A stretch of 64,000 nucleotides of DNA from NCBI RefSeq assembly GCF_023703325.1, contig NZ_JAMQGM010000049.1:62001-126000 (forward strand). The letters are read 5' to 3'. This document shows positions 1-64,000 of this stretch, in pieces. Position 1 is the stretch's first letter. The number at the start of each line of letters is the position of its first letter. A model generated the notes under the pieces. The model was not told where the DNA came from. It saw only the letters and a list, made by a program, of their open reading frames with translations, and made no database searches. This DNA comes from Streptomyces meridianus. Its GTDB lineage: Bacteria > Actinomycetota > Actinomycetes > Streptomycetales > Streptomycetaceae. The position numbers and the translations under genes were made by a program.

Positions 1-510
1 GCCGTCGATGGCGATCCGCAGGTCCTCGCCGCGTGCGGCGAACACCTGCTCGTTGAGCAGCCGGTAGCGCGGATTGTCCGAGATGGAGTCGTGGGTGACG
101 TCCTGCTGCCGGAGAGTGGGCAGGATGCCGATCATGATCAGATGTGCGCCGGAGGGCGAGGACCGGGCCTCCGCGTGGTTCAGCGCGTCCCTGACCTCCT
201 GCTGCCATGCCCCCGGGCCGCCCGCGGTCAGCCTGCGGGGCGGGATGTTGATCTCCAGGTTGAACCGGCCGAGCTCTGTCGCCCAGGCCGGGTCGGCGAT
301 GGCACGCAGGACCTCGGTGTTGCGCATCAGCGGCTCCGCGGCCTCGTCCACCAGGTTCAGCTCGATCTCCAGCCCGACCTGCGGTCGTTCGGCGTCGAAC
401 CGCGACTCCGCCAGCATCCGCGCGAAGGAGTCCAGGCACACCTGCATCTTCTCGCGGTAGCGGCGGCGGTCGTCCCGGGTGAAGACGAGCGCGGGAACGT
501 CGCGTCCCAT
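1..510 (-). CDS. glutamate-cysteine-ligase-like protein (N-terminal part, cut by window edge)
   Basis: About 170 residues are visible, starting MGRDVPALVFTRDD at the ATG complement of 508-510, with GGGAGG just upstream. The core VGLEIELNLVDE, then LGRFNLEINIPPRRL and SGAHLIMIGILPTLRQ, matches the glutamate-cysteine ligase (GCS2-like) family, which joins glutamate to an amino or thiol partner using ATP. The GLEIELNLVD stretch holds the acidic residues expected to bind Mg-ATP. The C-terminal part lies beyond base 1, so completeness and substrate cannot be judged. Family members in Streptomyces are seldom characterised, so the exact product is uncertain. Confidence 0.8.
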   Translation of the reverse strand, partial: MGRDVPALVFTRDDRRRYREKMQVCLDSFARMLAESRFDAERPQVGLEIELNLVDEAAEPLMRNTEVLRAIADPAWATELGRFNLEINIPPRRLTAGGPGAWQQEVRDALNHAEARSSPSGAHLIMIGILPTLRQQDVTHDSISDNPRYRLLNEQVFAARGEDLRIAIDG

Positions 511-888
511 CGGCCCTCCCGAGAACCCTCGGCGGTGACTCTTTCAGCGTCGCACGCCGTCCCTGACCGGGCCAGCGGCCTCGGCAGGCCCGCCCGCGCC
601 GTGGTGGGTGTGGAAGACGGGCATGGCCGCGGCCCCACTCGATCGGCCGCCGGTTGACGGGCACGATGCACAGAAACGCGACGGCCTGCGAACCGGCGAG
701 CGCGCCCCGCCCCGGAAAGGCCCTGGGCCGGCCCCGCGTCCCTGGCCCCGGGGACCGGCACGTCACGAGGTTTTGCGGCACCACCTCCCGACGCCCCGGG
801 CGTTCCGGTGCGCCGCCCGTGCGCCCACGGCCGAGGAGGTCAAAGATTGAGAGTGAGGGGTACACCCAGCGAAACCCGGAGGACAGCG
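511..888. other. non-coding divergent region
   Basis: This 378-base stretch separates the ligase-like gene from the PRC-barrel gene, which diverge from it. Open frames here lack a ribosome site and recognisable protein. The only signal I see is GGGTAC near 858, described separately. Otherwise it is probably promoter and leader DNA for both sides. Confidence 0.5.
838..863 (+). promoter_or_regulatory. possible SigB-like promoter of the PRC-barrel gene
   Basis: GGGTAC at 858-863 matches the -10 of stress sigma factor SigB promoters in Streptomyces and lies 25 bases before the ATG at 889. The -35 match is poor: the nearest GGT is at 838-840 and does not fit GNNT at the expected 14-16 base spacing. 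Offered as a weak candidate because such PRC-barrel and small membrane proteins are often stress-induced. Confidence 0.25.
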
Positions 889-1245
889 ATGTTCGAGCCC
901 GGTGACATCCGTGAGTGGCGCGGCCACGACGTGGTCGGCTCCGACGGCCGGAAAATCGGTGCCCTGGAGTCGGTCTACGTCGACACCGGAACGGATCTGC
1001 CGTCCTTCGCGACCGTGACCGTGGGCGTGCCGACCCGTCGCCGTCTGGTCTTCGTGCCGCTGGCCGGTGCGCACGTCGGCCCCGGCTACCTGAAGGTCGG
1101 CTACTCCCGCGGCCTGGTGAGGAGCGCGCCCGCGATCGGAACCGACGGCGAACTGCCCGTCGAGGACGAGGAGGCGGTCTTCACCCACTACGACTTGACC
1201 TACGAGCGCGGCAGCGGCGGCGAACGACGCCTCGCCCGCCGCTGA
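889..1245 (+). CDS. PRC-barrel domain protein
   Basis: A 118-residue protein starting MFEPGDIREWRGHDVVGSDG; GGAGGA at 878-883 fixes the ATG at 889 rather than upstream codons of the same frame. The N-terminal 80 residues fit the PRC-barrel fold: a 'D-V-V-G-S-D-G-R-K-I-G' strand, then ATVTVG and RLVFVPLAGA strands. The tail (EDEEAVFTHYDLTYERG) is typical of actinobacterial members that carry a short acidic C terminus. PRC-barrels bind RNA or partner proteins; no enzymatic role is expected. The small membrane protein follows after 25 bases, probably in one transcript. Confidence 0.85.
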   Translation: MFEPGDIREWRGHDVVGSDGRKIGALESVYVDTGTDLPSFATVTVGVPTRRRLVFVPLAGAHVGPGYLKVGYSRGLVRSAPAIGTDGELPVEDEEAVFTHYDLTYERGSGGERRLARR

Positions 1246-1270
1246 AGCGCACGAGGCGGAGGGCCGAGAA

Positions 1271-1438
1271 ATGGTGCTGATCCTGTCGCTCATCCTGGTC
1301 GCCATGGTGCTGGGCCTCATCGGCGCCGTCGTCGAGGGGCTGCTGGCACTGCTGGTCATCGGGATCATCGTCTTCGTGGCGGCCGTACTGCTCGGCGTGC
1401 TGCGGGCGCACCGGGCGTACAAGCGAACCCGCCGCTGA
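1271..1438 (+). CDS. small hydrophobic membrane protein, 55 residues
   Basis: ATG at 1271 follows GGCGGAGGG (1256-1264) and gives 55 residues: two closely spaced hydrophobic segments (LILSLILVAMVLGLIGAVV and LLALLVIGIIVFVAAVLLGVL) and a basic tail ending KRTRR. This predicts a membrane hairpin with a cytoplasmic basic end. It lies 25 bases after the PRC-barrel gene on the same strand. Short proteins of this kind next to stress genes are common in Streptomyces, but no function is known. Confidence 0.75.
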   Translation: MVLILSLILVAMVLGLIGAVVEGLLALLVIGIIVFVAAVLLGVLRAHRAYKRTRR

Positions 1439-1472
1439 GCGTCCCACCCGCCGCGGGGCGCTGCACGCTGCC

Positions 1473-2321
1473 TCACCGGCGGCGCATCGCCCGGACCAGC
1501 CGCGGGCGTTCCTCGTGGAGGACGCGCCCGACCAGGGCGCCGCCGAACACCACGAATCCGACCCCCACCAGCCAGGACTGGATGACCAGGACGGTGCCGA
1601 TGGGACCGTACGTCACCGCGTTGGTGGCGATCAGCGGGGAGAACACCAACTGCGAGAAGACCCGCAGCCCGGTCAGCCCGAGGACGGTCGTCACTGCGCC
1701 CGGCAGCACCGCGCCCCAGTCGACGCGCCCGGCCAGCAGCAGGTGCTGGGACCACCAGAAGAACAGCAGTGAGCTGCTCACGGTGATCAGCAGCCGCACC
1801 CAGGAAGCCGCGACGGGCTCGGGCTCCAGGGTGACCTTCGCGGACAGGAAGAGATAGCCGGTGAGCAGTGCGAGCCACAGCACGTGCCGCCACATGGTGC
1901 CCCAGTGGGCGGCGGGCAGATCCCAGACCTTTTCGTAGCCGGTCTGGACCGCGGAGCTGAACGCCAGACCGAAGAATGCGAGCGCCGCCAGGCCGAAGGC
2001 CGTTGTGGACTGCAGGGCGCGTTGCGGCTGGGCGAACAGGAGCTCCACCGCCCGTTGCGAGGCCGGTGACACCCCGATGGCCTCGCTCAGCCATTCCGCG
2101 AAGCCGCGCCCGTTCTCGGGGTCGGTCGCGGCGACCACGATCAGCAGCGGGGCCAGGGTGAGGGTGCCCAGGGCCGCGAAGCCCAGCGCCCGGTGCATCA
2201 ACTCGAGTTCGTAACCCCGCCGCCAGCCCCGTCCCACGGGCGTGTGCTCGAACCTGTGGCGGATCCGCTTCCGGAGGGCGGCCGGCCCGTGGGGCGGTCC
2301 GGCCGATGACTTCTTGGACAT
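1473..2321 (-). CDS. YihY/BrkB family membrane protein
   Basis: A 282-residue integral membrane protein starting MSKKSSAGPPHG. After a basic N-terminal segment it has about six hydrophobic helices, including LGFAALGTLTLAPLLIVVAA, TTAFGLAALAFFGLAFSSAV and the C-terminal TVLVIQSWLVGVGFVVFGGALVGRVL. The family was once called ribonuclease BN in error; its members are inner-membrane proteins of unknown function, some linked to serum resistance. It stands alone between convergent small genes and the upstream MFS unit, which has its own terminator. The ribosome site is weak (GGACGG). Confidence 0.85.
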   Translation of the reverse strand: MSKKSSAGPPHGPAALRKRIRHRFEHTPVGRGWRRGYELELMHRALGFAALGTLTLAPLLIVVAATDPENGRGFAEWLSEAIGVSPASQRAVELLFAQPQRALQSTTAFGLAALAFFGLAFSSAVQTGYEKVWDLPAAHWGTMWRHVLWLALLTGYLFLSAKVTLEPEPVAASWVRLLITVSSSLLFFWWSQHLLLAGRVDWGAVLPGAVTTVLGLTGLRVFSQLVFSPLIATNAVTYGPIGTVLVIQSWLVGVGFVVFGGALVGRVLHEERPRLVRAMRRR

Positions 2322-2369
2322 GACCGTCCACTACCACGCTCGGCGGTCCGGTGGCGGAAACGGCCCTTC

Positions 2370-2428
2370 CGCACGCCCCGAATGGCGGTGCCGTCCACAC
2401 CGGACGGCACCGCCATTCGGGGCGTGCG
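2370..2428 (-). terminator. perfect 27-bp stem-loop terminator
   Basis: Bases 2370-2396 and 2402-2428 are exact inverted copies (27 pairs) around the five-base loop ACACC. It begins 15 bases past the stop of the ACS-type MFS gene at 2443 and before the BrkB start, so it most likely ends the MFS transcript. No U-run follows, as is usual in Streptomyces. Confidence 0.85.
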
Positions 2429-2442
2429 CTGCCGTTGGTTCG

Positions 2443-3753
2443 TCAGCCGGATTCGGCGAGGGCGACGGCACCGTCGACGATGCCGGGGGTGCGCACCGCC
2501 CACATCAGCGACGCCGCTGCGACCAGGCAGCCCGCCATGGTCAGGAAGGACGCGGCCGTGGAACCCGTGACGTCGTTCAGCATGCCGACCAGGTAGCTTC
2601 CGGCGAAGGCGCCGAGGGCCCCGAAGGAGTTGATGAGCGCGATCGCCGCTCCGCTGACGGACTGCGGGAGGAACTCGGGGATCGTCGCGAAGTACGGGCC
2701 GTAGGGCGCGTACATGGCAGCGGCCGCCAGGCAGAGCAGCGGGAACGACAGCCAGAACGCGTCCCCCAGCAGGTAGGAACCGTAGAAGGCGGCGGCGGCC
2801 AGCAGCAGCCAGGGCCAGACGAATCGGCTGCGGTTGCCGGCCCGGTCCGAGGCCCTGCTGTTCACCAGCATCGCGGCGCACGCGAACGCGTACGGCGTGG
2901 CGGAGATGACGCCGGTCATACCGATGCCCTCGTGGCTGCCGGCACTGACGATGGACGGCAGCCAGAAGACGAAGCCGTACACACCCACGCTCCACAGGAA
3001 GTACTGCAGGGAGAGCAGGATGACGTTCCGTGAGCGCAGAGCGGCGAGGTAGCCGTCGGAGGACGGGAGCTGCTGCTGCTCGGCGTCGAGCGCCTCCTCG
3101 AGGTCCTTGCGCTCGGACTCGGAGAGCCAGGCGGCGTCCCGGGGCCGGTCGTCGATGAACCGGTGGAACACCACGGCCCACAGCAGGGCCGGGATGCCCT
3201 GGGCGATGAACATGCCCTGCCAGCCGATCCATTCGACCAGGTAGCCGGAGACGACGGTCAGCCAGAGCACCGTGACGGGGTTGCCGAGGATCAGCCAGGT
3301 GTTGGCCCGCCCGCGCTCCTGCTTGGTGAACCAGTGGGTGATGTGGATGACCATCGCCGGCAGCACCGCCGCCTCGGACACCCCGAGCAGGAAGCGCACG
3401 GCCATGAGGACCCGGACGTCGGCGATCAGGCCCTGCGCGGTGGCCAGCAGGCCCCAGAGGACCAGACACCACACGATGAGTTGTTTGACGCTCCGCCGCT
3501 CGGCATAGACGGCACCGGGGATCTGGAACGCGAAGTAGCCCAGGAAGAAGAGGGATCCGAGCAGCGCGGAGACCGAACCCGTGATCCGGAGGTCCTCCGC
3601 CATGCTGCCGGCCACGGCGACGGAGAAGTTGGACCGCTCCAGGTAGGCGAAGCTGTAGGTCACGAAGACGACGGGCATCAGCCGCGTCCAGCGCTGTCTG
3701 CTGAGGACGACGGCCGTCGGGCTCGCCGGGGCTGACGGAGTCGGGGTCGACAT
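2443..3753 (-). CDS. MFS transporter, ACS (anion:cation symporter) type
   Basis: Start chosen at ATG 3753 (MSTPTPSAPASP), nine bases after GAAAGG; upstream in-frame codons overlap the divergent regulator. The 436-residue product has twelve predicted helices. YLERSNFSVAVAGSMAEDL in helix 1 and the following GYFAFQIPGAVYAER are hallmarks of the ACS family, which imports organic anions such as sugar acids, tartrate or aromatic acids with protons. A cytoplasmic loop (SESERKDLEEALDAEQQ) sits between the halves. The divergent IclR gene, with operators in the shared promoter region, suggests IclR control of an organic-acid uptake system. Substrate unknown. Confidence 0.9.
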   Translation of the reverse strand: MSTPTPSAPASPTAVVLSRQRWTRLMPVVFVTYSFAYLERSNFSVAVAGSMAEDLRITGSVSALLGSLFFLGYFAFQIPGAVYAERRSVKQLIVWCLVLWGLLATAQGLIADVRVLMAVRFLLGVSEAAVLPAMVIHITHWFTKQERGRANTWLILGNPVTVLWLTVVSGYLVEWIGWQGMFIAQGIPALLWAVVFHRFIDDRPRDAAWLSESERKDLEEALDAEQQQLPSSDGYLAALRSRNVILLSLQYFLWSVGVYGFVFWLPSIVSAGSHEGIGMTGVISATPYAFACAAMLVNSRASDRAGNRSRFVWPWLLLAAAAFYGSYLLGDAFWLSFPLLCLAAAAMYAPYGPYFATIPEFLPQSVSGAAIALINSFGALGAFAGSYLVGMLNDVTGSTAASFLTMAGCLVAAASLMWAVRTPGIVDGAVALAESG

Positions 3754-3819
3754 GGGGGATGGCCTTTCGCCCGGGGTGCGTGAAGGGCCGCCGGGAGGGG
3801 TGATGCGGCGACGGCAACG

Positions 3820-3848
3820 ATGATCGACGCGGGCCCGTGTACTGTCAA
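3820..3848 (-). promoter_or_regulatory. sigma-70-type promoter of the ACS permease
   Basis: Read on the minus strand, TTGACA (complement of 3843-3848), a 17-base spacer and GATCAT (complement of 3820-3825) form a good housekeeping promoter about 65 bases before the permease start. The IclR-type repeats lie immediately upstream of its -35. Confidence 0.6.
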
Positions 3849-3855
3849 TGAATCT

Positions 3856-3892
3856 TGCCGAACAACGGCATGGCTTGCCGTCATATGGCAAG
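3856..3892. promoter_or_regulatory. tandem inverted repeats, likely IclR operators
   Basis: Two short palindromes sit side by side: TGCCG-N5-CGGCA at 3856-3870 and CTTGCC-N7-GGCAAG at 3874-3892. They share the half-site TTGCCG. They abut the permease promoter and end eight bases before the regulator's ATG, so one protein bound here could control both genes and its own synthesis. Confidence 0.6.
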
Positions 3893-3900
3893 ATGGGGGC

Positions 3901-4674
3901 ATGCCCGATTCTGCAGCGCCCTCGGACATGGTGGGCAAGGCACTCCATGTGCTCGGCATGCTCGGCCGGTACCCGTCCGGCGCCGTCCTCTCCGAACTGG
4001 CCCGTACCTCGGGGTTCCCGACGAGCACCTGCTACCGGCTGCTCAAGTCGCTCGCCCGCGACCGTTTCGTGGAGTTCGATCCCCGAACGAAGCGGTACAC
4101 GCTGGGCCTGCGCGTCTACCAGCTGGGGCAGTCCGTCTCCCAGGCACACGGATTCACCGGCATCGCTCTTCCCGTGATGCGCAGGCTGGCCGAACTCACC
4201 CGCGAGGCCGTGCTGATGGCGGTGCCTGACGGCGACCGGATGATCTACATCCACCACGTACAGGGGCCGCAGCAGGTCAGCGTCCAAGGAGAGCCGGGCC
4301 GGCACGGTCCCCTCCACTGCACGTCGATGGGCAAGGTGCTCGTCGCCTTCTCTCCGGAGAGGGAGCGTGAACACCTACTGGAATCCATCGAGTTGACGCC
4401 ACTCGGCCCCAACGCCATCGTGGAGCGATCGGCATTCCGCGCCGAAATCGACCGCACGCGTACCGAACACCACGCGGTCGCCGACGAGGAGCACGAACCG
4501 GGCATCAGGGCGCTGGGCGTTCCCATCCTCGGCGCCGACGGGACGGCCCGCGCGGCCCTCTCCGTCGCGGCCCCCGCCTACCGCATGGACCTACCCGAAC
4601 TGCTGCGCCTGCGACCGGCCCTGACCAACGCAGCCCAGGAACTCGCGGTGCTCCTTCCCTCCGGCGCTTACTGA
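3901..4674 (+). CDS. IclR family transcriptional regulator
   Basis: ATG at 3901 (MPDSAAPSDMVGKALHVL) gives 257 residues, the normal IclR length. Residues 8-70 form the winged helix-turn-helix (GAVLSELARTSGFPTSTCYRLLKSLARDRFVEFD). The rest is the IclR effector domain with GRHGPLHCTSMGKVLVAF and DEEHEPGIRALGVPI, which binds small organic acids. It diverges from the ACS permease, so it probably represses or activates uptake and use of that solute. A longer in-frame start at 3820 exists but lacks a ribosome site. Confidence 0.92.
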   Translation: MPDSAAPSDMVGKALHVLGMLGRYPSGAVLSELARTSGFPTSTCYRLLKSLARDRFVEFDPRTKRYTLGLRVYQLGQSVSQAHGFTGIALPVMRRLAELTREAVLMAVPDGDRMIYIHHVQGPQQVSVQGEPGRHGPLHCTSMGKVLVAFSPEREREHLLESIELTPLGPNAIVERSAFRAEIDRTRTEHHAVADEEHEPGIRALGVPILGADGTARAALSVAAPAYRMDLPELLRLRPALTNAAQELAVLLPSGAY

Positions 4675-4767
4675 CGTCCGAGGGGAACGGCGCACCCAGC
4701 GCCCAGGGACCCACGAGGAAGGGCCGGGGCAAGGGAAGAAACCGCCGACGGAAGGCGTTCACCCGAC

Positions 4768-5466
4768 ATGGCTGTCATCCACAACACCACCATGACTCCC
4801 GGCAAGCTGGAGCTGCTCGCGGCCTGGCTGCCCGGGGAGCCGTGGTACGTCGGCGCGGAGCGCGAACCGAGACTGTCCAAGGCCGGCGGCTTCCGGCTCG
4901 ACGACCCGCAGGGCGAGGTCGGGATCGAGTTCATGGTGGTCACGGACGAGTCCGGCGATCGACCGGTCTCCTACCACGTCCCCCTGACCTACCGCGGGGC
5001 ACCGCTCGCCGGAGCCGACGGGGGCCTCATCGGCACCTCCGAGCACGGGGTGCTGGGACGGCGATGGGTGTACGACGGTGCCCATGACCCGGTGCTCGTC
5101 GCCCAGTTGCTCGCACTCCTCCAAGGCCGCGCAGAGCCGCAGGCCCAGAGCATGACCGACACCCGTGACCCTTCCGTCACCGCCTGCTTCGCCGGCCCCG
5201 GCTTCCCGGCGGACGCGAGGCCGACGACCGTCGCCGACGGATCGCAGGGCACCCGCATCGTTGTGGAAGCCGACGCCGCATCGGGCGTCGGCACCGGGTC
5301 AGCGCGACGTCTGACGATCGAGGTGGCGCGCGTCCTCCGACCGGACCCGCAGACCTCCCGGGCGGACGTGTCCCCGTCCGGCGGACACGTCACCGCGGGC
5401 TGGCGGACGCCGGACGGCCGTGCGTGCCGGGGCCGGTTCGCCGTCCTCCACGACGCGTCGACCTGA
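4768..5466 (+). CDS. stand-alone maltokinase N-terminal cap-like protein
   Basis: A 232-residue protein starting MAVIHNTTMTPGKLELLAAW. Residues 1-115 match the N-terminal cap domain of maltokinase: WLPGEPWYVG, AGGFRLDDPQGEVGIEFMVV, YHVPLTYRGAPL and GTSEHGVLGRRWVYDGAHDPV. In maltokinase this cap precedes a kinase domain; here no kinase residues follow, and the last 110 residues are weakly conserved and end after GRFAVLHDAST. The product is therefore not a maltokinase. Similar stand-alone cap proteins occur in actinobacteria without a known role. GGAAGG precedes the ATG by twelve bases. It appears monocistronic. Confidence 0.85.
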   Translation: MAVIHNTTMTPGKLELLAAWLPGEPWYVGAEREPRLSKAGGFRLDDPQGEVGIEFMVVTDESGDRPVSYHVPLTYRGAPLAGADGGLIGTSEHGVLGRRWVYDGAHDPVLVAQLLALLQGRAEPQAQSMTDTRDPSVTACFAGPGFPADARPTTVADGSQGTRIVVEADAASGVGTGSARRLTIEVARVLRPDPQTSRADVSPSGGHVTAGWRTPDGRACRGRFAVLHDAST

Positions 5467-5690
5467 CCGCTGCTGGAAAAGCGCCGGGTCGTGCCCCCGG
5501 CGAGGCGTGCGACCAGCGTTTCGGGACGCGACCTCATGCGTCGTGGGGGGCATGCCCGCGACGGATGCCGTCCCGCCGCAGGCAGGCCACTCTCCGAGCC
5601 GGTGCCCGCGTCCGTTCCGACCGGACAGCGGGTGAAGACCCGTCCCGCAGACCGAACTTGCGGAACCAGCGGCCCGGCCGGCGTGGGGTC

Positions 5691-6065
5691 TCACTCCCCG
5701 TCGAGGTCGGCGACCAAGCGCTTGGGGGCGATCACGCGATAGCTCTCCTCCACCCATTCGCACAGCAGCTCGCCGGCCGGCGTGCCTCCACCGGTCAGAG
5801 GGACGGAGACCCAGCCGGATCTGCCGAGCCCGTACCCCGCCGGCTCCGCGCCGGCCACGGTGAGCGCGTGGGCGTGCACCGCTTCGTCCCTCAGCTTGAC
5901 CGTTATGAGCGGCGGACGGGTGCTGTCGCCGGAACCGAGGAAGACGAAGACCTTGCGATTGACCTTCACCACGCTCTCGCCCCACGGGAACTCCTCGACC
6001 GCTCCCGGCAGGCCGAGTGCGAACCGCCGCACTGCATCGCGTGCCCCGGCAGGCCCCTTCGCCAT
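5691..6065 (-). CDS. MmcQ/YjbR family DNA-binding-like protein
   Basis: ATG complement of 6063-6065 follows GGGAGG and gives 124 residues (MAKGPAGARDAVRRFALGLP). The motifs FPWGESVVKVNRKVFVFLG, ITVKLRDEA and the C-terminal WVEESYRVIAPKRL define the MmcQ/YjbR family, which has a double-wing fold that resembles DNA-binding proteins but is biochemically uncharacterised. Family length is about 115-125, so it is complete. No partner gene is evident; the next gene on the strand starts 220 bases upstream. Confidence 0.88.
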   Translation of the reverse strand: MAKGPAGARDAVRRFALGLPGAVEEFPWGESVVKVNRKVFVFLGSGDSTRPPLITVKLRDEAVHAHALTVAGAEPAGYGLGRSGWVSVPLTGGGTPAGELLCEWVEESYRVIAPKRLVADLDGE

Positions 6066-6141
6066 GTCCGCCTCCCGGAGTCTCGCTGCAGATGCCGTGC
6101 TCCCAGGCCAGACACAGGTGTGAGTATCAGCCCTGATGGCG

Positions 6142-6158
6142 CGTCCGCCCGGCGGACG
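6142..6158 (-). terminator. short GC-rich hairpin
   Basis: CGTCCGC (6142-6148), loop CCG, GCGGACG (6152-6158). It lies about 128 bases past the stop of the enoyl-reductase-like gene and just before the MmcQ/YjbR gene, so it may separate the two. A second weaker inverted repeat, GACCGG-N7-CCGGTC, is at 6169-6187. Confidence 0.35.
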
Positions 6159-6285
6159 GGGGCTTCCCGACCGGCCCTCCACCGGTCGCCGGAAGAGTCG
6201 CGGAGCCCGGTCGGGACGGCTGTTCGAGTGACGGGGATACGCCGCGACCACAGCAGCCCGGCGCACGGCGTCGGTGGCCTGCCCG

Positions 6286-7317
6286 CTACCGGCGCAGTTC
6301 CAGGGAGATGTGCGCGGACAGCGAGCGGAGGAAGTCGGGCGCGTCGAAGATCCTGCCGGCGGAGGCGACGCCGGCCGTTCCGGTCCGTCCCGTGACGATG
6401 CGGTCGACCGCCTCCACGACGAGCGGTGCGGTGACGGCGTAGATGTCCTGACCGCTCGCCCATGCGCGCCGTTCGGTGCCGCGGGAGCGCACGACGACAT
6501 CGATGAGGAAGGTCTGGGCGGACCGCCCCCGCTCGTCGACCGCGGCCGGTGCCCGTGTGTCCGGGGCGGACACGTCCCTGGCCGCCTCGATCGTCATGGA
6601 GGTGCGCACCTCGGGGACGGACAGGTGGCTGGGAACGGTGACGACGTCAGCCATCGTGAACTCCCCGATGACGGCCCGGGGGCCCATCGGATCCGGAAAG
6701 GGCCAGAGCAGCGTCGGCGGATCGTCGTGGCGGTACTCCAACCGCCCGTTCGCGTAGCGGACACGTCGGCCGCCCCGTCGCTGCCGGGAGACCGCGCCCG
6801 CAGCACGCGTCCCGGCGGTGGGGTGCCAACTGCTGAGCCCGTACGCGATGTGCACCTCGTCGGCTGCCGCCCAGTCGCCCATCGCGGCGGTGGTCAGCAG
6901 GTCGCCGAGGCCGCCGAAGAAGGCCATCGCAGGGACGATCACCGCTCCCGCGGCGCGAGCGCGGTCCGTGAAGCGTGCGAAGGTGTCGACGTTGGCCTCG
7001 ATCTCGGCCGCCACATCCACATACGGGATCCCGGCGCGCAGGGCCGCCTCGATCACGGGAGCGGCCGTCGTGGCGAAGGGCCCGGCACAGTTGACCACGG
7101 CCGCCGCACCGGCCAGTGCGCGGTCGAGCGAGGCCGGCTCACCGACCGACGCCGGGCGGACGTCCAGTCCGGGCTGGGATGCCTGCAACACCTTCAGCTT
7201 GGCGGCGTCCCTGCCGGAAAGAACCGGGACGAACCCGCGCTCCCGCAGCTGTGCCACCACAAAGCGCCCGGTGTGCCCGTACGCGCCGAACACCGCCACC
7301 GCCTGCCCCGACCCCAT
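6286..7317 (-). CDS. saccharopine-dehydrogenase-like (trans-acting enoyl reductase type) oxidoreductase
   Basis: ATG complement of 7315-7317 is preceded by GGAGGAG, giving 343 residues. The N-terminal Rossmann fold reads VAVFGAYGHTGRFVVAQL; AAVVNCAGPF and YVDVAAEIE follow as in saccharopine-dehydrogenase-like NAD(P)-binding proteins, a family that includes trans-acting enoyl reductases of lipid synthesis. The C-terminal half (FFGGLGDLLTTAAMGDW, then SGQDIYAVTAPLVVEAVDRI) keeps the family pattern. It diverges from the GlxA-type regulator with 110 bases between, so that regulator may control it. Substrate not predictable. Confidence 0.82.
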   Translation of the reverse strand: MGSGQAVAVFGAYGHTGRFVVAQLRERGFVPVLSGRDAAKLKVLQASQPGLDVRPASVGEPASLDRALAGAAAVVNCAGPFATTAAPVIEAALRAGIPYVDVAAEIEANVDTFARFTDRARAAGAVIVPAMAFFGGLGDLLTTAAMGDWAAADEVHIAYGLSSWHPTAGTRAAGAVSRQRRGGRRVRYANGRLEYRHDDPPTLLWPFPDPMGPRAVIGEFTMADVVTVPSHLSVPEVRTSMTIEAARDVSAPDTRAPAAVDERGRSAQTFLIDVVVRSRGTERRAWASGQDIYAVTAPLVVEAVDRIVTGRTGTAGVASAGRIFDAPDFLRSLSAHISLELRR

Positions 7318-7427
7318 GAGTTCTCCTCCGTGCTCCAGTGATCCGCTGAGATCCGTCACGGACATCCTGACGAGGGCGGGCCTCCCGCACGAGCGTCCGG
7401 AACGCCATCCCCCGTACAGTTCCCGAC

Positions 7428-8372
7428 ATGGAAACTGTCGCACTGGCCGTCACCGACGGAATGCTGCACTTCGAACTGGCCCTGGCCTACGAGGTCTTCG
7501 CTTCCACTCCGGCCGGCGTGGCCGAACCCTGGTACGACGTCGTCGTCTGCGGGCCGGGCGCCGTGCGGGCCGGCCGGTTCCTCCTGGAACCCGATCACGG
7601 CCTCGACCGGCTCCCGCGCGCCGACACCGTGATCGTCCCGGGCTGGGCCGACGTCGAGGAGGAGCCACCCGCCGACCTGGTCGACGCGGTGCGCGCGGCT
7701 CACGAGGCCGGCGCGCGCGTGGCCTCTCTGTGCACGGGCGCGTTCGTGCTGGCCGCCGCCGGCCTGCTGGACGGGAAGCGGGCGACCACACACTGGGCGC
7801 ACACCCGAGCCCTGGCCGACCGCCACCCCCGGGTGAGAGTCGACCCCGACGTGCTCTACGTGGACAACGGCAGCGTGCTCACCTCCGCCGGCAAAGCCGC
7901 CGCCATGGACCTGTGCCTGCACCTCGTCCGCCTCGACCATGGCTCGTCGATCGCCAACGCGGCCGCCCGCCGACTGGTCGTGCCGCCGCACCGGGACGGC
8001 GGCCAGGCCCAGTTCGTCACCACCCCGGTGCCCGCCCCGGACAGCCACCCGCTGGCGGAACTGTTCCCCTGGGTTCTCGGCCGGCTGGACCGTCCGCTGA
8101 CCGTGGACGACCTGGCTCGCCAGGCACGGATGAGCTCACGCAACCTGGGCCGTCACTTCAGGTCGGTGACCGGTACCACCCCGCTGCAATGGCTGCTGAC
8201 CCAGCGGATCCGCCACGCCCAGGAGTTGCTGGAGACTTCCGATGACAGCGTCGACGCCATCGCCGCGGCCACCGGCATGGGCACCGCCACGACGCTGCGC
8301 CGCCACTTCAACCGCACGGTCGGCGTGTCCCCGGGCACCTATCGCCGCACCTTCCGCTCGCGGACCCGCTGA
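7428..8372 (+). CDS. GlxA family transcriptional regulator
   Basis: A 314-residue protein. Residues 1-175 form a DJ-1/PfpI amidase-like domain (VALAVTDGMLHFELALAYEVF; ARVASLCTGAFVLAAAGLLDG with the nucleophile-elbow Cys; THWAHT). Residues 205-310 form an AraC-type double helix-turn-helix (LTVDDLARQARMSSRNLGRHFRSVTGTTPLQWLLTQRIRHAQELLE and VDAIAAATGMGTATTLRRHF). GlxA-type proteins are transcription factors whose DJ-1 domain senses small molecules. It diverges from the dehydrogenase-like gene, its most likely target. Confidence 0.93.
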   Translation: METVALAVTDGMLHFELALAYEVFASTPAGVAEPWYDVVVCGPGAVRAGRFLLEPDHGLDRLPRADTVIVPGWADVEEEPPADLVDAVRAAHEAGARVASLCTGAFVLAAAGLLDGKRATTHWAHTRALADRHPRVRVDPDVLYVDNGSVLTSAGKAAAMDLCLHLVRLDHGSSIANAAARRLVVPPHRDGGQAQFVTTPVPAPDSHPLAELFPWVLGRLDRPLTVDDLARQARMSSRNLGRHFRSVTGTTPLQWLLTQRIRHAQELLETSDDSVDAIAAATGMGTATTLRRHFNRTVGVSPGTYRRTFRSRTR

Positions 8373-8390
8373 TCCCACCCGGACCCGTCG

Positions 8391-8587
8391 TCGGAGCCGC
8401 AGTCCCGGCCCAAGCCCACCGACGACCGGGCCGCACTCGGCCAACGGTTCCACGGCGCACGGGAAGAGACGGTCCCGCAGATCGCCGACAAGTATCGGTC
8501 GTAAGCCGGTCGACGGTGTACGGACACCTGGACGAGACCCGGGCTGTCCCCCGTCGGCCCGGGAAGACCGCGGTCACGAAGTCCTGA
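8391..8587 (+). pseudogene. remnant of a serine-recombinase C-terminal helix-turn-helix
   Basis: Frame one from 8391 reads SRPKPTDDRAALG, then REETVPQIADKYRS and stops at 8502. The frame opening at 8498 continues VVSRSTVYGHLDETRAVPRRPGK and ends at TGA 8585. Together they match the linker and C-terminal helix-turn-helix of resolvases (IAxxYxVSRSTVYxHL), broken by one missing base near 8497. There is no catalytic domain upstream; the GlxA gene ends at 8372. It is a fragment left by an old integration or deletion. Confidence 0.55.
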
Positions 8588-8656
8588 CCGCCTTGCGGTT
8601 GGCGTCCGGGCCACGATTCCCGGGCCGGAAGGGACCCGGCGCGGCGACGGAGGGCC

Positions 8657-9628
8657 TCACAGGTCGAGCACGAGCCGCGGGCCCCGGCAGCGGGAGACGC
8701 AGATCATCATCGACGCCCCCTCCGCCCGCTCCTCCTCGGTGAGCAGGGCGTCCCGGTGGTCCGGCTCCCCTTCCACCACATCCGTCTCGCAGGTTCCGCA
8801 GGTGCCTTCCCGGCAGGAGGACAGCACGTCCACCCCGGCCTGCTCCACGGCCTCCAGCACGGTGGTCCCCGGCGGGACGGTCAGGGACAGGCCCGACCGC
8901 GCCAGGACGACGTCGAAGGAGCCTCCGTCCTCCGGGGACGCCTCCGCGACGGCGGGCGCCCCGACGGCGCCGAACCGCTCCACCCGCAGCGCCCCGGACT
9001 GCCGGCCGGCGCACAGCTTCTCCACGGCTGCCAGCAGCGGCTCCGGGCCGCAGCAGTACACGAGGGCGTCCGGGCCGGCCGCGTCGAGATGCGGGGCCAC
9101 GTCGAGCAGGCCGGTCTCGTCCTGCGGCGCGACGTGCACCCGTTCTCCGTACGCGTCCAGCCGGTCGAGGAAGGCCATGGATGCCCGGGTGCGGCCCCCG
9201 TACAGCAGCCGCCACCGCGCCCCCGCGGCCTCGGCGGCCCGGATCATGGGGAGGATCGGGGTGATACCGATGCCGCCCGCGACGAACAGGTAGCGCTCGG
9301 CGGGCTCCAGCGCGAAGTGGTTGCGGGGGCCGCGGACCGCGACCCTGCTGCCCACCGCGAGAGAGTCCTGGACCCGGGCCGAGCCGCCGCGCCCGGCGGG
9401 CTCCCGCAGCACCGCGATCCGCCAGGCGTCCGGATCCGCGGGGTCCCCGCACAGCGAGTACTGCCGCACCAGGTCCGGTTCCAGGACCAGGTCGATGTGG
9501 GCACCCGGCTCCCAGGGCGGCAGCATCCCGCCGCCGGGCCGGCGCAGGGTCAGTGACACCACGCCGAGCGCCTCCTCGGTCCTGGCGGCGACGACGAGCT
9601 CCGTCGTCGCTTCATGCGTGCGGCCCAT
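8657..9628 (-). CDS. VanB-type oxygenase reductase (FMN, NAD and 2Fe-2S domains)
   Basis: A 323-residue protein starting MGRTHEATTELVV after GGAAGGACGGC. Order of domains: flavin-binding barrel (PGAHIDLVLEPDLVRQYSLCGDP), NAD-binding domain (RYLFVAGGIGITPILPMI; YCCGPEPLL) and a C-terminal plant-type ferredoxin with Cys in SSCREGTCGTC plus a late CVSRC. This is the layout of phthalate dioxygenase reductase and VanB, which pass electrons from NADH to a Rieske oxygenase. The Rieske gene lies two genes upstream in the same operon, and the start overlaps the small CxC-protein gene by 17 bases, so the pairing is very likely. Confidence 0.93.
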   Translation of the reverse strand: MGRTHEATTELVVAARTEEALGVVSLTLRRPGGGMLPPWEPGAHIDLVLEPDLVRQYSLCGDPADPDAWRIAVLREPAGRGGSARVQDSLAVGSRVAVRGPRNHFALEPAERYLFVAGGIGITPILPMIRAAEAAGARWRLLYGGRTRASMAFLDRLDAYGERVHVAPQDETGLLDVAPHLDAAGPDALVYCCGPEPLLAAVEKLCAGRQSGALRVERFGAVGAPAVAEASPEDGGSFDVVLARSGLSLTVPPGTTVLEAVEQAGVDVLSSCREGTCGTCETDVVEGEPDHRDALLTEEERAEGASMMICVSRCRGPRLVLDL

Positions 9629-9812
9629 GCCGTCCTTCCTGTCCGTGCAGCGTCCCCGGGACGTGCCCCTGCGGGTGGGCGAGCATCCAGTCCCACATGC
9701 CCACCGGGTCCTCCGTGACCTTCTCCGCCCCGCAGTGGCAGATCCCGTGCAGCAGGTCGGTGCCCGGCAGCCAGTCGATCCGGTAGACCTCGGCGGTGGG
9801 CCCGCCCGTCAT
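9612..9812 (-). CDS. small conserved protein between oxygenase and reductase
   Basis: Sixty-six residues, MTGGPTAEVYRIDWLPGTD, then LHGICHCGAEKVTEDPVGMWDWMLAHPQGH. Its ATG overlaps the oxygenase stop (ATGA, 9809-9812) and its end overlaps the reductase start, so it is translated within the operon. The CHCGAE motif plus two later His could bind metal. Classic vanAB operons have no gene here. I do not know a named family; a role in assembling or tuning the oxygenase is a guess from position. Confidence 0.75.
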   Translation of the reverse strand: MTGGPTAEVYRIDWLPGTDLLHGICHCGAEKVTEDPVGMWDWMLAHPQGHVPGTLHGQEGRHGPHA

Positions 9813-10882
9813 CGGGCCGCCGCCTCCACCGCCGGTGTCCCGGAGGTCCGCCGCGCGCCCTCCTCGGCCAGCCGGGCCAGGATGCGTCGTGCTGCGAGTC
9901 CGCCGGTGTCGATGTTGATGCTGAGTTCCTGATATCCGGCGGGCTCGTCGTCCAGAGCCTTCTGCAGCAGGTTCAGCGCGTCGACGTCCTGCATCACGAC
10001 CGTGTGGTTGAAGTCCCGCAGCACCCGGCTGACTTCCTCGTCCTCGATCGCGAAGTCCCGGGAGACCGCCCAGAAGTCGTAGACCCGGCCGTGCGTGGAC
10101 GGCGTGATGGCGTAGGTGATCTCAGTGTGGAAGGCCGAGTTGTCGTCGCCGTCGGGGCCCGGCAGCACCCCGACCGGGGCGACCCGGCTGTGCAGCAGGT
10201 ACAGGCACGGCGCGTGGTACTCGATGTCCTGCCGGCGGGTGATGCGCCCCTCGATCCCCGTCGAGCGGGCGTAGAACGGCGGGCACTCGGCGTCGTCCAT
10301 GTGCCGGCTGACCCGCACGATCCCGGCCCCCTCGTCGACCTCCGTGCTGATCGGTGCAGCCGCCACCTCCGGGGTGCCGATGTAGCCGCCGTGCAGATAG
10401 GTCTCGTGGGAGAGGTCCATCAGGTTGTCCACCAGCAGCCCGTAGCCGGCGTCGATGCACTCCATCCCGTCGACGGTCGTCCACCCGTCCGCCGCAAGAT
10501 GCGGAGCCCGCGGCACTGCCCGGGGATCGGCCAGTGACGGGTCGCCGATCCAGACCCACACGAACGAGTCCTGTTCGACGACCGGGTAGGCCGCGACGCG
10601 TGCCGTGCGCGGAATCCGCTGTTGTCCCGGGACGGACACACAGGCGCCGGCGGTGTCGTAGGTGAACCCGTGGTAGCCGCACACGATCCGGTCGCCGTCC
10701 AGCCTGCTTGCCGACAGCGGGAACCGCCGGTGCACGCACCGATCGGCCAGGGCGACGGCGGAGCCCTCCTCCGTCCGGTACAGCACGATCGGTTCGCCCA
10801 GGACGGTCCGCCCCAGGAGCTCACGGTCCACCTCGCGGCCGTACGCGGCCACGTACCACTGGTTCCTGACGAAATCGGTCAC
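9809..10882 (-). CDS. VanA-type Rieske 2Fe-2S ring-hydroxylating oxygenase / O-demethylase, alpha subunit
   Basis: GTG at 10882 (VTDFVRNQWYVAAYGREV) follows GGGAGAG and gives 357 residues, the vanillate demethylase size. Rieske ligands are C49, H51, C68 and H71 (RCVHRRF; CGYHGF). The mononuclear iron site has H159 and H164 in DNLMDLSHETYLHGG. This subfamily removes methyl groups from methoxy-aromatic acids or hydroxylates related rings, with the VanB-like reductase encoded downstream. The exact substrate is not readable. A perfect palindrome 29 bases upstream marks likely control by the adjacent IclR gene, which is broken here. Confidence 0.92.
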   Translation of the reverse strand: MTDFVRNQWYVAAYGREVDRELLGRTVLGEPIVLYRTEEGSAVALADRCVHRRFPLSASRLDGDRIVCGYHGFTYDTAGACVSVPGQQRIPRTARVAAYPVVEQDSFVWVWIGDPSLADPRAVPRAPHLAADGWTTVDGMECIDAGYGLLVDNLMDLSHETYLHGGYIGTPEVAAAPISTEVDEGAGIVRVSRHMDDAECPPFYARSTGIEGRITRRQDIEYHAPCLYLLHSRVAPVGVLPGPDGDDNSAFHTEITYAITPSTHGRVYDFWAVSRDFAIEDEEVSRVLRDFNHTVVMQDVDALNLLQKALDDEPAGYQELSINIDTGGLAARRILARLAEEGARRTSGTPAVEAAAR

Positions 10883-10910
10883 GGCACTCTCCCGTCGCTG
10901 AGGGGACCTC

Positions 10911-10935
10911 GTGGCGGAACACGCTGTTCCGCCAC
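10911..10935. promoter_or_regulatory. perfect inverted repeat upstream of the Rieske oxygenase, likely IclR operator
   Basis: GTGGCGGAAC (10911-10920), five bases, GTTCCGCCAC (10926-10935): ten exact pairs, 29 bases before the oxygenase start codon and beyond the restored stop of the IclR gene. The position fits a regulator-binding site. It could also act as a hairpin ending the IclR transcript. Confidence 0.6.
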
Positions 10936-11016
10936 GGCTCGAGGCGATCCCCAGACTCGTGACCTGTGCCACGCGCCCACAAGGGCCCTTCCGCCGGGCG
11001 GAAGCGGTGTCGCGCA

Positions 11017-11770
11017 TCAGAGCCCCGGCCCGCCGGCTGCCAGCCCAGCGCCCGGGATATGCCGCGAGCGGCGACCCGGACCACCGGGACCAGCGTGTGA
11101 TGCGGGTGCTCCGCCGGGATGACCACCGACACCGCCGCGGCCACGCCGCCCTCGGCGTCCCGGACCGGTGCGGCCACCGAAACGGCGTCGTGGGTGATCT
11201 GGCGGTCGCTCACCGCGCACCCCGTCCGGTGGACCTCGGCGAGCATGCGCCGCAGCTGCGCCGGGTCCCGCACGGTGAACCGCGTGAACACCTCCAGTGG
11301 CCGCGCGCACACCTCCTCCTGCACGTCGGCGGGACTGTGCGCCAGGAGCACCAGGCCGACGCCCGTCGCGTGCAGCGGCCACCGGGCTCCCACCCGGCTG
11401 CGGACGCCCACCGCCGAACGGCCGGAGATCCGCTCGATGTAGACGACGTCCTGCCCGTCGCGCACGGCGAGCTGCACGTTCTCGTGGGTCGCTTCGTACA
11501 GGTCCTCCAGGAACGGCATTGCGCGCTCCCGCAGTCCCACCCCTCGCGGCGCGAGAGCCGCGACCTCCCACAGCCGCAGGCCGATGTGGTAGCGCCCGTC
11601 CTCGCCGCGTTCCAGCGCCCCCCAGCGGGTGAGCGAGCCGACGATGCGGTGGGCCGTGGACAGCGGCAGCCCCGCTCGCCGGCGATCCGGGTGAGCGTCA
11701 GCGCGGGCGAACCGAGGTCGAACGACTCGAGCACCGCCAGCAGACGGTCGGCAGCGGATCGTGACGGCAT
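11017..11770 (-). pseudogene. IclR family regulator broken by two single-base losses
   Basis: The start (MPSRSAADRLLAVLESFDLGSPALTLTRIAGERG, ATG 11770) is one frame. From about 11672 the match continues in a second frame (GLPLSTAHRIVGSLTRWGALERGEDGRYHIGLRLWE, then the effector domain to GISRALGWQPAG). The natural stop at 11017 is in a third frame. Both breaks fall at CGGGGCT on the coding strand (C-runs 11670-11673 and 11023-11026); adding one G at each gives a normal 251-residue IclR protein. Unrepaired, the second frame runs to 10821, into the oxygenase gene. True decay or base-calling error cannot be told apart here. Confidence 0.8.
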
Positions 11771-11908
11771 CGCAGCCCCCAGGCCGGTCCTCACCGGACG
11801 CGCCGGGTGCGTGTCCGGTAGGGGCGCGGTCACGCCCCGGAGTTCCCGCAGCGGTAGCCGACCGGATACGTTACGCGCACCCGCATCCATCGCTGCCGAG
11901 GACCACAC

Positions 11909-15225
<3,317 letters not shown>

Positions 15226-15249
15226 GACCGGGACCCCGATGAACGCCAC

Positions 15250-15283
15250 GGGGCGGCCGGCGCTCGCTGCGCCGGCCGTCCCC
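15250..15283. terminator. bidirectional terminator between gdhA and the sugar importer
   Basis: CGGCCGGCG (15254-15262) pairs exactly with CGCCGGCCG (15270-15278) around a seven-base loop; GGGG/CCCC extends the stem past one bulged base. It lies between convergent genes and could serve both. Confidence 0.75.
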
Positions 15284-15293
15284 GTCGCCGTTC

Positions 15294-16193
15294 TCATTCC
15301 TTGACGGAACCGGAATTGGCCCCGCGGACGAAGTACCGCTGGAAGCAGAAGAACAGCACTGCGACCGGGATGGTCGACAGCAGTGCCGCCGTCAGCTTCA
15401 GCGGGTACTGCGTACCCTTGCCGAGCCCGCCGGAGACCACACGGGCCAGCCCGGTGGTGAGCGTCTCGAACTCCGAGGACTGGGTGGACACCAGGAAATG
15501 TGTGAACTCGTTCCAGGAGCCCTGGAAGGACAGGATCGTCAGGGTGATCAGCGCGGGCCGCGCCATCGGCAGCACCACGGACCAGAAGATGCGGACGATC
15601 CCCGCACCGTCGATCCTGGCCGCCTCCTCCACCTCACGCGGAACGGACTCGAAGAACTGCTTCATGATGAAGATCCCGGCCGCGTCCACGAGCAGTGGAA
15701 ACACCATCGCGGCGTAGGTGTCGAAGATGCCGAACGTGTTCAGCACCAGGAACTTCGGGATGAGCAGGACCACCGGAGGCACCGCCATGACCCCGATGAC
15801 CAGTGCCGTGAGCATGCCGCGCCCCCGGAACCGCAGCCTCGCCAACGCGTAGCCCGCCATCGAGTTGAACAGCACCCGGCCGGCGGTCACCAGCACCGCG
15901 ACCAGTGTGCTGTTGCCCAGCCAGCGGGAGAACGGCACCCCGTCCCCGCCGGCGGCCCCGAAGAGCTGGTGGTACGCGCCGGGAGTCCACGGCGACGGAA
16001 TGAGCGACAGCGGCCGGGAGGCCGCGTCCGGGTCGGTCTTGAAGCTCGTGACCACCTGCAGCACGAACGGCAGTGCATAGAGCAGGCCGAAGGCCAGCAC
16101 CAGTGCGTAGCCGGTGAGCCGCACCGGGCGCGGCAGCCGCGGAAGGATCGGGCGCTCGACGGAGGATCCCCGGAGTTTCTCAGCGACCGGCAC
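15294..16193 (-). CDS. carbohydrate ABC transporter permease (MalG type)
   Basis: GTG at 16193 (VPVAEKLRGSSV) is preceded by GGAGGTG and overlaps the previous permease by 14 bases; a longer ATG at 16223 is less likely. The 299-residue protein has six helices and the EAA loop EVEEAARIDGAGIVRIFWSVVLPMARPALI, which docks the ATPase. It ends in the usual QRYFVRGANSGSVKE. It pairs with the next permease and the lipoprotein to import a sugar or oligosaccharide. Confidence 0.93.
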   Translation of the reverse strand: MPVAEKLRGSSVERPILPRLPRPVRLTGYALVLAFGLLYALPFVLQVVTSFKTDPDAASRPLSLIPSPWTPGAYHQLFGAAGGDGVPFSRWLGNSTLVAVLVTAGRVLFNSMAGYALARLRFRGRGMLTALVIGVMAVPPVVLLIPKFLVLNTFGIFDTYAAMVFPLLVDAAGIFIMKQFFESVPREVEEAARIDGAGIVRIFWSVVLPMARPALITLTILSFQGSWNEFTHFLVSTQSSEFETLTTGLARVVSGGLGKGTQYPLKLTAALLSTIPVAVLFFCFQRYFVRGANSGSVKE

Positions 16194-17292
16194 GGCGCAC
16201 CTCCGTCCGCGGACCGCGTTCACGGAGCGCCCAGCGCTGGAACGCCGTCAGCACCAGGACAATGGCGAGCAGGATGAAGGCGATCGCGGCTCCTTGACCG
16301 TAGTCGGCGTCCTCGAAGCCCGAGGTGTAGGAGAGGAATGCCGGGGTGAGAGTCGTGTTGCCGGGCTCGCCCTGCCCCATCACATAGACCTGGTCGAAGA
16401 CCTGCCAGGTGGAGATGAGCCCGAGGGTGAGCACCAGGAACAGCACCGGGCGCAGCGCGGGAAGGATCACGTGGAACAGCATCTGCCGCCGGTTCACCCC
16501 GTCCAGGGCGGCGGCCTCCTCGAGTTCGCGCGGGATGTCCTGCAGCGCGGCGAGGAAGATCAGCATGAACGTGCCGGACGTCGTCCAGACGGCCAGCACG
16601 ATCAGCGTGCTCATGGCCACCGAGGGACCGGCCAGCCACTCCGACCAGGCGAGTCCCATGAACCCCTCGCCCGGGGCCGCGGCACCGGGGGCCACCGAGT
16701 CGACGAGCCCGAGCCCGGACAGCAGGACCCGCAGGACACCGCGGGAGTCCGCGAACCAGTTCGGTCCCTGGACACCGATCCAGGACAGCATCCGGTTGAT
16801 CGCGCCGCTGCCCTGGAAGAGGAACAGGAACACGGTCGACACGGCGATCGAACTCGTCACCGACGGGAAGAAGAACGTCGTGCGAAGCAGCCCGCGCCCG
16901 CGGAGCAGGCGCTGGTTGACGACGATCGCCAGGGTGAGGGCGAGCGCCGTCTGCAGCGGGACCGTCAGCAGCACGTAGTAGAGGTTGTTGCGCAGCGAGG
17001 TGGCGAACAGGGTGCGGTCCAGACCGTCCTCGGTGAGCAGGTTGCGGTAGTTGTCCAGCCCCACGAAGCGCGCGTCGGCCGTGAACGGGTTCGACTGGCC
17101 GTCCCAGTCGAGCAGGCTGACCCAGGCCGCCATCAGGATCGGCAGCAGCAGGAACAACCCGAGCACGGTGACCATGGGGCTGACGAACAGCCAGCCCCAC
17201 AGCCCCTCGCCCCGCCGGAGGTTGCGGGTGCCCGGCTCCGGGGACCGGGGCGCCCGCCGCTTCGGCGGGCGCTCGATGACGTCGGCGGTCAC
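16180..17292 (-). CDS. carbohydrate ABC transporter permease (MalF type)
   Basis: GTG start at 17292 (VTADVIERPPKRRAP), five bases after the binding-protein stop. The 370-residue product has an N-terminal helix LFVSPMVTVLGLFLLLPILMAAWVSL and the EAA loop ELEEAAALDGVNRRQMLFHVILPALRPVL. A long periplasmic loop (residues 165-205) follows helix 3 or 4, larger than in most sugar permeases. It forms a heterodimer with the downstream permease. Confidence 0.93.
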   Translation of the reverse strand: MTADVIERPPKRRAPRSPEPGTRNLRRGEGLWGWLFVSPMVTVLGLFLLLPILMAAWVSLLDWDGQSNPFTADARFVGLDNYRNLLTEDGLDRTLFATSLRNNLYYVLLTVPLQTALALTLAIVVNQRLLRGRGLLRTTFFFPSVTSSIAVSTVFLFLFQGSGAINRMLSWIGVQGPNWFADSRGVLRVLLSGLGLVDSVAPGAAAPGEGFMGLAWSEWLAGPSVAMSTLIVLAVWTTSGTFMLIFLAALQDIPRELEEAAALDGVNRRQMLFHVILPALRPVLFLVLTLGLISTWQVFDQVYVMGQGEPGNTTLTPAFLSYTSGFEDADYGQGAAIAFILLAIVLVLTAFQRWALRERGPRTEVRRAGR

Positions 17293-17297
17293 GGTGC

Positions 17298-18551
17298 TCA
17301 GTTGCCCTTTCCGACCTTGTTCTCGCCGTTGCGCTGGAGCGACGCCAGCAGGGCCTTCGGGTCCCGCGTGGCCAGGGAAGCCAGGTCCGTGTTGAACTGC
17401 GCCAGCACCTTGTTCGAACCGGCGACGGTCACCGGCCCCTGGGCGTAGGCGCTCCCCGCCACCCAGGCCGCGCTCTCCGGGTGCTTCTGCGCGTACGTCT
17501 TCAGGGCGCTGGTGCGCGAGGGCATCAGACCGGTGGCGTCGGCGGCCGTCAGCTGCTCCTTCTGCGAGGTCAGGAAGCGGACCAGGTCGACGGCCGCCTT
17601 GCGGTGGGTGCTGTTAGCGGCGACGCCCCAGCAGTTGCTGAACGCCAGTGTCGCCCTGCCCTTCGGGCCCGCGGGGAGCTCGGCGATGTCGTACTTCACG
17701 TCCGGGAAGTCCTGCTTCATCGCGCCGGCGAGCCAGTTGCCCTCGATCGTCATCGCGGCCTTGCCCTTGCCGAACGCCTCACCGGCCCAGCCGGCGTCCA
17801 CCTGGTTCGCGTACTTCATGGATCCGGAGCGCAGCATCTTCTTCACGAACGCCAGCGCCTTCGCGTTCTGCGGCGAGTCGGCGGTGATCTTCGTCTGCTT
17901 CTTGTCGGTGACCCAGCCGCCGGCCTGCTTCATGAACGCCCCGAGCCGCTGGTACTCGTTGGACGTGACGAGCCCGGTCACGTCGCCCTTGGTCAGCTTG
18001 TCGGCGGCCTTCTCCAGTTCCTCCCAGTTCTCCGGGTAGTCGGCCTCGGTGAGACCCGCCTTCTTCCAGAGATCCGTGTTCACCGCCAGGCCCAGCGTCG
18101 AACTGTCCTTGGGCAGGCACACCAGCTTGCCGTCGTAGGTGAACGACTGCCGAAGCTCGGCGGAGAAGGCTTCGGCATCCGGTACCTGATCCCCGTAGGC
18201 GTAGAGGGAGCCGCCCTTGGCGTAGTTGGCGAACTGGTCGGAGTTCACATAGAACGCATCCGGCGGGCGGTTGCCTGCGAAGGCCTGCCCGAGCTGCTGG
18301 TTGATGTCCTTCGCGATCTGGACCTCGACCGTGTTCCCGGACTTCTTCTCCCACGCCTTCGCGGCCTTCTCGACCGCGGCCGTCTCGGCGTTGCCGGAGG
18401 TCGCTATCAGAACTTTCAGGTTCTGGGCGCCCTTGTCGTCCTGCGCGGGGCCGTCCTTCGCCTTGTCGAAGCCGCTGGAGCAGCCGGTGACGGCGGCCAC
18501 GAGCACTGCCGCGCAGAGGGCAGCGGTCGCCGCGTTCGTACGAGTGGGCAT
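17298..18551 (-). CDS. sugar-binding lipoprotein of the ABC importer
   Basis: ATG 18551 follows AGGAGGAGA, giving 417 residues. The signal peptide MPTRTNAATAALCAAVLVAAVTGCSS has a lipobox (AVTGC), so the mature protein starts at a lipid-anchored Cys. The body fits extracellular solute-binding family 1: GNTVEVQIAKD, DAFYVNSDQFANYAKGG, AMTIEGNWLAGAMKQDFP and SNCWGVAANSTHRKAAVDLVRFLTS. It captures the sugar outside the cell. No ATPase is encoded in the operon, as usual for Streptomyces importers that share MsiK. Confidence 0.94.
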   Translation of the reverse strand: MPTRTNAATAALCAAVLVAAVTGCSSGFDKAKDGPAQDDKGAQNLKVLIATSGNAETAAVEKAAKAWEKKSGNTVEVQIAKDINQQLGQAFAGNRPPDAFYVNSDQFANYAKGGSLYAYGDQVPDAEAFSAELRQSFTYDGKLVCLPKDSSTLGLAVNTDLWKKAGLTEADYPENWEELEKAADKLTKGDVTGLVTSNEYQRLGAFMKQAGGWVTDKKQTKITADSPQNAKALAFVKKMLRSGSMKYANQVDAGWAGEAFGKGKAAMTIEGNWLAGAMKQDFPDVKYDIAELPAGPKGRATLAFSNCWGVAANSTHRKAAVDLVRFLTSQKEQLTAADATGLMPSRTSALKTYAQKHPESAAWVAGSAYAQGPVTVAGSNKVLAQFNTDLASLATRDPKALLASLQRNGENKVGKGN

Positions 18552-18577
18552 GTCTCTCCTCCTGGAGGTTCGGGCGT

Positions 18578-19624
18578 TCACAGTGGGGCAAACGTGCTGT
18601 CGCGTACGACGAGCGAGGGGGCGAGCAGGACGCGTTCGGGGGTCCGACCGGTGTCCTCCACCCGGCCGAGCAGCAGCCGGATGCACTCCCGGCCGACGTC
18701 CTCGAGCGGCTGGCCGATGCTGGTCAGGCCGGGCGAGACGAGTGAGGCGGCCGGCGAGTCGTCGAAGCCGGTGACGGACACCTCACGCCCGGGGGCGGCG
18801 CCGCGTTCGCCGAGCGCCCGGTAGCAGCCCAGCGCGAGCGTGTCGCTGGCGGTGACCACCGCGGTCGCGCCGGCGTCCAGGAGCGGCACGGCTGCCGCGG
18901 CGGCGCTCGGCACGTCGTCGGTGCTCTCGGCCCGCCGGCCGCGCACGGGCAGCCCGTGCCGGCGCATGGCGCGCAGCCATCCCTGGGCGCGGTCGTCCCC
19001 GGCCCCCGAGCCGCGCGGCCAGCCCAGGAAGGCGATGCTGCGATGGCCGAGAGCGGCCAGGTGTTCCACGGCGGCGTCCGTCCCGGCAGCGCCGTCGACG
19101 TCCACCCAGTCCCCGGTCTCCCGGCCGGACCAGACCCGGCCGAAGGCGACGAACGGGATGCCGCGCTGGTCCAGCCAGCGCTGCCGCCGGTCACCGCGGT
19201 GGGTGTCGCTGAGCACGAACGCGTCCACCCCGCGCTCGCCCAGGAGTTCTTCGTAGACCGCGAGACTGTCCGGGCCGGCGGGGGAGGCGAACAGCAGAAT
19301 CCGGTAGCCGGCCTCGTCAGCCGTGGCGGAGAGGGCGTGCAGGAAGCGGTCCAGGATCGGCGACGAGCCCCCGGAGGCGGCCGACCGGATGCCGTAGCCG
19401 ATGAGCCGGCTGGTTCGGGTGCGCAGTGAACGGGCGGCGCGGTGCGGGCGATAGCCCATCTCGTCGATCGTGCGCAGCACCCGCTCCAGGGTCTCGGGGC
19501 GCAGCAGTTCCGGGGTGTTCAGCGCGTTCGACACGGTCTGTGTGGAGACGCCCGCCCGCGTGGCGACCATGGCCATCGTGACCTGGCCCGACCTCGAAGG
19601 GGACGGGTGGCTGCTCGCGGGCAT
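18578..19624 (-). CDS. LacI family transcriptional regulator of the sugar locus
   Basis: ATG 19624 (MPASSHPSPSRSGQ) gives 348 residues. The helix-turn-helix is VTMAMVATRAGVSTQTVSNALNTPELLRPETLERVLRTIDEMGYRPHRAARSLR; the rest is the periplasmic-binding-protein-like sensor (RLIGYGIRS; DAFVLSDTHRGD; EVSVTGFDDSPAASLVSPGLTSIGQPLEDVGRE). It is the first gene of the importer operon and diverges from the debranching-like hydrolase. Two LacI-type operators lie in the gap, so it probably controls both arms and itself, released by a sugar. Confidence 0.93.
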   Translation of the reverse strand: MPASSHPSPSRSGQVTMAMVATRAGVSTQTVSNALNTPELLRPETLERVLRTIDEMGYRPHRAARSLRTRTSRLIGYGIRSAASGGSSPILDRFLHALSATADEAGYRILLFASPAGPDSLAVYEELLGERGVDAFVLSDTHRGDRRQRWLDQRGIPFVAFGRVWSGRETGDWVDVDGAAGTDAAVEHLAALGHRSIAFLGWPRGSGAGDDRAQGWLRAMRRHGLPVRGRRAESTDDVPSAAAAAVPLLDAGATAVVTASDTLALGCYRALGERGAAPGREVSVTGFDDSPAASLVSPGLTSIGQPLEDVGRECIRLLLGRVEDTGRTPERVLLAPSLVVRDSTFAPL

Positions 19625-19659
19625 GACCGGGTCTCCGTTGTTCGCCTGCCGGACGGGTG

Positions 19660-19673
19660 TTGGAGCGATCCAA
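19660..19673. promoter_or_regulatory. LacI-family operator 1
   Basis: TTGGAGCGATCCAA differs at one base from the perfect palindrome TTGGATCGATCCAA. It has the central CG typical of LacI-family sites and lies 36 bases upstream of the regulator start. Confidence 0.7.
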
Positions 19674-19723
19674 TTCGTCGCCAAGGAGCCCTTGACCTCG
19701 GCCGTGAGCTCATTGGAAAGTGG

Positions 19724-19737
19724 TTTGAACGATCCAA
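19724..19737. promoter_or_regulatory. LacI-family operator 2
   Basis: TTTGAACGATCCAA matches the same palindrome with two changes and lies 22 bases before the hydrolase start. Its centre is 64 bases (about six helical turns) from operator 1, which would allow looping. A TTGACC that might be a -35 element is at 19692. Confidence 0.65.
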
Positions 19738-19758
19738 TGAAAGAGAGGTTGCGCCTCC

Positions 19759-21903
19759 ATGGACACCACTGTCAAGGCCCCGGACGGCGCCGGATCCGAC
19801 GCGGCCGCCGAGGCGCCGGCCGGACTCCAGCCCTTCCTCCACGACGCGCAGATCACCGTGTGCGCCCCCGGTTTCGCCGTCTCACGGAGCGACGGACGGA
19901 TCGGCAGCGGCGCCGACGGCTTCTACCACGGAGACCGGAGGATCCTCTCCCGGCTGGAGACCTCGGTGGTGGGCGTGGAGACGGCCCCCATCTCCGGCGA
20001 GACCGCGGGAGCCGGCCGGGCCGCCTTCCGGTCCGTCCTGCGCGGGGTGGCCGAGCACTCGCCGGACCCGGCCGTCACCCTCGAGCGGCGGCGCACCCTC
20101 GCCGACGGCCGTATGACGGAGAGCTTCACGCTGGCCAACGCCGGACGCAGCGGCGCGCACATCCGGCTGCGGCTCCACGCGGCGACCGACCTCGGCACCA
20201 TGGACGCGGTCAAGAGCGGACGGACCGGGACGCTTGCCACTGCCGCAGCCGGCGACGACGGGCTGACCTGGTCCGACGGCCGGCTCACCGTGCGCCTCGG
20301 CGCCTCGCCGGCTCCGGACGCCGTCACCGCCCCCTCCGACGGGCCCGCCGAGCTCGCCTGGGACGTCGAACTGGCCGCCGGCGAGAGCTGGGAGGCCACC
20401 GTCGCCGTCACCGCGGACGACCGTGACGACGCGGCCTTCCACGCCGCTCCCGAACAGGTGCGCACCGCCATGTGGCAGGACGCCCGGCTGCGAAGCGCCG
20501 ACCGCGGCCTCGACCACTGGTTCGAGACCTCCCGCCGGGACCTCGCCGCCCTGCTGCTCACCGATCCGCAGGACGGCCGGGACGCGTTCCTCGCCGCCGG
20601 CGCCCCCTGGTTCCTGACCCTCTTCGGCCGGGACTCCCTGTGGGCCGCCCGCATGCTCCTGCCGCTCGGCCCCGACCTCGCCGGGGGCACGCTGCGCACC
20701 CTCGCCCGCCGCCAGGGCGGAGTTGTCGATCCGGACACCGAGGAGCAGCCCGGCAAGATCCTGCACGAGGTGCGGCGCGACGGCCTCAACCAGGGCGAAC
20801 TCGCCCTGCCGCCCTGCTACTACGGCACCGTCGACGCAACGCCGCTGTGGATCACCCTGCTCCACGACGCCTGGCGCTGGGGCATGCCCGCCGACCAGGT
20901 TGAGGCACTGCTGCCGCACGCCGAAGCGGCCGCGGAGTGGATGGACCGTCACGGCGACGCGGACGGCGACGGGTTCCTCGAGTACGTCGACACCACCGGG
21001 CGCGGCCTGTCCAACCAGGGCTGGAAGGACTCCGGCGACGCGGTGCGCCACCGCGACGGACGGCTCGCCGACGCTCCGATCGCCCTGTGCGAGGTGCAGG
21101 CCTACGCCCACGAGGCCGCGGTGAACACCGCAGCCCTGCTGCGGGCCTTCGGCCGCCCCGGCGCCGACCGCTGGGAGGAGTGGGCCGACCGGCTCGCCCG
21201 CCGCTTCCGCGCCCACTTCTGGGCCGAGGACGCCGACGGCCCCTACCCGGTGATCGCCCTGGACCGCGACAAGCAGCAGGTCGACGCGGTCACCTCCAAC
21301 ATCGGTCATCTGCTGGGTACCGGCCTGCTCGACGCCGAGGAGAGCGCCCACGTCGCCGCCCGGCTGGGCGGCCCGCACCTGGACTCCGGATTCGGGCTGC
21401 GCACCCTCGCTGCCGACTCCGTCGGCTTCAACCCGCTCGGCTACCACACCGGTTCGATCTGGCCGCACGACACCGCGGTGGCGGTGCACGGTCTGGTCCG
21501 CGCCGGACAGCACCGGGCGGCCGCGTCGCTGGCCGAGGGGCTGATCGCCGCCTCGGCCGCGTTCGACGGCCGGTTGCCGGAGCTGTTCGCCGGACACGGC
21601 ACCGCCGGCGGCCCCCGTCCCGCCCCCTACCCGGCGTCCTGCCGGCCGCAGGCGTGGGCCGCCGCATCGTCGGTGCTCGTCCTGCAGTCCATCCTCGGCC
21701 TGGAGGCGGACGCGCCGGGCAACCGCCTGATCGTCGACCCGGCGATGTCCTCCGCCTACTGGCCGCTGCGTGCCGAGGGCTTGCGCCTCGCGGGCCGGGA
21801 CTTCCGGGTCGCTGTCGACGGCGACGGGGCGCCGCGCGTCGAGGGCCTGGGTGCCGAGGCGGGGGAGACGGCCGTGGAGGTGCGACTGCCCGGCGCCCGC
21901 TGA
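19759..21903 (+). CDS. glycogen-debranching-like glycoside hydrolase (GDE N-terminal domain)
   Basis: A 714-residue cytoplasmic protein after GAGAGG. Residues 25-230 match the N-terminal beta domain of bacterial debranching-like proteins (ITVCAPGFAVSRSDGRIGSGADGFYHGDRRILSRLE). The rest is an alpha/alpha barrel with APWFLTLFGRDSLWAARMLLPLG, LSNQGWKDSGDAV, GHLLGTGLLDAEES, SIWPHDTAVAVHGLVRAG and PYPASCRPQAWAAAS, as in GH63/GH37-like hydrolases. It likely cuts glucosidic bonds in sugars taken up by the divergent importer. The exact bond is unknown. Confidence 0.9.
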   Translation: MDTTVKAPDGAGSDAAAEAPAGLQPFLHDAQITVCAPGFAVSRSDGRIGSGADGFYHGDRRILSRLETSVVGVETAPISGETAGAGRAAFRSVLRGVAEHSPDPAVTLERRRTLADGRMTESFTLANAGRSGAHIRLRLHAATDLGTMDAVKSGRTGTLATAAAGDDGLTWSDGRLTVRLGASPAPDAVTAPSDGPAELAWDVELAAGESWEATVAVTADDRDDAAFHAAPEQVRTAMWQDARLRSADRGLDHWFETSRRDLAALLLTDPQDGRDAFLAAGAPWFLTLFGRDSLWAARMLLPLGPDLAGGTLRTLARRQGGVVDPDTEEQPGKILHEVRRDGLNQGELALPPCYYGTVDATPLWITLLHDAWRWGMPADQVEALLPHAEAAAEWMDRHGDADGDGFLEYVDTTGRGLSNQGWKDSGDAVRHRDGRLADAPIALCEVQAYAHEAAVNTAALLRAFGRPGADRWEEWADRLARRFRAHFWAEDADGPYPVIALDRDKQQVDAVTSNIGHLLGTGLLDAEESAHVAARLGGPHLDSGFGLRTLAADSVGFNPLGYHTGSIWPHDTAVAVHGLVRAGQHRAAASLAEGLIAASAAFDGRLPELFAGHGTAGGPRPAPYPASCRPQAWAAASSVLVLQSILGLEADAPGNRLIVDPAMSSAYWPLRAEGLRLAGRDFRVAVDGDGAPRVEGLGAEAGETAVEVRLPGAR

Positions 21904-21915
21904 GAGGCCGGCCCG

Positions 21916-23226
21916 TCAACGGGGGTGCGGAGGGGACTCCTTGCGGGAAGTTCCCTCCGCGCCCAGAACAGGGCCTGTCCGGCTCGTCGGAAGATCCCGC
22001 ACGCGCCCCACCGGTGAGAAGAGGAGGATCAGCGCGGCCAGGGGCACCCCGGCCGTCATGATCCACATCGCCTCCCGGAGCCCGAGGGCCGCGCCGAGCA
22101 TCCCGCCGAGAAGTGCTCCGGGGGGCAGGGCCCCGAAGTTGAGGAATGCGGTGCTCGCGCTCACGCGGCCGAGCAGCTCCGGCGGGCAGTAGCGCTGCTG
22201 GAAGCCCGCCTTGACGACGTTCCCGGCGACCACACCGGCGGACACGCACAAGCCACCGGTGACGAAGAACCATGTCCTGGGGCCGTCGTGGGTCAGCGGG
22301 ATCAGCAGCGCGAAGGCGGGGAGGCCCAGTTGGCACAGCAGCATCGCGCGGGCCGTCCCGAACCGGGCGGCAACCCGGCGGGCGGCGAAGGCGCCGGCGA
22401 CACCACCGGTGCCGGTCGCCGCGATGAGTGTGCCCACGCTGCCGGGGGACAGGCCGGCCTCGCGCACCAGGAACGCGATGAGGATGGACTGGTAGCCCAT
22501 CAGGGCGATGTTCGACGTCGCACCGAAGAGCGTCAGGGTACGCAGCCAGGTGTCGCCCGCCACGAGCCGCAGGCCCGCGGCGACTTCCGCGGCCAGCGCC
22601 CCGGTCCGGCGCCCGGTCCGGGGGACGCGCGGCTCGCGGTGGCGGATCCGAAGCAGGCATAACGCGGATATCAGGAAGGCCGACGCGGTGGCGGACAACC
22701 CGTTCACGGCACCGGCCCATTGGGCGACGAGCCCTCCGGACCCCTGACCCGCGATCTGGGCGGCGGACGCGCTGCCGTGCAGTTTGGCGTTGCCCTCCGG
22801 CTGGTCCTCGGGGGCGAGGATGCTCGGCAGGTACGCGCTGTAGGCGGTCTTGAAGAAGACGGCTGCGCTGCCCGCGAGCAGCGCTACGGCGAGAAGCAGT
22901 CCCACACCGAGTACGCCGGCCGCCGCGGCCACCGGAACGCACGCGAAGAGCAACAGCGACGCGCCGGCCGAGACCAGCATGACCGGACGGCGGCGCAGCC
23001 GGTCCACCCACGCGCCGGCGGGCAACCCGATGATCAGCCACGGCAGCCAGGCGAAGGCGCTGATCAAGCCGACCTGGAGCGTGCTCGCCTGCAGCGTGGA
23101 GACGGCCACCAGCGGCATGGCCAACCCGTTGACCGAGGTGCCGAACTGCCCGGCCGTCTCACCGCACCACAGCATGCGGAAGTCGTGGTGCCTGCGCAGC
23201 AGCCCGCCTCGCGCGGAGCCGGTCAT
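21916..23226 (-). CDS. MFS exporter (MFS_3 type)
   Basis: The start (MTGSARGGLLRRHHDFRMLW) overlaps the regulator stop by four bases, with GGAAGGAGGGGAG inside the regulator gene. The 436-residue protein has twelve helices; the N-terminal R-HHDFRMLWCGETAGQFGTSVNGLAMPLVAV and WVDRLRRRPVM loop are typical of MFS_3 transporters, many of which export drugs or siderophores. Co-translation with an ArsR-type regulator suggests inducible efflux. It converges with the hydrolase gene, separated by only 12 bases. Confidence 0.9.
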   Translation of the reverse strand: MTGSARGGLLRRHHDFRMLWCGETAGQFGTSVNGLAMPLVAVSTLQASTLQVGLISAFAWLPWLIIGLPAGAWVDRLRRRPVMLVSAGASLLLFACVPVAAAAGVLGVGLLLAVALLAGSAAVFFKTAYSAYLPSILAPEDQPEGNAKLHGSASAAQIAGQGSGGLVAQWAGAVNGLSATASAFLISALCLLRIRHREPRVPRTGRRTGALAAEVAAGLRLVAGDTWLRTLTLFGATSNIALMGYQSILIAFLVREAGLSPGSVGTLIAATGTGGVAGAFAARRVAARFGTARAMLLCQLGLPAFALLIPLTHDGPRTWFFVTGGLCVSAGVVAGNVVKAGFQQRYCPPELLGRVSASTAFLNFGALPPGALLGGMLGAALGLREAMWIMTAGVPLAALILLFSPVGRVRDLPTSRTGPVLGAEGTSRKESPPHPR

Positions 23227-23837
23227 CCGGCGCTCCCCTCCTTCCGGGGGAAGGCCTGGAGCTGCACGATCACGGGCAGGGCGTCCGACGGGTGTGCGGC
23301 GTCTGGCCCGGCGGCGGCGTGCCGGGCGATCACAGTCGCCAACTCGTTGTTGAACTGCTTCAGTTGGGCCGGAGTCATCCGCAGGTCGTGCCAGTCGGCG
23401 ATGGTGCCGGCGCCGCGCCAGTCCTCAGGCCAGTCCTCGGCGAGGTAGGTCTCGATCCGGCCGAAGAGCTGCTGGAGCAGTTCGTGCATGTAGACGGACA
23501 GGGCGCCCCGGGTGGCCGGGTCGTGGCGGAAGTCCGCGGTGTTGAGTGTCTTCTTCGCGTCGACAGCCCGCCACCAGCGTTCCCGCTTGGTTCCTCGCCC
23601 GGTGTCCTCCTCGATGAAGCCGTGGTGCGCCAGCTGGCGAAGGTGCCAGCTGACGGTGCCGGTGTTCTCTCCGAGTTGCCCGGAGAGTCCGGTGGCGGTC
23701 GTCGGACCGTCGAGGGCCAGCAGGTCGAGGATGCGCATCCGGAGGGGATGCGCCAGACCGCGCAGGCTGCGGGCGTCGATGCGCCGGACCGGCCGCGGCG
23801 GCTCCGTCCCGTCGGGAGGGTTCGTCAAGGAGGGCAT
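23223..23837 (-). CDS. ArsR-type winged-helix transcriptional regulator
   Basis: ATG 23837 (MPSLTNPPDGTEPPRPVRRID) gives 204 residues; the frame is open upstream to 24047 but the operator lies there, so the short start is chosen. Residues 20-95 are a winged helix (SLRGLAHPLRMRILDLLALDGPTTATGLSGQLGENTGTVSWHLRQLAHHGFIEEDTGRGTKRERWW). The remainder (RGALSVYMHELLQQLFGRIETYLAED) probably dimerises. It is translationally coupled to the MFS gene, and two palindromes lie directly upstream, implying autoregulation. Confidence 0.9.
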   Translation of the reverse strand: MPSLTNPPDGTEPPRPVRRIDARSLRGLAHPLRMRILDLLALDGPTTATGLSGQLGENTGTVSWHLRQLAHHGFIEEDTGRGTKRERWWRAVDAKKTLNTADFRHDPATRGALSVYMHELLQQLFGRIETYLAEDWPEDWRGAGTIADWHDLRMTPAQLKQFNNELATVIARHAAAGPDAAHPSDALPVIVQLQAFPRKEGSAG

Positions 23838-23853
23838 GCGGCCACGGTACAGG

Positions 23854-23885
23854 TGCAGAGAACTCTTTGCAGAGAAATCTCTGCA
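23854..23885. promoter_or_regulatory. two overlapping palindromic operators
   Basis: TGCAGAGAAATCTCTGCA at 23868-23885 is a perfect 8+2+8 palindrome. TGCAGAGAACTCTTTGCA at 23854-23871 is the same site with one mismatch, and the two share the middle TGCA. They end 17 bases before the regulator's start codon and are the likely autoregulatory sites of the ArsR-type protein. Confidence 0.75.
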
Positions 23886-24041
23886 TTGTTCCCCGGTCGC
23901 CTTCCCGGTAGGGGGCCGGAATGGGTCACCCGAACGGTTCGCCCTGCTCGGTGCCCCAACTCGCCCTGGAGGGAGGCCTCGTGAGGATCGCATCCCACCG
24001 GTCTGCGGGCCCAGCGATGGCGGCCCCCGCATTCCTTCGGT

Positions 24042-24056
24042 AGTCATCTAATGACT
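24042..24056. promoter_or_regulatory. inverted repeat upstream of the serine protease
   Basis: AGTCAT-CTA-ATGACT is a perfect six-pair repeat about 64 bases before the protease start. It may be an operator; no regulator gene is adjacent other than the divergent ArsR-type gene, whose own sites look different. Confidence 0.4.
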
Positions 24057-24119
24057 CTACGTACATGTCGGGTTCGTGCGCCCCGTGCCGGGCCCGTCCT
24101 TCAATGGAGGTCTCAGACC

Positions 24120-25205
24120 ATGCCCCGACGCATGAACCGGCGCACCACGGCCATAGGCGCGGGGGTGGCGACCCTGCTCGCCACCGCGCTCACGCTCTCC
24201 ACCACCGAAGCCGGCGCCGACCCCAGCGCGACGCCCGTGCCCGACCCGGGCCAGCTGTCCCTGAGCTCCGCCCAGCGGATCGCCGGCGGACTCTCCGACG
24301 ACCTCGGCGACCGCTCCGCCGGCTGGTACTACGACTCCGGCGCCCAGCGGCTCGTCGTCAACGTCCTCGACCGGGACGCCGCCACCGCCGTCCGCGCCCA
24401 GGGAGCCGAGGCCCGGATGGTCCCCCACTCCCTCGCCGACCTGGACGCCGCGAAGCGGACGCTGTCCGACCGGGCCGCCATTCCCGGCACCGCGTGGTCC
24501 TCCGACCCGCGGGTCAACAAGGTCGTCGTCACGGCCGACAGCACCGTCACGGGCACGAAGCTGGGGAAGCTGCGAACGGTCGCCGCCGGGCTCGGCGGCA
24601 AGGTCGCGATCAAGCGGATGAAGGGCGAACTCAAGCCCGTCCTCTCGGGAGGCGACGCCATCTACGGCGGCGGCTACCGCTGCTCGCTCGGCTTCAACGT
24701 CCTCAGGAGCGGCCAGCCGTACTTCCTGACCGCAGGTCACTGCGCCGAACTCGCGGACAGCTGGTCCTCCTCGCCCAACGGTCCGGCCGTCGGGGCCACG
24801 GAGGGCAGCAGCTTCCCGGGCAACGACTTCGGCCTGGTCCGGTACACGGCCGACGTCCCCCACCCGAGCGAGGTGAACCTCTACAACGGCAGAAGCCAGG
24901 ACATCACCGAGGCGGGTGACGCCAGTGTCGGGCAGCGGGTGAAGCGCAGCGGCAGCACCACCGAGGTCCACTCCGGCACGGTCACCGGTCTCAACGCCAC
25001 GGTGAACTACCAGGAGGGCACCGTCACCGGCCTGATCCGGACCAACGTCTGCGCCGAGCCCGGGGACAGCGGCGGCCCGCTGTTCGCCGACTCCACGGCG
25101 CTGGGCCTCACCTCCGGCGGCAGCGGTGACTGCCGCTCGGGCGGCGAGACGTACTTCCAGCCCGTCACCGAGGCCCTCGCCGCCTACGGCGCGGAGATCG
25201 GCTGA
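24120..25205 (+). CDS. secreted streptogrisin-type serine protease (S1, alpha-lytic family)
   Basis: ATG 24120 follows GGAGG, giving a 361-residue prepro-protein. Residues 1-34 are a secretion signal ending TEAGA; a propeptide follows that folds the enzyme; the mature domain begins near [18 protein letters not shown]. The triad is H207 (FLTAGHC), D236 (GNDFGLV) and S317 ([10 protein letters not shown]). Two disulfides are suggested by paired Cys at RCSLGF/GHC and [12 protein letters not shown]. It degrades extracellular protein. It appears monocistronic with a strong downstream hairpin. Confidence 0.94.
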
Positions 25206-25230
25206 CGGCTGACGACATCCCCGCAGCACA

Positions 25231-25269
25231 GGTTCCGGCCCCCGGCAGCGCATGCCGGGGGCCGGAACC
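25231..25269. terminator. perfect 16-bp stem-loop between convergent genes
   Basis: Bases 25231-25246 and 25254-25269 pair exactly around the loop AGCGCAT. It begins 25 bases past the protease stop and overlaps nothing coding, so it probably ends transcription from both the protease and the DUF2238 gene. Confidence 0.85.
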
Positions 25270-25290
25270 CGTCCGCGGTCGCGGACCCGC

Positions 25291-25971
25291 TCAAGCGCGC
25301 GGAGGACCGGAACCGCGCCGGGCCCGGCCCAACGCTCCTCGGTCCGCGTCCTGTGCGAGCCCCGCGAGCTGACGGTCGTGCACCCGGCTGAGCGTCAGCA
25401 GGGCGACGACGGCGCCGGCCAGGGCGCAGCACATGTCCCACTGGGTGTCCCAGACGTCCCCCTGGGTGGCCAGGAAAGCATCGGCCCCGCTGCCGCCGAC
25501 CAGCGCCGCCCACCACTCCAGCAGCTCGAAGAAGGCGCTGAAGGCCAGACAGGCGCACACCGTCAGCGGCGACAGCCAGCGGCTGCCGCCCAGCGGGGAG
25601 GTGCGCACCAGCAGCTCACGGACCAGGACCGCCGGCACGAACCCCTGGGCCAGGTGCCCGATCCGGTCGTACGGATTGCGCGACAGCCCCAGCACCTGCT
25701 GAAGCCAATCGCCGAAGGGCACCTCGGCGTACGTCCAGTGGCCCCCGGTCATGAGCAGCAGGGCGTGCAGGGCCAGCAGGACGCACAGCAGCCCGGTGAA
25801 CCGGAAACGCCGCCACACCACCACGGCGACCGGCAGGCCGACGAGCCCCCACACCGTCTCCAGCAGCCAGGTGACCCGGTCGCGCGGCTGTATCCCGGAC
25901 ACCACCAGCATCACGAGGACGGTCAGGGGCACGGCGGCCGGCAGCGTACGGCGCACGGTTGTCCCGGTCAT
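25291..25971 (-). CDS. DUF2238 (YjdF-like) membrane protein
   Basis: A 226-residue integral membrane protein starting MTGTTVRRTLPAAV. The core GGHWTYAEVPFGDWLQQVLGLSRNPYDRIGHLAQGFVPAVLVRELL and ACLAFSAFFELLEWWAALVGG, then TQGDVWDTQWDMCCALAGA, are the conserved polar-in-membrane motifs of DUF2238. The Asp, His and Glu in YDRIGHLAQG and FELLEWW suggest a membrane enzyme or metal site, but function is unknown. It diverges from the DUF2252 gene. Confidence 0.87.
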   Translation of the reverse strand: MTGTTVRRTLPAAVPLTVLVMLVVSGIQPRDRVTWLLETVWGLVGLPVAVVVWRRFRFTGLLCVLLALHALLLMTGGHWTYAEVPFGDWLQQVLGLSRNPYDRIGHLAQGFVPAVLVRELLVRTSPLGGSRWLSPLTVCACLAFSAFFELLEWWAALVGGSGADAFLATQGDVWDTQWDMCCALAGAVVALLTLSRVHDRQLAGLAQDADRGALGRARRGSGPPRA

Positions 25972-26118
25972 CGGTCCTCTTCCCCCAGGCCGTCTGCCTC
26001 GTCGGCACCGCGCACCCCGGCCGCGGGCACGCCCAGGCTAGAGACCTGCCCGCACGGGCTCAAGAGTGCGGCCACCGGCCCGGGGTGCGACCATGGAGCA
26101 GTTCGGGAGGCTCATGCC

Positions 26119-27543
26119 ATGGACGACGAAACCGGCCTCGGACCCGACCGGGGTGTGCCGCCGGCAGGACCGGGCGAGCGGGCCGAGCGGGGCAGAGCGG
26201 CACGGAAGGCCGCGCCCCGGTCGGCACATGCCGATTACGCCCCCGCGCCGGGGCGGCCGGACCCCTTGGACGTGATCGAGGAGCAGTCCCGCGCCCGGCT
26301 CCCCGACCTCGTGCCCGTCCGGTACGGACGCATGGCCGAGTCCCCCTTCCGCTTCTACCGGGGCGCCGCCGCGATCATGGCGCAGGACCTCGCCGGCACC
26401 CCGCAGTCGGGGTTGCGTGCGCAGCTCTGCGGAGACGCGCACATGCTGAACTTCCGGCTGCTCGCATCACCGGAAAGGCGCCTGGTCTTCGACATCAACG
26501 ACTTCGACGAGACGCTGCCGGGCCCGTGGGAGTGGGACGTCAAACGGCTCGCCGCGAGCCTGGTCATCGCCGCCCGGGCCAACGGGTTCGACGACCTGGA
26601 ACGCTCTTTCATCGTGCGGGCGGCCGTGCGGGCGTACCGGGAGGGCATGCGCCGGCTCGCCGGCATGGGCCATCTCGAGGTCTGGTACTCATCCGCCGAG
26701 TTCGGGCAGCTCGGCCACCTGCTCTCCTCGAAGCTGCGCAAGGGCGAGCGGGAGCGGCTGACCAGGGCCGCGGCGAAGGCGCGCAGGCACGACAACCTTC
26801 AGGCCTTCGGCAAACTCACCGCCGAGGTCGACGGCGAGCGGCGTTTCGTCCCGGACCCGCCGCTGCTCGTCCGGCTCGAGGACCTGCTGCCGGACGTCGA
26901 GCGGAACACGCTCGAACTCGGCATCAGGGACCTGATCGACCGCTACAGCCGCACACTGGAGTCGGATCGCCGGCATCTGGTGGCCCAGTACCGGGTGGTC
27001 GACGTGGCGCGCAAGGTCGTGGGGGTGGGCAGTGTGGGCACCCGCTGCTGGATCGTGCTGCTGCTCGGCCGGGACGGCCGGGATCCGCTGATCCTCCAGG
27101 CCAAGGAGGCGGACCGGTCGGTACTCGCCCCCTACGCCGGCGAGAGCGTCCACAGCAACCACGGCGAACGCGTGGTGTGCGGACAGCGGCTGATGCAGGC
27201 GACGAGCGACATCTTCCTGGGCCGGCAGCGGGTGCACGGCATCGATGGACGCCAACGCGACTTCTACGTACGGCAGTTGCGCGACTGGAAGGGAATCGCT
27301 CAGCCGGACCTGATGGAGCTCGACACGATGCGCGCGTTCGGCGAGGTGTCCGGTGCGACGCTGGCGCGCGCCCACGCGCGGTCCGGCGACCGGATCGCCA
27401 TCGCCGCCTATCTGGGGCGCAGCGATCGCTTCGACCGGGCACTTGCCGAGTTCGCAGAGAGCTACGCCGACCAGAACGAGCGCGACCACGCGGCGCTGAA
27501 AGAAGCGGTCCGCACCGGTCGAGTGGCGGCGGAGACGTTGTGA
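26119..27543 (+). CDS. DUF2252 family protein
   Basis: ATG 26119 (MDDETGLGPDRG) follows GGGAGG; the frame is open far upstream but crosses the DUF2238 gene. The 474-residue product matches DUF2252: RMAESPFRFYRGAAAIMAQDLA, QLCGDAHMLNFRLLASPERRLVFDINDFDETLPGPWEWDVKRLAASLVIAAR, QAKEADRSVLAPYA and VVCGQRLMQATSDIFLG. The GDAH-N-x-N/DINDFDE residues resemble aminoglycoside-kinase-like phosphotransferases, so a kinase-like role is plausible but unproven. A DUF7144 gene follows after 126 bases. Confidence 0.9.
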   Translation: MDDETGLGPDRGVPPAGPGERAERGRAARKAAPRSAHADYAPAPGRPDPLDVIEEQSRARLPDLVPVRYGRMAESPFRFYRGAAAIMAQDLAGTPQSGLRAQLCGDAHMLNFRLLASPERRLVFDINDFDETLPGPWEWDVKRLAASLVIAARANGFDDLERSFIVRAAVRAYREGMRRLAGMGHLEVWYSSAEFGQLGHLLSSKLRKGERERLTRAAAKARRHDNLQAFGKLTAEVDGERRFVPDPPLLVRLEDLLPDVERNTLELGIRDLIDRYSRTLESDRRHLVAQYRVVDVARKVVGVGSVGTRCWIVLLLGRDGRDPLILQAKEADRSVLAPYAGESVHSNHGERVVCGQRLMQATSDIFLGRQRVHGIDGRQRDFYVRQLRDWKGIAQPDLMELDTMRAFGEVSGATLARAHARSGDRIAIAAYLGRSDRFDRALAEFAESYADQNERDHAALKEAVRTGRVAAETL

Positions 27544-27669
27544 TGCGGCTCCCGGCCGTGGTCCTGCAGGCCCGAGATGCCGGACGGCGCAACCCGTGGA
27601 AACCTGAAATCGAAGGCCGCGCCCCCGGTCCACCGGTTGGGTGCGGATCGGTCCACGAAGGAGCCCGAC

Positions 27670-28092
27670 ATGGCCACTCACGCAGGGCAGCACCCCGGCC
27701 GATATCAGCAGCACCGCGGCGCAGTGGCCGGATGGACCATGACCGCCGCCGTCCTGCTGGTCGTGGGCGGGGCGATGGCGATCTTCGAGGGGATCGCCGC
27801 CATCGCCAAGGACGACATCTTCGTCAGCACCGCCAACTACACGTACCAGTTCAGCGTTTCCGGCTGGGGCTGGGTGCACCTCTTCCTCGGCATCGCGGTC
27901 GTCCTCGCCGGGTTCGCGCTGATGACCGGCGCGATGTGGGCGCGGGTCGTCGGTGTCGTCGTGGCGGGCCTGAGCATGATCTCCCACTTCATGTTCCTGC
28001 CCTACGCCCCGGTCTGGTCGATCGTGCTGATCGCCGTGGACGCCTTCATCATCTGGGCGCTCTGCGCGCCGAGAGCGGCCCTCGGGGATTAG
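27670..28092 (+). CDS. DUF7144 family four-helix membrane protein
   Basis: ATG 27670 after GGAG gives 140 residues. Four hydrophobic helices are visible: WTMTAAVLLVVGGAMAIFEGIAAIA, WGWVHLFLGIAVVLAGFALM, WARVVGVVVAGLSMISHFMFLPY and WSIVLIAVDAFIIWALC. The segment DDIFVSTANYTYQFSVSGWGWVHL between helices 1 and 2 is the family signature. Streptomyces genomes hold several copies; no function is known. A strong hairpin follows. Confidence 0.88.
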   Translation: MATHAGQHPGRYQQHRGAVAGWTMTAAVLLVVGGAMAIFEGIAAIAKDDIFVSTANYTYQFSVSGWGWVHLFLGIAVVLAGFALMTGAMWARVVGVVVAGLSMISHFMFLPYAPVWSIVLIAVDAFIIWALCAPRAALGD

Positions 28093-28111
28093 CCGGAGGG
28101 CGGGCGTACTT

Positions 28112-28149
28112 CGCCGGTGCCCGGGGCCTCCACCCCGTGGGCACCGGCG
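28112..28149. terminator. long hairpin between convergent genes
   Basis: CGCCGGTGCCC (28112-28122) pairs with GGGCACCGGCG (28139-28149), and an inner GGGG/CCCC extends the stem with a two-base bulge. It starts 20 bases past the DUF7144 stop and faces the S4-domain gene. Confidence 0.85.
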
Positions 28150-28230
28150 TTGCCGTTCCCGGGACAGGTGGGCGCGGATGACGTGGCCTCCGCCGGCAGG
28201 GCGCCGGTTCGCGGGCCGGCGGCCGATGGC

Positions 28231-28614
28231 TCAGTGGTCGCGGAGATGATCGTGCAGGCGCTCCCACTCGCGCCGGTCGCGCTTGGTGGGTCGTCCCGCA
28301 CCCGGATCACGGCGGCCGACCGCTCCGGCCTCGCGGGGCTGCTCCGGCGGGCTGTTGTCGACGTAGCACTCGACCGCGACCGGAGCCCCGACGCGCTTGC
28401 GCACCACCCGGGACACCACGACGATCCGCTCCCGGCCCAGATGCCGCAGCCGCACCTCGTCACCGACGCGAACGGCATGCGCCGGCCGCACCCGCTCGCC
28501 GTTGAGGCGCACATGGCCGGCCCGGCAGGCCGCGGCCGCCTGGGAGCGGGTCCTGGTGAGCCGCACCGACCAGATCCAGCTGTCCACGCGCGCGGTCTCC
28601 TCGCTCGGGGTCAT
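28231..28614 (-). CDS. S4-domain RNA-binding protein (Hsp15-like)
   Basis: A 127-residue basic protein. Residues 8-55 are an S4 domain (ARVDSWIWSVRLTRTRSQAAAACRAGHVRLNGERVRPAHAVRVGDEVRL). The following VVSRVVRKRVGAPVAVECYVDNS and basic GRPTKRDRREWERLHDH tail match Hsp15-type proteins, which bind stalled 50S subunits carrying peptidyl-tRNA and help recycle them. It is complete and appears to be a single-gene unit. Confidence 0.92.
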   Translation of the reverse strand: MTPSEETARVDSWIWSVRLTRTRSQAAAACRAGHVRLNGERVRPAHAVRVGDEVRLRHLGRERIVVVSRVVRKRVGAPVAVECYVDNSPPEQPREAGAVGRRDPGAGRPTKRDRREWERLHDHLRDH

Positions 28615-28890
28615 GTTCCGACTCTACGGCGTAACCCGGTGGAGTTTCCGGGTACCGGACAGGGCCCGGTGCCGTGACGGGATGCGCCCGGACGGAGGCG
28701 AACCTCCCCGTTGCGTGCGAGAGGACCGCGCAGCCGAGGAGCGGCGGACACGGGACGCGGCCGTCCGGCCCCGGTGGGTCACGGGATCGGCAGTCCCGCA
28801 CGGCCCTGCTGCGGAGACCCGCAGACGGCGCGAAGTGCCGTTCCGCCACCTTGGGTTCAGGCTGTTCACGGGGGATGCGAGACTGCCCGG

Positions 28891-29112
28891 ATGACTCCTG
28901 CACGCCGCCCCCTCGGCACCGGACCCAGCCGGGCTTCGACCACTCTTCCGCCGGCTCGCGGCGCGACCGCGGCCGAACGCGCCGTGTCCGCCCCGGGACC
29001 GGCCGAACCCGAACCGGAGCGTCCCACCGGGCGCCGCAGCCTGGGTGACGGGCCGCAGCCCGATGCGTCTCCTGCCGGGCCTGAGGACGGTGGGTCCTCC
29101 GCGCCGTCCTGA
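28891..29112 (+). CDS. possible small proline/alanine-rich protein (doubtful)
   Basis: ATG 28891 opens 73 codons (MTPARRPLGTGPSRAS...GGSSAPS), rich in Pro, Ala, Arg and Gly and with no fold signature. Third-position GC is lower than in neighbouring genes, and there is no ribosome site. The one argument for it is the hairpin starting 20 bases after its stop. It may equally be non-coding transcript. Confidence 0.2.
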   Translation: MTPARRPLGTGPSRASTTLPPARGATAAERAVSAPGPAEPEPERPTGRRSLGDGPQPDASPAGPEDGGSSAPS

Positions 29113-29131
29113 GCGGGGTGCCCGACGCGCA

Positions 29132-29169
29132 CCGCACGCCGCTGCACCGACCGGCGCAGCGGCGTGCGG
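29132..29169 (+). terminator. 14-bp perfect hairpin in the long gap
   Basis: CCGCACGCCGCTGC (29132-29145) pairs exactly with GCAGCGGCGTGCGG (29156-29169) around a ten-base loop. It lies 60 bases before the beta-glucosidase promoter, so it may shield that gene from upstream transcription. Confidence 0.65.
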
Positions 29170-29229
29170 CAGCGACGTGCGGGCCGGCGCCCGCGCCCGC
29201 CGGAACCCACGTGTTCTCTGCGTCAGCAC

Positions 29230-29258
29230 TTGACCCGGCCGCACCGCGCATCTAACTT
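29230..29258 (+). promoter_or_regulatory. housekeeping-type promoter of the beta-glucosidase
   Basis: TTGACC (29230-29235), a 17-base spacer and TAACTT (29253-29258). Transcription would start near 29265, leaving a leader of about 55 bases before the ATG at 29320. I see no obvious operator. Confidence 0.65.
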
Positions 29259-29319
29259 CTGGTCAACTCTTGATCGACTGTGCCCGATGCACGCCGAAAC
29301 TCCTTCAAAGGATGAAGAC

Positions 29320-31614
29320 ATGGACGGTGTCCGACGACGTAGCGTGCTCGGCGTACTGGGGGGTGCGGTTGCCGTCGGCGGCGTTGCCGGCAGCGCCCCG
29401 GCGCAGGCCGCCGGACCGGCGAACCCACCCGAAGCGGTGGCGCGACGCTCCGCCCGGCCCGGCCCGCACGAGGCGAAGGTCCGGCAACTGCTCGGCCGGA
29501 TGACCGTCGAGGAGAAGCTCGGCCAGCTTCAGCAGCTTCCCTGGGCCTACAACACCGGCCCGGGCGGTGGGCAGACCAAGGAGGCCGAAGAGGCCGCACG
29601 CAACGGCCGGCTCGGGTCGGTCCTCAGCATCTTCGGAACCAAGAGCAGCAACGCCCTGCAACGCATCGCCGTCGAGGAGTCCCGGCTGGGAATTCCCCTG
29701 CTCTTCGGCCTGGACGTCATCCACGGCTTCTGGACCACCTTCCCCATCCCGCTGGCCCAGGCAGCGAGCTTCGACCCGGACGTCGCCACCCGGGACGCCG
29801 AGGTGTCCGCGAAGGAGGCACGCTCCAACGGCGTGCACTGGACGTTCGCACCCATGATGGACGTGACCCATGAGCCCCGCTGGGGCCGTATCGCCGAGGG
29901 CAACGGCGAGGACCCGTACCTGACTTCGGTGTTCACCGCAGCCAAGGTCCGCGGCTTCCAGGGCGACGACATCGTGGCCGACGACCGCCTGGCCGCCTGC
30001 GCCAAGCACTTCGTGGCCTACGGCGGCGCCGAGGGCGGACGCGACTACAACACGGTGGACGTCTCCGAGCAGCGGCTGCGAAACCACTACCTGCCTCCGT
30101 TCAAGGCCGCCGTGGACGCCGGCGTGGCCACGGTCATGGCGTCGTTCAACACCATCAGCGGCGTTCCCGCACACGGCAACACGCACGCCCTCACCGACAT
30201 CCTCAAACAGGAGTGGGGATTCGACGGGTTCGTGGTCAGCGACTGGACCGGCGTGCACGAACTGATCGCACACGGTTTCGCCGCCGACGGTGCCGATGCG
30301 GCCCGGCTCGCCCTCAACGCCGGTGTGGACATGGAGATGACCAGCACCGATCTCGCCGAACACGGCAAGAAGCTGCTGCGCAGCGGGAAGATCGAGATCG
30401 GCCGGCTCGACGACGCGGTGGCGCGCATCCTGCGCCTGAAGTTCGCGCTCGGACTGTTCGAGAACCCGTACGTCGACGAGGACGCCGCCGTCCCCGAGCC
30501 GACCCCTGCCGCGCGCAAGGCGGCCCGGGAGGCCGCCGCCCGCTCGATGGTGCTGCTCAAGAACGACGACAGGACGCTCCCGCTGAAGCGGACGACGTCC
30601 TCCATCGCGGTCGTCGGTCCGCTCGCCGGCTCCAAGGACATGCTGGGTGCGTGGACGTTCCCCTTCGCCACCAAGCCCACGGACACGATCCTCGACGCGA
30701 TCAAGGCCGCGGCACCCGGTGCGAAGGTCGCCCACGCGCAAGGCGTCGACGCCGAGGGCAAGGACACCGGCGGGATCCCCGAGGCCGTATCCGCCGCCAG
30801 GGCGGCCGACTTCACCGTGGTCGTGGCCGGCGAACCCGCCGCAATGAGCGGTGAGGCCGCCTCCCGCAGCGACATCACGCTCCCCGGAGCGCAGGAGAAG
30901 CTCATCGCGGCCGTCGCGGAGATCGGCAAGCCCTTCGCCGTCGTGCTGCTGAACGGGCGGCCGCTGGCGCTCGGTGACTGGATCGCCGACGCCCCCGCGG
31001 TCCTGGAGGCGTGGCACCCCGGCATCGAGGGCGGGAACGCGGTCGCCGACGTCCTGTTCGGCGAGGTCAACCCCGGCGGCAAGCTCCCGGTGACCTTCCC
31101 CCGGACCGTGGGCCAGGTTCCCGTGTACTACAACCACGAGAACACCGGGCGCCCCTTCGACAAGGACAACAAGTACACGTCCAAGTACCTCGACCTGGCC
31201 CACGGGCCGCAGTTCGCCTTCGGCCACGGCCTGAGCTACACCGGGTTCGAGGTCGGAGAGCCGCGGCTGAGCACCTCGCGCATCAGCGCCGGAGCCCTGC
31301 GCAAGGGCGACACGGTCGAGGTGGCCGTCCCGGTCCGCAACACCGGTGACCGCGAGGGCGACGAGGTCGTCCAGCTCTACCTGCGCGACCCGGCCGCGAG
31401 CATCGCCCAACCCGTGCGCAGGCTGCGCGGATTCCGCAGGGTCACCGTCGGAGCGGGCCGGTCCACCACCGTCCGGTTCCGGCTCGGTGCGGATGACCTC
31501 GGGTTCTGGACGAATGCCGAGGACGGACGGCTCGTGGTCGAGGAAGGCGTCATCGAGATCTACGCCGGCAACAGCTCCGAGACGACCGCGAAGCAGATCC
31601 TGACCGTCACCTGA
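29320..31614 (+). CDS. bglX: exported GH3 beta-glucosidase
   Basis: ATG 29320 is placed by AAAGGATGAAG; an earlier ATG at 29287 lacks one. The 764-residue protein begins with a Tat signal (MDGVRRRSVLGVLGGAVAVGG...APAQA), so it is exported folded. GH3 domains follow: VEEKLGQLQQ, APMMDVTHEPRWGRIAEGNGEDPYL, CAKHFVAYGGAEGGRDYNTVD and the nucleophile D308 in GFVVSDWTG; then the C-terminal domain (LLKNDDRTLPL; WHPGIEGGNAVADVLFGEVNPGGKLPVTFP) and an Fn3-like end. It fits BglX-type enzymes that release glucose from beta-glucosides. Confidence 0.93.
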   Translation: MDGVRRRSVLGVLGGAVAVGGVAGSAPAQAAGPANPPEAVARRSARPGPHEAKVRQLLGRMTVEEKLGQLQQLPWAYNTGPGGGQTKEAEEAARNGRLGSVLSIFGTKSSNALQRIAVEESRLGIPLLFGLDVIHGFWTTFPIPLAQAASFDPDVATRDAEVSAKEARSNGVHWTFAPMMDVTHEPRWGRIAEGNGEDPYLTSVFTAAKVRGFQGDDIVADDRLAACAKHFVAYGGAEGGRDYNTVDVSEQRLRNHYLPPFKAAVDAGVATVMASFNTISGVPAHGNTHALTDILKQEWGFDGFVVSDWTGVHELIAHGFAADGADAARLALNAGVDMEMTSTDLAEHGKKLLRSGKIEIGRLDDAVARILRLKFALGLFENPYVDEDAAVPEPTPAARKAAREAAARSMVLLKNDDRTLPLKRTTSSIAVVGPLAGSKDMLGAWTFPFATKPTDTILDAIKAAAPGAKVAHAQGVDAEGKDTGGIPEAVSAARAADFTVVVAGEPAAMSGEAASRSDITLPGAQEKLIAAVAEIGKPFAVVLLNGRPLALGDWIADAPAVLEAWHPGIEGGNAVADVLFGEVNPGGKLPVTFPRTVGQVPVYYNHENTGRPFDKDNKYTSKYLDLAHGPQFAFGHGLSYTGFEVGEPRLSTSRISAGALRKGDTVEVAVPVRNTGDREGDEVVQLYLRDPAASIAQPVRRLRGFRRVTVGAGRSTTVRFRLGADDLGFWTNAEDGRLVVEEGVIEIYAGNSSETTAKQILTVT

Positions 31615-31622
31615 TCCCCCGG

Positions 31623-31654
31623 GGCGGGGGCGGCCCGCACGGACCGCCCCCGCC
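31623..31654 (+). terminator. terminator after the beta-glucosidase
   Basis: GGCGGGGGCGG (31623-31633) pairs with CCGCCCCCGCC (31644-31654) around a ten-base loop, eight bases past the stop codon. Confidence 0.8.
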
Positions 31655-31778
31655 GCGCTCCCGGAATCCTCCCGCATCTGTTCGATTCCTTGCCCAACGG
31701 GCTGCGCCCAGCGGGCCGATGAGGAACACTGCACACCGGGGGGAGGCCGGGGAGGGCCCGCCCCCGGCTGGGGGAGAC

Positions 31779-34700
31779 GTGACGGGGTTCGTGCTGCTGA
31801 GGGTGCGTGCGCACCGGCTGCTGACGACTGCCGCACTCCTCACCGTGGTCCTGACGACCTGCGCTCTGGCCGCGCTCGGCGCCTTCAGCGGTTCGGTCGG
31901 CGATGCCGGGCTGCGGCAAACCCTCCGGCACCGCTCGGCCGACCGAACCCTGTTCGAGGTGGAGTCGGCCGTCACCGCCGGCAGCCGTGCACGTCAGGAC
32001 ACCGCCGTGCGCGAGGTGTCGACGGCCGCCTTCGACGGCCTGCCGGTGCGCATCGCTGCCAGTACCCGCTCCGGCCCGTACGCGCTGCCCGCCGACACCC
32101 GCCGCGACCGCGGAACCACCGGCGAGCCCGATCTCACCCTGCTCGCCACCTTCGACCCCGCCCGGGTGACCATCGTCGAAGGCGAACGCCCGGGCCCCAC
32201 TCCGGCCCTCGGCCCCGTTCCCGTGGCCCTGCCGCGGACCGCCGCCCGCGCCCTGGACGTGCGCACCGGCGACCGCATCACCCTCACCGACCGGCTGCAC
32301 GGGCCGCCGCTGCGCGTCCGCATCACCGGCGTCTACCGGCCGGCCGACCGCGACGACCCCTACTGGGGGCTGGACCGGCTGGGCGGACGCGGAGCCTCGT
32401 TCAGCGGCTTCACCACCTACGGCCCGCTGCTCGTCACCCACGACGCGTTCGACTCCGGCCGGGTCGCGCCGCGGGCCATGGCCTGGCAGGCCCGCGCGGA
32501 CTTCTCCGCCCTGACCGCCGATCGCATCGACGACCTCCGCGCGAGTCTGAAACGCGCGGCCCGGCGGATCGACGGCGGAGCCACCGGCAACGCCACCCAG
32601 GTCACCACCGAGCTGCCCGGGTTGCTGACCGAGGTTCGCCGGTCCCTGCTGGTCAGCCGGTCCGCCCTGCTGGTCGGAGCGCTCCAGCTCGCCGCCCTCG
32701 CCGCCTTCGGGCTGCTGCTCGTCGCCCGGCTCCTCACCGGCGAGCGCGCGGAGGAGACATCCGTGCTGCGGGCCCGGGGAAGCTCACGTGCCCGGCTGGC
32801 CGCCCTCACGTTCACCGAGGCGCTGCTGATCGCTGTCCCGGCCGTCGTCACCGCCGTGCTGCTGGCCGGACCGCTGGTCCGCCTGCTCGCCGCCCACGGA
32901 GCCCTCGCCCGGGCAGGAGTCCGATTCCCGGCAGAAACGGACGCCGCCGCATGGTGGGTGGCCGCTGCCACGGCCCTGGCCTGCGCCCTGGCCATGACCG
33001 CACCCCAGCTGCGCCGGCCCGGCACCTTCGTCGGCGAGCAGGCCGCCCGCATCCGCCGGCCCGCGCTCAACGCGGCGATCCGCGCGGGGGGCGACCTCGC
33101 GCTGCTGCTCCTCGCGGGCGTCGCCCACTGGCAGCTTTCCCGCCGTGCGCAGGGGCGCGGCGTACTGTCCGCCGACGGCGCGGGCGCCCTCGGTGTCGAT
33201 CCCGTCCTGGTCGCCGCACCCGCGCTCTGCCTGGTGGCCGGAACCGTGCTGACCGCACGTCTGCTGCCGATGGTGGCCCGGATCGCCGACCGGTGCGCCG
33301 AGCGCAGCCGCGCCCTCGGGCCCGCCCTCGCCGGGTGGCAGCTGTCGCGGCGTCCCGGACGCGTCGCCGGCGCGGTGCTCCCCCTGGTGCTCGCCGCCGG
33401 CATGGGCACCTTCGCGCTCGGCCAGGCCGCGAGCTGGGACCGCTCGCAGCACGATCAGGCCGCCCACAGCGCCGGCGCCGACATCAGGGTCACCGGCGCC
33501 CTCGTCCCGCAGTTCGGTCAGGGCGGCGTGTTCGCACGGCTGCCGGGCGCCGCCGAGGTCGCGCCGGTCGCCCGCTCCCGGGTGAGCCTGCCCCAGGACC
33601 GGCGGGCGACCGTCCTGGCGACGGACACCGTGCGCGCGGCCGACGTGATGAGCCTGCGCCCGGACCAGGCCGAGGGCCCGCTGCCCGCCCTGCTGCATCC
33701 GCTGCGGCCGGCCGCCCGGCAGGAGGACGGTGTCCTCCTGCCGGGCGAACCGGGGCAGTTGCGGATCACCGTGCGTCTGGAGACCGAGGGCGACCGGGAC
33801 GGAGTGCCACTCGAGAGCGTCTCGGCGACCGTCCACGACCGGTACGGCGTGCCGTACACCTTCGCTCTCGACGACGTGCCCGCCGACGGCGCCCCGCACG
33901 GACTCGTCCTGGACTTCGCGAAGGCCGCCGGCCCCACCGGTCGGCCGGCCGCACCGCTGCGGCTGACCGAAATCGGCGCTGCATACCCGTTGCCGGTGAC
34001 GTCGCAGCGGCAGGTTCTGACGATCACCGGTCTGCAGGTGGTGGGATCCGGCGGTACCGCCCGCACCGCCCGGCCCACGGGGACGGCGGACTGGGCCGCC
34101 ACCGTCGACGTCACGGACCCGGACTTCCAGGAGTCGCCGGGCAAGGAGTTCGTCGAGCCCCGGTCGAAGCCGCTGAAGCCGGACAACGGCCGGGAGCGGC
34201 TCGCCGTGCGGTACGACACCGGTGCGGACGCCACCGGCTCCGCGTTCACCGATCACGCGACGGGAGAGCTCACGCTGCGCGCCTCCGGCTCGGCCCCGCG
34301 GACACTGCCGGTCCTCGTCACCGACGACTTCCTGCGCGCCACCGGGACGAAAGTGGGCGGCGTCACCGTCCTGGACCTGCCCGGAGCGGACGTCCCGGTC
34401 CGCCTCACCGGCGCCGTGCAGTCCCTGCCCACCGCACCGGCGGGCGGGGGCGGCGCCGTCCTTATGGACCTGCGAAGCGTCAACCGCTACCTGACCGCGA
34501 ACTCCAGCGCAGGGCTACAGCCCGGTGAGTGGTGGATCGGCACCGAGCCGGGCGCCGCCGCCCGCGTGGCAGCGGCCCTGCGCGCCCTGCCCGACGACGT
34601 CTCGCTCGTCAGCCGCAGGGAGACCGAACGAGACCTGAGCGCCGACCCGTTCGGCGCCGGCCCGCGCACCGCCCTGCCGGCGACCGCGCTCGTCGGCGCT

Positions 34701-35078
34701 GCCCTGGCCGTTGCAGCCTTCGCCGCCGTCACCGCCGGTGCGCTGCGCGAACGCACCGGCGACCTGGAGGTGCTGCGGGCGCTCGGCACCCCCCGCGGCC
34801 GGATCCTCCGGGCGGTCCTCGCCGAACAGGGCCTCCTCGTGCTGACCGCGGTCACCTCCGGTGTCGCACTCGGGGCACTGCTCACCCGGCTGCTCGTGCC
34901 GCTGACCGTGCTCACCTCCGCGGCGGATCGGCCGGTTCCGGACGTGCTGGTCGTACACCCCTCGGCAACCGTGCTGGTGACGCTGGTCCTGGTGCCCCTC
35001 GCCGTGCTGCCGATCGGGACCGCCCTGGCCGTGCGGAGCTCCGGCGACGCCGCGGTCCTGCGCCGAGGAGCCGTCTGA
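31779..35078 (+). CDS. FtsX-like ABC transporter permease 1
   Basis: GTG 31779 (VTGFVLLRVRAHRLLTTAALLTVVL) is chosen because family members begin at this helix and GGGGAG precedes it closely; ATG 31719 is possible. The 1099-residue protein has an N-terminal anchor helix, a large outside domain, a middle FtsX-like block (LLVGALQLAALAAFGLLLVARLL; EETSVLRARGSSRARL) with further helices, a second outside domain and a C-terminal FtsX block (DLEVLRALGTPRGRILRAVLAEQGLLVLTAV). Such large permeases form mechanotransmission or export complexes with ATPases like those encoded downstream. Confidence 0.88.
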   Translation: MTGFVLLRVRAHRLLTTAALLTVVLTTCALAALGAFSGSVGDAGLRQTLRHRSADRTLFEVESAVTAGSRARQDTAVREVSTAAFDGLPVRIAASTRSGPYALPADTRRDRGTTGEPDLTLLATFDPARVTIVEGERPGPTPALGPVPVALPRTAARALDVRTGDRITLTDRLHGPPLRVRITGVYRPADRDDPYWGLDRLGGRGASFSGFTTYGPLLVTHDAFDSGRVAPRAMAWQARADFSALTADRIDDLRASLKRAARRIDGGATGNATQVTTELPGLLTEVRRSLLVSRSALLVGALQLAALAAFGLLLVARLLTGERAEETSVLRARGSSRARLAALTFTEALLIAVPAVVTAVLLAGPLVRLLAAHGALARAGVRFPAETDAAAWWVAAATALACALAMTAPQLRRPGTFVGEQAARIRRPALNAAIRAGGDLALLLLAGVAHWQLSRRAQGRGVLSADGAGALGVDPVLVAAPALCLVAGTVLTARLLPMVARIADRCAERSRALGPALAGWQLSRRPGRVAGAVLPLVLAAGMGTFALGQAASWDRSQHDQAAHSAGADIRVTGALVPQFGQGGVFARLPGAAEVAPVARSRVSLPQDRRATVLATDTVRAADVMSLRPDQAEGPLPALLHPLRPAARQEDGVLLPGEPGQLRITVRLETEGDRDGVPLESVSATVHDRYGVPYTFALDDVPADGAPHGLVLDFAKAAGPTGRPAAPLRLTEIGAAYPLPVTSQRQVLTITGLQVVGSGGTARTARPTGTADWAATVDVTDPDFQESPGKEFVEPRSKPLKPDNGRERLAVRYDTGADATGSAFTDHATGELTLRASGSAPRTLPVLVTDDFLRATGTKVGGVTVLDLPGADVPVRLTGAVQSLPTAPAGGGGAVLMDLRSVNRYLTANSSAGLQPGEWWIGTEPGAAARVAAALRALPDDVSLVSRRETERDLSADPFGAGPRTALPATALVGAALAVAAFAAVTAGALRERTGDLEVLRALGTPRGRILRAVLAEQGLLVLTAVTSGVALGALLTRLLVPLTVLTSAADRPVPDVLVVHPSATVLVTLVLVPLAVLPIGTALAVRSSGDAAVLRRGAV

Positions 35079-35173
35079 TGCGCCGCAGGAGGACCCGGCA
35101 CGCGCCGGCGCACACGGCCCCGCGCCGCCGCCCGGACCGCCGGCCGCACCGGACGGGGAGGAGGAGACGATGA
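35078..35173 (+). CDS. possible 31-residue arginine-rich coupling peptide
   Basis: ATG at 35078 overlaps the permease stop (TGATG), and its own TGA overlaps the next permease start (ATGA). The frame exactly fills the gap and encodes MRRRRTRHAPAHTAPRRRPD then RRPHRTGRRRR, nearly half arginine. It could be a stepping stone that carries ribosomes across the gap, or chance: AGGAGG inside it also serves the next gene. No homologue is known to me. Confidence 0.35.
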   Translation: MRRRRTRHAPAHTAPRRRPDRRPHRTGRRRR

Positions 35174-37989
35174 CGGGAATCGGCAGCCGCAGGAACGGCA
35201 CGGCCCGGCCACGGCCGGACTCCGGCTCCGTGCCCTGGATACGGACCCGGCTGAGGGCCGGCCGGGTTCCAGCCCTGGCCCTGGGCGTCCTCGTCCTGGT
35301 CACCGCCTTCCTGGCCGCCGCGCTGCCCCGATCCGTCGACCGCTACGAGAACGCCGCCCTGCGGACCGTGCTGACCGGCGCCGAGGCCCACCAGCGGCGC
35401 GTGGACGTCACCGCCGAGTTCCACCGCCGGGACGCGGCCGCCGGTGCAGCGGCCGTGCCCTCACCAGCCGAACTCGCCGCGACGGCACAGGCGTTGCACA
35501 CGGCTGCGGGGCCCTCCCTCCCCCTCGACACGGCGGCGGCCGTCCACGGACTGCGCAACGCCGATGCTGCAACCGTCAACGATCCGGGGCTGCCCATGCC
35601 CTCACGGCGAGTCCCCGAGGTCACCCTGCTCGCCCAGCAAGGAGAGCTGCGCTCCCACGTCAGGCTGATATCGGGGCGGATGCCCTCCGGTCGGGCCCGC
35701 GCGGACGCGGACGACGAGGCCGTCGAAGGCGTGGTCACCGCCGCGACGGCCGAGAAGATGCACCTCGAGGCAGGGTCGGTCATCCACCCGGTCGTCGGCC
35801 GGACCGGCCGGCTGCCGGTCAGGGTGACCGGAATCGTCGAACCGCGCGCCCCCCGCGCTCCCTACTGGCACGCCGAACCCGATGTCGACCGGGCCGGACT
35901 GCAGGCCGTTCCCAGCGGCAACGGCCCCCCCACCTACTACTGGCACTTCTCCGTCCTCATCGGCGACGCGGACCGCGACGTACTGCCGCGGTTCACCGGC
36001 GGCGCCCTCGCCTACTGGCACCACCCCCTGGAAACCGGCGGGGTCGCTGCCCGTGACGTTCCCGCCCTGCGGCGGGCTCTGACCTCCCTGGCCGGAGGCG
36101 AGGCCAACTCGGTGCTGCGGGTACTGGCCCCCGTGCCCGGACTCGCCGTGGACGGGGAGGCCGTGGGAACCCTGCTGAGGGACTTCGAGCGCGAACGCCG
36201 GTCCGCCGTCCCGCTCGTGCAGATCGCCGTCGTCGGGGTCGCCACGGTCGCCGTGATCGTTCTGCTCCTCGCCGGCGCGCTCGCCGCCACCGGACGCGCC
36301 GCGGAACTGGGTCTGCTGCGGGCCCGCGGTGCCGGGCTCCCCGGACTCGGGCTGCGTCTGCTCGGTGAGACCGCTGCGGTCGCCGTGCCGTCAGCCGCCG
36401 CCGGAACCCTGCTCGCCCTGGCGCTCGTCACCACCGAGCGGTACCTGACGGCGGTCGTGCTCGGCGCGGCCGTGGCGGCCACGGCCTCGGCGGCACTGCC
36501 GATCCGGGCCGTTCTGGCCCATCACCGGCCGCGGGTCGCCGGCCGCGACGACGTGGCGGCCGTCCGGCCCTCGCGGCGCCGGACGGTCGCGGAACTGACC
36601 CTCGCAGCGTTGGCCGCCGCGGCGCTGGCCGCCCAGTGGAGCCGCGGCCCGTCCGCCGGCGCCGACCTGCTCACCGCAGCCGCACCGGTGCTGCTGGCGA
36701 CGGTCGCGGCTGTGGTCCTGCTCAGGCTGTATCCGCTGCCGTTGCGGCTGCTCGTGCGGTGGACAGCACGCCTCAGGGGTGCCGTCGTCCACCTCGCCCT
36801 GGCCCGGGCCGCCCGGGCCGGGGCGGTCACGGCCATGCCGCTGCTCGCCGTCCTCGTCGCGTTCACCGTCGCGTCCTTCGGCGGATCGGTTCTCGCCGGC
36901 ATCGCCGCCGGCCGGGAGCATGCCGCGACGGCCTCGGTCGGAGCCGATGTGCGCATCCGCGCGTTCACCGTGTTCCCGGACGGTTTCACCGATCGGGTCC
37001 GCCGGATCGACGGAGTGCGCGACGTCGCAGTGGTGCGCACCGAATTCGGCCTGTCCACCGACAACTTCTCCACGCCGCCGCTCACCCTGGTGGCCGTCGA
37101 CCCCGCCTCCTACGCCCGGCTCGTGCACCGCCTCGGACCGGACGGCGATCCTCCGTTCCCCGGTGCAGTGTTGAGCCGCAGCGGCGGGGAGGACGCCCTG
37201 CCCGCCGTCGTCTCCCCGGGCCTGGCGCGGGTGATCGGAGCACGAGGGCAGGTCACGGTCGAGGCCCAGTCCGGCCCCACCCTCGTCCGGGCGGTGGCCG
37301 TCCGGTCCGCCACCCCGGCAACCACAGGGGACTTCGCCGTGGTCTCCGCCGAGGCGCTGGCCCGGGCGCACCCCGACATGAGGGGCACGGACTTCCTGGC
37401 CCCCAATGCCGTCCACATCACCGGTGCGCGCGCGGACACCGGGGCCCTGCGGGCCCTGGCCCGCGGCGGAGAGGGCCTGGCCGTGGACGTCCGGGCCGAG
37501 GAACGCGCCGGTTACGGGTCCGGCTCCCTGCAGTCGGGCGCACAGCGGGTGTACGTGGCGGCGGTCGCGGCGGGCGCCGGATACAGCATCATCGCCCTGC
37601 TGCTCGCCCAGCTCCAGGAGGCCCCCCGGCGCAGGGCCCTGCTGTCCGGGCTGCGGGCCGTCGGCATGACCCGGCGCCAGGCCCGGTCGCTGGTCACGCT
37701 CGAACCCCTGCCGCAGGTGGTCGTCGCAACGGCCGGAGGTGTCCTCACGGGCCTGGCCGCGGTGCCCCTGCTGCGCGGGGGAGTGGACGTGACCGCGCTC
37801 GCGTTCGGCGCCGACGTGCTGCCGCCGGAGGTCGCGGGTACGACGGCCGTACTGGTCCCCGACCCGCTGTCGTTCGTACTGCCCGCGGTGGTTCTGCCGG
37901 CGGCGGTGTGCGCGATGGCGTCGGCCCAGGCACGGTGGAGCGCCCGCAGGGCGACGGCAGGGGAACTGAGGACGGGGGAGCAGACATGA
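35170..37989 (+). CDS. FtsX-like ABC transporter permease 2
   Basis: ATG 35170 after GGGGAGGAGGAG gives 939 residues. An N-terminal helix (VPALALGVLVLVTAFLAAAL) follows a basic lead; a large extracellular domain spans about 45-340; helices include VPLVQIAVVGVATVAVIVLLLAGALAATG and a block at 440-580. The C-terminal FtsX-like part has QRVYVAAVAAGAGYSIIALLLAQLQEAPRRRALLSGLRAVGMTRRQARSLV. It probably dimerises with permease 1. It overlaps the first ATPase gene by four bases. Confidence 0.88.
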   Translation: MTGIGSRRNGTARPRPDSGSVPWIRTRLRAGRVPALALGVLVLVTAFLAAALPRSVDRYENAALRTVLTGAEAHQRRVDVTAEFHRRDAAAGAAAVPSPAELAATAQALHTAAGPSLPLDTAAAVHGLRNADAATVNDPGLPMPSRRVPEVTLLAQQGELRSHVRLISGRMPSGRARADADDEAVEGVVTAATAEKMHLEAGSVIHPVVGRTGRLPVRVTGIVEPRAPRAPYWHAEPDVDRAGLQAVPSGNGPPTYYWHFSVLIGDADRDVLPRFTGGALAYWHHPLETGGVAARDVPALRRALTSLAGGEANSVLRVLAPVPGLAVDGEAVGTLLRDFERERRSAVPLVQIAVVGVATVAVIVLLLAGALAATGRAAELGLLRARGAGLPGLGLRLLGETAAVAVPSAAAGTLLALALVTTERYLTAVVLGAAVAATASAALPIRAVLAHHRPRVAGRDDVAAVRPSRRRTVAELTLAALAAAALAAQWSRGPSAGADLLTAAAPVLLATVAAVVLLRLYPLPLRLLVRWTARLRGAVVHLALARAARAGAVTAMPLLAVLVAFTVASFGGSVLAGIAAGREHAATASVGADVRIRAFTVFPDGFTDRVRRIDGVRDVAVVRTEFGLSTDNFSTPPLTLVAVDPASYARLVHRLGPDGDPPFPGAVLSRSGGEDALPAVVSPGLARVIGARGQVTVEAQSGPTLVRAVAVRSATPATTGDFAVVSAEALARAHPDMRGTDFLAPNAVHITGARADTGALRALARGGEGLAVDVRAEERAGYGSGSLQSGAQRVYVAAVAAGAGYSIIALLLAQLQEAPRRRALLSGLRAVGMTRRQARSLVTLEPLPQVVVATAGGVLTGLAAVPLLRGGVDVTALAFGADVLPPEVAGTTAVLVPDPLSFVLPAVVLPAAVCAMASAQARWSARRATAGELRTGEQT

Positions 37990-39017
37990 GCGACCGGGTC
38001 GTACCGGTGTCACTGGCCGAACTCGAGCGCCGCGCCGCTTCGGATCTCCGGCCGGAGGCGGACCACCAGGGCGCGCTGATCAGCTGCGAGCGCGTGGTGC
38101 GGATCTTCACTGCGGACGGTGTCGAGGTCCAGGCCCTGCGCGGCCTGGACCTCGAGGTGGAGCGCGGTGAACTCCTGGCCCTGGTCGGCGCGTCCGGCAG
38201 CGGGAAGTCCACCCTGATGAACATTCTGGCCGGGCTGGACGCGCCGACCGCGGGCTCCGCCCGGGTGGCCGGGTTCGACCTCGTGGACATGGACGCGGAC
38301 GCCCGGCTGAGCTACCGGCGCGACGTCGTCGGGTTCGTCTGGCAGCAGACGGCACGCAACCTGTTCCCCTACCTGACAGTCCGGCAGAACGTCCTGTTGC
38401 CGATGCAGCTGAACGTCGGGCGCAGCCGCCGGCGCGGGCGCAGTCGGCGCGCCGCCCGTGCCGGCGAACTGCTGGACCTGCTCGGCGTCGCCCACTGCCA
38501 CGACCGGCGTCCCGACCGGATGTCCGGCGGCGAACAGCAGTGCGCCGCGATCGCCGTCGCCCTGGCCAACGAGCCCGAGCTGATCCTCGCCGACGAGCCG
38601 ACCGGCGAACTTGAGTCGGACGCCGCCGAACAGGTCCTGGCGGCTTTCCGGACGGTCAACGAGGAACTGGACACCACGGTCGTCCTGGTCACTCACGACC
38701 GGACGGTCGCATCCGCAGTCCGCCGGACCGTCGCCATCCGGGACGGGCTCACCGCCTCCGAGGTGCTCCGCGGCAGCGCAGTCGGCGACGACGGCGCAGA
38801 AGCCGTCACCGCGCGGGAGTACGCCACCATCGACCGCTCCGGACGCCTCCAGCTCCCGCAGCGTTTCACCGAGGCCCTGGCCATCGGACGCCGGGTTGTG
38901 CTGGGGCTGGAACACGACCACATCACCGTCCGGCCCGGCGACGGCCCGGGCGGAGCGGACGATCCGCCGGACACGTCCCCGGCCGCCGGGAACCCCACAC
39001 CGCAGGAGGCCAGTTGA
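37986..39017 (+). CDS. ABC ATPase with a C-terminal AbrB-like domain
   Basis: ATG 37986 overlaps the permease stop (ATGA). The 343-residue protein has Walker [10 protein letters not shown] (68-76), an unusual Q-loop [16 protein letters not shown], signature MSGGEQQ, Walker [13 protein letters not shown] and the H-loop VTHD, placing it in the LolD/MacB class. After the ATPase core, 38812-38938 encodes [18 protein letters not shown] then [14 protein letters not shown], which resembles a SpoVT/AbrB swapped-hairpin domain. The signature lacks the usual RVAIARAL, reading CAAIAVAL. The two permeases precede it and a second ATPase follows. Confidence 0.9.
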
Positions 39018-39790
39018 CCAGCAAGGAACCGGCACACCGCTGCGTCCCCGAGCGGCCCGCCCGGCGCGCCGGTGCGGCGGGCCCCGAGCCGGGGCGCGGG
39101 TCCGGACCGGACTCCGTGGTCGTCGTCGACGACGCGGTGCGCACCTTCGGCCGCGGACCCACCGCCGTCCACGCGCTGCGGGGAGTCTCGTTCGGCGTTC
39201 GGCGAGGTGAACTGCTCGCCGTCAAGGGGCGCTCCGGAGCGGGAAAGACCACGCTGCTCCATCTCATCGGCGGCCTGGACCGCCCCGATGCCGGCAGCAT
39301 CCGGATCGACGGCAGGGATCTCGCCGCGCTCAGCGAGCGGGAGCGGCTCCAACTGCGGCGCGAGACCGTCGGGTTCGTCTTCCAGAGCTTCGGCCTGATT
39401 CCGGTGCTCACCGCCGCCGAGAACGTCGGCGTGCCGCTGAGGCTGAGCCGGACGGACCGGAAGGTTCGTGAGGAACGTGTCGCCCTGCTGCTCGCGCTCG
39501 TCGGCCTGTCCGGGCACGCGGAGCAACGCCCCGGCGAACTGTCCGGTGGCCAGCAGCAGCGTGTCGCCGTCGCCCGCGCCCTGGCCAACCGTCCCGCCCT
39601 GCTCATCGCCGACGAGCCGACCGGCCAGCTCGACGCCGAGACGTCCCTCGCCGTCATGGAACTGCTGCACGCCGTGGTGCGCAGCGAAGGCGTCACCGCC
39701 CTGGTCGCCACGCACGACCCCGGTCTCCTCGAACTGGCCGACCGCGTCCTGGAGCTCCGCGACGGCCGGATCGTTTCCGGGAACGGCTGA
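39014..39790 (+). CDS. ABC ATPase of the FtsX-type system
   Basis: TTG 39014 overlaps the previous stop (TTGA) and follows AGGAGG. The 258-residue protein has a Pro/Gly-rich lead of about 35 residues, then Walker A GRSGAGKTT, Q-loop FVFQSFGLIPVLTAAENV, signature LSGGQQQRVAVARAL, Walker B LLIADEPTGQLD and H-loop ATHD. It is the LolD/MacB class, with every catalytic motif intact, and closes the four-gene operon. Substrate unknown; lipoprotein or small-molecule export, or a role in cell-wall hydrolase activation, are typical for the class. Confidence 0.92.
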   Translation: MTSKEPAHRCVPERPARRAGAAGPEPGRGSGPDSVVVVDDAVRTFGRGPTAVHALRGVSFGVRRGELLAVKGRSGAGKTTLLHLIGGLDRPDAGSIRIDGRDLAALSERERLQLRRETVGFVFQSFGLIPVLTAAENVGVPLRLSRTDRKVREERVALLLALVGLSGHAEQRPGELSGGQQQRVAVARALANRPALLIADEPTGQLDAETSLAVMELLHAVVRSEGVTALVATHDPGLLELADRVLELRDGRIVSGNG

Positions 39791-39944
39791 CCGCACCCGC
39801 TGCGGGACCCGCGGGCCGCCGGCCGGGCAGGCCTTCTGCCGCCGACCGGACGCGGTGCGGATCCGCCGTCGCCCGGCCCGCCCGGTCCCCTCGATGTCCC
39901 CTGCCGTCTGCCCCGGAAGGCGGAGAAGCCCTACCATCGTGCGT

Positions 39945-40424
39945 ATGGGCATACATGTCTGCTCGCTGAAGAACAGTCAGGCGCAGAAGATCCCGCCTGG
40001 CGAGACGTACACGATGGTCCGCTTCCCCTTCGACGCCGACGGCGAGCCCTACGACCGGTACCGCATGCACCAGCCCGACCAGCCGGACGACGTCCACGCG
40101 ATGTACGGCGACCCGCGCTCCGGCCTCATCTGGCCCTCTGCCGACGGCTGGGGATCACTGACCGCCATGCTGCACTGGGAGGACGGCTCCTACACGGAGA
40201 CCCGTGACCGGTTCGTCCGCGACCCCCTCGGGCTCTTCGGTGCCCCCGACTCCACCGCCACCGAGGACCATGCGACGACGCCGGGCGGCAACTACCACCA
40301 CAAGAGCCATGAGATGTTCGTCCACCCGGGCATCCCCGTCGGCCTGATGGTGCGGCACAACTCCTCGAGGTCGCTCCTCCTGACGTTCGCCGAGTTCAAG
40401 CTGGCCATCCATCCCCTCGACTGA
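39945..40424 (+). CDS. conserved protein of unknown function, 159 residues
   Basis: ATG 39945 gives MGIHVCSLKNSQAQKIPPGETYTMVRFPFDAD..., soluble and acidic, rich in aromatic residues (SGLIWPSADGWGSLTAMLHWEDGSYTE). The C-terminal part has a His cluster (NYHHKSHEMFVHPGIPVGLMVRHNSS). No signal peptide or known domain is apparent. Strand-like alternation suggests a beta-rich fold. The ribosome site is weak and neighbouring genes give no clue. I do not recognise it. Confidence 0.65.
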   Translation: MGIHVCSLKNSQAQKIPPGETYTMVRFPFDADGEPYDRYRMHQPDQPDDVHAMYGDPRSGLIWPSADGWGSLTAMLHWEDGSYTETRDRFVRDPLGLFGAPDSTATEDHATTPGGNYHHKSHEMFVHPGIPVGLMVRHNSSRSLLLTFAEFKLAIHPLD

Positions 40425-40541
40425 CCGACGGACATGTCGTCCGGGCGGTTCCCACGGCGTCGGCGCACGCCGGAGGCGTCCGGGTGACACCGGCGCCACG
40501 CCGCGCCTGCGCTCCGCCCACCGACCCCTACGTTGGCCGAC

Positions 40542-41423
40542 ATGAACCGATACCTCACCAGTTGTCATCGAGCCCGGGGCCGGCAGGCGGGGACGCTCCC
40601 GGCTCCACCGGGTGCGAGGACCCCGCGCAGCCGCCGAGTGCTGCGGCGCGCCGTCGCCGCCGCGGCGGTCGCCTCCGCCCTGCTGCTGCCCACGACCGCC
40701 GGCGCGGTCCCGCACCGCGGCCCGGCCACGGCCGCAGCACCGGCCCAGCTCGCGCCGGAGCGGGCACCCTCTCCCGTCGAGCACCTCTTCGGCTCGGACA
40801 ACCGGCGCATCCCCACCGACGAGAAAGTCGTCGCCCTGACGTTCAACGCCGCATGGAACGACGCCGGTCTGGACACGATCCTGGCCGAGCTGCGCCGCCG
40901 GAGGGTCCCGGCGACGTTCTTCCTCACGGGCGACTTCGCCGATCGCCACCCCGAAGCGGCCCGGGCGATGGCGGCCGAGCACGGCATCGGCAACCATTCC
41001 TACAACCATCCGCAGTTCGCGGAGCTCAGCAGCCAGGAGATGACGGACGAGGTGATGCGGGCCGACGACGCGATCCGCCGCGCCACCGGCGCCGAACCGC
41101 TGCCCTTCTTCCGCTTCCCCTACAGCGAGACCACGGAGCAGGGCATCGCGCACGTCAACGCACTCGGGTTCGCGGACATCGAGTTCACGGCGGACACCAA
41201 CGGCTACCTCGGCGCGGCCGGCGGCATGACCGTGGACCGGGCCGTCGCGCGCGCGGTGGATGCCCTGGCCCCGGGAGAGATCGTGCAGATGCACGTCGGG
41301 GCGTCCGACGGGCAGGGCCCTGTGCTCGACGCGGAAGCGCTGCCCCGGATCATCGACGCCGTCCAGGAGCGGGGCTACCGGATCGTCGACCTTCGCACCC
41401 TGCTGGCGGCGGACACCGTCTGA
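40542..41423 (+). CDS. secreted polysaccharide deacetylase (CE4/NodB) with altered motif 1
   Basis: ATG 40542 (MNRYLTSCHRARGR) is chosen over TTG 40533. The 293-residue protein has a basic lead, an export helix (RRAVAAAAVASALLLPTTAGA) and a NodB domain: VVALTFNAAWNDAGLDTILAELRRRRVPATFFLTGDFADRHP, GNHSYNHP, FFRFPYSE and EIVQMHVG. The zinc-binding HSYNH is intact, but the usual TFDD of motif 1 is TFNAAWND. The enzyme probably removes acetyl groups from peptidoglycan or chitin-like glycans outside the cell, if still active. It converges with the FadR-type regulator, 13 bases apart. Confidence 0.88.
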   Translation: MNRYLTSCHRARGRQAGTLPAPPGARTPRSRRVLRRAVAAAAVASALLLPTTAGAVPHRGPATAAAPAQLAPERAPSPVEHLFGSDNRRIPTDEKVVALTFNAAWNDAGLDTILAELRRRRVPATFFLTGDFADRHPEAARAMAAEHGIGNHSYNHPQFAELSSQEMTDEVMRADDAIRRATGAEPLPFFRFPYSETTEQGIAHVNALGFADIEFTADTNGYLGAAGGMTVDRAVARAVDALAPGEIVQMHVGASDGQGPVLDAEALPRIIDAVQERGYRIVDLRTLLAADTV

Positions 41424-41436
41424 CCGGGGGAGGGGC

Positions 41437-42225
41437 TCATCGGAGAGCCGGCCCCGCGACGGACCCGTCCTCCAGCGCGGCGGCGAGCAACTCCCTTTTC
41501 TCCTCCTCGACATGGTCGGCGTAGTAGTCGTAGAGCGCCCGGCGGGCCAGCGCGGCGGCACGCTCGCCGTCGCGCTCCCGGATCGCGGCGAGCACCTGGC
41601 GGTGATGGGCGACGGACCGCTCCATCCACGCCCGGGTGTCGTCCGAGGAGGCGATCCTTCCCTTGATGACGTCGACGACGGCGTCGTGCACCGCGCGGGC
41701 GCACAGTCCGAGCAGCGCGTTGCGGCTGGCCTCGGCGACCGCCTGGTGGAACAGCGCGTCGGCCTCGCTGAAGGCGTGCAGCCCCACGTCGATGAGCGCC
41801 TCCATCCGGTCGATCTGCTCGGCCATCCGCGCCAGGTCCGCCTCGCGGTGCAGCCGGGCGGCCAGCCGGTTGCTCTCGGCGTCCAACACCATGCGGAACT
41901 GGACCAGTTCACCGAGACTCGACAGATGGGAGCGGGTCAGACGGCCCAGAGCACTGCTCAGATTGTCCGGAGTGACCCCCAGCACCTCGGCGCCCAGAGG
42001 ATCGCCCGGACGCGACCGGATCAGCCCGGCGGACTGCAGAACCCGCAGCGCCTCGCGCACGGTGGACCGTCCGACGGCGAACTGGTTCACCAACTCCCGC
42101 TCGGCCGGCAGCCGGGAGCCCGGAGGGAGGTCGCCGCCGAGGATGCGGTCCTCGATCTGCTCGGCGACCCGCTGATAGGCGCGCACCGGCTGCACGGGCC
42201 GGAAGGGGGCGTCGTGGGCGGGCAT
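41437..42225 (-). CDS. FadR/GntR family regulator of the adjacent catabolic operon
   Basis: ATG 42225 (MPAHDAPFRPVQPVRAYQRV) after GAGGGAC gives 262 residues. Residues 15-80 are a GntR winged helix (VAEQIEDRILGGDLPPGSRLPAERELVNQFAVGRSTVREALRVLQSAGLIRSRPG). The helical FCD effector domain follows (FRMVLDAESNRLAARLH; ADALFHQAVAEASRNALL; MERSVAHHRQVLAAIRERD), whose Asp and His residues often hold a metal and bind an organic acid. It diverges from the M20 operon across a region with a FadR-type palindrome, so it is that operon's likely repressor. Confidence 0.93.
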   Translation of the reverse strand: MPAHDAPFRPVQPVRAYQRVAEQIEDRILGGDLPPGSRLPAERELVNQFAVGRSTVREALRVLQSAGLIRSRPGDPLGAEVLGVTPDNLSSALGRLTRSHLSSLGELVQFRMVLDAESNRLAARLHREADLARMAEQIDRMEALIDVGLHAFSEADALFHQAVAEASRNALLGLCARAVHDAVVDVIKGRIASSDDTRAWMERSVAHHRQVLAAIRERDGERAAALARRALYDYYADHVEEEKRELLAAALEDGSVAGPALR

Positions 42226-42309
42226 CGGTGTCCCTCGCTGTTCCGTCTCGGTGCCACGCCCTCGTCTCATCCGGTGGGCACGGTTCGGCACATCCATCCG
42301 CTCGGCCTC

Positions 42310-42336
42310 TTGACCAACTCCTGAGCGTGCTAGAAG
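42310..42336 (+). promoter_or_regulatory. candidate promoter of the M20 operon
   Basis: TTGACC (42310-42315) and TAGAAG (42331-42336) are 15 bases apart, slightly short. The palindrome at 42352 would then lie close to the transcription start, well placed for repression. Confidence 0.45.
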
Positions 42337-42351
42337 AGTACGGGAAATCAA

Positions 42352-42364
42352 CTGGTCTGACCAG
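42352..42364. promoter_or_regulatory. FadR-type operator
   Basis: CTGGTCTGACCAG is a perfect 6+1+6 palindrome with the TGGTC-N-GACCA core of FadR-subfamily sites. It lies 37 bases before the M20 start, downstream of the candidate promoter, in the gap shared with the FadR-type regulator gene. Confidence 0.8.
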
Positions 42365-42401
42365 CTGTCCGGTCGCCTGGCCAGCACGCTTGGAGGTCCT
42401 C

Positions 42402-43628
42402 ATGCATTCCGGTTCGAGTACCGCGCCCCGGGAACCGGTGGTCGACACCGACGCCGCGGTCTCCCTCACTCGCGACCTGGTGCGGCTGCGCACCGTCAGC
42501 GCGGCGGGCAGCGAGGAGGTCGAACGGCCGGCGGCGGAACTCGTCTCCCGGCTGTTCACCGCATTCGGCTGGGAGCACGAGGTGTCGGAGGTGGCGCCGG
42601 GCAGGCCGAACGTCGTCGCCGTCGTCGAGGGCGGCGGCGGCCCCGGGCCTACGCTGATGTTCGAGGGCCACACCGACGTCGTCACCGAAGGCGACCCCGG
42701 GGACTGGAGCATCGACCCGTTCGGCGGGGAGATCCGGGACGGCAGACTCTGGGGACGCGGCGCCGCCGACATGAAGTCCGGCCTCGCCGCGATGATCCAC
42801 GCAGTGCGGGCCCTGCAACTGGCCGGCCCCTTCCCCGGCCGCATCGTCCTCGGCGTGCTCGCCGACGAGGAGGGCATGATGCTCGGCGCCAAGGCATTCG
42901 CCGCATCCCCGCTGGCCGCCGAGGTCGATGCCGTCATCGTCTGCGAACCCGAGGGCTACGAGGTGTGCACCTCGGCCCGCGGCGGCATCCGCATCCGCCT
43001 GGCCCTCACCGGCGTCATGGCCCACGGCGCCATGCCGCAGGAGGCCAGGAGCCCGCTGGTCGCCGGGGCCCGCATCGTCGAGGCACTCGCCGGAGTCCAG
43101 GGCTGGGCCCAGAACCGCTTCGGCACCCACCCCCACGCCGGGAAGGTCACCGTCACCCCCACCGTGCTGCGTGCCGGCGACCCGGACCAGCTCAACGTCA
43201 TCCCCGCCCACGGCCTCGTCGGAGTCGACGTGCGCACCGTCCCCGGCACAGACCACGGCGAACTGACCGGCCGGATCCGCCGGGCCGCCGAGGTAGCCGC
43301 CGGGACGGAGGGAGTCGGAGTCGAACTCACCGTCGTCGACGACCGGCCCGCCGTCGAGGTCCCCGAGAACCACCCCGTCGTCACCGCACTTGTCGCCGCA
43401 CACCGCCGGGAGCACGGCACCCCGCCCCCCTTCGGCGCCGTACCCGGCACCACGGACGGGACCATCCTCACCCGCGACGCCGGCCTGCCCACCGTCGTCT
43501 ACGGGCCGGGCGGCAAATGGATCGCCCACCAGAAGGACGAGTACGTCGAAGTGCGCGAGATCGGCGAGTACGCCCGCGTGTACGCCGCCGCGGCACGGCA
43601 CTTCCTGACCGGCGGAGGTGCCGTATGA
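42402..43628 (+). CDS. M20 family amidohydrolase/peptidase (ArgE/DapE-like)
   Basis: ATG 42402 (MHSGSSTAPREPVVDTDAAVSL) after TGGAGG gives 408 residues. The di-zinc site is complete: FEGHTDVV, LWGRGAADMKSG, the catalytic pair in LADEEGMM, CEPEGYE and the late WIAHQKDEYVE. The dimerisation domain contains ALTGVMAHGAMPQEARSPLVAG. Relatives cut N-acyl or peptide bonds of small molecules. It heads a six-gene operon with an aldehyde dehydrogenase, SDR, transporter and a second hydrolase, so it probably cleaves an imported amide. Substrate unknown. Confidence 0.9.
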   Translation: MHSGSSTAPREPVVDTDAAVSLTRDLVRLRTVSAAGSEEVERPAAELVSRLFTAFGWEHEVSEVAPGRPNVVAVVEGGGGPGPTLMFEGHTDVVTEGDPGDWSIDPFGGEIRDGRLWGRGAADMKSGLAAMIHAVRALQLAGPFPGRIVLGVLADEEGMMLGAKAFAASPLAAEVDAVIVCEPEGYEVCTSARGGIRIRLALTGVMAHGAMPQEARSPLVAGARIVEALAGVQGWAQNRFGTHPHAGKVTVTPTVLRAGDPDQLNVIPAHGLVGVDVRTVPGTDHGELTGRIRRAAEVAAGTEGVGVELTVVDDRPAVEVPENHPVVTALVAAHRREHGTPPPFGAVPGTTDGTILTRDAGLPTVVYGPGGKWIAHQKDEYVEVREIGEYARVYAAAARHFLTGGGAV

Positions 43629-45106
43629 CCGAGCCCGCACGGCCTCCGGGCCGCGAACTGCCGCCGTTCCCGGAGGACATCACCACCCGCCTGCCCGTCG
43701 CGGACGCGTGGGTGGCCACCGCACGCACCGAGGACGTCCGCTTTCCCTACGACGGCCGGGCGTTCGCCACGGCCCCGGTCGGCGACGAGGACCTCGCGCG
43801 CCGGGCCGTCCGGCATGCGGCGTCGCTGCGGCCGGTGGTCGCGCGGCTCCCCTCCCGGGTGCGGCGCTCGGTACTGCTGGGCGTGGCAGCCGAGTTGGGG
43901 AGGGCGACGCAGGCCATGGAGGACCTGCTCGTCCTGGAGACCGGCAAGCCGCGCACCGACTGCCGCACCGAGGTGGTACGGGCGATCGGCACCTGGGAGG
44001 CGGCCGCCGACGAAGTCGCGCACCTCCACGGTGAGACCGTGCCGCTGGACCTGCTGCCGTCCGGGGACGGCATGACCGGCTTCTGGACCAGACGGCCGAT
44101 CGGAGTCGTCGTCGGCATCGCCGGGTTCAACTACCCGATGATGCTGGCCACCCACAAGATCGCCCCCGCCCTCGCCGCGGGCTGCCCCATCGTCGTCAAA
44201 CCCGCGCCCGCCACCCCGCTGGCCACGCTGTGGCTGGTCCGGATGGTCCGCGAGCAGCTGGCCGCCGCGGGTGCGCCCGCCGGAGCCGTCCAGCTGGTCA
44301 CCGGCGACGCCTCCGTGGGGCACGCCCTGACCACCCACCCGGAGACCGCTGCCGTGTCCTTCACCGGCTCCGCCGCGATCGGCCACCGCATCGCCCGGGA
44401 CTCCGCGCCCCGCAAGGTGGTGCTCGAACTCGGCTCCAACGCCGCCCTGGTGGTCGCTTCCGACGCCGACCTGGACGCCGCCGCCGATGCCGTCGTGCGC
44501 GGCGGCACCTACGCCTCCGGCCAGGCATGCATCTCCGTCCAGCGGGTGATCGCCGTTCAGGAGGTCGCCGCGGAACTGGAACGCAAGGTCGCCGACCGGC
44601 TGGCGCAGGTCGTCGTCGGCGACCCCCGGGAGGCGGACACCCGGGTCTCGGCGCTCATCGACGAAGCGGCCACCGACCGGGTTCTGGCCTGGACTGCGGA
44701 GGCCGTCGACGCCGGCGCGCGGCTCGTCCACGGCGGGGCCCGCGAAGGCCGCTGCATCACCCCGACCCTGCTCGCCGGTGTGCCCGACGGACTGCCCGTC
44801 TGGGACGAGGAGGTCTTCGGCCCGGTGGTGTGCCTGCGCGCGGTCCCGGATCTCGACACCGCGTATGCCCTGGTGAACGCAAGCCGGTACGGGCTCCATG
44901 CCGCCGTCTTCACCCGCGGGCTGAACACCGCCTTCGCCGCGATCGACGCCCTCGAGACCGGTGGCGTCGTCGTCAACGACGTGCCCGGCTACCGCTGCGA
45001 CATCGCGCCCTACGGCGGCGTGAAGGACTCCGGAACCGGCCGGGAGGGGCCCCGGTTCGCGATCGGGGAACTCACCGTCACACGGATGGCGGTGATCCGG
45101 CCGTGA
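43625..45106 (+). CDS. aldehyde dehydrogenase
   Basis: Start overlaps the M20 stop (ATGA), giving 493 residues. NAD(P) binding and catalysis are shown by GVVVGIAGFNYPMMLATHKIAPALAAGCPIVVKPAPATPL, SFTGSAAIGHRIA, the base Glu in VVLELGSNAALVV and the nucleophile Cys in YASGQACISVQRV; EEVFGPVVCLR and the C-terminal GGVKDSGTGREGPRFAIGELT complete it. It oxidises an aldehyde made in this pathway to an acid. Confidence 0.92.
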   Translation: MTEPARPPGRELPPFPEDITTRLPVADAWVATARTEDVRFPYDGRAFATAPVGDEDLARRAVRHAASLRPVVARLPSRVRRSVLLGVAAELGRATQAMEDLLVLETGKPRTDCRTEVVRAIGTWEAAADEVAHLHGETVPLDLLPSGDGMTGFWTRRPIGVVVGIAGFNYPMMLATHKIAPALAAGCPIVVKPAPATPLATLWLVRMVREQLAAAGAPAGAVQLVTGDASVGHALTTHPETAAVSFTGSAAIGHRIARDSAPRKVVLELGSNAALVVASDADLDAAADAVVRGGTYASGQACISVQRVIAVQEVAAELERKVADRLAQVVVGDPREADTRVSALIDEAATDRVLAWTAEAVDAGARLVHGGAREGRCITPTLLAGVPDGLPVWDEEVFGPVVCLRAVPDLDTAYALVNASRYGLHAAVFTRGLNTAFAAIDALETGGVVVNDVPGYRCDIAPYGGVKDSGTGREGPRFAIGELTVTRMAVIRP

Positions 45107-45156
45107 CCGCAGCCTGTTCGCCGCCCCCGTCCGGGCAACCCGAGCGAGGAGAGCCG

Positions 45157-45972
45157 ATGCACCGCACCACGTCCGGATACGCGAACCTGTTCCGGCTCGA
45201 CGGGCGCCGCATCGTCGTCGTCGGCGGAGCCGGCGGCATCGGCCGCGAGTCCGTGCGCGCCCTGGCCGCCCACGGCGCCGACGTGATCGTCGCGGACCGC
45301 GACGAGGCCGGAGCCGTCGAGACCGTGCGCCTCGCCCGGCAGGAACCTCCGGCGCCGGGAAGCCGGACCGGAACCGCCGTCCCGTACCCCCTGGACGTCC
45401 TGGACGACGACGCCGTGCTGCGGGCCGCTGCCGACTGGGACGCACCGGACGGCCTCGTCGTCACCGTCGGCGCCAACGTCCGCAAGCGCATCGCCGATTA
45501 CTCCCTCGACGAGTTCGACCGGGTCATCGCGCTCAACCTGCGCGCCCACCTGTCCCTGATGAAGGCGGTCGCCCCCGCGATGGCCGCCCGCGGCAGCGGC
45601 AGCGTCGTCGGCTTCGCCTCCATGCGCGCCTTCACGGTCGAGGCAGGGCAGAGCGTCTACGCGGCCGCGAAGGCCGGTCTCGTCCAGCTGCTGCGGACCG
45701 CCGCGGACGAATGGGGCCCGCAGGGCGTGCGGTTCAACGCGATCGCCCCCGGCGTGGTGCGCACCCCGCTGACCGACCAGATCGCCGACGACCCCCGGTG
45801 GTACGACGCCTACGCGCAAGCCTCGGCCCTGCGCAGGTGGGCGGGCGCCGACGAGATCGCGGGTGCCGTCGCCTACCTCGTCTCGGACGCGTCGACCTTC
45901 GTCACGGGCAGCGTGCTCACCGTCGACGGCGGCTGGACCGCGGTCGACGGCCGCTTCGATCCCTCCGTGTGA
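45157..45972 (+). CDS. SDR family oxidoreductase
   Basis: ATG 45157 (MHRTTSGYANLFRLDGRR) after GAGGAG gives 271 residues. The Rossmann motif is VVVGGAGGIGRESVRAL; LVVTVGANVRKRI replaces the usual NNAG; the catalytic Ser and YxxxK are in GFASMRAFTVEAGQSVYAAAKAGLV; the end is FVTGSVLTVDGGWTA. It reduces or oxidises a hydroxyl or keto group of an intermediate. It follows the aldehyde dehydrogenase by 50 bases in the same operon. Confidence 0.9.
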   Translation: MHRTTSGYANLFRLDGRRIVVVGGAGGIGRESVRALAAHGADVIVADRDEAGAVETVRLARQEPPAPGSRTGTAVPYPLDVLDDDAVLRAAADWDAPDGLVVTVGANVRKRIADYSLDEFDRVIALNLRAHLSLMKAVAPAMAARGSGSVVGFASMRAFTVEAGQSVYAAAKAGLVQLLRTAADEWGPQGVRFNAIAPGVVRTPLTDQIADDPRWYDAYAQASALRRWAGADEIAGAVAYLVSDASTFVTGSVLTVDGGWTAVDGRFDPSV

Positions 45973-46055
45973 ACCACGGCCCGCACCCCGAACACCGCAC
46001 CACCGTCCGTCCCGGCGCAGCCCCCGCCCGCCGGACACCCGAGGAAGGAACCCCC

Positions 46056-46433
46056 ATGCCGGACCCCACCGGTAGGACCGGGAGCCATGCCGCGCAGAGT
46101 CAACTGCCGCCTGCAGCCCTCCCGTTCGATGAACTCCCCGCCGGCAGCTCGCGCCGCTCCCTGTGGCTGCTGCTGGTGCCCGCCGTTCTCTACGGCCTCG
46201 CGCCGCTGGTCGCCAACCGCATCGAACCACGCGTCCTGGGCGTCCCCTTCCTGCTCGCCTGGATCATCGGGGCCACCGTGCTGAGCCCGCTCGCCATCTG
46301 GCTCACGGCCCGGCTCGACCCCGCCTACCGGGCCGGAACGGCCGAATCCCTACCCGTCGACCGCCCCGCAGGTCCCGCGGCTCCCGCCCGCGACGAGCAC
46401 CACACCGCCGCGAGCGAAGGAGAGGCCCGATGA
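46056..46433 (+). CDS. DUF3311 small membrane subunit of the sodium symporter
   Basis: ATG 46056 after GAGGAAGGAA gives 125 residues. Two helices, WLLLVPAVLYGLAPLVANRI and FLLAWIIGATVLSPLAIWLT, end in TARLDPAYRAG, the DUF3311 pattern. Such proteins are almost always encoded immediately before a sodium:solute symporter, as here with an ATGA overlap, and probably act as its accessory subunit. The Pro-rich tail of about 40 residues is not conserved. Confidence 0.9.
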   Translation: MPDPTGRTGSHAAQSQLPPAALPFDELPAGSSRRSLWLLLVPAVLYGLAPLVANRIEPRVLGVPFLLAWIIGATVLSPLAIWLTARLDPAYRAGTAESLPVDRPAGPAAPARDEHHTAASEGEAR

Positions 46434-47953
46434 GCAGTTCGGCCGCGATCGCCACGACGATATTCGGGCTGGCGATGGTGGCGACCATCGTCATCGGCGT
46501 CCTCAGCGCCCGGGGACGCGACAAGGGCCTGGCCGAGTGGTCGGTCTCCAGCCGCGGACTCGGCGTGCTCTTCATCTGGCTGCTGATGGCCGGCGAGACC
46601 TACACCAGCTTCTCGTTCCTGGGCACGGCCGGCTGGTCGTACTCCTACGGGGTGCCGATCCTCTACCTGGTGGCGTACCTCACCGTCGGGTTCGGCGTCG
46701 CCTACGTGGTGGGCCCGGCCCTGTGGACGTACGCGGGCCGGCACCGGCTCATCTCCATCGCCGACATGGCCGAACACCGCTTCCGCTCCCGGCCGGTGGG
46801 CATGCTGGTCGCCGTTGTGACAACCGTGTTCATCGTTCCGTACATCCAGGTGCAGATCCAGGGCATGGGCGTGGTGGTCAACGCGATGACGTACGGCAGC
46901 GTGGATCTGCGCCTCGCCGCCGTGATCTCCTTCGTCGTCGCCGAGGTCTTCATCCTGGTCTCCGGGCTTCGGGGATCGGCGTGGGTGAGCGCCCTCAAGG
47001 ACGTGCTGGTGATCGCGGTCGTCGTGTTCCTCGCCGTCTACGTGCCGATGCACTACCTCGACGGGGCCGGCGACTTCATGCACCGCATGGTGACGGAGAA
47101 GGCGGAGTGGCTGACCTTCCCCGGACACGACTCCGGCGGACTCGACGGCACCTGGTTCGCGACCACCATGCTGCTGAACGCCGTCACCATCACGATCTTC
47201 CCCACCACCGTGGCCGGTTTCCTCAGCGCCAAGAGCCCCAACGCCGTACGTCACAATGCCTTGTTGCTGCCCTGGTACCAGCTGCTGCTGTTCATCCCGA
47301 TGATGGTCGGAGCCACCGCACTGTTCGTGATGCCGAACCTCGGCAATCCCGATCTGGCCCTGTTCAGCCTGGTCACCGACGCACTGCCGGCTCCGGTCGT
47401 CGCCGTGATCGGTGTCGCGGGGGCGCTGTCGGCGATCGTGCCGATGAGCGTCTTCATGCTCGCCATCGGCACCCTGTGGGGCCGCACGCTGCTGGGCGGC
47501 GGCAACGGCGCGGACCCGCGCAGCCGACGCACCGGCACGGCTCCGGCGGACGACGTCCGCACCAAGAGGCTCTCCCAGGCGGTGTGCTTCCTCGCCGGTC
47601 TGCTCGCCCTGGCGGGCAGCCTCTTCTTCCCCAACACGCTGGTCCAGCTGTCCGTCCTGTCCTACGAGGGCTTGGCCCAGCTGGTGCCGATCGTGCTGCT
47701 GGCGCTCTACTGGCGCCGCTTGACCGCCCCGGCCGCGGTTGCCGGACTGGTGGCCGGACTGGCCGTGATGACGGCGCTGTGGGCCTCGGGCAACGACCCG
47801 TGGCACGGCGTCAACGGCGGCATCATCGCACTCGCCGTCAACCTGCTCGTGGCCCTGGGACTCACGCTGGTGCGGCCGGCCGCTCCCTCCGTACCGCTTC
47901 GGGAACCGGCACCGCAGGCGACGGCAGGCGCCGCACGGAGGGGGACGGCGTGA
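46430..47953 (+). CDS. sodium:solute symporter (SSS family)
   Basis: Start overlaps DUF3311 (ATGA), giving 507 residues and about thirteen helices. Family motifs: SARGRDKGLAEWSVSSRGLGVLFIWLLMAGETYTSFSFLGTAGWSYSYG in helices 1-2, FGVAYVVGPALWTYAGRHRLISIADMAEHRF, and GVAGALSAIVPMSVFMLAIGTLWGR. It imports an organic solute, likely an acid or amide, driven by sodium. Its place between the oxidative enzymes and the amidohydrolase makes it the uptake step of the operon. Confidence 0.92.
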   Translation: MSSSAAIATTIFGLAMVATIVIGVLSARGRDKGLAEWSVSSRGLGVLFIWLLMAGETYTSFSFLGTAGWSYSYGVPILYLVAYLTVGFGVAYVVGPALWTYAGRHRLISIADMAEHRFRSRPVGMLVAVVTTVFIVPYIQVQIQGMGVVVNAMTYGSVDLRLAAVISFVVAEVFILVSGLRGSAWVSALKDVLVIAVVVFLAVYVPMHYLDGAGDFMHRMVTEKAEWLTFPGHDSGGLDGTWFATTMLLNAVTITIFPTTVAGFLSAKSPNAVRHNALLLPWYQLLLFIPMMVGATALFVMPNLGNPDLALFSLVTDALPAPVVAVIGVAGALSAIVPMSVFMLAIGTLWGRTLLGGGNGADPRSRRTGTAPADDVRTKRLSQAVCFLAGLLALAGSLFFPNTLVQLSVLSYEGLAQLVPIVLLALYWRRLTAPAAVAGLVAGLAVMTALWASGNDPWHGVNGGIIALAVNLLVALGLTLVRPAAPSVPLREPAPQATAGAARRGTA

Positions 47954-49569
47954 TCCACGAAACGACACCGGTGCTGTACCGCGCCGCGCACATCGTCAGC
48001 CAGCAGGACACCGGTTGTGAGCCCGAGGCGTTCGCCGTCGACGGAGGACGCATCCGTGCCACGGGCACCCTCGCCGGACTGCGGTCGCGTTTCCCGGGCG
48101 CGCCGGAGGTCGACTTCGGCGAGGCGACCGTCGTCCCCGGCTTCAACGACGCCCACATCCACCTCGCCATGACGGCCGACAACCTGCTGCACCTCGATCT
48201 GTCCGCCGACGCCGTCAGCGGCGTGGACGGCCTGCTCCGCCGGGTGTCGGACGAGGCCGGGCGGACCGGACCGGGGGAGTGGATCCGGGGCAGCCGCTAC
48301 GACGATGCGAAGACCGGCGCGGTCACCCGCTGGGATCTCGACCGGGCGGCCCCCGGCCACCCGGTGATCGTCGTCCATGTCGCCGGGCACTGGGGGGTGG
48401 CCAACTCGCCGGCGCTGCGTGCGCTGGGCATCGACGAGGACACACCCGCGCCCGACGGCGGTGACCACGGCCGGGGACCCGACGGACGTCTCGACGGGCG
48501 GCTCGTCGAACGCGCCCTGATGAACGTCGTGTATCCCGCGACCGCGCGGGGGGAGTCGCCGCTCCGGGCGAGCTCGGCCGAGGACCGGATGAGCGGCCTG
48601 GCCCGGGCGCAGCGCATGTGGCACGCCGCGGGGCTCACCTCCGTCTGCGACGCGCTGATCGCACCGGACGACATCGCCCTGCTGCGGCGGGCCCAGGCCG
48701 ACGGAAGGCTCACCCTCCGGGTCGGCATGCTGCTGTCCGTCGACCACTATCCGGCGGCACGGGCCCTCGGCGCCGGCAGCGGCTTCGGTGACGACCGGTT
48801 GCGGCTGGTCGGGGTCAAGGCGTTCGCCGACGGTGCCATCGGCGGGCGGACCTGCCTGCTCTCCGAGCCGTACGCCGATGCGGGCGGGCACGGGATACAG
48901 ACCACCCCCACCGCCGAGCTGGCCGAACAGGTGCGGGTCGTGCACGAGGACGGCAACCGGATCGGGGTGCACGCCAACGGCGATGCCGCGATCCGGCTCG
49001 TCCTCGACGCCTTCGAGGCGGCGCAGCGCGAAGCGCCGCGGCCGGGGCTGCGGCACCGCATCGAGCACTGCAGCATCATCGACGAGAGCATCCTGGCCCG
49101 CATGCGCGCACTCGACGCGATCGCCGTCCCCTTCGCCGGCTATGTCGGATACCACGGCGGTGCGTTGACCACCTGGTACGGGGCGGACCGCACCGAGCGG
49201 ATGTTCGCCCACCGCTCCTTCCTGGACGCCGGGGTCACCGTCGCCGGATCGTCGGACCATCCGTGCGGCCCGTACCAGCCCCTGGCCGGCCTGCAGTCGA
49301 TGGTGACCCGGCACGGCGCCGACGACAGCGCGCCGGTCGGCCTCTCCCAGCGCGTCACGCCTGCCGAAGCGCTGCGCATCTTCACCCTCGGCTCGGCGGA
49401 GGCGGAGGGCACCGCGAGCCGCAAGGGGCGGATCGCGCCCGGACACCTCGCGGACTTCACGGTCCTCGGCGGGAATCCGCTGACCGTCGATCCGGGGGAG
49501 ATCTCCCGGATCCCGGTGCTGGCCACGTACGTGGACGGCCGGAGCGTGTACGAGGCGACGGCGGGCTGA
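47950..49569 (+). CDS. YtcJ-type amidohydrolase 1
   Basis: GTG 47950 overlaps the symporter stop (GTGA); 539 residues. Metal and catalytic residues of the amidohydrolase 3 group are present: GFNDAHIHLAM (HxH), VGVKAFADGAIGGRTCLLSEPY, IGVHANGDAAIRLVLDAFE, LRHRIEHCSIID and VAGSSDHPCGPYQPLAG. Characterised relatives include N-substituted formamide deformylase. It is the last gene of the FadR-controlled operon and probably opens or deformylates the substrate that the M20 and oxidative enzymes then process. Confidence 0.9.
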   Translation: MIHETTPVLYRAAHIVSQQDTGCEPEAFAVDGGRIRATGTLAGLRSRFPGAPEVDFGEATVVPGFNDAHIHLAMTADNLLHLDLSADAVSGVDGLLRRVSDEAGRTGPGEWIRGSRYDDAKTGAVTRWDLDRAAPGHPVIVVHVAGHWGVANSPALRALGIDEDTPAPDGGDHGRGPDGRLDGRLVERALMNVVYPATARGESPLRASSAEDRMSGLARAQRMWHAAGLTSVCDALIAPDDIALLRRAQADGRLTLRVGMLLSVDHYPAARALGAGSGFGDDRLRLVGVKAFADGAIGGRTCLLSEPYADAGGHGIQTTPTAELAEQVRVVHEDGNRIGVHANGDAAIRLVLDAFEAAQREAPRPGLRHRIEHCSIIDESILARMRALDAIAVPFAGYVGYHGGALTTWYGADRTERMFAHRSFLDAGVTVAGSSDHPCGPYQPLAGLQSMVTRHGADDSAPVGLSQRVTPAEALRIFTLGSAEAEGTASRKGRIAPGHLADFTVLGGNPLTVDPGEISRIPVLATYVDGRSVYEATAG

Positions 49570-49576
49570 CCGCGGA

Positions 49577-49665
49577 CAGGGGCCCGGCCGAACGCCGCCC
49601 TCCGGGCCCCTGCCCGGCAGGCCGCCTCCGGGCCCCTGCCCCGCGGCCTCGCAGGCCGCGAGGGG
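49577..49665 (+). terminator. double hairpin with a duplicated arm ending the operon
   Basis: CAGGGGCCCGG (49577-49587) pairs with CCGGGCCCCTG at 49602-49612; an identical arm recurs at 49628-49638 inside a 17-base direct repeat (49599-49615 and 49625-49641), so two alternative stems are possible. A second hairpin, CGCGGCCT/AGGCCGCG (49642-49660), follows and extends with CCCC/GGGG. Confidence 0.75.
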
Positions 49666-49711
49666 CACGGGTTAATCTGGTGCCGAATCCAGCAGCAGGA
49701 AACAGGCAGGC

Positions 49712-50626
49712 ATGTTCTCTCATCCGGCGCTCCTCTACCGTGGTGAGCAGGAGTTCTTGGAGCGGGTCGGCACTTTCGTACGCGGGGCCGTGGCAGTCGG
49801 CGAACCCGTTCTCGTCGCTGTCCCCGCTCCACGCCTGCACGCACTGCGCGACCACCTCGACGCCGTCGACGGAAGCGTCACCTGGGCGGACATGAGCGAT
49901 CTCGGACGCAACCCCGGCCGGATACTCTCGGCCCTGCAGAGCTTCGCCGACGCGCACCCCGGCCGGCACGTGCACATCGTGGGCGAGCCCGTCTGGGCCG
50001 GGCGCACCCCGGCGGAAATGCGCGAGGCCACCCGCCACGAGGCCCTGATCAACCTGGCCTTCGCCGGCCGGACCGCCACCATCCTGTGCCCCTACGACAC
50101 CTCAGCCCTGCCCGCTTACGTCGTCCACGACGCCCACCGGACCCACCCCGTCCTCGTCGAGGGGCGGGCGCCGTGGGCCAGCTCCCGCTACGCCGACCCC
50201 CTCCAGGTCTGCGGGGACTGCGACACCCCGCTCACCGTGCCCCCGCTGTCGGCGCACGTGCTCGCCTACGCGGAAGGCGAACTGGCGGGCGTCCGCGCGT
50301 ATGCCGATCAGTGGGCGAGTGGCCTCGGCCTGCCCCCGGCGCGCCGGACCGACCTCACGCTCGCCATCGGCGAGGCCGTCTCCAACTCCGTGCGGCACGG
50401 CGGCGGGCGCGGAACCCTGCGCCTGTGGACGATCTCCGCGACCATGTTCGCCGAAACCACGGACAGCGGCGGGATCGGGGATCCGCTCACCGGCAGACGT
50501 CGCCCCGATCCCGTCTCCGCCGACGGCGGGCGCGGCGTGTGGATGATGCACCAGCTCTGCGACCTGGTCGAGATCCGCACGCTGCCCGGCAGCCTCGTCG
50601 TGCGGTTGTCCATGGACCTCGACTGA
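49712..50626 (+). CDS. MEDS-domain anti-sigma-factor-like ATPase
   Basis: A 304-residue protein, MFSHPALLYRGEQEFLERVGTF. Residues 1-165 match the MEDS sensory domain (PVLVAVPAPRLHALRD; HVHIVGEPVWAGRTPAEMREATRHEALINLAF; LCPYDTSAL). Residues 190-304 are a GHKL/RsbW-type ATPase with N-box LTLAIGEAVSNSVRHGG and G-box DGGRGVWMMHQLCD. This domain pair is common in Streptomyces and thought to bind sigma or anti-sigma-antagonist proteins on receiving a signal. It stands alone between two catabolic units. Confidence 0.9.
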   Translation: MFSHPALLYRGEQEFLERVGTFVRGAVAVGEPVLVAVPAPRLHALRDHLDAVDGSVTWADMSDLGRNPGRILSALQSFADAHPGRHVHIVGEPVWAGRTPAEMREATRHEALINLAFAGRTATILCPYDTSALPAYVVHDAHRTHPVLVEGRAPWASSRYADPLQVCGDCDTPLTVPPLSAHVLAYAEGELAGVRAYADQWASGLGLPPARRTDLTLAIGEAVSNSVRHGGGRGTLRLWTISATMFAETTDSGGIGDPLTGRRRPDPVSADGGRGVWMMHQLCDLVEIRTLPGSLVVRLSMDLD

Positions 50627-50671
50627 ACCACCGTCCCTCCTGAGGGCGCCCCGGCACGTACCCCGGTACCC

Positions 50672-50698
50672 GCGCTGCGCACGGACGGTGCGCGGCGC
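50672..50698. terminator. hairpin between convergent genes
   Basis: GCGCTGCGCAC (50672-50682) pairs with GTGCGCGGCGC (50688-50698) with one G-T pair, around GGACG. It can end both the MEDS gene and the PucR-type gene. Confidence 0.7.
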
Positions 50699-50704
50699 AT
50701 GCCG

Positions 50705-51982
50705 TCACGGGGCGCACCGGAGGGCGAACAGGATCGTCGCGGCCTCGGCGGGGACCGTCGGCCGCAGTCCGGTCAGCTGCGCGAAGCGGCTCAGCCGGTT
50801 GAGGACCGTATTGCGATGGCAGTACAGGCGGCGGGTCGCCTCCGTGACCGACCCCGACGCGCAGTAGGCGGTCACCGTGGCCACCAGCCGCTCCCGCTCG
50901 TGAACGGGCAGCGGGCCGAGCCCGGACAGGACCGCATCGGCCAGGAGCTCGCCGGTCTCGCCCAGCTTCACCGCGGCCAGCGGCATCCATGCCTGGGCCA
51001 GGGTCACCGGCCGTGACGCGCCGCTCCCCAACGCGGCGGCGATCGACTCGGCGACCCGGACCATCGCGGGAACCCGCGCCAGTCCGTGCGCCACGGGAGC
51101 CACCCCGCACGGGACGTCGTCCAGCCACGCCCCGGGCCCTGACCGCTGGCCGGGCGGCAGCTGTGCCACGAACACCAGCATCCCGTTGTGCTGCTGGAGA
51201 TGGGACGCCTGGCCCCCAAGATGCCCGGACACCGCTCTGCGCAGCGCCGCCTGCGCCTCCGGCAGCGCGACCGCGACCGTGAAGTCGTCCTGCGCGTTCA
51301 CCTGGAGCAGGGTCGCCGCCTGTGCCACGAGCTGCTGGTCCCGGCCGTCCGACGAGAACAGACGGCCCATGATCCCTTCCCGCTCGCGCTCCCGCTCCCT
51401 GGCCTGCACCGCGATCTCGTCCAGATAGGAGGCGTGCACCTCCACGGTGTGGAATTCGACCGCCTCCCACACGCGCACGGCTCCGTTGGTCAACTCGGGC
51501 AGGCCGTCCCCCGGGGTCCGCTCGAGGAAGGCGTTCCACAGCACACGGAAGTCCATCCGGACGGCCTGGAGTAGCCGTTCCAGCGGCACCCCCTGCCGGG
51601 CGCGGCGGTGCCCCAGCCGATGCGGTGTTTCGCGCAGTTCGTCCGGTACCGGGAGGTCGCCGATGAGACGCAGCAGGAGCTCGAAGCATGCGCGGGCCGT
51701 CTCCCGCAGGTCTCCCGGCGGCACCGTCGACCGGTAGTCGTCGAACGCGGAGACCTCCGCGACGTAGGCCGCGACCAGGTCGTCGAGGTGGTCCAGGCAG
51801 TCGCGCACCAGGGTGCGCATGCCGTGGGGGAGCGGATGCCCGCCCCCACCGGATTCAGGTCCGCCGGGCACCGCAGGCGTGTCCGCGCGGTGCATACCCA
51901 CAGAGGAGGGCAGAAGGCCGCTGTCCCCGCCGCCCGCCGTGGCAGTTGCTTGGTGCTCCCCGGCCGGAGGTGAATTGTGCAT
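50705..51982 (-). CDS. PucR-type transcriptional regulator
   Basis: ATG 51982 (MHNSPPAGEHQ) gives 425 residues; a GTG two codons earlier is possible and the ribosome site is poor. The N-terminal half is helical with an EREREREG stretch, the middle resembles GGDEF-like PucR sensor regions, and the C terminus is the PucR helix-turn-helix: LVATVTAYCASGSVTEATRRLYCHRNTVLNRLSRFAQLTGL. It diverges from the urease-like operon and is its probable regulator. PucR relatives control purine, ureide or amide use. Confidence 0.9.
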   Translation of the reverse strand: MHNSPPAGEHQATATAGGGDSGLLPSSVGMHRADTPAVPGGPESGGGGHPLPHGMRTLVRDCLDHLDDLVAAYVAEVSAFDDYRSTVPPGDLRETARACFELLLRLIGDLPVPDELRETPHRLGHRRARQGVPLERLLQAVRMDFRVLWNAFLERTPGDGLPELTNGAVRVWEAVEFHTVEVHASYLDEIAVQAREREREREGIMGRLFSSDGRDQQLVAQAATLLQVNAQDDFTVAVALPEAQAALRRAVSGHLGGQASHLQQHNGMLVFVAQLPPGQRSGPGAWLDDVPCGVAPVAHGLARVPAMVRVAESIAAALGSGASRPVTLAQAWMPLAAVKLGETGELLADAVLSGLGPLPVHERERLVATVTAYCASGSVTEATRRLYCHRNTVLNRLSRFAQLTGLRPTVPAEAATILFALRCAP

Positions 51983-51989
51983 ACGCACA
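51976..51989. promoter_or_regulatory. palindrome over the PucR start codon
   Basis: TGTGC-ATAC-GCACA (5+4+5) spans the start of the PucR-type gene in the region shared with the urease-like operon. Binding here could block the regulator's own translation start or transcription. Confidence 0.4.
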
Positions 51990-52105
51990 GTATGAGGGCG
52001 CCAGCCGGGAGCGAATCATCATTGTCCCCCCACCCCCTCACCGGGCAGCCTGCTGGAGATGTCCCGCAGCGGCCCCGCCCGCCGTCCAGCCCGAGGGGGA
52101 GATGC

Positions 52106-52684
52106 ATGCACCTGACGCCACGCGAGCAGGAACGCCTCACGCTGTTCACGGCCGCCGAACTGGCCCGGCGACGCCTGTCGCGCGGCGCCCGGCTCGGGGC
52201 CACCGAGGCCGTCGCCCTGGTCTGCGACGAGATCCTGGAATGGGCCTGGGACGGGGTGCCGCTGGACGAGGTCGTCCAGCGCGCATCCGGCGCCGTACCG
52301 CGCGGGCAACTGCTGCCCGGTGTTGCCGAGGCCGTGCCGAGCATCCAGGTCGAGGCGCTGTTCCCGTTCGGCACGACCCTGGTGCACGTGCCGGAGCCGT
52401 TCGGCCCCGCCGACCCCACGGGACCGGGAGGAGTCCTCACCGCAGGGGAGGAACGAACCCTCGCCCCGGGCCGTCCCCGGAAGAACCTGATGGTCACCAA
52501 CCGCGGGATCCGTCCGGTCTGGATCTCCTCCCACTATCCGATCGAGGAGGCGAACCCGGCCCTCGAGTTCGACCGGGAAGCCGCCCGCGGCCACCGCCTC
52601 GACGTACCGGCGGGCACATCCGTGGAGTTCGAGCCCGGTGTCTCCCGGAGCATCACCGTCGTCACCCGAGGAGGAGCGCAATGA
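52106..52684 (+). CDS. urease-like gamma/beta fusion subunit, divergent
   Basis: ATG 52106 (MHLTPREQERLTLFTAAELA) after GAGGGGGAG gives 192 residues. Residues 1-100 match urease gamma (TEAVALVCDEILEWAWDG; LLPGVAEAVPSIQVEALFPFGTTLV) and 110-190 match beta (NLMVTNRGIRPVWISSHYPIEEANPALEFDREAARGHRLDVPAGTSVEFEPG). The beta core usually reads SHYHFFE; here it is SHYPIEE, and gamma LNYPEAVAL is LGATEAVAL. The alpha-like gene follows with ATGA overlap. It may build a urease-like complex acting on another amide. Confidence 0.88.
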   Translation: MHLTPREQERLTLFTAAELARRRLSRGARLGATEAVALVCDEILEWAWDGVPLDEVVQRASGAVPRGQLLPGVAEAVPSIQVEALFPFGTTLVHVPEPFGPADPTGPGGVLTAGEERTLAPGRPRKNLMVTNRGIRPVWISSHYPIEEANPALEFDREAARGHRLDVPAGTSVEFEPGVSRSITVVTRGGAQ

Positions 52685-54369
52685 GCAGCATGGCGCGCAG
52701 CGAGTACGCCTCCGTCTACGGACCGACCGCCGGCGACCGCATCCGGCTGGCCGACACCGGCCTGTGGGTACAGGTCGAGGCGGACGACACCGAGCCCGGT
52801 GAGGAACTCCTCGGCGGCTGCGGCAAGACCGCACGCGACGGCCTGCTCGTGGCCGGCCGTGCACCGCGCGACAGCGCTCTGGACATGGTTGTGCTCGGCG
52901 TGGTCGTCATGGACCCGCTGCTCGGGGTGCGCAAGACCAACATCGGCATCAAGGACGGCAGGATCGTCGGCACGGGCCGGGCCGGAAATCCGCAGACCAA
53001 CGACGGCGTGGAACTCGTCGTCGACTCGCACACGGCGATGATCACCGGTGAGGGGCTCATCGCAACGCCGGGCGTCGTCGACTCCCACGTCCACCTCTCC
53101 AGCCCCGAGGTGGTGCCGGCGGCACTCTCCGCGGGGGTCACGTCGCTGGTCGGCATGGGCATCGGCGGCGTGTGGGACGTCGGGGCAAATCCCGCCCACA
53201 ACCTCCACTCCCTGATCGAGGGCTGGCGCGACGTCCCCATGAACGTGGCGTTCCTCGCCCGGGGTTCGTCCTCCTCGAGGGAACTGCTCGAGCGAGCCGT
53301 CCTGGCCGGCGCCGGCGGGTTCAAGATCCACGAGGACTGGGGGGCCACCCCCCGGATCGTCGACACGTGCCTGGGCGTCGCGGAGGACGCCGACCTGCCC
53401 GTAGCGCTGCACACGGACACCCTCAACGAGTCCGGCTACCTCGCCGACACACTGGACGCCACCGGCGGCCGGACCGTGCACGCCTACCACGTCGAGGGCG
53501 GCGGCGGTCACCCCGACCTGCTCGAGATCGTGTCCCAACCGCACGTGCTCACCTCGTCGACGACGCCCACACTGCCCCTGACACCGGCGACCGTCGCCGA
53601 ACTGCTGCCGATGACGATGACGGTCCACCGAGGCCACCACGGCATCGGCAGCGACGTGTCCATCGCGGCGAGCCGGGTGCGCGAGCACGCGATCGCCGCC
53701 GAGAACGCGCTGCACGACATGGGCGCGATCAGCATCGTCAACTCCGACTCGATGGGCATGGGCCGGATCGCCGAAACCGCGCGCCGCACCTGGCAACTCG
53801 CCCATGTCCAGGCCGAATTGGCGGGGGAGAGCGGCCCCGGCGTGGTCAGCAACGCGCGGGTGCTGCGCTACCTCGCCAAGATCACGCTCAATCCGGCCGT
53901 CGCGCACGGCATGGCCGCACACGTCGGTTCACTGAGCCCCGGCCGGCTCGCCGACATCGTGCTCTGGCAGCCGGCCACCTTCGGGGCCCAACCCGAACTG
54001 GTACTGAAATCCGGCTTCGTGGCCTGGGGCCAGAGTGGATCCGGCTCCGGCTCGACCCGGCTGACACAACCGCGGATCATGAAGCCCTACTTCGGCGGCC
54101 TGGGCGGGGCCCCGCGCAGGCTGTCGACGGTGTTCGTCTCCCGGGCGTCCCTCGACGACCGGCAAGCCGCCGCGGAGCTCCCCCCCGGTGTGCGCTACAC
54201 GGCACTGACCGACAGCCGCGGCCTGACCAGAGCCGACATGACAGGCAACACCGCCGTCCCCCGGGTGACCGTGCCGACCACTGCTGACTCCGTACTGGTG
54301 GAGGGGCGGCCGGTACCCGTCCACCACGCCGCGGAATTGCCACTGACCCGGCTTCAGAATCTGGCCTGA
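52681..54369 (+). CDS. urease-like alpha subunit, divergent
   Basis: ATG 52681, 562 residues (about 567 in classic UreC). Nickel ligands align: H136 and H138 (DSHVH), K215 and H217 (GGFKIHEDWG), H244 (ALHTDTLNE), H270 (AYHVEGG) and D356 (NSDSMGMG). Two differences stand out. The glycine loop after H270 is two residues shorter, and the active-site flap MVCHH reads MTVHR, so the flap cysteine (Cys319 in Klebsiella) is Val315 while the base His is kept as H316. No ureD, E, F or G lies nearby. It may hydrolyse a urea-like amide rather than urea. Confidence 0.9.
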   Translation: MSSMARSEYASVYGPTAGDRIRLADTGLWVQVEADDTEPGEELLGGCGKTARDGLLVAGRAPRDSALDMVVLGVVVMDPLLGVRKTNIGIKDGRIVGTGRAGNPQTNDGVELVVDSHTAMITGEGLIATPGVVDSHVHLSSPEVVPAALSAGVTSLVGMGIGGVWDVGANPAHNLHSLIEGWRDVPMNVAFLARGSSSSRELLERAVLAGAGGFKIHEDWGATPRIVDTCLGVAEDADLPVALHTDTLNESGYLADTLDATGGRTVHAYHVEGGGGHPDLLEIVSQPHVLTSSTTPTLPLTPATVAELLPMTMTVHRGHHGIGSDVSIAASRVREHAIAAENALHDMGAISIVNSDSMGMGRIAETARRTWQLAHVQAELAGESGPGVVSNARVLRYLAKITLNPAVAHGMAAHVGSLSPGRLADIVLWQPATFGAQPELVLKSGFVAWGQSGSGSGSTRLTQPRIMKPYFGGLGGAPRRLSTVFVSRASLDDRQAAAELPPGVRYTALTDSRGLTRADMTGNTAVPRVTVPTTADSVLVEGRPVPVHHAAELPLTRLQNLA

Positions 54370-54385
54370 CCGGGAACGGAGAACC

Positions 54386-56080
54386 ATGCTCGACCTGAAA
54401 CTCGTCAACGCCCGCATCCGCACCGTCGACGACAGCCACCCGCATGCCCGCACCCTCGGTGTGCTGGGCGACCGCATCGTCGGCCTCGACAAGGCGGTCG
54501 GCGACCTCCCCGCCCGCACCACCCTCGACTGCCGGGGAGCCGTCGTCGTTCCCGGGTTCGGCGACGCCCACAACCACATGGCGTGGTTCGGCCAGTCCCT
54601 GGACGAGGTGAACCTCGCACCGGCCCGGTCCCTGAACGACGTGCACCACGCCGTCGCCCGCCGGGCGGCCGAACTGCCCGCCGGTGCCTGGGTGGTGGGC
54701 TCCGGCTACGACGACACCGTCATGGGCGCCCACCCGCACCGCGACGCCCTGGACCGCGCCGCCGGCGGACGGCCGGTGTGGCTCAAACACCGCTCCGGCC
54801 ACATGTCCGCGGTGAGCAGCGAGGTACTGCGCCGCTGCGGAGTGCTGGACGCAAGTGCGACCGAACCCGACGGCGGCGTCGTCGTGCGTGACCGCGACGG
54901 CAGCCCGACCGGGCTGCTCCAGGAGCGCGCGCAGGAGCTGGTGACCGGCCTCGTCATGCCCTACCCGGTCGAGGAACTGGCCCGGGCCCTGGGGAAGGCG
55001 AGCGCCGTCTACGCCTCCGAAGGCCTCACCCATGTCGTCGAGGCCGGTATCGGACGCGGTCTGATCGGCCGGAGCCCCGTCGAAGCCGCCGCCTACCAAC
55101 TTGCCCGCGAACAGGGAGTTTTGCGCACCCGAGTCGAGCTGATGGTGGCCGCCGACAACCTGCACCCGCTCCAGGCCCATCCCGATGACGGCATCACTAC
55201 CGGAATCGACCTCGGCCTTCGTTCGGGATTCGGAGACGAGTGGCTGCGCCTGGGGCCCATGAAGATCTGGCTGGACGGCTCACTGGTCGGGCGCACCGCG
55301 GCGGTCACGGAACCCCTGTGCGGACACGACCACCACAGCGGCATCTACCAGGACGCGCCCGAGGAGATGCGCCGCCGCGTGGTCGATGCGCACCGGGCCG
55401 GCTGGCGGATCGCCGCGCATGCCATCGGCGACGCCGCCGTCGACCTGGCACTCGACACCCTCGAGGAGGCACAGCGCAGCACACCCCGTCCCGACGCGCG
55501 GCACCGGATCGAGCACGCCGCCGTCGTCCGCGACGACCAACTGGCCCGCTTCGCCGAGCTGGGCGTGACACCGGTACCGCAGGCGTACTTCCTGCACGCC
55601 ATCGGCGACACCATGGCACAGGCGCTGGGGCCCGAGCGCACCCCGTGGCTGTACCGGCACGGCTCGTTCCTGCGGCACGGCCTGCGGGTGCCGGGCAGCT
55701 CCGACCGTCCCGTGGCGGCTGGCGCCCCCCTCCTCGGCATGCAGTCGATGGTCGAACGCCTCAGCCGGGACGGACGACTCCTCGGCGCCGACGAACGGGT
55801 GAGCGCCGAACAGGCCCTGCGCGCCTACACGCTGGACGCCGCCTGGGCGAGCCACGACGAACACCGGCGCGGCAGCCTCACCCCCGGCAAGCACGCCGAC
55901 TTCGTCCTGCTGTCCGACGACCCCGTCGGGACATCCGGCGGGCGGATTTCCGCCATCGAGGTCCTGGCCACCTTCGTGGCGGGCGCATGCGTCCACGGAA
56001 CAGACGAACTGGAACACCACGGATCGGTGGACGGCCCCCTTCCCACGGCCGCACCGCCGCACGCAAGGAGCAGCGCATGA
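54386..56080 (+). CDS. YtcJ-type amidohydrolase 2
   Basis: A 564-residue protein 16 bases after the urease-like alpha gene. Motifs: GFGDAHNHMAWFG (HxH), LGPMKIWLDGSLVGRTAAVTEPL, IAAHAIGDAAVDLALDTLE, ARHRIEHAAVV and VPGSSDRPVAAGAPLLG. It is the same family as the amidohydrolase at 47950 but clearly distinct: SSDRP replaces SSDHP. With the urease-like genes and a permease it should catalyse one hydrolytic step of an amide or ureide route. Confidence 0.9.
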   Translation: MLDLKLVNARIRTVDDSHPHARTLGVLGDRIVGLDKAVGDLPARTTLDCRGAVVVPGFGDAHNHMAWFGQSLDEVNLAPARSLNDVHHAVARRAAELPAGAWVVGSGYDDTVMGAHPHRDALDRAAGGRPVWLKHRSGHMSAVSSEVLRRCGVLDASATEPDGGVVVRDRDGSPTGLLQERAQELVTGLVMPYPVEELARALGKASAVYASEGLTHVVEAGIGRGLIGRSPVEAAAYQLAREQGVLRTRVELMVAADNLHPLQAHPDDGITTGIDLGLRSGFGDEWLRLGPMKIWLDGSLVGRTAAVTEPLCGHDHHSGIYQDAPEEMRRRVVDAHRAGWRIAAHAIGDAAVDLALDTLEEAQRSTPRPDARHRIEHAAVVRDDQLARFAELGVTPVPQAYFLHAIGDTMAQALGPERTPWLYRHGSFLRHGLRVPGSSDRPVAAGAPLLGMQSMVERLSRDGRLLGADERVSAEQALRAYTLDAAWASHDEHRRGSLTPGKHADFVLLSDDPVGTSGGRISAIEVLATFVAGACVHGTDELEHHGSVDGPLPTAAPPHARSSA

Positions 56081-57414
56081 AAGACACACAACCGGCCGAC
56101 CGGGGCGCCGCGCCCACGACACCGGCCCCGGCGGTGGTCACCGGCAAGGACGCAGGACGGGTGGCGTTCGCCGCCTTCGTCGGCACCGCCCTGGAGTGGT
56201 ACGACTACTTCCTCTTCGGCACCGCCGCGGCCATCGTCTTCAACACCCTCTACTTCACTACCTTCGACCCGGCCACGGCCACACTCGCCGCCTTCGCCAC
56301 CTTCGGCGTCGGCTTCGCGGCACGCCCGATCGGCGCGGTCGTCTTCGGCTGGCTCGGCGACCGGATAGGCCGGCGGCCCGCCCTGCTCGTCACGGTCGTC
56401 CTGATCGGCGTGTCCACCGGTCTCATCGGTCTGCTGCCGGGCTACGCCTCCATCGGCATAGCCGCACCACTGCTGCTCGTCCTGCTCAGGCTTCTCCAGG
56501 GCACGGCCGTCGGCGGTGAATGGGGCGGCGCGGTCACCCTCGCCGTGGAACACGCGCCCCCGGGTCTGCGGGGCCGGTACGCCGCGCTGCCGCAGGTCGG
56601 ATCCCCCGTCGGGACTCTGCTCTCCTCCGGTGCGTTCGCCCTGGTGCTCCTGCTCCCGAAGGACGACTTCGAGTCCTGGGGCTGGCGTGTGCCGTTCCTG
56701 CTCGCCTTCCCGATGATGCTCGTCGCGCTGTACATCCGGCGGCGCGTGGAGGAATCGCCGCTCTTCGACGAACTGCTCAAGCAGGACGAGCGGGCGAAGA
56801 TCCCGGCGCTCGAGGTGTTCCGGTCCGCCTGGCGGCCCCTCCTGGTCGCCATGGCGTCCGCGCTGCTGGGGGTGGGCGGCTTCTACCTGCTGACCACCTT
56901 CGTGATCAGCTACGGCGCCGACACCCTGGGCCTGTCCCGCGGCCTCATGGTCAACGCCACGCTGGTGGCCGCTGTCGTCGAGGTCGGCGTCATCCTGGTC
57001 GTGGGACGGATCTCGGAGCGGCTGGGCCCCGGCCGGGTCACCCTCTGGGGCGGCCTGGCCAGCGCGGCCTGCGCCTTCCCCGTGTTCTGGCTCATCGACA
57101 CCAGGAGTCCGGTCGCCATCGTCTTCTCGATCGCCGTCGGCATCGCGGTGCTGTCCGTGGCCTACGCGGTGTCCGGCGCACTGCTGACCGAACTGTTCCC
57201 GGCGCGCCTGCGCTACAGCGGTGTGGCTCTTGCCTACAACCTGGCCGGGGCGCTCACCGGCTTCCTGCCGGCCGCGGCGACGGCGCTGCTGAAGGTGAGC
57301 GGCAACGCCTCCTGGCCGGTGGCACTGCTGCTCGTCGGCCTCTCCCTGCTCACCGCGCTCGGGGGTTTCCTCGGGGAGCGGATGCGGGTCAAGGACCCCG
57401 TCGCCACCGGCTGA
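56077..57414 (+). CDS. MHS-type MFS permease
   Basis: Start overlaps the amidohydrolase stop (ATGA), giving 445 residues. The metabolite:H+ symporter pattern is plain: FVGTALEWYDYFLFGTAAAIVFNTLYF in helix 1, FAARPIGAVVFGWLGDRIGRRPALLVTV in the 2-3 loop, LLRLLQGTAVGGEWGGAVTLAVEHAPPGLRG and TELFPARLRYSGVALAYNLAGAL. Such permeases import small acids or osmolytes. It is the uptake step of the urease-like operon. Confidence 0.92.
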   Translation: MKDTQPADRGAAPTTPAPAVVTGKDAGRVAFAAFVGTALEWYDYFLFGTAAAIVFNTLYFTTFDPATATLAAFATFGVGFAARPIGAVVFGWLGDRIGRRPALLVTVVLIGVSTGLIGLLPGYASIGIAAPLLLVLLRLLQGTAVGGEWGGAVTLAVEHAPPGLRGRYAALPQVGSPVGTLLSSGAFALVLLLPKDDFESWGWRVPFLLAFPMMLVALYIRRRVEESPLFDELLKQDERAKIPALEVFRSAWRPLLVAMASALLGVGGFYLLTTFVISYGADTLGLSRGLMVNATLVAAVVEVGVILVVGRISERLGPGRVTLWGGLASAACAFPVFWLIDTRSPVAIVFSIAVGIAVLSVAYAVSGALLTELFPARLRYSGVALAYNLAGALTGFLPAAATALLKVSGNASWPVALLLVGLSLLTALGGFLGERMRVKDPVATG

Positions 57415-57428
57415 TCCCGGCGCGTGCC

Positions 57429-57465
57429 CCGGCTTCCGACCGCACGTTGGCCGGTCGGAGGCCGG
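57429..57465. terminator. hairpin between convergent operons
   Basis: CCGGCTTCCGACCG (57429-57442) pairs with CGGTCGGAGGCCGG (57452-57465) with one G-T pair around a nine-base loop. It lies between the MHS permease and the FAD dehydrogenase, which face each other. Confidence 0.75.
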
Positions 57466-57495
57466 AGGGCCGCGGCAGGCGTCGACCTGTTCCCG

Positions 57496-58869
57496 TCAGG
57501 CCAGCACCTTCCCGGGGTTGAGGATGCCGAGCGGATCGAAGGCCGCCTTGATGTCCCGGTGCAGTCGCGTCCCGAGTGGACCGATCTCCTTCGCGAGCCA
57601 GTCCCGTTTGAGGACGCCGACCCCGTGCTCCCCGGTGATCGTGCCGCCCAGGGACAGCCCGAGCTGCATGATCGCGCCGAACGCCCGCTCCGCTCGTTCC
57701 ACGGCGGCCGGATCGCCGCGGTCGAAGATCACGGTCGGGTGCATGTTGCCGTCCCCCACGTGTCCCGGGCAGGACACGCGTACGCGGTGTTCCGCCGCGA
57801 TCGCGCCGATCCCCTCGACCAGGTCCACCAGCCGCGCGCGGGGCACCGCCACGTCGTCGATCAGGGTGGCGCCGAGCCGCTCGATCGCAGCGTTCACCAG
57901 CCGCCGGGCCTCCATGAGCATCGAGGCCTCGGCCGCGTCGGAGGCCTCGGCGACATCGAGGGCTCCCGCTTCGGCACAGATCCGCCCGATCGCCGTGACG
58001 TCCTCGGCCGCCCGCGGGCCCCGGTCGGACTGCGCGAGCAGCAGTGCCTGCGCTCCCTCGGGCAGACCCATGTCCCGGTAGTCCTGGATCGCGCGCACGG
58101 TCACGGAGTCGAGGAACTCCAGCAACGACGGGCGCAGTCCGGCGGTCATGATCCGCGACGCGGCGCCGAGGGCGTCCGCCGGCGATCCGAACACCGCTGC
58201 TACCGTCAGCGCGGCCTCCGGGGCGGGTCGCAGCGCGAGCGTCGCCCGGGTGATCACCCCGAGGGTTCCCTCCGAGCCGACCAGCAGCCGGGTGAGGTCG
58301 TAGCCGGCAACACCCTTCGCCGTACGGCGTCCGGTGCGCAGGACCTCCCCGCTCGCAGTGACCACCTCGAGGCCGCGGACGAAGTCGCCCGTCACGCCGT
58401 ACTTCACGCAGCACAGTCCGCCCGCGTTCGTGGCGATGTTGCCGCCGATGGTGGACATCTCCCACGACGACGGGTCCGGCGGGTAGTACAGCCCCTTCGC
58501 GGCCACCGCCCTGGACAGCACCGCGTTCACCACGCCCGGTTCCACGACCGCGACCTGGTCCGCCGGGTCGATCTCCAGGATGCCGTCCATCCGCGTCAGG
58601 GCCAGGACGAGGCCGCCGTCGACCGCGTTCGCGGCACCCGACAGCCCGGTCCGTGCGCCCTGGGGCACGACGGGGACGCGGTGGGCGGTCGCGATGCGCA
58701 TCGCCCGCTGCACCTGTTCCGTGGTGGTGGGGCGCAGCACGGCGAGCGGGGCGCCCGACGGGCAGAAGCTCGCCTCGTCGCGGCGGTAGGCGGCCGTCCC
58801 GGCCGGTTCGGTGAGCACCGAGCCGGCGGGGAGCGCGGCGGCGAGTTCGGCCAGGACCCCGTCAGCCAT
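57496..58869 (-). CDS. FAD-linked 2-hydroxyacid dehydrogenase (GlcD/D-lactate type)
   Basis: A 457-residue protein, [21 protein letters not shown]-binding motifs: PVVPQGARTGLSGAANAVDGGLVLALTRMD, PPDPSSWEMSTIGGNIATNAGGLCCVKYG and VGSEGTLGVITRATLAL; the C-terminal domain has CPGHVGDGNMHP and GGTITGEHGVGVLKRDWL. Relatives oxidise lactate or glycolate to the keto acid. As the last gene of the fuconate-type operon it could turn the lactate made by that route into pyruvate. It overlaps the SDR gene by eight bases. Stereospecificity cannot be read. Confidence 0.9.
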   Translation of the reverse strand: MADGVLAELAAALPAGSVLTEPAGTAAYRRDEASFCPSGAPLAVLRPTTTEQVQRAMRIATAHRVPVVPQGARTGLSGAANAVDGGLVLALTRMDGILEIDPADQVAVVEPGVVNAVLSRAVAAKGLYYPPDPSSWEMSTIGGNIATNAGGLCCVKYGVTGDFVRGLEVVTASGEVLRTGRRTAKGVAGYDLTRLLVGSEGTLGVITRATLALRPAPEAALTVAAVFGSPADALGAASRIMTAGLRPSLLEFLDSVTVRAIQDYRDMGLPEGAQALLLAQSDRGPRAAEDVTAIGRICAEAGALDVAEASDAAEASMLMEARRLVNAAIERLGATLIDDVAVPRARLVDLVEGIGAIAAEHRVRVSCPGHVGDGNMHPTVIFDRGDPAAVERAERAFGAIMQLGLSLGGTITGEHGVGVLKRDWLAKEIGPLGTRLHRDIKAAFDPLGILNPGKVLA

Positions 58870-59611
58870 GGGGGACCCGCAATGCGGTCAGTCCGCCGTC
58901 GACCGGGAGCGCGACACCCGTGGTGGCCCCTGCGTCCGGTGACGCCAGCGAGCAGATCGCGTGGGCGACCTCGTCGGAGGTGACCAGGCGGCCGGAGGGC
59001 TGACGGGCCTCGAGGGCCGCGAGTTCGGCGGCCGGGTCGGGCGCGGCGGCGAGCAGTCGCTGCACCCAGGGGGTGTCGGCGGTCCCCGGCAGAACGCAGT
59101 TGACCCGGATGCCGTCGGCGAGGTGGTCCGCCGCCATCGCCAGCGTCAGCGCGTGCACCGCGCCCTTGGAGGCGCTGTAGAGCGCGCGTTGCGGCAGCCC
59201 GGTGACGGCGGCGACGGAGCACGTGTTGACCACCGCGGCGCGACCGGACCGGCGCAGCGCGGGCAGCGCAGCCCGGGTCACGCGCACCGTGCCGAGCACG
59301 TTGACGTCCAGCACCGACCGCCACTCGTCGTCGTCGTTGTCCTCGACAGTGCCCCGCGCGCCCGCTCCGGCGTTGTTCACGACCACGTCGAGGCCGCCGA
59401 ACTCCTCGACGACCGGGCCGACCGCGGCCCGCACCGCGTCGTCGTCGGTGACGTCGCACTCCACGCCGAGCAGCGGTGGACCGGCGCCATCCGGCCGCAG
59501 GTCGAGGCAGGCGACCCGGGCGCCCCGGGAGGCGAGCATCCGCGCCGTGGCGAGCCCGATGCCGGACGCGCCGCCGGTCACCAGGGCGCGTATCCCCGCG
59601 AAGTCGCTCAC
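58862..59611 (-). CDS. SDR dehydrogenase of the fuconate-type pathway
   Basis: GTG 59611 ([19 protein letters not shown]) overlaps the dehydratase stop (GTGA), giving 249 residues. Motifs: [19 protein letters not shown], the Ser in [10 protein letters not shown] and YSASK; the end is [17 protein letters not shown]. By context it probably oxidises 2-keto-3-deoxy-L-fuconate to the 2,4-diketo form, the step before the hydrolase. This role is inferred from neighbours, not from sequence alone. Confidence 0.87.
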
Positions 59612-60906
59612 GACTCCGCGCTCCACGCGGCCCCGTCGGGGTAGCGGAACCGGTGCCGCGAGGTCTCGAGGATCTCCGCGCCGCTGCCGGGCTCCTTCGG
59701 CGGCAGGTACCGCCCGCGGCGGGAGCGCACCGGGGCCGCGAAGTGCTCGTGCAGGTGGTCGACGTACTCGATGGTGCGGTCCCGCATCGAGCCGGACACC
59801 GCGACGAAGTCGAACATCGACAGGTGCTGCACCAGTTCGCACAGGCCCACACCGCCGGCGTGCGGGCACACGGGAACGCCGAACTTCGCCGCCAGCAGCA
59901 GGATCGCCACGTTCTCGTTGATGCCGGCCACGCGGGTCGCGTCGAGCTGGAGGACGTCGATCGCCCCGGCCTGCAGCAGCTGCTTGAACACCACCCGGTT
60001 CTGGACGTGTTCGCCGGTGGCGACCCGCATCGGCGCCACGGCGCGGCGGATCGCCGCGTGCCCGAGGACGTCGTCCGGGGACGTCGGCTCCTCGATGAAC
60101 CACGGATCGAACTGCGCCAGGCGCTCGAGCCAGCCGATCGCCTCGGGCACGCTCCAGCGCTGGTTGGCGTCGATCGCGATCCGCACGTCCGGGCCGACGG
60201 CCTCGCGGGCAACGGCGAGGCGGCGCACGTCCTCCTCGACGTCCGCGCCCACCTTGAGCTTGATCAGATCGAAGCCGTCCGCGACGGCCTCGCAGGCGAG
60301 CCGGGCGAGCTTGACGTCGTCGTAGCCGAGCCAGCCGGGCGACGTCGTGTAGGCGGGATATCCCTCGTCCTCCAGGGCGGCGGCCCGCTCGGCCCGTCCG
60401 GGCTCCGCCGCACGCAGCAGGTCCAGGGCCTCGTCCGGGGTGAGCGCGTCGGTGAGGTAGCGCCAGTCGACGAGGCCGACGATCTCCTCGGGCGTCATGC
60501 GGGAGAGGAACCGCCACACCGGCAGGCCGGCGCGCTTGGCGGCGAGGTCCCAGGCGGCGTTCACCACGGCGCCGATGGCCATGTGCATGACGCCCTTCTC
60601 AGGCCCCAGCCAGCGCAGTTGGGAGTCGGCGAGCAACGACCGGGAGAACCCGCCGAGGTCCGCGCACACCTCCTCGACATCACGGCCGACGACCGATCCG
60701 GCCAGCAGCCGGATCGCCGCGCACTGCACCTCGTTGCCGCGCCCGATGGTGAAGGCGAAGCCGTGCCCGTCCGGCCCGTCGTCGGTGCGCAGGGTGACGT
60801 AGGCGGCGGAGTAGTCGGGGTCGGGATTCATCGCGTCGGAGCCGTCGAGTTCCCGGGAGGTGGGGAAGCGGACATCCTCGACAGTGAGGGAAACGATGAC
60901 GCTCAT
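59608..60906 (-). CDS. L-fuconate dehydratase (enolase superfamily)
   Basis: A 432-residue protein, [20 protein letters not shown]. Enolase-superfamily residues: KLKVGA (base Lys), IDANQRW (first metal Asp), [10 protein letters not shown] (second), TGEHVQNR (third) and [15 protein letters not shown] (acid/base His). The N-terminal [26 protein letters not shown] is characteristic of L-fuconate dehydratases. It removes water from L-fuconate to give 2-keto-3-deoxy-L-fuconate. It overlaps both neighbours by four bases. Confidence 0.93.
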
Positions 60907-61775
60907 GCGGCCTGCTCCTTCTTCGTGCCGGAGGTCATGACCTGCCGCTGCCGCCCGAGTTCCTCGATCTCGAGCTCGACGACGTCACCCGGCTTCAGGT
61001 AGGGGAAGCGTCCGGACATCGCCACGCCCTCGGGCGTTCCGGTGTCGATGACGTCTCCCGGTTCCAGGGCCATGTAGTGACTGAGGTGGTGCACGATGCG
61101 GGCCACCGGGAAGATCATGTCGGCGGTCGTGGAGTCCTGCCGGGGCTCGCCGTTGACCCAGGAGCGCAACCGCAGCGCCTGCGGATCGTCGATTTCGTCG
61201 GCCGGTACGAGCCACGGCCCCAACGGGTTGAAACCGGGGGCGCACTTGCCCTTCGACCACTGGCCGCCGGAGTGCTCGAGCTGCCAGGTCCGTTCGGAGA
61301 GGTCGTTGGCGATGGCGTAGCCGGCGATGTGGCGCAGCGCCTCCTCGGGTGAGGAGAGACGTTCGGCGCGGCGGCCTATGACGACGGCGAGTTCCACCTC
61401 CCAGTCGGTGCGCTCGCTTCCGTCGGGTATCACCGTCTCGTCGTCGGGGCCGGCGAGGGTACCGGGGTGCTTGAAGAACACCACCGGGGCCTTCGGAGGC
61501 TCGGCACCGGACTCGGCCGCGTGGGCCGCGTAGTTGAGGCCGACGCAGATCACCGCCGCGGGACGGGCGACCGGGGGGCCCACCCGCAGGCCGTCGTCCG
61601 AGACGCGGGGCAGTGCGCCTTGTTCCAGGGCCTTCCTGACGCGGTCGATTCCACCGCCCGCGAGGAACGCTCCGTCGATGTCGGGGGTCACGCCGCTCAG
61701 GTCGTGGACCATGCCGTCGGCGGTGCGCACGGCGGGGCGTTCGGATCCGGGGGGGCCCAGACGCATCAGCTGCAC
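60903..61775 (-). CDS. fumarylacetoacetate-hydrolase-type 2,4-diketo-3-deoxy-L-fuconate hydrolase
   Basis: GTG 61775 ([16 protein letters not shown]) is four bases after AAGGAG; ATG 61766 is possible. The 290-residue protein matches the FAH family: [35 protein letters not shown], the metal Glu pair in [40 protein letters not shown] and [12 protein letters not shown]. In the known non-phosphorylative fucose route this type of enzyme splits the diketo acid into pyruvate and lactate. It overlaps the dehydratase by four bases. Confidence 0.9.
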
Positions 61776-61867
61776 GGTTCTCCTTCGTGTCTCCGTCAAA
61801 GGGGGGTTGTGGTCGTGTCGCTTCGCTCGGTCGGGGGATGGCAGGGGTGGGCGGGCCGGGCTCCGGA

Positions 61868-62572
61868 TCAGGAGCTGTCGGATACCGGCAGCAGCCGCTC
61901 GTAGAGGGCGGTCTCGAGATGTCCGCGCATGGCGGCTTCCGCGGCCTGCGGATCTCCCGCGAGGATGGCGTCGGTGATCGAGCGGTGTTCGTCGAGCGTC
62001 TGCAGGCCGATGCCCCGGTTGTAGGAGAGCCGGAAGACGTGCAGGTGGCAGTGGGTGCGCTCGAACGCCTGACGGACCTGGGCACTGCCGGCCAACTCGG
62101 CCACCAGGACGTGGAAGCGGGTGTCGTGAGCCGTCAGCGCCTTGTAGGCGTCGTAGGTGGTGTCGCGGGGCGCGTCGCACGATCCCATCTCCGCGCGGAG
62201 CCGTTCACGTCCTTCGTCGCTCAGCCGCTCGGCGGCCCGGGCCGCGGCCCACGGCTCGAGGAGAAGCCGGAACTGGTAGAGGTCCTCGAGCTGTTCACGG
62301 TTGAGCAGCGGGGTGGTCCGGTACCCGCGCAGCGGTTCCTTGACGACCAGTTCCGCCGACTCCAGGCGTGCCAGGGCCTCCCGCACGGGCGTCGGTGAGA
62401 CCCCCAACTGCCGGGCCAGGCCGTCGATGGAGACCCGGGCGCCGGGCTCGATGGCGTGGTCCATGATCAGCGCCTTGATCGCTTCATGGACGTCGTCCGC
62501 GAGCATCTGGCGTCTCGGCAGCGGCGTCACGGGCGCTCGGCCGCCCGCCTCGTTCGTCGGTGCCCCGTTCAT
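61868..62572 (-). CDS. GntR/FCD family regulator of the fuconate-type operon
   Basis: ATG 62572 (MNGAPTNEAGGRAPVTPLPR) after GGGAGAG gives 234 residues. The winged helix is LADDVHEAIKALIMDHAIEPGARVSIDGLARQLGVSPTPVREALARLESAELVVKEPLRGY; the FCD domain carries DLYQFRLLLEPWAA, HDTRFHVLVAELAG and LDEHRSITDAILAGD, with metal-binding Asp and His. It heads the operon, 92 bases before the hydrolase, and diverges from the Nramp-type gene; a palindrome lies between. Confidence 0.92.
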   Translation of the reverse strand: MNGAPTNEAGGRAPVTPLPRRQMLADDVHEAIKALIMDHAIEPGARVSIDGLARQLGVSPTPVREALARLESAELVVKEPLRGYRTTPLLNREQLEDLYQFRLLLEPWAAARAAERLSDEGRERLRAEMGSCDAPRDTTYDAYKALTAHDTRFHVLVAELAGSAQVRQAFERTHCHLHVFRLSYNRGIGLQTLDEHRSITDAILAGDPQAAEAAMRGHLETALYERLLPVSDSS

Positions 62573-62623
62573 GGTGCTCTCCCTGTTCCTCGGAGTTCTT
62601 CGGAGCGGACGTCCGCACATCCC

Positions 62624-62653
62624 TTGACGCGTGACTTCGCCCGCTCCAATAAT
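62624..62653 (+). promoter_or_regulatory. candidate promoter of the Nramp-type gene
   Basis: TTGACG (62624-62629) and AATAAT (62648-62653) are 18 bases apart. The FCD palindrome at 62673 would then sit just after the transcription start. Confidence 0.45.
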
Positions 62654-62672
62654 CATACGCCCTACCGGAAGT

Positions 62673-62684
62673 ATCCTATAGGAT
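62673..62684. promoter_or_regulatory. FCD-type operator
   Basis: ATCCTATAGGAT is a perfect 12-base palindrome in the only AT-rich part of the gap between the FCD regulator and the Nramp-type gene. FCD regulators commonly bind such short ATAGGAT-type sites. One site here can serve both transcripts. Confidence 0.75.
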
Positions 62685-62742
62685 TCGACGGTGATCCAGA
62701 TCACACTCGCTGGACCGGCCGTCGCCCGAGACAGGGATGGAC

Positions 62743-64000
62743 ATGACCACACAAGGAATCGGCCGCACCACGGACCCCGTGCTGCGTCTGCCGGAACCGC
62801 CCGCGGAGCTTCGCCGACGGCGTGTGAACGTCGCGACGGTCCTCAAGTTCTTCGGTCCGGGCGCGATCGTCGCCTCACTCACCATCGGCAGCGGGGAGTC
62901 GATCCTGGCCTCCCGCGAGGGCGCCGTGTTCGGCTACGCCGTGCTCTGGGCGGTGGTGGTGGGCACGGTCGCCAAGGGCGCCCTCGTCTACGCGTCCAAC
63001 CGGCACATCACGCTCACCGGCGAACACCCCATGACGCGGTTCGCCAAGGTGCTGCCCGGCCCCCGGGGCTGGTTCCCGGTACTGCTCGCGCTGATCTGCC
63101 TGATGTCGTTCCCCGGCTGGGCCAGCGGAGTCGCCGTCGCACTCGGGGACTACCTCCAGTCCCTCGGCGCGGGCAACGGCACCGCCTATGCGGTGGGCGT
63201 CCTCCTGTTCGGAGCCGTGCTGTCCTACCTGGGCGGCTACACCGTGCTGGAAAAGGTGCAGGTGGCGATCGCGGGGCTGATGGTCGTGCTCGTCCTGGTC
63301 GCCGTGTTCGTGGCGCAGCCCGACTGGTCCGGCGTCCTCGGGGGCCTGGTCCCCGGCAGCTTCGACTACGCGCCCTTCGTGAGCGGCAAGTACCCCGACG
63401 TCGCCGCTACCTCGGTGTGGGTGGAACTCGTGGTCTTCATGGGCGGTCTCGGCGGCGGCATGTACGACTACATCGGCTACACCGGCATGCTGCGCGAGAA
63501 GAAGTGGGGGATGCTCGGACACCGCGACGTCGAGGCGATCGGCCACCGGCTGTCCTCGATGGACGCCCGCGACCGGATACCGCTCTCCACCGAGCCCGAC
63601 GACGTGGCCGGCGCCCGCGCCTGGAGCCGTGCACCCCTGTTCGACATGATGGCGGCGTTCCTCGCGCTCGCGGTCATCGCCGCCGCGTTCATGATCAACG
63701 GCGCGGCGATCCTGGGCGAGCGCGGGCAGGTGCCCGAGGGCAACGACGTGCTGAGCTACCAGTCGCAGTTCCTCGCCGTGGTGGCGCCGCTCTTCGAGTA
63801 CTTCTACATCGTCGCCATCGTCATGGTCCTCTTCGGCACCGTGTACGCGGTGTGGGAGGCCTACTCCTGGACCACCTACGAGAGCCTCTCCGCCGTCTCG
63901 GAGAAGGTCCGCTCCCGCGGGCAGCGCGGCATCCGGCCCTACGTCTACGCATGGACCGGCATCGGCAGCCTGCTGATGATCGCCACCGAGGCCGACTTCG
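62743..64000 (+). CDS. Nramp-fold transporter lacking canonical metal motifs (cut by window edge)
   Basis: ATG 62743 (MTTQGIGRTTDPVLRLPEPP) is placed by AGGG; an in-frame ATG at 62737 is possible. About 419 residues are visible. The first helix, FGPGAIVASLTIGSGESILASREGAVFGYAVLW, aligns with Nramp helix 1, but the metal-binding DPGN is GSGE (49-52). The helix-6 region VWVELVVFMGGLGGGMYDYIGYTGM has no MPH. It therefore probably does not carry Mn or Fe as classic Nramp proteins do. It diverges from the fuconate-type operon and may be that pathway's importer. Confidence 0.85.
   Translation, partial: MTTQGIGRTTDPVLRLPEPPAELRRRRVNVATVLKFFGPGAIVASLTIGSGESILASREGAVFGYAVLWAVVVGTVAKGALVYASNRHITLTGEHPMTRFAKVLPGPRGWFPVLLALICLMSFPGWASGVAVALGDYLQSLGAGNGTAYAVGVLLFGAVLSYLGGYTVLEKVQVAIAGLMVVLVLVAVFVAQPDWSGVLGGLVPGSFDYAPFVSGKYPDVAATSVWVELVVFMGGLGGGMYDYIGYTGMLREKKWGMLGHRDVEAIGHRLSSMDARDRIPLSTEPDDVAGARAWSRAPLFDMMAAFLALAVIAAAFMINGAAILGERGQVPEGNDVLSYQSQFLAVVAPLFEYFYIVAIVMVLFGTVYAVWEAYSWTTYESLSAVSEKVRSRGQRGIRPYVYAWTGIGSLLMIATEADF

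Follow-up and report, generated by a model that had tools for sequence, protein, structure and literature searches.

The urease-like operon of Streptomyces meridianus

The window analysed here, a 64-kb stretch of the Streptomyces meridianus genome, contains a compact urease-like locus. A gene for a PucR-type regulator is transcribed divergently from a run of four genes encoding a UreAB fusion, a UreC-like metallohydrolase, a YtcJ-type amidohydrolase and an MHS permease (Table 1). ATGA overlaps join the UreAB gene to the UreC-like gene, and the YtcJ gene to the MHS gene. This order and these coordinates reproduce the operon described in a sequence-only reading of the same DNA. The host is a soil bacterium. 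Profile searches found the alpha, beta and gamma urease domains all present in the two urease-like products, which nevertheless score below narrower urease profiles: the UreAB-like fusion reached 211.8 bits against NF009671 (cut-off 243), and the UreC-like protein passed NF009686 but fell short of the urease equivalog TIGR01792 (557.9 bits, cut-off 680), NF009686 being the wider subfamily.

Table 1. Genes, motifs and candidate regulatory site at the locus (positions in the window)
Feature	Position	Strand	Evidence or remark
PucR-type regulator, divergent	50705..51988	-	HTH_30 3.4e-14
Near-palindrome TGTGCATACGCACA, candidate operator	51976..51989		sits at PucR start
UreAB-like urease gamma/beta fusion	52106..52684	+	Urease_gamma 9.6e-29, Urease_beta 3.1e-26
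Beta motif SHYPIEE (SHxH without its second His)	52529..52549	+	UreAB-like sequence
UreC-like metallohydrolase	52681..54369	+	NF009686 678.8 bits (cut-off 354)
Metal ligands H136, H138 (HVH)	53086..53094	+	HxH in 65/65 clade rows
K215 (lysine carbamylated in urease)	53323..53325	+	65/65 clade rows
H244 metal ligand	53410..53412	+	65/65 clade rows
Ligand H270 with the short glycine loop HVEGGGGHPD	53488..53517	+	loop short in 61/65 clade rows, 0/69 others
Flap TVHRG (T314-V315-H316-R317-G318)	53620..53634	+	V315 at Cys place, H316 kept
D356 metal ligand	53746..53748	+	65/65 clade rows
YtcJ-type amidohydrolase (Amidohydro_3)	54386..56080	+	PF07969 5.6e-91
MHS-type metabolite/H+ symporter	56077..57414	+	TIGR00883 4e-114, 381.8 bits, under cut-off 443

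The UreC-like protein belongs to a separate clade with a urease fold

In a phylogeny the UreC-like protein fell into an Actinomycetota clade with 100/100 support, outside ordinary UreC, which grouped at 100/99 (23 rows, L149 excluded). Type II ure(AB)C rows formed a clade of their own (100/98), separate from the UreC-like clade. An AlphaFold model of the UreC-like protein (pLDDT 86.2, pTM 0.91) matched the urease chain 1ubp_C (Z 50.0, rmsd 2.0, 558 aligned) and the iron urease 3qga (Z 49.0), and the next fold relatives were dihydroorotase, hydantoinases and allantoinase (Z 23-24). Viral contigs searched with P0002 gave no match, and in the open-licence literature searched, mostly by title and opening of the abstract, no paper was recognisable as concerning this clade.

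The active-site loops are altered as a set

Residues of the UreC-like protein were numbered from M1 at 52681, and conservation was counted over 65 distinct clade rows and 69 distinct non-clade rows. The metal-binding residues and carbamylated lysine that the sequence-only reading saw as kept are indeed invariant: all six metal ligands, together with a V-H flap pair, occur in every clade row. Its description of the surrounding loops also held. Alignment to pigeon pea urease places V315 at the flap Cys position and H316 at the flap His position, and the clade reads V-H throughout where ureases have a Cys-His pair (VCHH). The glycine loop after H270 is two residues shorter than in ordinary Streptomyces UreC (HVEGGGGHPD versus H.EGAGGGHAPD), and the beta part of the fusion has SHYPIEE in place of the SHxH kept by ureases, usually in the form SH[FY]HF[FA]E. 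The S. meridianus protein thus has neither the urease glycine loop EGxGGGHxP nor the beta SHxH. Across the clade the beta His is lost in 61/65 rows, and it is retained in 26 non-clade loci examined; tblastn recovered the beta motif as SHLHFPD in L052, SHAHVFE in L159 and SH[FY]HFFE in L035, L061 and L138. Loop shortening and beta change always go together, either both present or both absent, and mark the main part of the clade, the four rows in which the loop is not short all being Acidimicrobiia MAGs. Given that the ligands and the V-H pair are found in all 65 rows and the short loop in 61, the pattern is not a matter of chance, and the comparison supports the view that the active-site loops were altered as a conserved set.

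The flap substitution is less telling by itself. Among the 69 non-clade rows the residue before the flap His is Cys in 45, Val in 20 and Ala in four; those with Val make up the type II and NRPS-linked groups. We therefore rejected Cys-to-Val as a clade marker. The flap Cys of urease is helpful, not essential, and the C319A variant of Klebsiella aerogenes urease is still active; structures of this variant are among the structure search matches. The replacement of the flap Cys by Val, on which the sequence-only reading had leaned, is thus real, but as a lone sign of altered function it is weak, since Val is common to other groups and C319A retains activity. The short segment MGIGGVWDVGANP that follows the HxH region was likewise rejected as a clade marker; some accessory-linked ordinary UreC rows are short there too.

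The sub-threshold scores against the urease equivalogs could indicate a decaying or non-catalytic paralogue. The ureC gene, however, shows a dN/dS of 0.10-0.14 against five relatives, as expected under purifying selection, the ligands are invariant and the operon is retained across genera, and we regard decay as very improbable.

Comparison with known urease systems

The nickel urease UreABC with UreDEFG (EC 3.5.1.5) shares with the S. meridianus pair its three domains (alpha, beta, gamma), its fold, all six metal ligands, the lysine open to carbamylation and the flap His. It differs in having a flap Cys in place of Val, a glycine loop two residues longer and the beta SHxH; moreover, the S. 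meridianus genome lacks the accessory genes and the UreC-like protein branches separately. Type II Streptomyces ure(AB)C shares the fused gamma/beta subunit (examined in L179 and L184) and, in most rows, the Val at the flap, but keeps the long loop GCGGGHVP and SHFHFFE. We infer that the type II rows are putative orthologues of SCO5526, a gene named in PMC4991794. In S. coelicolor and S. avermitilis, clusters with a ure(AB)C-only order and no accessory genes are described (PMC2492869), and SCO5525-5526 were unaffected by arginine or loss of argR (PMC3293853). The NRPS-linked ure(AB)C-like pair (L035, L157, L164, L165) also has a V-H flap and a gamma/beta fusion, with no adjacent accessory genes in three annotated records, but it has the long loop and SHFHFFE, lies alongside peptide-synthetase genes and falls in a different clade. 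Finally, the second urease of Helicobacter, UreA2B2, has the urease fold, a fused small subunit and iron rather than nickel as its cofactor (PMC11541087); it is a urease, and its likeness to the S. meridianus pair is drawn at the level of the fold and the fused small subunit.

Nickel-loading proteins look dispensable

Urease is the textbook example of an enzyme that needs nickel-loading machinery for its making, and ureases are generally held to acquire nickel poorly without helpers. The S. meridianus assembly (98% complete) gave no match to UreF or UreD and no second UreC, and no UreG above the cut-off of 204, the one UreG-like GTPase scoring 29.9 bits. Of the accessory proteins that a urease would draw on, UreD, UreF and UreG were therefore not found above cut-off in this genome. 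Nor did the assembly contain a complete second urease cluster, so the suggestion that nickel loading is borrowed from one fails in S. meridianus. The other suggestion of the sequence-only reading, that nickel loading is not needed, fared better. UreF and UreD were both unmatched in 19 genomes, namely S. meridianus and 18 others, six of the 19 being MAGs and some drafts, for which absence carries little weight, and in 18 of these (S. meridianus and 17 others) a second UreC was absent as well; in the remaining one, SCUT-3, the second UreC is type II. On this genomic evidence the accessory proteins look dispensable for the UreC-like enzyme, which is probably also independent of UreG, searched for in 4 of the 19 genomes. 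UreF is present in 35 of the 50 named genomes (8 of 13 among Streptomyces), and accessory help is therefore possible in those.

One could still picture a nickel enzyme that is loaded spontaneously or by other chaperones: the nickel ligands are intact, and the weak UreG-like GTPase is a conceivable helper. Against this stand the 19 genomes without UreD and UreF matches and the presumed inefficiency of unaided nickel uptake, and we consider such loading improbable.

Less easily set aside is the possibility that the protein is still a urease, using some metal besides nickel to hydrolyse urea in the manner of the Helicobacter iron urease, while its neighbours merely deliver urea. It retains every ligand as well as the flap His, its fold is that of ureases, the iron enzyme included, and 19 genomes gave no match to UreF or UreD. 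The shortened loop, confined to the clade, the lost beta His, the score below TIGR01792 and the MHS permease in place of a urea transporter all argue the other way, and leave this explanation unlikely.

Some neighbouring genes hint at ureido or guanidino chemistry

Neighbouring genes within 6.5 kb of UreC were counted at 67 clade loci. Genes were predicted with a codon-usage caller, which missed the UreAB of L077, L081 and L125 that tblastn revealed. An MHS gene lies on the same strand at 57 loci, a PucR homologue on the opposite strand at 53 and a YtcJ gene on the same strand at 51. YtcJ is absent from the other 16, some of them at contig ends, and is therefore not essential. In four Nonomuraea loci the order is MHS-deiminase-UreAB-UreC, an enzyme of the arginine-deiminase fold taking the place of YtcJ. 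This enzyme belongs to the ADI/DDAH families, and its 4 complete copies share four conserved motifs; a deiminase-type gene, partial in one case, adjoins UreAB in two more Nonomuraea genomes, and the deiminase was found in this single closely related branch only. Three Acidimicrobiia MAGs carry an isochorismatase-fold hydrolase and an amidase near the operon. A TPP enzyme is present at 20/67 loci and an ALDH at 7/67, two sampled ALDHs exceeding the aminobutyraldehyde dehydrogenase cut-off. The TPP enzyme could be assigned neither as guanidino-oxopentanoate decarboxylase (two sampled copies scored 226 and 243 bits, under the cut-off of 500) nor as glyoxylate carboligase, acetolactate-synthase matches being stronger. 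As judged from gene content, some of these neighbours indirectly suggest ureido or guanidino chemistry.

Some Streptosporangium and Nonomuraea loci (L121, L124, L126, and L183 to some extent) also carry urate-catabolism genes close to the operon, and profiles confirmed the uricase, HIU hydrolase and OHCU decarboxylase of L121. Together with the fold relation to dihydroorotase, hydantoinases and allantoinase, they would suit a different amide as substrate: a hydantoin-like cyclic ureide, a formamide, or a ureide derived from purines, for instance allantoate or ureidoglycolate. The urate genes, however, are confined to a few related loci and lie on separate transcripts, and the fold relation is common to all ureases; a substrate of this kind seems to us a doubtful proposition, on a par with urea.

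A proposed role in the hydrolysis of an imported ureido compound

The rebuilt active-site entrance and a genome without nickel loaders together suggest that the enzyme may cleave a larger urea-like compound rather than plain urea. We propose, at a probability of about one half, that the operon encodes a UreD/UreF-independent hydrolase of the urease family, retuned from urea to a larger imported ureido compound that the PucR-type regulator senses. The observations of the sequence-only reading are hereby confirmed as a whole, and its interpretation is partly supported, the operon having an importer and a regulator of its own. The ureide or substituted urea that it suggested would fit the Nonomuraea deiminase-fold enzyme, the isochorismatase-fold hydrolase and amidase of Acidimicrobiia, and the urate genes. 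The MHS permease would import an N-carbamoyl (ureido) compound, and a putative two-metal site at the carbamylated lysine would attack the ureido carbonyl of R-NH-CO-NH2 to yield R-NH2 + NH3 + CO2. The shortened glycine loop and changed beta motif may give space for R, and the site may be filled by a chaperone-free metal, with iron, zinc or manganese likelier than nickel; both substrate and metal are inferred. YtcJ, or the deiminase-fold enzyme in the one Nonomuraea branch, would work beside the UreC-like protein and may make the ureido compound, a guanidino compound being an example of a precursor. A more specific and more tentative version is that a chaperone-free ureido-acid or ureido-amine hydrolase performs the second step of a guanidino pathway: an imported guanidino compound might be converted to the ureido compound by the deiminase-fold enzyme in the Nonomuraea branch or YtcJ in other genera, and the carbamoyl group then split off by UreAB and the UreC-like protein.

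In that case it would be, to our knowledge, the first member of the urease family to act on something other than urea. The clade persists in genomes without nickel-loading machinery; the active-site entrance has been rebuilt, and selection on ureC is purifying. If substituted ureas are its substrate, it would exemplify how urease specificity can change; if urea is, it would be one more natural chaperone-free urease. Annotation of such genes as 'urease subunit alpha' would mislead about urea use.

As to regulation, no pattern match to a GlnR-like box upstream of ureAB was found within 51901-52200. With up to one mismatch allowed, the near-palindrome TGTGCATACGCACA has no other occurrence in the window (2 matches, being one site read on both strands, versus 0.06 expected). 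It aligns upstream of ureAB among relatives, and an extended form of the pattern occurs at 27 of 184 loci, several of which are mutual copies.

A conserved urease-family variant separate from ordinary UreC

The enzyme encoded by this operon is a real, conserved and separate variant of the urease family. Its genes (see table), two pairs of which (UreAB/UreC and YtcJ/MHS) share ATGA overlaps, lie in a 5.64 Mb genome that is 98% complete. The K. aerogenes urease ligands are given in PMC3816311 as His134, 136, 246, 272, Lys217 and Asp360. Alignment with pigeon pea urease and the known motif order place their counterparts at H136, H138, H244, H270, K215 and D356, and sequence and alignment likewise bear out the positions of the residues named in the sequence-only reading, which had proposed a urease-like operon for a ureide or substituted urea. 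The dN/dS of the ureC-like gene against five relatives was 0.10, 0.12, 0.14, 0.14 and 0.14.

Features of the urease-like operon and its surroundings
Feature	Position	Strand	Remarks
Sodium:solute symporter gene, second Amidohydro_3 (YtcJ-type) gene	46430-49569		upstream of operon
PucR-type regulator	50705-51988	minus	
Near-palindrome TGTGCATACGCACA	51976-51989		overlaps pucR start
UreAB fusion	52106-52684		divergent from pucR
UreC-like (P0002)	52681-54369		directly after UreAB
YtcJ-type Amidohydro_3 enzyme	54386-56080		after UreC-like
MHS symporter	56077-57414		after YtcJ
FAD-linked oxidase, SDR, enolase-superfamily, FAA-hydrolase and GntR/FCD genes	57496-62572	minus	adjoins operon; perhaps sugar-acid catabolism

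The UreC-like protein scored 678.8 bits against NF009686 (cut-off 354) and 557.9 bits against the urease equivalog TIGR01792, below its cut-off of 680. Its predicted structure (pLDDT 86.2, falling below 50 at Gly-loop residues 274-276; pTM 0.91) matched ureases at Z 46-50 and an rmsd of about 2, the next fold relatives being dihydroorotase and hydantoinases at Z of about 24; a predicted fold shared with ureases does not demonstrate urease activity. In a tree of 69 rows picked out of 134 distinct ones, the Actinomycetota clade that includes this protein (32 rows) had support of 100/100, as did the Streptomyces type II clusters together with an NRPS-linked group (13 rows), and ordinary UreC had 100/99 (23 rows) without the Blastococcus protein L149, whose position on a long branch is unsure (67/14). 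Because these groups are separate and supported, the clade does not fall inside ordinary UreC, the placement that the sequence-only reading had named as refuting its proposal.

Active-site changes

We compared the 134 UreC rows, 65 from the clade and 69 from elsewhere. The HxH, K, H, H, flap H and D residues are kept in all 65 clade rows, and Val precedes the flap His in every one; in the other 69 this residue is Cys (45), Val (20) or Ala (4). The short Gly loop occurs in 61 of the clade rows and in none of the 69 outside it, the long loop being kept in four Acidimicrobiia MAGs (L132, L133, L134 and L137). These same four keep the beta motif SH[FY]HFFE in a comparison of 65 UreAB rows (64 distinct, window included), and in the remaining 61 the second His of SHxH is replaced by P or Q; 26 loci of the ordinary, type II and NRPS-linked groups retain this His (21 by pattern, 5 by tblastn). 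On these counts Cys-to-Val seems to be the older change, and loop shortening and the beta change occur together across the clade's main part. In L056, a UreC of the ordinary type, Ala takes the place of the flap Cys, so little can be read from the loss of the Cys on its own; the L056 genome, of the same genus as the window's, carries three UreF genes. In L149 (7330-11777) the UreC has the flap MGAHLQH and 48% identity to the window's protein; UreF, a CobW/UreG-type gene and UreD follow it (Pfam), making it a flap variant with accessory genes kept.

In urease structures, urea's amide nitrogens are held by the Gly loop that follows the fourth histidine, together with backbone carbonyls nearby, and the flap closes over urea. 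A hydrolase whose leaving amine bears a substituent would be expected to have this loop shortened and yet to retain the ligands, the flap His and also R334, which does not vary in a 13-row alignment.

Spread and gene neighbourhood

Of 392 genomes of the genus, sampled evenly from a larger group, 13 carried a clade member at E <= 1e-160. From a contig scan with a 13-member alignment, the best 80 of 519 confirmed loci were taken, and these include at least 61 clade members (L077-L137; 54-90% identity). Hosts among the matches listed are Streptomyces, Marinactinospora, Geodermatophilus, Saccharopolyspora, Pseudonocardia, Prauserella, Qaidamihabitans, Actinomycetospora, Sphaerisporangium, Microbispora, Streptosporangium and Nonomuraea, along with MAGs of Micrococcales, Acidimicrobiia and Actinomycetospora. 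Streptomyces sp. NBC_00841 carries one copy on a 1.5 Mb linear plasmid.

Gene context was counted over 67 loci. L036, which duplicates L079, was excluded, and L034 and L083, identical in UreC, count as two. UreAB adjoins UreC in all 67 (64 by gene caller, 3 by tblastn). Within 6.5 kb on the UreC strand were MHS (57), YtcJ (51), TPP enzyme (20), ALDH (7) and deiminase-type (4) genes, and PucR lay within that distance in 53 loci, always on the opposite strand, these counts including contigs that end inside the operon. MHS is present without YtcJ in L042, L045, L112 and L115, and YtcJ is reduced to a piece in L046. Four Nonomuraea loci (L127, L128, L129 and L131) have the order MHS, ADI/DDAH-type enzyme, UreAB, UreC, without YtcJ and with gaps of about 10-50 bases among the first three genes. 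The deiminase-type gene also adjoins UreAB in two further genomes of that genus, partial in one, and was found in none of four other clade members there (66-77% identical to L127). All four complete named copies contain TRDP, EGGT, HVDG and HCST, motifs that we take to contain the ADI/DDAH superfamily's catalytic Glu, His and Cys. Elsewhere, an isochorismatase-fold hydrolase and an amidase lie nearby in Acidimicrobiia MAGs (L132, L134 and L137), an ornithine-carbamoyltransferase gene follows in L133 and L134, and urate-catabolism genes are near L121, L124 and L126. Taken together, several of these neighbours would target guanidino, ureido or amide groups, from which no single substrate follows.

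The window has no other site like the near-palindrome (0.06 expected), whose extended pattern is found again at the operon within the close group and Marinactinospora; it is absent from both Geodermatophilus loci, which have no PucR match. We consider it a candidate PucR operator.

Accessory genes and metal

UreF had no match in the window's genome, and was absent from 5 and present in 8 of the 13 clade-bearing genomes of the genus. One of the five, G222 (81% complete), which has further UreC fragments and a UreG above the cut-off, was set aside. Of the 61 named clade loci, 50 went into the UreF search. Six were omitted because their genomes duplicate ones in the first set (L077-L080, L085, L135) and five by selection or to keep the number down (L082, L088, L092, L107 and L108); UreF was absent from 15 of the 50 and present in 35. 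Four genomes of the genus and these 15 make a UreF-free set of 19, six of them MAGs, in which UreD was found in none (both positive controls were found) and exactly one UreC in 18. The other, SCUT-3 (a complete chromosome), has a second UreC with type II motifs, around which no accessory genes were recognised by eye. UreG was searched in the 13 genomes of the genus; of the four that belong to this set, G000, G067 and G169 gave sub-cut-off matches and G093 no match. Since UreF is present in 8/13 and 35/50 genomes, the clade enzyme may meet accessory proteins there.

To our knowledge, the Helicobacter iron urease needs no accessory proteins. Loading without UreD and UreF would favour iron, zinc or manganese as the metal, with that iron enzyme (PMC11541087) as a precedent.

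Related urease-like pairs

The NRPS-linked group (L035, L157, L164 and L165) is another UreAB and UreC-like pair, with flap TVHRL. Peptide-synthetase and phosphotransferase genes lie beside it on Streptomyces and Embleya plasmids, and the pair also occurs in Kitasatospora (an unannotated record). No accessory genes lie beside it in the three annotated records, and in L035 a 2OG-Fe(II) oxygenase gene follows; this pair may serve in making a natural product or in trimming one. At L179 (4421-9822), type II UreAB/UreC genes are followed by a YtcJ-type gene and one resembling an amino-acid-type permease, and the YtcJ pairing therefore recurs outside the clade.
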